This document shows positions 1-26,044 of a DNA stretch of 26,044 bases, in pieces. A program made the translations under genes and the position numbers. The stretch lies in the IMG/VR virus record IMGVR_UViG_3300031211_000340, positions 1 to 26,044 of that record. The stretch is one strand, 5' to 3'. Every line of letters begins with the position of its first letter. The first letter of the stretch is position 1. The notes under the pieces were generated by a model. That model was given only the letters and a program-made list of their open reading frames with translations. It had not been told where the DNA came from and did no database searches. This DNA comes from a virus.

Positions 1-42
1 CTGCTTTTGGTCGTCCGATTCCTTGTAGACCCTGACCGCCAT
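1..42 (-). CDS. Partial CDS, start of an unknown gene running off the left edge
   Basis: Only the first 14 codons are visible (MAVRVYKESDDQKQ), continuing past position 1. The start is supported by a strong ribosome binding site, CAAGGAG (minus strand, 54-48), five bases before the ATG at 42-40. It begins 13 bases after the stop of the 65-aa gene at 56-253, so it is very probably the next gene of the same leftward operon. The visible peptide is too short to name a family. Confidence 0.7.
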   Translation of the reverse strand, partial: MAVRVYKESDDQKQ

Positions 43-55
43 AGATACTCCTTGT

Positions 56-253
56 TTAGACTCGTAGCGACCCATCCAATAGGCCGTAGTAGAAATGCAT
101 AAACTTAATCCTGTACTTCTCCAGGTCGGCCAAATAATCAATAGCCTCTGAGTAGTCTTCAGTCCTCGGCTCTTTGTGTCCAAGTCTCTCCATCAGAACA
201 ATCGCGCCCTCTTTGGCCTCACTGTCCTTCTTCCACACGTTATCTAAATTCAT
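56..253 (-). CDS. Hypothetical 65-aa acidic protein in the leftward operon
   Basis: Small, charged, soluble-looking protein with no signal peptide or membrane segment. The middle is probably helical (EDYSEAIDYLADLEKYRIKF, about residues 31-51) and the C-terminus is aromatic-rich. I do not recognise a family. Its ATG overlaps the stop codon of the winged-helix gene upstream (ATGA at 253-250), so translational coupling is likely, and it is followed by a well-marked start of another gene. That places it in a tight replication/regulation operon, but its own job is unknown. Confidence 0.7.
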   Translation of the reverse strand: MNLDNVWKKDSEAKEGAIVLMERLGHKEPRTEDYSEAIDYLADLEKYRIKFMHFYYGLLDGSLRV

Positions 254-567
254 TTGCTCTTCCCCACTTCGCTATCCATTGTTCTCATGAACTTCAAACC
301 TTCTTCGGTCAGGCCATACACGGTGTAGTAACGTTGACGCAAAACGTCAGTTAACCCAAACGTCTTTCCAATCTCAAGCCCCCGGTTTATATTCCTGCTC
401 GGTATTTTGAACTCTTTCGTCATATCTTTTTGCGTCATCCTTAGATTTTCGCCAGACATGTCGTGATGAAAAAGAATTGTTCGCATAATGTGAATGAAGT
501 TTGAATCAACAAACCACCTGTAGGCATCTTGCCACTCTCTTTGCCACTCTCTGCTTACTTCACTCAT
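250..567 (-). CDS. Winged-helix DNA-binding protein, 105 aa
   Basis: The central and C-terminal parts read like a winged helix. A helical stretch (about residues 24-45) is followed by a turn and recognition-helix-like segment (MTQKDMTKEFKIPSRNINRG, about 44-63), then a two-strand wing and final helix (RQRYYTVYGLTEEGLKFM, about 78-95). This resembles the MarR/replication-protein type of wHTH domain, but no close family is recognised. Start and stop overlap both neighbours by four bases (ATGA), so it is co-translated with the candidate initiator upstream. The N-terminus carries a perfect 12-bp tandem duplication that repeats REWQ. It may be a transcription regulator or a partner of the initiator. 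Confidence 0.75.
   Translation of the reverse strand: MSEVSREWQREWQDAYRWFVDSNFIHIMRTILFHHDMSGENLRMTQKDMTKEFKIPSRNINRGLEIGKTFGLTDVLRQRYYTVYGLTEEGLKFMRTMDSEVGKSK
529..552 (-). repeat. Perfect 12-bp tandem duplication inside the winged-helix gene
   Basis: The 12-mer TTGCCACTCTCT (plus strand) occurs twice back to back at 529-540 and 541-552. It is in frame and duplicates four residues (REWQ REWQ) near the N-terminus of the winged-helix protein. This is typical of replication slippage. Confidence 0.95.
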
Positions 568-1574
568 GACACCTTCCCCTTGCGCAGCAGCTGCGCCCTC
601 AATTCTTCAAAGTACCCAAGTTCCGGACCTGTCGCCTCGTCAGCATGTGCCTCGAACTGCTCCAGCACCTCTCGTCTTGTCTCAGTGTAACCCCTGGTCA
701 CTTTGAGGCTGCTCGAATTCGTGTATCCATTGCTCATCGTGCCATTCCTCGGTTTTCGTTTCTTCATGTTCCAGCCTCCTTGCTTGACCCTGCCAATCAT
801 CGTCCTGAGCCATCCACCCCAGTTTTGTATGCCTTTGGCCGCTTCCACTTCCCCAAGTACGTACTCGGTTTGTTCATCGCTGAGCCCGCCAGCCTTAGCG
901 GCTGCTTTGATTTCATCCTGGTCACCCTTTGCGACCTTGTCTGCGTCAATATGTCGACTTGATTTGGTTACCTTGGTTTCTTTTTCTTCTCGTTTAGGTA
1001 AATCCTGACATACATCTTGTGCGTCATGGTCCTCGTCGCACATGTATGTATTAGTTTCTTCGGAGAAGAAGTTAGGATTGTTGAACTTTGAGTTCATTAA
1101 GTCGCGCCACTCAGCAAATCCAGCCAGTGTATAGCGCTTGGGAGGCGTTTTTTCTCTTGAGATATTCTTGTATGAGCCCGGCTGCTTAAATAGAAAGCCT
1201 TCGTCCGTTAACCTCTTCAGGTTCCGGTAAACGGTTACCTTACACATCTTGATTTTTATTTTGGCGTGGATGGCCTCAACGGAAGGGCTGCCAACCCCGT
1301 CGACATCTGTAAGAAAGGTAATTGCTTCGAGGATTGCGCTCATGTATGGGTTAAAGCAGTTCTTGCTACTTAAGTCGGTTAGCCACTTTCGCTTATCTGC
1401 GCTTGATTGCTCCCACTCATCAACCAAATGTCTGTCCGTCTTATATTCTTCCTTTTCCCTGTAGACGGGCGAATATACACCATTGTCGACTTGAGTACGA
1501 TTTGTAACTATTTTCGTATTTTCGTCGATATGCGGTTGAATGGCGCGATCGGAAGGGGTATTATGCCTGGGCAT
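564..1574 (-). CDS. Candidate phage replication initiator / replisome organiser (winged-helix, O- or DnaD-like)
   Basis: A 336-aa protein with a disordered, charged N-terminus (1-75), a winged-helix domain (about 80-150, including SVEAIHAKIKIKMCKVTVYR as helix-turn-helix and a basic wing before KRYTL), a charged linker (about 170-215), and a C-terminal helical domain ending in NWGGWLRTMIGRVKQGGW. A DNA-binding winged helix followed by a small C-terminal domain with that tryptophan signature is the layout of lambda-O or DnaD-like phage initiators that recruit the helicase loader; this is an inference from layout, not a firm match. The start is fixed by AAGGAG seven bases before ATG (1586-1581). 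It sits next to an array of four palindromic 20-bp repeats that could be its origin. A plain transcription factor is the alternative. Confidence 0.55.
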   Translation of the reverse strand: MPRHNTPSDRAIQPHIDENTKIVTNRTQVDNGVYSPVYREKEEYKTDRHLVDEWEQSSADKRKWLTDLSSKNCFNPYMSAILEAITFLTDVDGVGSPSVEAIHAKIKIKMCKVTVYRNLKRLTDEGFLFKQPGSYKNISREKTPPKRYTLAGFAEWRDLMNSKFNNPNFFSEETNTYMCDEDHDAQDVCQDLPKREEKETKVTKSSRHIDADKVAKGDQDEIKAAAKAGGLSDEQTEYVLGEVEAAKGIQNWGGWLRTMIGRVKQGGWNMKKRKPRNGTMSNGYTNSSSLKVTRGYTETRREVLEQFEAHADEATGPELGYFEELRAQLLRKGKVS

Positions 1575-1851
1575 TCAAATGCTCCTTGTGAACAGTGGTT
1601 TTAAAATTTCTGCTATTCCTTGGCGTTAAGATACTTCTTGTGAACGGTGGTTTTAAAATTTCTGCTATTCCTTGTATGACTGTGTTGTTTGCTAGATAAG
1701 ATTTGTTGCTTGCTCGCATATAAATTCTTATTAAAAAGCTTTGGGTCCTCGCGGCCCTTGTTGTCTGCCCTGGCTCTTTTGTCAGGGTACGACACACTTT
1801 ACCTGCGTCTCTCATTGATATCCCTCTTTCATTTTTAAATTGCTGTTCCAT
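1561..1851 (-). CDS. Possible small ORF, 96 aa, doubtful
   Basis: An ORF starting MEQQFKNERGISMRDAGKV has a good ribosome binding site (AAAGGAG, 1865-1859, seven bases before the ATG at 1851). It overlaps the start of the candidate initiator gene by 14 bases, as coupled phage genes often do. Against it: the second half is low in recognisable structure and is read through two copies of a 38-bp direct repeat, one of which carries the ribosome binding site of the next gene. Perhaps only the leader of the operon is transcribed and a short peptide is made. No family recognised. Confidence 0.35.
   Translation of the reverse strand: MEQQFKNERGISMRDAGKVCRTLTKEPGQTTRAARTQSFLIRIYMRASNKSYLANNTVIQGIAEILKPPFTRSILTPRNSRNFKTTVHKEHLNAQA
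1585..1622 (-). repeat. 38-bp direct repeat, copy next to the initiator start
   Basis: Matches the copy at 1637-1674 with one mismatch. On the minus strand it begins CAAGGAATAGCAG, contains the self-complementary core TTTTAAAA and ends at the ribosome binding site of the gene starting at 1574. The spacing between copies is 52 bp. Confidence 0.95.
1637..1674 (-). repeat. 38-bp direct repeat, upstream copy
   Basis: The second copy of the leader repeat. Beyond the 38 bp the similarity continues with decay: where the functional copy has AAGGAG followed by ATG, this one has AAGAAG followed by ACG at the same distance. It looks like a duplicated, inactivated translation start. Confidence 0.95.
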
Positions 1852-1878
1852 TGCGCGGCTCCTTTGCATCCATTAATC

Positions 1879-1888
1879 CAGTTAACTG
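1879..1888. promoter_or_regulatory. 10-bp perfect palindrome CAGTTAACTG
   Basis: A self-complementary decamer lies about 30 bases upstream of the first possible start of the leftward operon. The position suits an operator, but it is short and occurs once, so chance is possible. No convincing sigma-70 promoter for the leftward operon was found close by; TATAGA on the minus strand near 1912 is a possible -10 without a well-spaced -35. Confidence 0.25.
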
Positions 1889-2002
1889 TGTCGAAAACTA
1901 CCGACAGCCATCTATATTCCGGGTTTTAACCTCTGCGTGCAAGCTCAAACGCCATGGGGAGAAGCACCTATGGGAAATTTTTTGTGCCTGTGTTTTTTGT
2001 TG

Positions 2003-2079
2003 GTGACAATTTACGTCACAAAGTGACGCTCTACGTCACAATGTGACAATTTACGTCACAATGTGACAATTTACGTCAC
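2003..2079. repeat. Four tandem 17-bp imperfect palindromes at exact 20-bp pitch: candidate iteron origin or operator array
   Basis: The unit GTGACAATTTACGTCAC occurs at 2003-2019, 2043-2059 and 2063-2079, and a variant GTGACGCTCTACGTCAC at 2023-2039. Each has inverted arms GTGAC/GTCAC separated by 7 bases, with 3-base linkers AAA, AAT and AAT. In the variant copy only three centre bases change and both arms are kept, which suggests a protein reads the arms. The 20-bp pitch puts every copy on roughly the same face of the helix. An AT-rich stretch (about 1973-2002) flanks the array on the left. Four O-binding iterons of similar size and spacing make up the lambda origin, so an origin is plausible beside the candidate initiator; repressor operators are the other reading. 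Confidence 0.85.
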
Positions 2080-2183
2080 TCAGTCAGAGAATTGCCTGGC
2101 ACAATAAGATGAGAGTTGCACAACACACAATCTGCGCGCTATGTTGGTTCTTCGTGATTCCTTTCACGAGCTTTCCTGCCTGG

Positions 2184-2204
2184 GGGCGGATTGATTCCCC
2201 GCCC
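2184..2204. promoter_or_regulatory. GC-rich inverted repeat over the leader promoter -35
   Basis: GGGCGG (2184-2189) and CCGCCC (2199-2204) form a perfect 6-bp inverted repeat with a 9-base centre that contains the putative -35 element TTGATT. There is no T-tract after it, so it is a poor terminator. An operator that blocks the promoter is more likely, though unproven. Confidence 0.4.
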
Positions 2205-2218
2205 TCGATTTATATAAG
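2191..2218 (+). promoter_or_regulatory. Sigma-70-like promoter for the rightward early transcript
   Basis: TTGATT (2191-2196) is followed by a 16-base spacer and TATAAG (2213-2218; five of six consensus bases). Transcription would start near 2225 and run into the structured leader and then the early genes from 2473 on. A weaker candidate lies upstream (TTGCAC 2116-2121, 18 bases, TATGTT 2140-2145). Confidence 0.5.
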
Positions 2219-2224
2219 ATTGTC

Positions 2225-2372
2225 GAGCGTGGCAGCTGGCCCTGTTGCACTCTCAAGACAACAAAGTTAAGATGCCCTTGTTCGCAATTCAACTAACCGA
2301 AAGGTTATAGAGCGGGACTTTCTAGCGATGGGCCTTGCGAACACTTAACCCTGGCCCATGCCGGGGTTTTTT
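2225..2372 (+). ncRNA. Structured leader RNA with terminator/antiterminator choice (putative attenuator)
   Basis: Between the promoter and the first early gene the RNA can form several exact pairings. (a) TGTTCGCAA (2279-2287) pairs over 9 bp with TTGCGAACA (2335-2343). (b) Inside it is a hairpin TAACC-GAAA-GGTTA (2294-2307) with a GNRA-type loop. (c) An intrinsic terminator lies at 2347-2372. (d) ATGGGCC (2328-2334) pairs over 7 bp with GGCCCAT (2353-2359), which overlaps the left arm and loop of the terminator, so (c) and (d) exclude each other. No convincing ORF fills this stretch. The layout is that of an attenuator or of a small RNA ending at the terminator. What would switch it is unknown, and no known riboswitch family was recognised. 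Confidence 0.5.
2347..2372 (+). terminator. Intrinsic terminator in the early leader
   Basis: AACCCTGGC (2347-2355) pairs with GCCGGGGTT (2360-2368) around a CCAT loop, with one G-U pair, and a run of six T (2367-2372) follows. It lies about 100 bases before the first early gene start at 2473, so it would stop transcripts before the gene unless it is bypassed. Confidence 0.75.
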
Positions 2373-2472
2373 ATGTCTAAAATATTCTCGCCAAAACCAG
2401 TCAACCGCTGGTAAAATAGAATAGTTGCGGCGCAGTATAGCAACGACTCCTTTAAGGAATCTGGAGGCGCCC

Positions 2473-2748
2473 ATGCTTTTATTCGAGCTTATCCTTAACC
2501 TCTTAAAGAAATGCTTCTCGTGCTGCTGCACAGAAGTAGAGCAGCCTGAACAACCACAACCCCTAGCGCACAATACGCACAATACGCAGAATGCGAACAT
2601 TCGTGGCGACGAAGACGGCAATCACCATAACAACCACACTTACAATGTGAGCGGAGACGGTCGCGTCTACATCTTTAGCCAGACCGGAGGCAGGAGACCT
2701 GACGACGAGCTCCAGCCAACTGTCATACGCGCGCTCACCTATAAATAG
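2473..2748 (+). CDS. Hypothetical 91-aa early protein with Cys cluster and His/Asn-rich middle
   Basis: The start at 2473 is chosen over in-frame upstream starts because GGAGG lies five bases before it. The first 14 residues (MLLFELILNLLKKC) form a hydrophobic, possibly amphipathic helix. Four cysteines follow within six residues (CFSCCC, about 15-20). A His/Asn-rich stretch (about 34-58) comes next and contains an NTHNT repeat encoded by a 9-bp tandem repeat. The C-terminus is polar. Membrane association by the N-terminal helix and metal binding by the Cys and His groups are guesses. There is no lipobox with a proper signal peptide. It is the first gene of the early rightward block, where phages often carry host-takeover or anti-defence proteins. 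Confidence 0.6.
   Translation: MLLFELILNLLKKCFSCCCTEVEQPEQPQPLAHNTHNTQNANIRGDEDGNHHNNHTYNVSGDGRVYIFSQTGGRRPDDELQPTVIRALTYK
2567..2593 (+). repeat. Three 9-bp tandem repeats (CGCACAATA)
   Basis: Two exact copies (2567-2575, 2576-2584) and one degenerate copy (2585-2593) lie in frame in the early 91-aa gene, giving the HNTHNTQN peptide. It is a slippage-type microsatellite. Confidence 0.85.
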
Positions 2749-2763
2749 AAAGCTAAATGTACA

Positions 2764-2777
2764 GCGTGTTGACACGC
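2764..2777. promoter_or_regulatory. Operator-like palindrome centred on a -35 element
   Basis: GCGTGT (2764-2769) and ACACGC (2772-2777) are perfect 6-bp inverted arms separated by TG. The palindrome covers the perfect -35 TTGACA at 2769-2774, so a bound protein would exclude RNA polymerase. Confidence 0.45.
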
Positions 2778-2797
2778 CTTGTGCGCCTGTGTACCAT
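2769..2797 (+). promoter_or_regulatory. Early sigma-70 promoter before the membrane-protein gene
   Basis: TTGACA (2769-2774, full consensus) is followed by a 17-base spacer and TACCAT (2792-2797, four of six). Transcription would start near 2804, 33 bases before the ATG at 2837. The -10 lies inside the 11-bp palindromic box TGTACCATACA (2790-2800), which recurs with one change at a second early promoter. Confidence 0.6.
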
Positions 2798-2800
2798 ACA
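2790..2800. promoter_or_regulatory. Shared 11-bp palindromic box, copy 1 (TGTACCATACA)
   Basis: Inverted arms TGTA/TACA around CCA; flanking G and C extend it to 5+3+5 (2789-2801). It matches the box at 3784-3794 in 10 of 11 positions, and in both places the -10 hexamer occupies box positions 3-8. Confidence 0.5.
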
Positions 2801-2836
2801 CTCTTGTTTGTGTCCCATCGCTAAATAGGAGTCCGT

Positions 2837-3052
2837 ATGAACAATAATGATGTAAATGAATGGGGGGTTGAAGAAACCCCCTCACACTTAAAGACCGGCT
2901 TTAAGATTTTCGTAATGCTTATAGCCTATGTGGTGGCGTGCGCTATCCCCCCTCTTTTTTCGCTCATTCTCTTCGGGTTCCTTTATGTTGTATCCAAAAA
3001 AAGAGAAGGAGCGGTCAGTCGTGACGATAAAGAAAGTAATCAGCCCCAGTAA
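2837..3052 (+). CDS. Small early membrane protein, 71 aa
   Basis: Residues about 20-53 are strongly hydrophobic (FKIFVMLIAYVVACAIPPLF then SLILFGFLYVV) and broken by a PP turn, so they form either two short membrane helices as a hairpin or one long one. An acidic N-terminus and a basic then mixed C-terminus (SKKREG...) follow. TAGGAG lies six bases before the ATG, and a consensus-like promoter lies just upstream. Family unknown. Possible roles are an early inner-membrane effector such as superinfection exclusion, or a small holin-like protein; nothing in the sequence decides. Confidence 0.7.
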   Translation: MNNNDVNEWGVEETPSHLKTGFKIFVMLIAYVVACAIPPLFSLILFGFLYVVSKKREGAVSRDDKESNQPQ

Positions 3053-3062
3053 GGAGTGCGCT

Positions 3063-3413
3063 ATGGATGAGAGAGATTTTAATGTTCGTCATTTCAGCGC
3101 AGAGATGGCCGACATGCTAGACGAGGACCCAGAGATGCTTCATTCAAACTACAGCGAGCTTAAGAAGGATGACCAGCTCATTGTGTTTGAAGCGTTCTAC
3201 GAGTGCATGTCAGAAGAATTTAGGATTGAGTCTATCGTTAAGTGCGAGGGCTTAAGTCTGATGTCTCGCGTTCTCTTTGAGGCCGGCACGGACGATATGA
3301 ATGATGCGGCTGATGTTCTAAGGGAAGAGCTGTTTAAGTACTTAAGTATCTGCGTGGCAGAGCAGTACGAGCAGTATATTGAGTATTTTAGATTAGTAAC
3401 AAGGACACATTAA
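3063..3413 (+). CDS. Early protein of unknown function, 116 aa; paralogue of the next gene
   Basis: Starts at 3063 (MDERDFNVRHF), where AAGGAG lies six bases upstream; a longer reading frame from 2928 overlaps the previous gene and lacks this support. It is acidic and mostly helical, with no membrane segment. It aligns without gaps over about 100 residues with the product of the following gene. Shared positions include F, L, Y..L, V(F/Y)(E/Q)AF(Y/F).C(M/I), and near the C-terminus YL...V...Y...I. The pair therefore arose by duplication and keeps a hydrophobic core. The stop TAA is directly followed by the next ATG, so they are probably made together and may form a heteromer. Confidence 0.75.
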   Translation: MDERDFNVRHFSAEMADMLDEDPEMLHSNYSELKKDDQLIVFEAFYECMSEEFRIESIVKCEGLSLMSRVLFEAGTDDMNDAADVLREELFKYLSICVAEQYEQYIEYFRLVTRTH

Positions 3414-3782
3414 ATGATTGAAGGACAGCTCAACATAAAGCTATTCAACCTGAAGACCTGCGCGCTCCTCTCTAACTGGGGTGAGCCGATTATCACGGAC
3501 TACAGGGCGCTAACTGAAGAGAAAAAGGAAGATGTGTACCAAGCTTTCTTTGCCTGCATTAACCATGATGGTTTCTATGGCATCATCCAGCTGCTCTTGC
3601 CGACAGCAGAGATGCAGCACGAGTACGCAGAGAGAGTCTTCGCGAAAGACATAGAGATAATCAAAGAAGTTAAGATTAAGATACGAAACTATTTGCAGTC
3701 ACACGTGGGTGGGGCGTATGCAAACCTTATAAAGACCGCGACAGAGTCAGATGAAATTAAACTTGGATTGGACGCACGATAG
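3414..3782 (+). CDS. Early protein of unknown function, 122 aa; paralogue of the preceding gene
   Basis: Follows the previous stop codon with no gap (TAAATG); AAGGA about ten bases upstream serves as ribosome binding site. It is mostly helical. The ungapped match to its neighbour runs from KLFNLKTCALL through DYRALTEEKKEDVYQAFFAC to RNYLQSHVGGAYANLI. It has a C-terminal extension (about 105-122) that the neighbour lacks. No catalytic motif was recognised. Early position and small size fit a host-modulating or anti-defence role, which is only an inference from context. Confidence 0.75.
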   Translation: MIEGQLNIKLFNLKTCALLSNWGEPIITDYRALTEEKKEDVYQAFFACINHDGFYGIIQLLLPTAEMQHEYAERVFAKDIEIIKEVKIKIRNYLQSHVGGAYANLIKTATESDEIKLGLDAR

Positions 3783-3791
3783 CTGTACAAT
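3763..3791 (+). promoter_or_regulatory. Promoter before the regulator/recombination genes
   Basis: TTGGAT (3763-3768, weak) is followed by 17 bases and TACAAT (3786-3791, five of six). It lies in the end of the preceding gene, and transcription would start near 3798, 21 bases before the ATG at 3819. The -10 sits inside the palindromic box TGTACAATACA (3784-3794), with the same register as the promoter at 2769-2797. Confidence 0.45.
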
Positions 3792-3794
3792 ACA
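3784..3794. promoter_or_regulatory. Shared 11-bp palindromic box, copy 2 (TGTACAATACA)
   Basis: Arms TGTA/TACA around CAA; differs from the copy at 2790-2800 only at position 6. It lies 24 bases before the ribbon-helix-helix gene, which suggests autoregulation. Confidence 0.5.
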
Positions 3795-3818
3795 AACGTA
3801 AACAACGCAGGTAATAAA

Positions 3819-4001
3819 ATGGAAAACAGGGTTAAATCAAAACGCATCACAATTCGAATGACGCCAGAGGCAAAGGAAAGTCTTGATGCTGCCGCTAAAG
3901 CTGAGGTGCGATCGGTAACTAATTTTATCGAATCGCTCGTGCATCAGCACTGTCATAGAAAAAAGGCAAAGGCCAAGAGAGAGACAAATGAAACGAAGTG
4001 A
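3819..4001 (+). CDS. Ribbon-helix-helix DNA-binding protein, 60 aa
   Basis: The sequence fits the RHH fold. A beta strand with alternating basic/hydrophobic residues (SKRITIRMT, about 7-15) reads DNA in this family as a paired ribbon. Then come helix 1 (PEAKESLDAAAKAEV, 16-30) and helix 2 (SVTNFIESLVHQHC, 32-45), with a basic tail. Length is normal for Arc/CopG/antitoxin-type repressors. No toxin gene accompanies it, so a phage transcription regulator is more likely than an antitoxin. Its last 14 bases overlap the ERF gene. A promoter with a palindromic box lies immediately upstream, so it may repress its own operon and the other promoter with the same box; this link is inferred. Confidence 0.8.
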   Translation: MENRVKSKRITIRMTPEAKESLDAAAKAEVRSVTNFIESLVHQHCHRKKAKAKRETNETK

Positions 4002-4602
4002 ATCAATTAAAGAAATTAGCGTGGCCATGGCGCTATTTCTTGGTGAAGTAGAGAACACCAGCAAAGATAAAGAAGGCTACGGCTACAAGTATGCCGACCT
4101 TGGCCAGCTCCTATCTTTGTGTAGGCCGTTGCTGTCCAGAAATAAGCTGGCAATATTCCAGTCTGTCGAGAACCCAGAGGGTAACGAAGACCGATGTTGC
4201 GTCCACACTCTGCTGTCACACGAAAGCGGCGAGTGGATAGAGACTCAGCTCTCAATGCCGGTCTTTGCAGGAAAGGGTATGAACTCTGCCCAGTGCATGG
4301 GGTCTGTTGCGACTTATGCTCGTCGCTATGCACTGTCGGCCATGCTTGGCATTACCCAAGAAGATGACGATGGTCGCTCCGGCGGAAGCAAGCCGCAAGA
4401 GGCTATCCGTCAAGCGCCAAGACTCATTGCTGCGTCACAAGTGAAAGAGCTTGAGCGCCTTATCGACTTAGCGGGCCTAGAGCCGGAGGTGGTGACTAAC
4501 AGTCTCAACCTGAAAGCCCTACCTGAAATCGCGGTCGACCAGTATTCGTCCGTTGTCAGACGACTTAATGCCGCAATGAAGAAAAGAGAGGTTGAAGAAT
4601 GA
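3988..4602 (+). CDS. erf: ERF-family single-strand annealing recombinase
   Basis: A 204-aa protein. The N-terminal region carries the family pattern of an aliphatic helix followed by GYGYKYADLGQLLSLCRPLL (about 31-50). The middle has LSHESGEWIETQLSMP (75-90), then the ERF hallmark MNSAQCMGSVATYARRYAL (about 96-114) and a DDD acidic stretch. ERF proteins anneal complementary single strands during phage recombination and circularisation or concatemer formation. The C-terminal part (about 140-204) is a separate helical region. It is paired with a YqaJ exonuclease by an ATGA overlap, the classic exonuclease/annealing-protein pair. The ATG at 3988 overlaps the RHH gene; it is preferred to M14 because the ERF N-terminal helix begins before M14. 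Confidence 0.9.
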   Translation: MKRSESIKEISVAMALFLGEVENTSKDKEGYGYKYADLGQLLSLCRPLLSRNKLAIFQSVENPEGNEDRCCVHTLLSHESGEWIETQLSMPVFAGKGMNSAQCMGSVATYARRYALSAMLGITQEDDDGRSGGSKPQEAIRQAPRLIAASQVKELERLIDLAGLEPEVVTNSLNLKALPEIAVDQYSSVVRRLNAAMKKREVEE

Positions 4603-5204
4603 AAGTTATAGAGTGCGAACAGCGTAGCCCGGAGTGGTACAAGATTAGAGCTGGCATTGTAACCGCAAGCAACGCCCACCGACTGCTCACGCCCGTAAAG
4701 ATGCGAACCTACATGCTTGAGCTTTTAGGTGAGCGATTGATTGGGGCCACAACTGAAACACCGGTGTCCGCTGCAATGCAGTGGGGCATCGACTATGAAG
4801 ATGACGCGCTTGAGTGGTATTCAAAGGCGCTAAATGTCGACGTTCAAAAGGTCGGGTTTGTCTTCCACAACAGTATGAAATATGCCGGGTGCTCTCCTGA
4901 CGGCTTGTGTTCAACAGATGGGTTGGTCGAGGTGAAGTGTCCGTCAACACACAATCACCTGCTTCATATCTCGTCCAGCGTTCCGCCTAATTATATTGCC
5001 CAGATGCAGTTTCAGATGTGGATTACAGATAGAGAGTGGTGCGATTTCGTGTCATATGACCCACGCATGCCTGACTTTGCTAGAGGCATATGTATTCGCG
5101 TTGAAAGAGACGAGAACATGATGTTTAAATTTGAGAGCGGTGTTAGGTCTATCAACAACAGCATCACAGAGTTCTCTCGCAAGTATTTTGGTTCATCGCT
5201 TTAA
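4599..5204 (+). CDS. YqaJ-type recombination exonuclease (lambda-exo fold)
   Basis: A 201-aa protein of the YqaJ/lambda exonuclease family, which degrades one strand of a duplex end to feed the annealing protein. Family motifs are visible in order: QRSPEWYKIRAGIVTAS (8-24), WGIDYEDDALEWY (62-74), GCSPDGL (97-103, catalytic D101), LVEVKCP (109-115, E111 and K113) and YIAQMQFQMW (132-141, with the Q..Q pattern that closes the active site). All expected metal-binding and catalytic residues appear intact and the length is usual. It overlaps the ERF stop by four bases. Confidence 0.92.
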   Translation: MKVIECEQRSPEWYKIRAGIVTASNAHRLLTPVKMRTYMLELLGERLIGATTETPVSAAMQWGIDYEDDALEWYSKALNVDVQKVGFVFHNSMKYAGCSPDGLCSTDGLVEVKCPSTHNHLLHISSSVPPNYIAQMQFQMWITDREWCDFVSYDPRMPDFARGICIRVERDENMMFKFESGVRSINNSITEFSRKYFGSSL

Positions 5205-5212
5205 GGAAGATA

Positions 5213-5515
5213 ATGAGCAACACATCGATACTGCTTACACTCGCAGAGATTACGGACTTCGTAAAAGAGTGTTTAAAGGATAAAGACTTCGTTGGTATTA
5301 ACGTTGTCGTCTCAAAACATCCCGGGCGCTCTTATGTGCTCGGAAAGACGTTCGACAGCCTCAAAGCAAAATACATTTTAAAGGTGCAGATGGACTATAC
5401 TGATCCAATTCAGCGCCCCCTTATCGCCAATGCGGTTCACAAGGGGATGTACGGCACAGAGATGTCGCCTGAAGAGATGGAAGATGAGATGGTTTGTAAG
5501 TCCAGTGACGATTAA
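5213..5515 (+). CDS. Hypothetical 100-aa protein in the recombination operon
   Basis: A soluble, mixed alpha/beta-looking protein (FVGINVVVSKHPGRSYVLGK, then KYILKVQMDY) with an acidic Met-rich tail (MSPEEMEDEM). AAGGAAG lies six bases upstream of the ATG, eight bases after the exonuclease stop. I recognise no family. Position suggests a recombination or early DNA-metabolism accessory. Confidence 0.7.
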   Translation: MSNTSILLTLAEITDFVKECLKDKDFVGINVVVSKHPGRSYVLGKTFDSLKAKYILKVQMDYTDPIQRPLIANAVHKGMYGTEMSPEEMEDEMVCKSSDD

Positions 5516-5526
5516 GGAGATTGTAG

Positions 5527-5760
5527 ATGAAGCAAGACATAGAACATAAGATAACACCATGTAAAGAATGCAAAGCAGGAAAGCACACATTCATCCCAGC
5601 TGAGTGGAAAGTAAAGCCAACGAGCCAGACCTGCACATTGTTTGTGTGCCAGCACTGCCTAATGCCGGCAGACCAGGCAGACCGCGAGGTCATGGGTTGC
5701 CTTCATGGTGAAGAAGTTAAAGCAAAGAAACTTAAAGAAGAGGTTCCTGCTAAGGCGTAA
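5527..5760 (+). CDS. Small zinc-ribbon-like protein, 77 aa
   Basis: Two CxxC pairs, C12-C15 and C41-C44, with H20 and C36 between, are the ligands expected of a zinc ribbon, and a Lys/Glu-rich C-terminal tail follows. AAGGAG lies seven bases before the ATG. It is the last gene of the rightward block, and its final 11 bases overlap the 3' end of the convergent terminase gene. Function unknown; small phage zinc ribbons often bind nucleic acid or host proteins. Confidence 0.75.
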   Translation: MKQDIEHKITPCKECKAGKHTFIPAEWKVKPTSQTCTLFVCQHCLMPADQADREVMGCLHGEEVKAKKLKEEVPAKA

Positions 5761-7084
5761 ACGATGCATAGCGCTTAGCAAGTCCGAACTTGTGTTGGTC
5801 CTCACTCTCAAAGTGCCCCATCGCAAAATAACCGAACTGGTCTACACTGTGGCTCGCCCAGTTGTGGACCGGCTTAGGTTTTGACCCTTTTCCGGAGGCC
5901 CCATCTGTGTGCGTATAGGTCGAATGATACTCTTGAAGAGACCTAACCAGCTTCTGGCATCTGTCCGCATGAAACCAAGTTGTCTTTAGAAGCATTCGAA
6001 TCGCTTGGATTCTCTCCATCACCCTATGATTACTCACAATCCTCGGAACAATGCCCGCTTTTCGTAGTATCTCAATGCGCGTGCGACCACTTCCCCACTC
6101 TTTCACTCTGACATCATGCGGCAGGTAGTGTTTACCCCAACGCTTAAAGCCAAGTCTTCGTTGCGCATTAAGCAGCTCAACTGCCCACTCATCCGCGCCC
6201 TTGCCCGTACCCTCAAGGTGGTCAATGCATCGTATCGAGCCATCAGGAAACCTCTGAAATAAACCAATACTGGTCGAGTCGGTGACCCCTATATCCCAAG
6301 ACGTATGGACAGGTTGCTCAGGTAAGATGTCAAACCGACAAATGCGTCCAGATTCTTTACACTTTATCATCTCATCGGAGAAGTAAGCGCCCTCAATAGC
6401 CGCCTCCCAACTGCAAAAGTACTCTTGCAGATAAAGCGGCATCGGCATGCCCGAAGCAAGCTCCTCTTCTAGCATTTCTTTAGAGATGACCGGCGTGCCA
6501 TCTTCGTAAGTGGTGTCATCCGCAGTTAGGAGGATGGTTGACCAACCAGGGTTGTTTTCGTTCTTCTGAAACATCTCATAGAAGTGATTGTGACCACGCG
6601 GCGTGCCAATGAAGACAGCCCAACCATCATTCTCTGCCAAAATAGGACGCAGGAACTGCCAAGCATCGGGGTCGGTTGACTGCATTTCAGAGAAAACTAC
6701 ACCCAAAGGGTTTGAGCCTATCAAGGCCTCATAGTTATCTGCGCCAGTAATCTTAATGATAGAGCCGTTGACCAGGGTGATGGACATGGTCGAGTTGTTA
6801 ATGCTTTTAACCAGCTGCTTGGGAATAAAATCGAGGAACGTAGAGCCTGACTTGCCGCGCCCACGCCAGATAACCGTGGATGCCTGGCCAATCTTGGGGA
6901 GCAAATGTAAGTAGAGTCCTGGGCGCTGAATGGCCCGCATCCAAAGCATGTTGAATGAGATGGTGTCTTTACCGAAGCGACGGTGCGCAACGATAATCAT
7001 CCGGTCCTTATGTTCCACGAGGAACTTTCGCAAGATAGGTCGCTGATAAGGCCTTGCGACAAAAAGCGGCTTAATTATGTGCAT
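5750..7084 (-). CDS. terL: Terminase large subunit (packaging ATPase and nuclease)
   Basis: A 444-aa protein. The ATPase half shows a deviant Walker A (HRRFGKDT, 34-41), Walker B (LGVVFSEM, 127-134, with the catalytic E) and coupling motif C (IGTPRG, 159-164). The RNase-H-like nuclease half shows acidic motifs WDIGVTDST (263-271), LPHD (321-324) and HSVDQFGY (412-419). It pumps concatemeric DNA into the prohead through the portal and cuts it. It is the last gene of the leftward late block, as in T7, and its ATG overlaps the stop of the small membrane gene (TAATG). No small subunit is recognised nearby. Confidence 0.95.
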   Translation of the reverse strand: MHIIKPLFVARPYQRPILRKFLVEHKDRMIIVAHRRFGKDTISFNMLWMRAIQRPGLYLHLLPKIGQASTVIWRGRGKSGSTFLDFIPKQLVKSINNSTMSITLVNGSIIKITGADNYEALIGSNPLGVVFSEMQSTDPDAWQFLRPILAENDGWAVFIGTPRGHNHFYEMFQKNENNPGWSTILLTADDTTYEDGTPVISKEMLEEELASGMPMPLYLQEYFCSWEAAIEGAYFSDEMIKCKESGRICRFDILPEQPVHTSWDIGVTDSTSIGLFQRFPDGSIRCIDHLEGTGKGADEWAVELLNAQRRLGFKRWGKHYLPHDVRVKEWGSGRTRIEILRKAGIVPRIVSNHRVMERIQAIRMLLKTTWFHADRCQKLVRSLQEYHSTYTHTDGASGKGSKPKPVHNWASHSVDQFGYFAMGHFESEDQHKFGLAKRYASFTP

Positions 7085-7302
7085 TACGCCTCAGGAGAGT
7101 CTGGGCTTATGTCTATCTTACCATTCATTGACCCGTCTTCAAGGCCAAAAAGCTGCTCAATCATATCTTCTGCAATCGCTTCCGAGTATTCCTCGACCGG
7201 AGAGTCGGGCTGGCCTGTTAAGTGCTTGGCACCAAAGCATGTACCTAATGCCAAAAGGATTGCGCCAATTATAATTGTCATTCCCATATCATTTAACCTC
7301 AT
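7084..7302 (-). CDS. Small single-span membrane protein before terminase, 72 aa
   Basis: The ATG at 7302 is chosen because GAGGGG lies about seven bases upstream; a TTG start at 7317 would lie inside that site. Residues about 7-23 (GMTIIIGAILLALGTCF) form one membrane span, and the remainder (PDSPVEEYSEAIAEDMIEQL ...) is acidic. In T7-like order, the slot between tail fibre and large terminase holds holin, small terminase and spanin. A holin-like or other lysis role is possible, but holins usually have a basic C-terminus, so this stays an unknown membrane protein. Confidence 0.75.
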   Translation of the reverse strand: MRLNDMGMTIIIGAILLALGTCFGAKHLTGQPDSPVEEYSEAIAEDMIEQLFGLEDGSMNGKIDISPDSPEA

Positions 7303-7327
7303 GTGCTGCCCCCTCAAAGTGATGCTG

Positions 7328-7356
7328 TTGTATTTTTACAGGCCCCACGCTAAACT
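7328..7356 (+). promoter_or_regulatory. Promoter giving a possibly leaderless HNH transcript
   Basis: TTGTAT (7328-7333), 17 bases, then TAAACT (7351-7356). The HNH ATG at 7363 starts seven bases after the -10, just where transcription would begin, and no Shine-Dalgarno sequence is present in front of it. Confidence 0.4.
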
Positions 7357-7362
7357 AGTTCT

Positions 7363-7917
7363 ATGCCTGTAATACTTACATGTCAAAACTGTAGCTTAGA
7401 CTATAGCGTAAAACCATCAAAAAGAGCCAGGTCAAAATATTGCTCGCGATATTGTCACGCAAAAAAAACAATTGCCGTCGAAAGCAAGAAAGAAAAAAAA
7501 TGCAAAGAGTGCGGGAGTATCTTTTCTAGGAGGGCAAGCATTGCTAGTGTGAGGATATTTTGCTCAGTAAAGTGCGCTAAGGTTAGCTGGGGTAGGTCCT
7601 ACTCAAAAAAAGGGGAGGACCACTCCAGGTATGTAAACGGATCTGGGGTCTACAGGGCGAAGGCTATTGACCATTACGGGCCCAGCTGCAGCAAGTGTGG
7701 CTCCTCTGAGCATGTCGAGGTTCATCACGTGGACAAAGACAGAGGCAATAACGAAATTGAGAACCTAGAGGTTCTATGTAGGAAGTGCCACCACAAAGAG
7801 CACTCCATATTTAACTTGAATGGTTGCCTGTGTTGCGGAGAGACCGTTAAAAGGCACAACAATAAATATTGCTCAAGAAGCTGTTTTGCTCGAAGCATGA
7901 GAAAAACAACAAGCTAG
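7363..7917 (+). CDS. HNH endonuclease with three zinc-knuckle modules (free-standing homing endonuclease)
   Basis: A 184-aa protein with four zinc-binding parts. Two N-terminal CxxC...CxxxC knuckles (C7/C10/C27/C31 and C47/C50/C67/C71) are followed by the HNH domain: C109/C112, EVHHVD with H121-H122, GNNEIENLEVLC with the Asn, and CRKCHH 139-144. A third knuckle follows (C155/C158/C170/C174). HNH enzymes of this kind cut DNA at or near their own insertion site and spread by homing. It is the only plus-strand gene within the leftward late block, and many codons are A-rich (runs of AAA), unlike its neighbours, which suggests independent arrival. An alternative role beside terminase is to help genome cutting, as known for some HNH-terminase pairs. 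Confidence 0.88.
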   Translation: MPVILTCQNCSLDYSVKPSKRARSKYCSRYCHAKKTIAVESKKEKKCKECGSIFSRRASIASVRIFCSVKCAKVSWGRSYSKKGEDHSRYVNGSGVYRAKAIDHYGPSCSKCGSSEHVEVHHVDKDRGNNEIENLEVLCRKCHHKEHSIFNLNGCLCCGETVKRHNNKYCSRSCFARSMRKTTS

Positions 7918-7933
7918 TTTTTAGGCTTTCAAT

Positions 7934-8398
7934 TTACCCCGCCTCAAAGTGACTCCACTGGAGCTTAAAGTGCTCTACAGTGCCAGCGCCAAGCTCGCTA
8001 TTGTAAATCGATTTCCAGTAGCTAGCTAACCCATCAACATCGCCCGCACTAGGCAGCGGTTCCGGCCTCATCCAATATTTTACTCTTGCTATGAGGGTTG
8101 CAAGTCGCATATCCCAGGCAAGCACTTCCGCTCTTGGAAATGAGCTCATCTCGCAGGCAATGAGGATAAGGGCCATCAAATGCTCATTGCCTGCTAAATA
8201 ACGAATAATGTCATGGTAGCTAGCTTGCTCAATCTGAAAGAACGACAAGGCAGGACCTCCTCCAGCTTGTGCCACGGTCCGAAGGCCGCTTTCAGCATAC
8301 GCAGTCCCCATGAGCAAGTCTTCGGCCGACTCACTCCAGAGACCGGCGTCTTTTAGTGCCGGCCGAACTATCTGCTCTCTAAATGCCCATCCTTGCAT
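7934..8398 (-). CDS. Lysozyme/transglycosylase-like virion or lysis protein, 154 aa
   Basis: Residues about 29-57 read like the active-site region of goose-lysozyme/SLT folds: MGTAYAESGL with candidate catalytic E, then GGGPALSFFQIEQASYHDI in place of the usual G-MQI segment. The C-terminal half contains YWKSIYNSELGAGT, as in phage proteins of this kind. No signal peptide. It would cut peptidoglycan either during DNA entry or at lysis. It sits after the tail fibre and adhesin genes, while the gp16-like protein in this phage shows no such domain at its N-terminus, so this may be the detached muralytic activity. AGGGAG lies five bases before the ATG. Confidence 0.6.
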   Translation of the reverse strand: MQGWAFREQIVRPALKDAGLWSESAEDLLMGTAYAESGLRTVAQAGGGPALSFFQIEQASYHDIIRYLAGNEHLMALILIACEMSSFPRAEVLAWDMRLATLIARVKYWMRPEPLPSAGDVDGLASYWKSIYNSELGAGTVEHFKLQWSHFEAG

Positions 8399-8419
8399 GC
8401 AGTCTCCCTTTAAATATCC

Positions 8420-9247
8420 CTATGTTAAGTAACGAATAATTACGACTCCCGAACCACCCGCGCTGCCGCTGAGTATTGTACCCGATGGAGCATAAGCGCC
8501 ACCGCCACCACCGCCCGTGTTGGCAGTCGCCGCTGATGGAAGGTATCCACCTGCCGCGCCACCGCCTAGACCGCCTGCGCCACCGCCGGAGCCGGAACCC
8601 CCGCGCGAGCCACCACCGCCACCAGCGCGATAAACGCTCGAGCCACTGATGGATGATGCGGTGCCGTTACCGCCCGGTCCCCCGGTCGCCGCGCTTACCG
8701 CGTTTGACCCGGCTGCGCCTGCGCCGCCGCCACCACCTGATGCACCTTCATTCGTATCCCAACCGCTACCACCATTATTACCTTGGCCGGACGTGCCTGA
8801 GCCACCCGCGCCATTATAGCCGCGGCCACCGCCTGAGCCACCGGTTGATGGGGCAGTGTTTCTGTATGTACCGCCACCGCCACCAAGTGATGTGGCAGAG
8901 TTAAAGCTTGAGTTGCCGCCATTATTCCCGTTTGATAAACTCCCGCCGGCCGTTCCGCCTGCGCCAATAACAACTGAAAACGCGCCGGTTCCAATCGTTA
9001 CGCCAGAAAAGGCTCGGTAACCGCCCGCGCCACCGCCACCACCGCCAGATTGGTTAGCCGCACCACCTCCAGCACCACCGCCAGCAACAATAAGGTAATC
9101 GATGTCGCCACCAGTCGTTACGGTAAAGGTCCCGCTCGAGTTAAACGTGTGGATTGTGTACAGGCCAGACGTTGTGACTGTACCGCCCGTCGCCGAAACG
9201 GGGGCGGCCCCCGCAGGGGCTAAGTATGGGTTAATAATAAATGTCAT
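8420..9247 (-). CDS. Glycine-rich adhesin-like protein (tail fibre tip)
   Basis: A 275-aa protein. The first 60 residues form a beta-rich start that ends in GDIDYLIVAGGGAGGG, the usual entry to a glycine-rich domain. The remainder is more than a third glycine in many GGGG-type runs broken by short beta motifs (VVIGAGGTAGG and similar) and closes with GSGVVIIRYLT, the typical last strand of this family. Phage S16 gp38 shows that such glycine stretches can pack as polyglycine-II sandwiches that carry receptor-binding loops. The start overlaps the tail fibre stop (TAATG), so the two are coupled; it is probably the exchangeable receptor-binding tip. Confidence 0.75.
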   Translation of the reverse strand: MTFIINPYLAPAGAAPVSATGGTVTTSGLYTIHTFNSSGTFTVTTGGDIDYLIVAGGGAGGGAANQSGGGGGGAGGYRAFSGVTIGTGAFSVVIGAGGTAGGSLSNGNNGGNSSFNSATSLGGGGGTYRNTAPSTGGSGGGRGYNGAGGSGTSGQGNNGGSGWDTNEGASGGGGGAGAAGSNAVSAATGGPGGNGTASSISGSSVYRAGGGGGSRGGSGSGGGAGGLGGGAAGGYLPSAATANTGGGGGGAYAPSGTILSGSAGGSGVVIIRYLT

Positions 9248-12200
9248 TACGCGCGTGTCCCTATCAATGTCACCTTCAGTCCTGCACCGGCAATCGTTGA
9301 CCCAATTTGCGTGATATCTACCGTAATTTCGGAGTCATCAGCAAGGTTTGAGTCTGTGATTGTAGCGGCAGATGCGGCTGTTGTTGATGTTTTCTCTCCG
9401 GCATCAATGCTCAGCTTAGTGCCTAGAACACTTGTTCCGTTTTCAAAGATATCAACGATGAATGTTGAGCCAGTAGGGGCCGTCGTTAGGCTTGAGCGAA
9501 CACCTGTTAAGGTCATCGCGTGCGGCAATCTAAACGTCACCCTATCCGTGCTCACAGTTAACGCTGTTGTCTCGTCGCTGCACGCAGCAATAAACTCAAC
9601 TGGCAGCGCGGTGAATGTCGGAAGTGCGGCAGCGCCATTACTAAGAAGGGCTTGACCCGCTGTTCCAACGCTTGCAATAGACTGGTGCGCACCTGTCGCA
9701 GTCGTGCCACCACAAAGAACGCCGTATGCCGTAGCGGTTGACCGTCCAGTACCACCGTCAGCAACAACGACATCCGTTCCACCTGGGCCGTAATAGTCTG
9801 TACCCTCAGCGGCAATACTTAGAACACCCGTTGTCGTAGTGTTTTTCACGATACCCGTTGCTAGAACACTTAAAGCTTGCTCAGCACTTAGGCCGGCGCT
9901 TGGCGTTTGAGTGATGTAAGTCGCATCAGTCGGAGCGCCACTTGCCGCATCCGCATAAGCCGTTGTCGCAAGTTTTGTAGAGTTGTCGCTTGCAGCCTGA
10001 GTCACACCAGTTACGTCGCCAGATAACGAACATGTTGGTGTGTTATTCGCTGTCATCGTAATGAAGTCAGTCCAAGACGCACCATCAACATCGCGAGCAC
10101 CTAACACTAATGTGTCGGCAGCGGTATCACCCGTTCGAAGAGTCGCGCCATAGATGTTGTTCCAACGAAGCGCCTCTGTTCCCAAGTCATCCGTTACATC
10201 TGTGTCAGATGTGAGTGATGTGTTAATCGCAACAGCGGCAAGATTGCTTAATGCTTGGTCCGCACCGCCAGCAGCAGCGGCAGCATCCGCATAAGCAGTT
10301 GTCGCAAGCTTCGTTGAGTTATCAGCAGGAGCCTGAGTTGTGCTTGTTATGTCCCCGGATAAAACACATGTTGGTGTGTTGTTAGCGGTTAAGGTAACGA
10401 AGCTCGTCCAAGACGCGCCATCAACATCGCGAGCGCCAATCACTAAGGTATCTGCGGCTGTATCACCCGTTCTAAGTGTTGCACCGTAGATATTGTTCCA
10501 GCGAAGGGCCTCTGTACCGATGTCATCTGTCACATCTGTATCAGAGATGAGGCTTGTATTGATGGCAACTGAAGCAAGGTTGCTAAGCGCTGTATTCGCG
10601 CCAGACGCAGCAGCGGCAGCATCTGCATACGCTGTTGTTGCAATTTTGGTGGAATTGTCAGAAGCGGCCTGAGTTGTGCTTGTAACATCGCCAGACAAAA
10701 CACATGTTGGTGTGTTATTGGCTGTCATCGTTAAGAAGTTTGTCCAGGAGGATCCATCAACATCCCGCGCAGACAAGGTTAATGTGTCGGCAGCAGTGTC
10801 GCCAGTTCTTAATGTTGCGCCGTAGATGTTATTCCATCTGATAGCTTCTGTGCCCAAATCATCGGTAATGTCTGCGTCCGATGTAAGCGAGGTATTAATC
10901 GCGACAGCAGCAAGGTTGCTTAACGCTGTATTTGCGACACCCGCAGCAAGGTCGGCAATCGACTGAGCCGTAACCGTTTTAATGTTATCCGCATCATCAG
11001 CGTCCTGAATGACCACCTTATCTGCGCTTGCAACGGTTGCAGTCGCAATCGTCGCGCCAGAAATAAGATTAATCAAAGCGTTTTGTTGGTCACTTGCGCC
11101 AGTCCCGCCATCTGCAACTGGAACATCCGTTCCGCCTGCGCGGTACATGAGATTGCCCTCGATATTCACGTCGCCAGCAGATGCGCGCGATAATGTTGTG
11201 TCTGCTGCGGCGCCAAGTTCAATAGTGCCCGTGGTCAGGGGATTGGAAGTCCCAAGACTTAAGCCATGAGTAGACGCAAACACATCCTCGCTCTCGTCCC
11301 AAGAAAGAGTTGGCGCTCCAGTTACGCCAACGGTGATAAGGTCGGCATCTGTGTCGGAGCCTGGAGCCACGTCCATGCCGTTGCCCGCTGTTCCAAGAGA
11401 GGTCAACCCTGTTGCTGTCCCCCCGGTCACCGCAATGCTTGCAGAGTCCTGAACCGACATCGTCCCAGCACTTGTATTCGCAAAGAATAATCCAACCGTT
11501 GTCGTTGTCGCAATCATCAGCGGCGCAATAACGTTAGGTGATACAGGCTGAACCGATGTCAAAGCGCCAGGGGTTACTGGGTCAAGATACAAAAGGTCGC
11601 CAGCGGTTAAGCCTGTAAGCCCAGAGACCTCACCGTTTTGCGTTAAGGTGAAAGTGTTCGCGTTCACAACTTCGTTAATCATGCCGGCAACTTCAGCATT
11701 TGCAGCAGAGTCGGCTTGCGCTAGGACATAGTCAACACCATCAAAACGAAGAACATTACCAACAGATAGTCCGTGTGCCGCTTGCGTCACTGTAATTGTT
11801 GAGCTTGAATTGTCCGTGACCATATTCTTCCACGAGCCTTGAACATAAGCTTCAAGCTCTGTGCTGGTAGAGTTGTACCGGAACATTCCCTCAACTGGAG
11901 CACCAGGTCGTTGGCCTGCTGTGCCAGAGACTGCTGTAGCTGAGCCTGTACCTGGAAGGACTGGGTTGTCAGCAAGGCCAAAAGTTGGGTTGCCCGCAAT
12001 GCCGTCACCGTCTGTGACAGTAATTTCATTTGCTGTGCCTGCTGTTGAGCGAACGATGACCGTTCCTGCATTGTTTACCATCACGCCATTGGCAAGAGCT
12101 GACAATACTTGCGCTGCTGGGAATCTAATGCTTGCAGTGCCGATAACAAAGTCGACAGTGCTCGATAGCAACGCGTCATCCACGCTTGTCGCCACGACGT

Positions 12201-12717
12201 TATCTGGAGAGTCACACGCGTTACCTTGCCCTGTCCAGAAGTAGTTTTCATTCAGGATAGGAAGCTTAAGATTGCCATCGCGAACGCCTGGCCCAATGCT
12301 TTCGTTGTCATTGTATCGAATCGAAACCTGGTCTTGGATGGTTTCAATCTGCTTGTCGTACATGACGTTATCATTGAAATCATTATTCAGGTCTTCTTTG
12401 CGAAGAGATGATGACTGGTCGTAGATAGAGTTTCTATCAATCGTTTTGTCGCCAACAATCGTAACGATGTCGCTCAGCGTTGCGCCAACTACCAATGTAA
12501 TTGTTCCGCCGTTCGCTGTGTTCGCGCCGGAGACGGTATAATCTGTTGTCAGTGTCAGCAAATCTGTCGCATCCGCTGGGGTCGAGCCGGCTGCACGCTT
12601 GTATACTTTTAAATCTGCATCTTCCTTGATTGGGAAGGTGTAGGAGAATACCGTTTGCCCGCCAGTTGCAGTGTATTGAACACGAGTCGGCGTGCTGTTT
12701 ATCTTAATGTTAGCCAT
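9247..12717 (-). CDS. Tail fibre protein with T7 gp17-like N-terminus and triplicated shaft module
   Basis: A 1156-aa protein. The N-terminal 140 residues (VQYTATGGQTVFSYTFPIKE ... then SLRKEDLNNDFND) match the T7 gp17-type domain that anchors fibres to the tail. A long beta-rich shaft follows, with three 112-aa repeats at about 598-924, each ending in the fibre motif NSTKxATTAYADAA. Further repeats of the VADGGTG type appear at about 535-545 and 980-990. The last 120 residues (from about 1038, FIAACSDETTAL ... GAGLKVTLIG) form a separate head domain seen on many marine phage fibres. It recognises the host surface, probably as a trimer, with the glycine-rich protein downstream as tip. GAGGAG lies nine bases upstream of the start. 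Confidence 0.9.
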   Translation of the reverse strand: MANIKINSTPTRVQYTATGGQTVFSYTFPIKEDADLKVYKRAAGSTPADATDLLTLTTDYTVSGANTANGGTITLVVGATLSDIVTIVGDKTIDRNSIYDQSSSLRKEDLNNDFNDNVMYDKQIETIQDQVSIRYNDNESIGPGVRDGNLKLPILNENYFWTGQGNACDSPDNVVATSVDDALLSSTVDFVIGTASIRFPAAQVLSALANGVMVNNAGTVIVRSTAGTANEITVTDGDGIAGNPTFGLADNPVLPGTGSATAVSGTAGQRPGAPVEGMFRYNSTSTELEAYVQGSWKNMVTDNSSSTITVTQAAHGLSVGNVLRFDGVDYVLAQADSAANAEVAGMINEVVNANTFTLTQNGEVSGLTGLTAGDLLYLDPVTPGALTSVQPVSPNVIAPLMIATTTTVGLFFANTSAGTMSVQDSASIAVTGGTATGLTSLGTAGNGMDVAPGSDTDADLITVGVTGAPTLSWDESEDVFASTHGLSLGTSNPLTTGTIELGAAADTTLSRASAGDVNIEGNLMYRAGGTDVPVADGGTGASDQQNALINLISGATIATATVASADKVVIQDADDADNIKTVTAQSIADLAAGVANTALSNLAAVAINTSLTSDADITDDLGTEAIRWNNIYGATLRTGDTAADTLTLSARDVDGSSWTNFLTMTANNTPTCVLSGDVTSTTQAASDNSTKIATTAYADAAAAASGANTALSNLASVAINTSLISDTDVTDDIGTEALRWNNIYGATLRTGDTAADTLVIGARDVDGASWTSFVTLTANNTPTCVLSGDITSTTQAPADNSTKLATTAYADAAAAAGGADQALSNLAAVAINTSLTSDTDVTDDLGTEALRWNNIYGATLRTGDTAADTLVLGARDVDGASWTDFITMTANNTPTCSLSGDVTGVTQAASDNSTKLATTAYADAASGAPTDATYITQTPSAGLSAEQALSVLATGIVKNTTTTGVLSIAAEGTDYYGPGGTDVVVADGGTGRSTATAYGVLCGGTTATGAHQSIASVGTAGQALLSNGAAALPTFTALPVEFIAACSDETTALTVSTDRVTFRLPHAMTLTGVRSSLTTAPTGSTFIVDIFENGTSVLGTKLSIDAGEKTSTTAASAATITDSNLADDSEITVDITQIGSTIAGAGLKVTLIGTRA
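9945..10254 (-). repeat. Tail fibre repeat, copy 3 (about 310 bp)
   Basis: Matches the other copies up to TTAYADAA, then passes into a different linker (SGAPTDATYI), so it lacks the last nine or so residues of the module. Confidence 0.85.
10255..10590 (-). repeat. Tail fibre repeat, copy 2 (336 bp, 112 aa)
   Basis: The central copy, in exact 336-bp register with both neighbours (CAAGGTTGCT-type motif at 10239, 10575 and 10911). Confidence 0.9.
10591..10926 (-). repeat. Tail fibre repeat, copy 1 (336 bp, 112 aa)
   Basis: Begins ALSNLAAVAI and ends in the TTAYADAA region plus linker. About 82% identical to copy 2 in protein (20 differences by eye in 112), with many extra silent changes in DNA. 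The segment WNNIYGATLRTGDTAADTL is the same in all three. Confidence 0.9.
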
Positions 12718-15700
12718 TTAATCGGACTCCTCAAAGCCTAAACCCAAGGCTACCTTTTTGGTAACCAACCTATTTAAATTATATAGATAGAAGAGATTCT
12801 GATATGGCATCAGCCTTCTAACCTTCTCGGCATCCTTAGTATCCAAAGCCTCGTAATCATCGCCAAATGCGACATTGCCCGACTTGTTCATCAAGAATAA
12901 AATATCTTCTACTGCCCCGCCTGTCGGTCCTGCAAGTGCACCCCAAATACCGCGAGAGTGGTATCGTGTAGAGCCCGTTCCGCCAACGGCCTTGTTCGCA
13001 AGATTGAATCCTTCCATGTAAACGCCAAGAATACCGCTTCTATCTATCGCTTCCTGCGAAAGCTTGCCCCAGGATAGGTCGACCTCTTCATCTGGCCGTC
13101 TTACCTTGGAGGAGATCGTATAGCTAAGCGCCCCCATAAACAGCGTTGCCACTGTTCCCATATAGAAGTTTGCATCGTTTCTAGAAAGCCCGGCAAGCAA
13201 CACTCTATTAGTTGAGGCGAACAGGAATGACTTGAACTGAAGCATTAGCTGCCCAATCAGTGTGTGTGATGCAAGCGGCTTGTCACCCATACCAGGCACA
13301 ATCGCGGTAAAATCTATCTCGGACACAATCGAGCCGCTGAATTGCTCCCACGCCTTGGCCACATCTGGGTCGTTCACGTTCCAGTCGCCATGGTTTGTGT
13401 AGTAGGAGCCACCCTCAACGCCGCCGGTCTTTTTGAATTCCCGGTAAATTGTTCTGTAGCTAGACTCATCTATCCCAAGATTATTTAGACGAATGCGCTC
13501 TTGTCTCGACATCTTGCCTGTATTCGCCCATCTATCAATAGCTCTCAATGTTCTTGAAATCGACATACTGCCCGCAATCTCTTGCATCATGTCATTCCAC
13601 TGGTTCATTAGGGTTGCGTTGCCAAATGTTGAGCCTGCCAAGTCGAGGCCCCTGGTAAACGCGCCTTCTTCTAAGGCTGTCCCTTCGTGGTCAAGCATGC
13701 TTTTTAAGCGCTGACCCCTTACGGTTTCAATAGTTTTTCCTAGGTCTTTTAAAAGGCTAAGGTTTTCATTGTTGACCTTCATGCCGGACATGCGTCTTAA
13801 AATTGGCGACATGCCTTCACGCATAAATGATAGTGGGCCGTGCTTCATGACATGGTAGCCAACATCAGAAATACTGGTAATGGTCATAAACCCAAGCAGT
13901 CTGACAAAGTTGTATGTCTTGATGTTTTTCGCAATCGTCGCGCCTGCATTGTCCATGGTGTTTGGACCTCTGCCATAGATACCTTGCATCAGCTCAAGCG
14001 ACGCAATCATGTCTGACTTATTCTTCTCGTATTGCTTTTCAATCTTTGCACTTTCTTTGGCGCTTTTGCCTTGTTTTGCAATCTCTAAATCGTTTGTTAA
14101 GTCTTCTAGGAACTGCGTGGTCAACTCATTTAAGTTTGGCGTTTCAAGTGACGCTTCTCTTTCGTTGATTTCAGCAAGCTCTCTAATAATGGATGGCTTT
14201 TCTTCAGTGGATGCCTTGCTTAGGCGCACCTCAAGCTGCTCTTTTTTAATCTGCAAATCTTGCAGCTTGCTTTGAACACGGCCAGGACTGACATTGCGCC
14301 GGGCGAACTTATTTAGCTCAATCGTGGGTATCATTGCTTTTGAGTAAAGACTTGAAACCTTGCTCGCGCTGTTAATTAGCCAATCTTCAATCATCTCATC
14401 TGGGATTAAAAAGCTTCTGTTGTGCAGCGGTTTTGACTTCCCGCCCGAAAACATCCGCAGTAGTGGGTTTCTCAAATGCGAATCATTTCTGCCCAAGATA
14501 TTGGAAATCGTGTTATCAATGATAGCCTCTAAGTGCGCCTCATCATCTATAATTTTTCGAATATTCCCATCCGTGTCACGCAAATCAAATGGCACCGCAT
14601 CTTCCAGGCTCTTTTGCTGGTTCTTTAAGTTTGCTTCAGCCGTCTCAAGCGTTTCTCTGCGCCGCAAACTGGCAAGCTTCTTGTTTTCAGCCTCAGTCCT
14701 TTTTGATAATCGCTCAAGCCTTTTCATTTCGGCCTGGTTTATCTTGGCAACCGTAACAGCCCTCTTTGCAGTTGTTACCTGGGTGTTTAGGGCTTTAAGG
14801 GTCGGTTGAAAGGCTTTTAGCTCTTCGTTTTTCGAGACAAAGTAAGGTCGTATGGCTGATTTGAATGCCGGAACATTTTCCTTAATAGCCTGTCGGTTAT
14901 AAACCCGTGTCAAATAACTGATAGCTGTTTGCTGCGTGACGTTTTCAGGTAAAAGGCCCAGGTTTATCGCCTCATCTTTTAATGGGTCAAACACCTTTTT
15001 CCTCAAAAGCTCAGCAGCTTGCTGGACAGCGGGGTTGGCACTTTCATCGCCGCGGCGCAAAGCCTTGCCGACTTGCGCATCAAACTCATCGAATCCAAGG
15101 CCTTGTCTTGAGGCAATACCTCTGACGGCTTTAAAGGGCCCGCGTTCAATGCCGGCTTGCTGATAAAATATATCTTGATAGTCAGAGAATGCTTTCTCAA
15201 TCTTGCCATATTGAAGCTTCATCAGCCTTTCAACGTTAACGGGGGCGGCCTCGTTCCCGCTCTCTGGCAAGTGCTTGTTAAGGACGATATTATGATCGTA
15301 AATCAGGTTCGCAAAGTTCCTAGCAGACTCGAACTCAGACCCCATAAGGCGATTCATTGGTGTTAGGTTCTCGCCTAGCTTCCCAACAAACTTGGCCATG
15401 CCTGCCATCTGGTCGCTTTGTCTCAAATAGTCTGGGTCTACTTTTGCGGCTGACAAGTCCTGTGATTTAGGCGCACCATAGCCATTGGCCAGCGTGTCAA
15501 CCACCTCTGCTCGTGCGGTTCGACCTATAGGGCCACCCATTACAGCGCCACCCACGCCGCCCATTACTGCGCCAACTGTTGCCGCAGCAAGTACATTAAA
15601 TAAAGACTCTTCTACCGTTCTTAACTTTTGCGTTGGAACCAAAGCAGCCTCCTGCACCGCTTGGGATGCAGCAGATGCAAGGCTTATCGAGGCTGCGCTG

Positions 15701-16158
15701 CGAAGAGCGGAGTAGCCAGCTTTGGCGGACTTATAAATCGCACCGCCAGGAAGCAATATTGTTGGGTCTACAATATTTACCAAGATCCCCAAAGCAAAAG
15801 AGCTTGTCGGGTGGTTCGCCATATTCTCTCTATCGTTAATCTCTTTTCTTATTTTGTCGGCAATATCACTGACGTCTTCAAGGCTTTTTGAGGCAACAAA
15901 TTGATCTCGATAAGATTGCATGTCTTCTGGCACGTTATCAAAGTAGTCAAAGTCCGGGACTGCTTCATTTGCCTTGAGCTTTCGCCCCAGCGCTTTATCC
16001 TCAGCAAAAGACCCAAATATGTTTTCTTGTCGCCATACCGAGCCGCTTAGACTCAAGGCAACCGTCTGGTCATACTGAAAGCGAGGGTTAATCGTATCAG
16101 CTGGTGACGAGTCAAGCAGGCTCGGGCCAAACTCTTTAACGTCGATGACATCACTCAT
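12718..16158 (-). CDS. Internal virion protein, T7 gp16-like (DNA ejection channel)
   Basis: A 1146-aa protein from the ATG at 16158, preceded by AGAGG at usual spacing; a GTG two codons earlier is less likely. The ATG overlaps the gp15-like stop (ATGAGTGA). The N-terminus lacks the lytic transglycosylase domain of T7 gp16. Two hydrophobic, glycine-rich stretches (about 120-141 and 187-213) could insert in membranes. Long charged helices (about 440-520 and 610-720) look coiled-coil. A central part (about 750-1000) is helical and ends in a hydrophobic stretch (GTVATLFMGALSYTISSKV). Size, position after gp14/gp15-like genes and composition support the innermost core protein that forms the trans-envelope conduit. 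Confidence 0.75.
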   Translation of the reverse strand: MSDVIDVKEFGPSLLDSSPADTINPRFQYDQTVALSLSGSVWRQENIFGSFAEDKALGRKLKANEAVPDFDYFDNVPEDMQSYRDQFVASKSLEDVSDIADKIRKEINDRENMANHPTSSFALGILVNIVDPTILLPGGAIYKSAKAGYSALRSAASISLASAASQAVQEAALVPTQKLRTVEESLFNVLAAATVGAVMGGVGGAVMGGPIGRTARAEVVDTLANGYGAPKSQDLSAAKVDPDYLRQSDQMAGMAKFVGKLGENLTPMNRLMGSEFESARNFANLIYDHNIVLNKHLPESGNEAAPVNVERLMKLQYGKIEKAFSDYQDIFYQQAGIERGPFKAVRGIASRQGLGFDEFDAQVGKALRRGDESANPAVQQAAELLRKKVFDPLKDEAINLGLLPENVTQQTAISYLTRVYNRQAIKENVPAFKSAIRPYFVSKNEELKAFQPTLKALNTQVTTAKRAVTVAKINQAEMKRLERLSKRTEAENKKLASLRRRETLETAEANLKNQQKSLEDAVPFDLRDTDGNIRKIIDDEAHLEAIIDNTISNILGRNDSHLRNPLLRMFSGGKSKPLHNRSFLIPDEMIEDWLINSASKVSSLYSKAMIPTIELNKFARRNVSPGRVQSKLQDLQIKKEQLEVRLSKASTEEKPSIIRELAEINEREASLETPNLNELTTQFLEDLTNDLEIAKQGKSAKESAKIEKQYEKNKSDMIASLELMQGIYGRGPNTMDNAGATIAKNIKTYNFVRLLGFMTITSISDVGYHVMKHGPLSFMREGMSPILRRMSGMKVNNENLSLLKDLGKTIETVRGQRLKSMLDHEGTALEEGAFTRGLDLAGSTFGNATLMNQWNDMMQEIAGSMSISRTLRAIDRWANTGKMSRQERIRLNNLGIDESSYRTIYREFKKTGGVEGGSYYTNHGDWNVNDPDVAKAWEQFSGSIVSEIDFTAIVPGMGDKPLASHTLIGQLMLQFKSFLFASTNRVLLAGLSRNDANFYMGTVATLFMGALSYTISSKVRRPDEEVDLSWGKLSQEAIDRSGILGVYMEGFNLANKAVGGTGSTRYHSRGIWGALAGPTGGAVEDILFLMNKSGNVAFGDDYEALDTKDAEKVRRLMPYQNLFYLYNLNRLVTKKVALGLGFEESD

Positions 16159-18739
16159 TTTCACCTCTTGCCTTTACGCGCCCCTTTATTTGCTCGGACC
16201 TTTCCCTCACAAACTCTTTCTTTTTCATGCCTCTTTCAATTTCGCGCATTGTGCCGCCAGGAACAAAGTTGTCCATGATGAAGCTTCTTGGGTTTTCTAA
16301 GTCAAATATTGCACCAGCCTCTTTCTTTGAGACTTCATCAATGGTCTTATTTGTCATCTCTTCAGCGACAGACGGCAAGAACTCTTCGAATGGCACCACG
16401 GCGAATTCGGCCACACCGCGAGGATTAAATCTGTCAGGCACAGGCTGCGTAATACCAAAATCATCTTTGTAGTACAGGCCGTATGTCACGCGCTCATTGT
16501 TTCGAGACATGGTGGAGGCATCAGATTGAATAAAGACTTGCCTTTTTGTGCCGTCAATAACCAGCGATGGGACACGCCTTGTGGCTCTAGCGAGCGCACC
16601 TGTAATACCGGAAGTGCCCGCACGCTCTGTACCAACAAACGAGACCAAAGGTGTTGTCATTAGCTGTTCTTGTGAAACACTATCAGGAATTCGGTTACCT
16701 TCTTCGCCCCACTGGACCTGAACGCCCCCAGTGCTGCCGACATTTATCTCTCTGGAGAGCCGATTGGCCTCCCCTACAAGGGCCTGAATATCCTGCTGGC
16801 TTGCATCTGGGTTTTGCCTTAGCTCTATCAGCTGATTTGTGACCGCCTCAAGCGCCTGCCTGTTCTCGTCAACCTGACCCGCAAGCGCCTGCGCTCTCTC
16901 ATAGTTGTTGGCCACTTGATTGACGGCCATGGCCACCTGGTTGTCGAACCAAACACCTTCGGTTGACAGGGCAACGGTCTTCTCTGGCGGGTACCACATT
17001 AACTGATTGTCATCGGCGTATTTGCTCTTGCCTACAATATTAGTCATTTGGCGCTTCGTAAACTCTTGAGCCTCAGAAAGTGTGCCCATTTCCATAGAGT
17101 TAATTCTAAGTAGGTCGCTGTACGCTTTAAATATTTCAGGGTTATTGCTCGCGTCACCATCCAAGTCTTGCTTAAAGCTTCTTTTTAGGTTCTTCGCGCC
17201 TTTGGTCCCGCTATAGTTGTTCTTGAAGTTCGTCAAGCGTGACTGCCTGGTAAAGTCGTCGACTTCTAATATGTTCTTCTTGGAACGTTCCATTGCGAAC
17301 TCAGGGGCCAATCCGCCACGCTCTGTCTGTAGAAGAGCCGACATCGCAACCTGCTCTGCCCTCTTATCCATAGAGAGTGCATTTGAACGATTAAGATTCT
17401 GACCGTCTCCAGCCATTCTCTTGTATGCAATCAACGCCTCTGACGCATTACCCATGGCTTCACCTTGCGACAAGAAGGCATAGCTCAGCTCTTGATTGAA
17501 CTCCGGAATAGGAGTGTTAAAGTTTCTGGCGACATCAGCTTTATCGATAAGAGATAACTGCGTATTCTCGTTGCCAGTGGCCTCTCTTTTCATGTCCAGC
17601 GCGCCATCGAGCATCATGTTGTAGCTGGCGTCTTTTACCTCAGACGAGGCTCTTGCAGCTTTTGCCGGGTCAAGCGCATTGTCTTTTAGAAAGCTTTGAA
17701 CTTGGACCTGTTGCTTGTTTGCTTTTAACTGGTCACGGATAAATCGCGTTTCAAGCTTTGTGTAGCTAAGCGCCGACATGTCATTGCGCGCTTCCTCAAG
17801 GTCCGAGACCGACTGAACCTGACCGGTGTCCAGCATTTGCGTCCATCTGGCAACGTTGAGCTGCTCTTGCTGGTTAACAAGCCTATCTTGCTGTCCCTTT
17901 AGCTTTAAAACCTGGACTGTCGCCTGGTTCCATTGGTCGAACGTCATGCTTTCGGGTTTGGTTTCGGCCAAGCCTGTTAAAAAGGCCTCTTCTCTGCCCT
18001 CAACTCTTGACTGAAGATACTCCCGCGTCACGGTGGCAGACATGAATGTGTCGTTCATCGCCTCGAGCGCATCTGCATGCTGCTTTGGGCTTAGAAGGCC
18101 AAGAGCTTTCTTGTCTGCCAATAGCTGTTGAACACTTTGTTGTGATTCTTTGGCGCTATCTAAATCTCCACCCATCGTGGATTCGCGCAGCGTTTTGATA
18201 CTTTCACTAATCGCATAGTTAAAATCATCGTCTAGTCTTTTGGTGTTGAAAGACTGAACCTTTCCACCTACAGCGCCCTGCGTGCGAATAAAGTCTTGCG
18301 TTAACCTCAGCCCGACTTGTGTTTTAATTGCCGGGTCAACGCCTTCCAGCGTTCCCTCAAGAACACCCTGAGCAACCTCGTTGAACTGGGCCATTGTGTT
18401 TGAATTAATCGTGCCAGGGGCCGTCATTCTTACAGCCAAGTCAGAGAGTTGTTTGCCAGCATTAAGTGAAGCTAAAGTTCCCTGCGTGTTCAGGTAGGCA
18501 TCATTGTATGCGCGTGTTGCAGCGCCAATGCCAGGGGCCAGTGTTGATGTTTTGCCAGCAGCCGCATCATCTGCGCCCTGCCTTTTTGCAACCTCAACGC
18601 CAGCCTTCACAGCTACAGAGCCAGCAATATCCGCAAGACCTAAAAAGGCCTGTGAGATACCGCCAAACCCCTGATTGGTTGGAAGCTTGACGCTCTTCTC
18701 TAGGGCTTGACGCTGTAGCATCTGTAACTTTTCAGTCAT
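16151..18739 (-). CDS. Internal virion protein, T7 gp15-like
   Basis: An 862-aa, almost wholly helical, Gln/Ala-rich protein without membrane segments. Features include a glycine-containing N-terminal helix pair (GFGGISQAFLGLADIAGSVA, about 24-43), long amphipathic helices, and a helical heptad-like stretch before residue 680. In T7-like phages the gene at this point encodes the middle ring of the ejected core complex, which bridges the gp14 pore and the gp16 channel. The family call rests on size, composition and synteny, not on a signature motif. Two bases separate its start from the gp14-like stop; GGGGG upstream may act as ribosome binding site. Confidence 0.7.
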   Translation of the reverse strand: MTEKLQMLQRQALEKSVKLPTNQGFGGISQAFLGLADIAGSVAVKAGVEVAKRQGADDAAAGKTSTLAPGIGAATRAYNDAYLNTQGTLASLNAGKQLSDLAVRMTAPGTINSNTMAQFNEVAQGVLEGTLEGVDPAIKTQVGLRLTQDFIRTQGAVGGKVQSFNTKRLDDDFNYAISESIKTLRESTMGGDLDSAKESQQSVQQLLADKKALGLLSPKQHADALEAMNDTFMSATVTREYLQSRVEGREEAFLTGLAETKPESMTFDQWNQATVQVLKLKGQQDRLVNQQEQLNVARWTQMLDTGQVQSVSDLEEARNDMSALSYTKLETRFIRDQLKANKQQVQVQSFLKDNALDPAKAARASSEVKDASYNMMLDGALDMKREATGNENTQLSLIDKADVARNFNTPIPEFNQELSYAFLSQGEAMGNASEALIAYKRMAGDGQNLNRSNALSMDKRAEQVAMSALLQTERGGLAPEFAMERSKKNILEVDDFTRQSRLTNFKNNYSGTKGAKNLKRSFKQDLDGDASNNPEIFKAYSDLLRINSMEMGTLSEAQEFTKRQMTNIVGKSKYADDNQLMWYPPEKTVALSTEGVWFDNQVAMAVNQVANNYERAQALAGQVDENRQALEAVTNQLIELRQNPDASQQDIQALVGEANRLSREINVGSTGGVQVQWGEEGNRIPDSVSQEQLMTTPLVSFVGTERAGTSGITGALARATRRVPSLVIDGTKRQVFIQSDASTMSRNNERVTYGLYYKDDFGITQPVPDRFNPRGVAEFAVVPFEEFLPSVAEEMTNKTIDEVSKKEAGAIFDLENPRSFIMDNFVPGGTMREIERGMKKKEFVRERSEQIKGRVKARGENE

Positions 18740-18741
18740 GG

Positions 18742-19227
18742 TTAAGATCCCCCGCCAGCACCAGCGCCACCGCCAGCACCGCCACCGCCACCACTAAAGG
18801 CAACCGCATTTGTCGCAGAGCCAATCAAGCTGCTAATTGCAGAGATGTTTTGCCCCAAAGCGCGTGAACGAATGTTAGCTTTGTTTGCATTGGCCGCCAC
18901 ATCAATAAATTTCTTCTGGTTATCAATCGCTTTTTGGTCTTTCAAGTAGTTTGAAACACTGCCCGCTGCGAACTGACGAACAAGAGACCCCCCAGAGCCT
19001 GAGCGCAAGGAAGAAAGCGCCAGCTGAGAGGCCAAAGCTTGCCGAAAGTTTTGCGTCTGCGTTAAGGCCTGGTCGGTGGCTTCTAATTTCGCGCGCTCTC
19101 TTTCAGCGTTTACTTGTGCTAATTCTGCTTTCTTTTGCTTTTCGTTCATCACAATGCCAGCGCCGGTCGCAACCGCCTGGCTTGCCGCTGCTGCAATAAG
19201 AAGTGTACTTACTCCGCCATCTGCCAT
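18742..19227 (-). CDS. Internal virion protein, T7 gp14-like (outer-membrane pore candidate)
   Basis: A 161-aa protein. The N-terminal hydrophobic helix (STLLIAAAASQAVATGAGIV, about 7-26) is followed by a long coiled-coil of Lys/Glu/Ala/Gln (28-70). Next comes GSGGSLVRQFAAGSVSNYL, a helical part, and a poly-Gly/Ala tail at the end. T7 gp14 has the same layout and forms a pore in the outer membrane on ejection. Its ATG overlaps the preceding stop (TAATG). The glycine-only tail of about 17 residues is unusual and may be a flexible tether. Confidence 0.8.
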   Translation of the reverse strand: MADGGVSTLLIAAAASQAVATGAGIVMNEKQKKAELAQVNAERERAKLEATDQALTQTQNFRQALASQLALSSLRSGSGGSLVRQFAAGSVSNYLKDQKAIDNQKKFIDVAANANKANIRSRALGQNISAISSLIGSATNAVAFSGGGGGAGGGAGAGGGS

Positions 19228-21713
19228 TATGAAATCTCCAATCTGTAGCCAATACCAATTATAGTCATCGGCTGTGGGAGCGACTGACTAATTTCTATTT
19301 GTGTTCGAGGGTTCCACCCGGACATTGGGGACACCTCGTAAAATCCTGTTTGCGCCACAGGTCTTTGGTCTAATATAAAGTTGTTCAAATGTAGCGCTGG
19401 CACCTCGAGCCCGTTCACCGTGACATTTAAGGACTCAAAGTAATCAACAAACACGCCTTTGATGTGTTTCGGGTTGTACACGTTCTGCGAGTAGAACTCT
19501 CGGCCCACAACAGGCATCGGCACCAGCCTTGGAATGTAGTTTAGGCCAACCTTTACATCACTTGACTCCACCGAAACGGTTATCTCGCCCGATGCATCAA
19601 CGAAGTGAGGTCCATCAGGGGCGCCATCAACGAGTGCATACACTTGCATGCCCTGAAGATGGTCGAGCCCCGTTACCAACCCGACTGAGCTGGAGGTTGT
19701 GGACTCGCTACCATCGGTATAAACGCTAAAATCTACGTTCTCAAGGTACAATCTTGTCGCCGTGTTTGTGAGAATCTGATCTTCTATTGGCGCTGTCACC
19801 AGTGTCTCGGCTGTCCGACGAATTCTTATCCAGAACTTTGTCTCTGGAATTCCAATGGTGTCTTCTGGCATAACTGCGCCGCCTGTCAGATAGTCTTCGA
19901 TGTTTATCGGCGACCATTCTGACGTGTCTGCGTCTAGAGACCATAAAATTGTTCCTGCTGCTGAAAAGCCTGTTGTGCCATCTGTGACAGAAAATGTTGT
20001 CCACGCACCATCAGCGTTTAAGTATTCAAATGTCGGGGCAATCGTGGCGCTTGCAACCGTGTTCAAAGTAACCGCCAATCTGTAAAAAGGCTGGTCATGA
20101 CCGATGAGCAAATATTCGTTCTCAGCGTTGAACAATGTAACGTCTGTTCCTGCGTCAGCCGCTGCCGCTGTGATGTCTGTGAAGCTTTGAAAGTCTCGAT
20201 TTGCTGTGTAGACATTCGTCAGCGTACCCGCTGTTGTCGTGCCCGTTCCAATGTTCCGCTCAACAATCAAAACGCCGGTGTCGCCATTGGAAAACGTATG
20301 TTTTACTCGGCCGCGCGTCGAATTAATTGTCCAGCCCTGAACCTGCTGGCTGACAAGGCTTTGAAAGATTGAAAGCTGCCCATCTGTGTTGGCAACCATC
20401 AAGAAAGAGCCATCGTTCGTCTCAGGGCGATAGACAGAGGTGCTCACCGGTACGTTAACAGCTTGTGGCGAGAATAAAGACGCATCAATTACATTGATAG
20501 AGCCGCCCGCAATATCATACTGCGCTGCGTTTATTTTCTGCTTATTGCTGTCAACATAGAAAACCTGATTATCCAGTATCTTTGCGCCGAGCTCATCTGC
20601 ACCAGAGGAGTCTTGCTCATTCAGAAATATCGTTGAGGCAGTGACGGGTCTATCAAGAAACATAGAAGAAGAGTAAATACTTGAAGCACCAAGAACAACC
20701 AAAACCCGAGCGCCAACAATATCTTGGACCTCGTCGTTTCCTCCTGAGTTGACAGATAAAGAAAAAGAGTTCGTATCGAACGCTTCAGAATCATCAAAAT
20801 TGTAAAAATCCCCCGAGTCAGAAAAACTTACAAAGCTCTTAATTGCCAAGGTTCGGCCTAGCACCAACCTGTTTTGGAAAAAATCGCCACGTGATGGCCA
20901 GCCTCTGTCAGCGCCCGCAGGCGTTCCGCCGCTGGAGTTGCCCCAAGCCACTTCTTCGAGCAGTGCGCGAGATCCTTTAATCGCCGACGTTGAGTTAAAC
21001 GATTCGATTGTATCGCCCGTTGCAATTGTTCCCCCAGCATTGACAGACGTGATGCGCATAACGCCACCGCCTCCCACGAATAAACCGCCAACATGGCCAG
21101 CTGTAAAAAAGGCGCTACTGCCAGTCAATGTGATGCCGGTGCCTGACGTGGCGCTTGGCGTGAAGGTGTCAGAGCCACCGCGATAAGAGGTGCCATCAAT
21201 AATGCTAAAGTCGTACGTCGGTCTGTTCGCAAAGGTAATCGCAGTTAGCGCCCATGTTGTGTCATTTGTTCTTGTCAGTTCACGAGGCTGAATGTTTTCA
21301 TGAAGAACAATAATCCGGCCCTGTGCGTGCAACAAATAGACATCGCTAATCTGAGCTGACGTATATGCCGTCGCTGCTACCGTTGTCTGCAGCGCGCCGT
21401 TTAGATAAATATCGAAAGCAGAGGTCGTTGAGTTTGCTCGCATAATAATGACGAACGTTTTTTCAGGTGAGAACTCAAACACAATTCCGTTAATCGTGTC
21501 GGCATCTGTAATGGGGGAATTTGCATCTGCGACGTTAATCATCGTGGACACATAAGTTGTGCCAAAGCGACGACTGCTGCCACCTTGTGGCTGAATCAGC
21601 ATGTTTCTAGCAACGCGAGCGCCTTTGTAGTAACCCTCGAAGTCAGCTCTTGCCAACAGCTTTGGGTCTAACTCGCCTAGAGAAAATACATTCTGCAGTT
21701 CACGAATAGGCAT
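19227..21713 (-). CDS. Tail tubular protein B-like (T7 gp12-type tail nozzle)
   Basis: An 828-aa protein. The start at 21713 (MPIRELQNVFSLGELDPKL) is chosen because its ATG overlaps the gp11-like stop as TAATG; the longer frame uses TTG. The N-terminus has the family pattern FSLGELDPKLLARADFEGYY followed by ARVARNMLIQPQGGSSRRFG, typical of phage nozzle proteins. The body is beta-rich with Ser/Thr/Gly. Six copies of gp12 form the lower tube of the T7 tail and contact the fibres and tube A ring. Length is close to that of T7 gp12 (about 794 aa). Confidence 0.9.
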   Translation of the reverse strand: MPIRELQNVFSLGELDPKLLARADFEGYYKGARVARNMLIQPQGGSSRRFGTTYVSTMINVADANSPITDADTINGIVFEFSPEKTFVIIMRANSTTSAFDIYLNGALQTTVAATAYTSAQISDVYLLHAQGRIIVLHENIQPRELTRTNDTTWALTAITFANRPTYDFSIIDGTSYRGGSDTFTPSATSGTGITLTGSSAFFTAGHVGGLFVGGGGVMRITSVNAGGTIATGDTIESFNSTSAIKGSRALLEEVAWGNSSGGTPAGADRGWPSRGDFFQNRLVLGRTLAIKSFVSFSDSGDFYNFDDSEAFDTNSFSLSVNSGGNDEVQDIVGARVLVVLGASSIYSSSMFLDRPVTASTIFLNEQDSSGADELGAKILDNQVFYVDSNKQKINAAQYDIAGGSINVIDASLFSPQAVNVPVSTSVYRPETNDGSFLMVANTDGQLSIFQSLVSQQVQGWTINSTRGRVKHTFSNGDTGVLIVERNIGTGTTTAGTLTNVYTANRDFQSFTDITAAAADAGTDVTLFNAENEYLLIGHDQPFYRLAVTLNTVASATIAPTFEYLNADGAWTTFSVTDGTTGFSAAGTILWSLDADTSEWSPINIEDYLTGGAVMPEDTIGIPETKFWIRIRRTAETLVTAPIEDQILTNTATRLYLENVDFSVYTDGSESTTSSSVGLVTGLDHLQGMQVYALVDGAPDGPHFVDASGEITVSVESSDVKVGLNYIPRLVPMPVVGREFYSQNVYNPKHIKGVFVDYFESLNVTVNGLEVPALHLNNFILDQRPVAQTGFYEVSPMSGWNPRTQIEISQSLPQPMTIIGIGYRLEIS

Positions 21714-22321
21714 TATCGATACCGTCCCCAACCTGAATTGTTGTAGCGAGAGCCTCGCACCTCAAGCCAAGGATTGCTTTGAATCCCAACGCCTGGAGAG
21801 TTTTGTCCGTCGATAAACATCGCTGTAGCCCTGGCGCGTTGCGTCTTACCTTCTAATATCTGCGCAAGCTGTGGGTTTTCAGCAACAGAAAGTGCCATGT
21901 CGGCAGCGATTCTGTATGTAATAAAGATTTTAAACGCAGCGGACCAGCTTGTGACTGGTGCGTCATACGCATATTCGAGCTTTAGTTCGCCCGCTGATGA
22001 TGTGTAAATTCTGTTTTCAAATATTTGAAATCGTACGTTTGGGAATAAACGTGATACGCAAAGCAAGTCTGTCGGCAAATCATACGCCGTGCTCCATTCT
22101 GCAAAGTCAGGGTCAAAGCCTGCAACTTGAGAGAGCTGAACTTGTTTCTTCGCGAATTTCCAGTTGTTTGAACCGAGCTCACCCGGAACAAGCATGTCAT
22201 ACATTTTCTGTACGCTCAGTGCGAACTGGTCTGAATCTGATATAGACGTGAAGGGCTTTTTACCAAGTATCAGCGCCGCATTTGACTGTATTTCTATTTC
22301 CGTCGTTGGACCTGTAGACAT
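21713..22321 (-). CDS. Tail tubular protein A-like (T7 gp11-type adaptor)
   Basis: A 202-aa protein. The family pattern is present: an N-terminal helix pair (EIEIQSNAALILGKKPFTSI), CxxxxP-type region replaced by KMYDMLVPGELGSNNWKFAKKQVQLS, LPTDLLCVSRLFPN and LEYAYDAPVTSWSAAFKIFITYRIAADMA, then ending PWLEVRGSRY. In T7, twelve gp11 copies form the ring between portal and nozzle. AGGAGG lies four bases before the ATG. A strong terminator at 22339-22363 stands between it and the capsid operon, so it needs read-through or another promoter. Confidence 0.9.
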   Translation of the reverse strand: MSTGPTTEIEIQSNAALILGKKPFTSISDSDQFALSVQKMYDMLVPGELGSNNWKFAKKQVQLSQVAGFDPDFAEWSTAYDLPTDLLCVSRLFPNVRFQIFENRIYTSSAGELKLEYAYDAPVTSWSAAFKIFITYRIAADMALSVAENPQLAQILEGKTQRARATAMFIDGQNSPGVGIQSNPWLEVRGSRYNNSGWGRYR

Positions 22322-22338
22322 GGTGCCTCCTCACTTGT

Positions 22339-22363
22339 AAAGAAAGAGGGGGCGAACCCCCTC
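22339..22363 (-). terminator. Strong intrinsic terminator after the capsid/decoration unit
   Basis: On the minus strand GAGGGGG-TTCG-CCCCCTC forms a 7-bp GC stem with a stable UUCG tetraloop, followed by TTTCTTT. It starts eight bases after the decoration gene stop (22371). Confidence 0.85.
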
Positions 22364-22370
22364 ATCCGAG

Positions 22371-23021
22371 CTATACGCTAGCAACAACTCTGTAGAAAAC
22401 ATTTACTACAAGAGGTGAATCGCCAGCAGCATATTCGCCATCGCCTGTGTTGTGAAGCACAAGAGCCTGGTTAGTAGCAGCAGCATTGGCAACGATTGCA
22501 TCTAGAACAGCTAAGCCACGAGTAGTCGTGTCAGCAGCTTGGTCGATGAAACCAGTCGCTTCGATTGCTGTAGAAACAGCAACGCCAGCACCATTGGTGT
22601 ATTTAACAGCCATGTTGTCAGCAGTTTCTGTGTACTGAGTTGTGTTGTAATCTAACTGAAGAGCAACGCTTTCTAAAAGAAGCATTCTTCCAGCACCAGG
22701 AGCGGCAACCAATGTTTTTGGAGCAGCGCGCAATGCCAAAAGTTCAGCAGAAGTTACAGTCACAGCAGCAGAGACAGAGCCAACAGACTCGCCCAATGTT
22801 ACTGTTGTTGAAGACGCAGCAAGAACTTTAAAAGTCCCTGTTCCATCAGATGCAGCAACATAAATTTGGTCGTCAACGCTCAAAGAGCCAAAGACAGCCA
22901 AGAAGTAATCAGCAGCAGTAATGGTTGCAAGAGTGTCTGTTGTTGAGCCGTAAGACCACAAGCGTGGGCCAGCAGCAGCACCAGAAGACACGTTATTAAA
23001 ACTATTTATTGCAAAAGTCAT
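22371..23021 (-). CDS. Putative head decoration or fibre protein, 216 aa
   Basis: A beta-rich, Ala/Thr/Val-rich protein with almost no Cys and few charged residues. Two parts are visible: an N-terminal domain (1-95, with RLWSYGSTTDTLATITAADYF and DQIYVAASDGTGTFKVL) and a C-terminal jelly-roll-like domain (from KTLVAAPGAGRMLLLESVAL). The location directly after the major capsid protein and within its transcription unit points to an abundant head-surface protein, similar in role to cementing proteins of epsilon15-like phages. AAGGAG lies seven bases before the start. Function is inferred from position and composition. Confidence 0.6.
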   Translation of the reverse strand: MTFAINSFNNVSSGAAAGPRLWSYGSTTDTLATITAADYFLAVFGSLSVDDQIYVAASDGTGTFKVLAASSTTVTLGESVGSVSAAVTVTSAELLALRAAPKTLVAAPGAGRMLLLESVALQLDYNTTQYTETADNMAVKYTNGAGVAVSTAIEATGFIDQAADTTTRGLAVLDAIVANAAATNQALVLHNTGDGEYAAGDSPLVVNVFYRVVASV

Positions 23022-23032
23022 GATGATGCTCC

Positions 23033-23872
23033 TTAAGCTGTTTCGTCGATGTCGATTTTAATGATACCAGTAGCGTCGATAGCAACCGCGTTAGCTTTGA
23101 ACAAGCTAGAAACAAGGTAACTGAGTTTTTCAGGTACATAGTTAATTTCAGTGCGGAAGTCGATACCGATACCCATACCAACAGACATTTTGTCCCACAT
23201 GTAGCAAGAACGAATGTTGCCGACTTTAGTTAAGCCGCCTTCAGTCATGTTGCCAAGAACGCGCCAGTTAACACCAGCAAGTTTCAAGCCAGACAAGCCG
23301 CCATTTTCGATAACGCGAGAGTTAACAAAATCAGATGATGTAAGTTTTTCTTCATCAAGTAATTTCTTTTCAGCTTCAGCAGAAATCAAAGCGTAGATTC
23401 CGTTGTCGCCAGCGTTGTTTTGGTGAAGCTGAGAGATAGCGTCACGAACTTTAGCGTAAGTGAAGTTAGTACCACCATCTACAATTGTGTTCACTGTGCC
23501 AGAAGCATCAAGCGCGTCGATTGTCATCTGATCCATACGACGACCGATAGACATAGCAGAAGTTCTAACTAGTTCCATTTTCTCGTCAAAGTTAACTTCT
23601 TGTTGAGCAAAGATATCTGAGTAATCAGACGCATGCCAATCTTGAAGATTTACAGTGATAGGTGTGTAGGTAACATTCATTGGAACAACATCAGCCTGGA
23701 TAGCTTTTTGTTGAGCTAAGCCTTCGCCAGACTTAGGAAATTGAACAGTTTCGCCGACAACGTTATTACGAATACGGATAGCGTCGCGTGTTTTAAAGCC
23801 ACGTGATTGAAATTCTGCGTGTACATCACTCGCAAAATCGGTAATGGCTACATTGGGTAAATTCACAGACAT
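23033..23872 (-). CDS. Major capsid protein (HK97 fold expected)
   Basis: A 279-aa protein. N-terminal arm and E-loop region (AITDFASDVHAEFQSRGFKTRDAI; VVGETVQFPKSGEG), P-domain-like helix (EKMELVRTSAMSIGRRMDQMTIDAL, about 98-122), A-domain beta segments (GDNGIYALISAEAEKKLLDE; GGLSGLKLAGVNWRVLGNM) and a C-terminal strand (ANAVAIDATGIIKIDIDETA). This is the order found in small podovirus capsids of the HK97 fold. AGGAG lies eight bases before the ATG. It is preceded by the scaffold gene, a 203-base gap with its own promoter, and an AT hairpin just upstream of the ribosome binding site. Confidence 0.88.
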   Translation of the reverse strand: MSVNLPNVAITDFASDVHAEFQSRGFKTRDAIRIRNNVVGETVQFPKSGEGLAQQKAIQADVVPMNVTYTPITVNLQDWHASDYSDIFAQQEVNFDEKMELVRTSAMSIGRRMDQMTIDALDASGTVNTIVDGGTNFTYAKVRDAISQLHQNNAGDNGIYALISAEAEKKLLDEEKLTSSDFVNSRVIENGGLSGLKLAGVNWRVLGNMTEGGLTKVGNIRSCYMWDKMSVGMGIGIDFRTEINYVPEKLSYLVSSLFKANAVAIDATGIIKIDIDETA

Positions 23873-23892
23873 GTGATATCTCCTAACAAATA

Positions 23893-23915
23893 CAAAAAAA
23901 TATGTTTATTTTTTG
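23893..23915 (-). promoter_or_regulatory. AT-rich hairpin in the capsid mRNA leader
   Basis: Minus strand CAAAAAATA and TATTTTTTTG form a 9-bp stem with one bulged T around AACA, ending nine bases before the AGGAG of the capsid gene. It may stabilise the abundant mRNA or keep the ribosome site open; it is too weak to be called a terminator. Confidence 0.35.
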
Positions 23916-24045
23916 CTTCTTTGTTTTGGGTATCCTGTCGCGTTTCTTGGTGGGGTCCGGTAGGAGTATCCCGAAGTGCGCAGGGCCAAATCATTAGCAA
24001 TTAATGACAAGAGTACCCGCGCAAACGGATCTTGAATCTACATCT

Positions 24046-24073
24046 ATTCTAGCATCTATAGCTCAGAATTCAA
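24046..24073 (-). promoter_or_regulatory. Sigma-70-like promoter of the capsid/decoration unit
   Basis: Minus strand TTGAAT (24073-24068), 16 bases, TAGAAT (24051-24046; five of six). Transcription would start near 24039, giving a leader of about 165 bases before the capsid ATG. The gap 23873-24075 contains no gene otherwise. Confidence 0.5.
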
Positions 24074-24075
24074 CG

Positions 24076-24870
24076 TTACTTTTTACGCTGTTCCTCTCTT
24101 TTCATCGCGTTTTGAAGCCTGTTCTGCACTGATGTTCGATAGTTCACATCTTCCTGGTATTTGCCCCAGTTCTGCGTCTTCTCATTAATGACAGTTTTTG
24201 ATGTTTCATATTCAGGCTGCTGCGCACCATAGCCCTCGGAGCTTGGAACGTTCGACTTCGGCTGAAACGCCATGATTGCATTCAGCGCATTGATGTCTTC
24301 AGCGGTTGCCATCCACGACTTAATTGTCTGTGAGACCTCAGGGTTAAACGTGTTATCAATCCAGTTACTTGCTTGAGAGACGACTTGCTTAGCGTTGGGC
24401 CCAAGCTTTTTAAGCTCTTCAGCTGTCTGCTCTTTATTCATTGCTGTTTGAATCTGTGCAAACTCATTCGCAACACGCTCAAAACCAGCCTGACTTAAGT
24501 TCAACTCTTTAAATGTCTCACTAAAATGCTGAAGAAGCGGGTCATCTTTGGCTACACCCTCCATGCTCTCAAAGTCGTACCCATCTTTCGGGGCACCTTT
24601 GATTTCACCTAAGCGCTTCTCAAGCTCAGTGTATGCCTTGGCTTGCTCAGAGACTGACTTGTATCGCCCTTGCAGCCATTCCGGCTTATCTCCCTGGCCG
24701 TTGACGCCCTCCGCCCACTGCCACTCACTGGGTTGGCCTTCTGGCTGTGCTTGGCTTGGCTCGCCCTCAGCAACAGGCTGAACAGAATCAAATAAACCAT
24801 TGCCTTCAGGGACATCTGGCGTAGCCTCTTGTACTTCTGGTGCTGCCTGCACCTCTTCTGAGTTCATCAT
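24076..24870 (-). CDS. Scaffolding protein
   Basis: A 264-aa acidic, Glu/Gln/Pro-rich protein. A disordered N-terminus (1-60) is followed by GDKPEWLQGRYKSVSEQAKAYTELEKRLG, the pattern common to podovirus scaffolds, then helical coiled-coil segments. The last 15 residues are basic (RLQNAMKREEQRKK), as required to bind capsid protein in P22-type scaffolds. It lies between a Bbp19-like gene and the major capsid gene, the standard place. The ATG overlaps the preceding stop (ATGATGA). Confidence 0.88.
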   Translation of the reverse strand: MMNSEEVQAAPEVQEATPDVPEGNGLFDSVQPVAEGEPSQAQPEGQPSEWQWAEGVNGQGDKPEWLQGRYKSVSEQAKAYTELEKRLGEIKGAPKDGYDFESMEGVAKDDPLLQHFSETFKELNLSQAGFERVANEFAQIQTAMNKEQTAEELKKLGPNAKQVVSQASNWIDNTFNPEVSQTIKSWMATAEDINALNAIMAFQPKSNVPSSEGYGAQQPEYETSKTVINEKTQNWGKYQEDVNYRTSVQNRLQNAMKREEQRKK

Positions 24871-25163
24871 ACTTCACCACCAGCATTGTTCTGCTTCATC
24901 TTCGCCTCATGCGCTTCTAGTGTCGTATATATATTCCGGATGAACGAGTTTGCACCCTCTCTGAAGAAGGCCGAGTTAGCATCCTTTGATGGATCAGCAA
25001 CAGGCAAGCGAAACACAAAAGATTCGCGAACAAGATCCAACCACTTTTCTCCAGGTGTTCCCTTTTTGAATACATCGTACGTCAACCCTCTGAAGTACTC
25101 TTCCTTCTGCATCATTTTCGCGTGCTGCTGCGCCTGAAACGCCTTTCTTTCATCTTCGGTCAT
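24867..25163 (-). CDS. Small head-region protein resembling Bbp19 of Bordetella phage BPP-1
   Basis: A 98-aa protein. FRGLTYDVFKKGTPGEKWLDLV at about 24-45 and FFREGANSFIRNIYTTLEAHEAK at about 66-88 follow the pattern of the Bbp19-like family: a helix with GxxxL, a variable loop, then an EG-led helix. Its position between portal and scaffold is the same as in podoviruses that carry the family. Role unknown, probably virion assembly. AAGGAAG upstream serves as the ribosome binding site. Confidence 0.6.
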   Translation of the reverse strand: MTEDERKAFQAQQHAKMMQKEEYFRGLTYDVFKKGTPGEKWLDLVRESFVFRLPVADPSKDANSAFFREGANSFIRNIYTTLEAHEAKMKQNNAGGEV

Positions 25164-25181
25164 AAAGTCTTCCTTCCTTAC

Positions 25182-26044
25182 CTAAAAAACATCTGTTGCG
25201 CCTGGCTCTTGAGGGCCTGGTTGCTGTTGCTCTGCCGCACCTTCTGCCATTTGCAGTGCTTGCTGTATTAGGGCCTCAACCTGGTCTGAGTCTTTAATCA
25301 AATCAAGCTGTGTGTTCAGCTTCGAGCCAATCCATCTTGGAAGCTTCGGAGCGTCAAGCAAGTTAATCGCAATCCCAGGCGTGAACATGCCCGCCAGGAT
25401 TTGATAAAACTCAACAAATGTTTGAACGTCGGTTGTGTCCTTAGAAACAGAGAGTGGTGTTGAGTATGAAATCGCAACCTCTCTACCATCAATAGTCACT
25501 GGAGCCATCAATCCCTTCTTCTTGAGGATGTAGATGACACGCTTAACAAGTGGGTCAAACAATTCACGTTGAACACGCGAGAACGCAGCGCCAGCATTTT
25601 CTCTGAGCTCATTTTGCGTCACAGCAACTTCCGTTGCGGTTCTGACGGGGCCGTTCTGCAGTGGATTAAGCGGCTGGGCCATCATGATTTCATTAATCTG
25701 GGCTCTCAGGTCGTTTACAACCAACGCGCTGAACGAAATATCACCCCCACCTGGAAGTGGCGCAATAGGCCAAGTCTCTGTCCCGCCCGGGTTTACAGAG
25801 ATAATCGCATTCGGCTCAACCTTAAAGTTATAAGGGTTGATAATGCTATCTGTGTAAGCCATATACGGAGGATTCGCAGCCAATGCAGCGGATTTTAACT
25901 CGTCTTCAATTGCTTTATTGATTGTCGCAGCCGTTGGCACAGCATCAAGCGCAGGTCCACGTCCACGGTCTTCGCCTGGGTAGCGAGACCATCTAAATCC
26001 AATCCACGGCCAAGAAGTCATTTCTTCTTCAAGCATGATTGTTC
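25182..26044 (-). CDS. Head-tail connector / portal protein, C-terminal part (5' end outside the window)
   Basis: The last 286 residues or so are visible; the frame is open to the right edge. It resembles the T7 gp8-type connector: GEDRGRGPALDAVPTAATINK (crown/stem start), TATEVAVTQNELRENAGAAFSRVQRELFDPLVKRV (long alpha helix), then the C-terminal segment with DVQTFVEFYQILAGM and a Gln/Pro-rich tail. RTATEV and the EDRGRGPA motif are especially typical of this family. Twelve copies form the packaging and ejection channel on which terminase docks. Confidence 0.92.
   Translation of the reverse strand, partial: TIMLEEEMTSWPWIGFRWSRYPGEDRGRGPALDAVPTAATINKAIEDELKSAALAANPPYMAYTDSIINPYNFKVEPNAIISVNPGGTETWPIAPLPGGGDISFSALVVNDLRAQINEIMMAQPLNPLQNGPVRTATEVAVTQNELRENAGAAFSRVQRELFDPLVKRVIYILKKKGLMAPVTIDGREVAISYSTPLSVSKDTTDVQTFVEFYQILAGMFTPGIAINLLDAPKLPRWIGSKLNTQLDLIKDSDQVEALIQQALQMAEGAAEQQQPGPQEPGATDVF

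Follow-up and report, generated by a model that had tools for sequence, protein, structure and literature searches.

The four tandem repeats in the window, by which we mean the whole 26,044-bp stretch of viral DNA analysed here (an IMG/VR viral record and a linear fragment), are on the evidence of sequence comparison probably a UAS array for a host NtrC-family activator of the PilR type, located at the junction of presumed early and late operons. In the mechanism we propose, a PilR-type host activator would bind the four units, which would act as an enhancer between the rightward (presumed early) and the leftward (late) operon. At comparable loci in other phages, the activator, once on its sites, would reach across some 20-150 bp to sigma54-RNA polymerase at a -24/-12 promoter, and sigma54 transcription of the side opposite the terminase would begin, in what would amount to a copy of the host pilA promoter. 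In the window phage itself, the array may serve a variant promoter, may be a relic or may titrate PilR.

Layout of the array and its gene neighbourhood

Units of the form GTGAC-N7-GTCAC, all with intact arms, start at positions 2003, 2023, 2043 and 2063, an exact 20-bp pitch that, given the base composition, would arise by chance with a probability of about 1e-20. No other exact match occurs in the 26,044-bp record, and a reversed control pattern has 0 matches there. Units 1 (2003..2019), 3 (2043..2059) and 4 (2063..2079) read GTGACAATTTACGTCAC, and unit 2 (2023..2039) reads GTGACGCTCTACGTCAC, differing from the others at three spacer bases; none of the units is assigned to a strand. Direct reading of the sequence thereby confirmed the description given in the first-pass annotation, namely four 17-bp units at these starts with three centre changes in copy 2. 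The layout can be written >7<3>7<3>7<3>7<, with N7 within a unit and N3 between units. In the viral collection, the out-of-register arrangement <3>7<3> was found only inside in-register arrays (7 contigs compared with 21), which supports the 17-mer as the unit.

Two other kinds of element were considered for the repeats and dropped: GTSAC methylation sites, since the strictly alternating arms imply a dimeric protein, and RNA hairpins, since the arms are often bordered by A and C, which do not pair, from which it appears that the half-sites behave independently. It had also been claimed that an AT-rich stretch flanks the array. A mild excess is indeed present, with flanks of 55-61% AT and an array of 60% compared with 51.5% overall, but the AT maximum of the intergenic region lies elsewhere, at ~1683-1743, about 300 bp from the array.

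The array sits in an intergenic block (1840..2440, no strand) that is nearly invariant, being 99-100% identical to that of the related contig L009 and somewhat less similar to that of a second relative, L012. The array itself is 100% identical between the window and L009, and in L012 a copy-2-type unit, behind a 24-bp insertion, takes the place of unit 4. To the right, the plus-strand genes at 2425..5204 include those for RHH (3819-4001), ERF (3988-4602) and YqaJ (4599-5204), and it is from this gene content that we presume the rightward operon to be the early side. The leftward operon runs from 564-1574 (minus strand) through 250-567 and 56-253 to a TerS-like gene and portal, the latter part being the continuation seen in contigs L005-L007. 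Given this continuation, the array separates the rightward RHH/ERF/YqaJ operon from a leftward packaging and structure operon, and its earlier placement at a divergent junction, with TerS and portal on the one side and RHH, ERF and YqaJ on the other, was upheld. Following more distant relatives through ERF added no array-bearing contig to the set, L163 proving to be the L012 contig once more, and DNA searches of the phage collection with 1-5300 and with the consensus array gave no match. No array was found in the nearest annotated phages by TerL, which are MW202510, MW202742, Alteromonas phage ZP6 and MW202615 (first 50 kb).

The region has several further features. A 52-bp tandem duplication, 85% identical, lies at 1562-1665, around the start of gene 564-1574. 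A small minus-strand ORF at 1564-1851 has a good ribosome-binding site (AAGGAG before the ATG at 1851) and no family match; L009 conserves the first part of it. On the plus strand, ahead of the first rightward gene, a perfect 9-nt inverted repeat (2279-2287 / 2335-2343) is followed by a terminator-like hairpin (2347-2368). The segment 2279-2368 (+) could be a leader RNA, and the overall stability of the fold of this region is no greater than that of shuffles. An HNH endonuclease gene (7363-7917, +), encoded on the opposite strand, separates the terminase region from a putative lysis gene, and no Rfam families or tRNAs were found in the window.

Recurrence of the unit beside sigma54 promoters and pilin genes

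The exact pattern unit-N3-unit occurs in 21 viral contigs, compared with 1 for a scrambled half-site of equal composition, and there are 15 occurrences in prokaryotic genomes (257 Gb searched). When the gap was allowed to vary, start-to-start distances of 20-22, 33-34 and 40-42 bp were frequent among the matches listed, as was a 24/36/48 group consisting mostly of coding repeats; loci with pitches of 24, 36 and 48, judged from their sequences to be coding repeats, were used as controls. Among the matches listed, many 33-bp pairs read >7<3>0<3>7< around GTGACGTCAC, in exact form or with one half-site eroded; in many loci of the 40-42 class two exact units enclose a degenerate one. This dyad form or one near it, centred on GTGACGTCAC with 33-34 bp spacing, is seen at L047, L075, L093, L107, L113, L128, L139 and L142. 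Across phages the arms are kept while the spacers vary. The carriers are dozens of unrelated environmental phage contigs, usually with the array just upstream of the terminase/late operon; counts of loci throughout include related loci and are not counts of independent events. Terminase and portal are the families most widely common near arrays, each in subsets of the loci, and no regulator gene common to the array neighbourhoods was found. The terminase gene points away from the array at 31 of the 34 loci that have one, the exceptions being the window family, in which TerL instead faces the array.

Scanning for TGGCACG-N4-TTGCA revealed perfect or near-perfect sigma54 boxes adjoining many arrays. 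With a box defined as scoring at least 13.5 bits, lying within 250 bp and facing away from the array, boxes were found at 17 of 24 loci with a pitch of 39-44, 9 of 18 with 32-35, 3 of 20 with 21-23 and 5 of 22 with 20. Beside the coding-repeat controls there were none (0/34), and the background elsewhere was ~0.01-0.02 boxes per 500 bases of strand. The combined pattern of UAS and sigma54 promoter was present in 34 contigs, compared with 8 when the UAS was scrambled, or roughly 19 compared with 4 after obvious duplicates among the newly fetched contigs had been removed by eye. The canonical N5 gap between -24 and -12 was counted 17 times and other gaps were single cases, except for N6 and N13 (four each), whose members are mainly of the window family. 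The box is directed to the side opposite TerL in 18 of 19 loci, so the driven operon would be that on the non-terminase side, which is presumably early. The initial suggestion that operators are arrayed where the two operons diverge is therefore borne out in outline, as the units recur upstream of terminase operons, often with a sigma54 promoter pointing the opposite way.

Most two-unit loci of pitch 20 have no sigma54 box, and part of this set is a different element. In a separate group of GTGAC-N7-GTCAC pairs without a box (L024, L030, L037, L039, L040 and L043), from contigs that are mostly planctomycete and verrucomicrobial, the pair lies at most ~50 bp from the same end of a common ORF of roughly 400-630 aa. 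The L040 member of this ORF has no NCBIfam or PHROG match and that of L030 no NCBIfam match.

In bacterial chromosomes, the unit stands before sigma54 promoters of pilA, and six loci have it ahead of a type IV pilin gene. Across 369 genomes of one class, the pattern unit + N85-115 + TGGC-N7-TTGC gave five matches where a hand estimate would expect ~1.4; two lie before pilin genes, two in coding sequence and one without clear context. Proteins with the domains Response_reg, Sigma54_activat and HTH_8, which is the architecture of PilR, are encoded beside all three pilin loci examined. The pilin UAS of P. aeruginosa reads TGTGACACTTTTTGACA (PMC6755734) and resembles the GTGAC-N7-GTCAC unit. The PilR-dependent sigma54 promoter of pilA in Pseudomonas aeruginosa (PMC6058289, PMC6755734) has half-sites similar to those of the window, which differs in that it belongs to a phage, repeats the unit four times in tandem, exactly 20 bp apart, and has misspaced -24/-12 elements. 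The window was searched for an activator by ORF and family scans, and the Sigma54_activat domain was found in 0 of 21 array-bearing phage contigs, compared with 14 of 14 control genomes. As the array-bearing contigs tested have no such domain, the binder of the phage arrays is probably the PilR of the host.

Near the array in the window, L009 and L012, no canonical TGGCAC-N5-TTGC was found. A sigma54-like -24 element, TGGCAC (2097-2102), and a -12 element, TTGCA (2116-2120), are present on the plus strand (2097..2120), 17 bp to the right of the array and unchanged in L009 and L012. However, the gap between them is 13 nt rather than 5. Under the sigma54 spacing rule an N13 gap should not work, and the function of the pair is doubtful. 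A profile built from the sigma54-linked loci places one of the window's spacer types among the best 1.7% of random spacers and the other among the best 3.9%, the spacers of units 1 to 3 fitting it. The 17-mer of unit 2 recurs unaltered, in reverse-complement form, at L142, a phage locus linked to sigma54. Because these spacers fit the sigma54-linked class, a PilR-type enhancer array is the best reading of the window's repeats.

Other explanations of the array

The first-pass annotation had favoured a lambda-type iteron origin, in which the product of gene 564-1574 binds the units, opens the adjacent DNA and starts replication. The lambda ori iterons, bound by O, are likewise four direct repeats of similar size, and the 564-1574 product has only marginal PHROG matches to replication families (E 0.004-0.015), primosomal and O-like families among them. 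In L013 a similar pair lies upstream of a DnaD/O-like gene, though the L013 spacers miss the profile. A lambda-O-like protein is expected to change together with its sites, whereas between the window and L009 the array is unchanged and the putative winged-helix segment of the product (residues 76-135) is 48% identical, compared with 93% for residues 166-237. Furthermore, the lambda iterons lie inside the initiator gene, whereas the window array lies outside it and stays constant while the proposed initiator varies, and the neighbouring DNA is mildly AT-rich with no strong AT-rich element adjoining the array. In most other array-bearing contigs, no relative of the 564-1574 product was found in the flanks examined. 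Given also that the units recur before chromosomal pilA, we regard an iteron origin as very unlikely. Within the product itself, residues ~57-165, in the N-terminal part, are exchanged or fast-evolving between relatives and the C-terminal half is nearly invariant. A tblastn search of the phage collection with it gave no match, and its predicted structure was unusable (pLDDT 37).

The array might also be the operator of a regulator encoded by the phage, be it the RHH protein (3819-4001) or a different small protein that binds DNA, which would repress or co-ordinate both divergent operons. RHH proteins in general bind arrays of this kind, the gene lies in the rightward operon with relatives in L009 (100%) and L012 (52%), and no sigma54 promoter is visible in the window. 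In addition, the half-site is identical to that of matS, GTGACRNYGTCAC, which is bound by the RHH protein MatP; matS, however, has a spacer of 3 and dispersed sites, whereas the window units have a spacer of 7 and are arrayed. Among 32 array-bearing contigs RHH_1 gave two weak sub-threshold matches, and RHH as the general binding protein of the arrays was rejected on this near-absence. Together with the match of the spacers to the sigma54-linked class, this makes a phage-encoded regulator unlikely, though it is the alternative we would take most seriously. That the array is instead what is left of a UAS-sigma54 promoter, its -24 and -12 elements having drifted apart, and is now idle or, hypothetically, titrates PilR so as to lower pilus expression during infection, would account for the class of site, for four intact units and for misspaced elements that are invariant in three contigs. 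However, the invariant block may reflect no more than recent common descent or exchange, and the -24-like and -12-like elements could be coincidence, so we consider such a decoy or relic improbable. The location of arrays upstream of away-facing terminase genes, and the TerS-like gene in the leftward operon of the window family, would suit recognition by the small terminase, with the array as a packaging site (pac or cos), but the half-site is common to phages with unrelated terminase families, the sigma54 boxes point the opposite way and the unit also precedes chromosomal pilA. Of the explanations considered, a packaging site has the slimmest chance.

A probable host pilus regulator at phage promoters

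What comparison of the loci supports for the PilR-type enhancer is the class of site, its recurrence, its coupling to sigma54 promoters in phages, its chromosomal coupling to pilA and to genes of the PilR type, and the finding of no activator gene in 21 phage contigs. From these we infer three further steps: binding by PilR itself, the early nature of the driven side, and recognition of the window array by the same protein. The -24/-12 promoters of Pseudomonas phage YuA, which are reportedly dependent on host rpoN, provide a precedent. The YuA record (NC_010116) annotates promoters of -24/-12 consensus with high activity, and these are phage promoters of the same annotated type; unlike the array-linked ones they lie in the structural region, and no GTGAC-N7-GTCAC array was found in YuA. 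A search of the open-access literature, with most subscription journals outside its reach, found no paper describing a phage design of PilR-type enhancer and sigma54 promoter.

Phage early promoters are usually thought to be of the sigma70 type, and pilin is a common phage receptor. The occurrence of pilA-type sites beside the presumed early promoters of many unrelated phages suggests that a host pilus regulator has been borrowed. More tentatively, many unrelated environmental phages may run their early operon through host PilR and sigma54, with infection beginning solely, or most readily, in piliated cells, and the window lineage may use PilR in a new way or titrate it. If this is true, a recurrent design of host enhancer and sigma54 promoter that copies the pilin promoter would make the onset of infection depend on host state.
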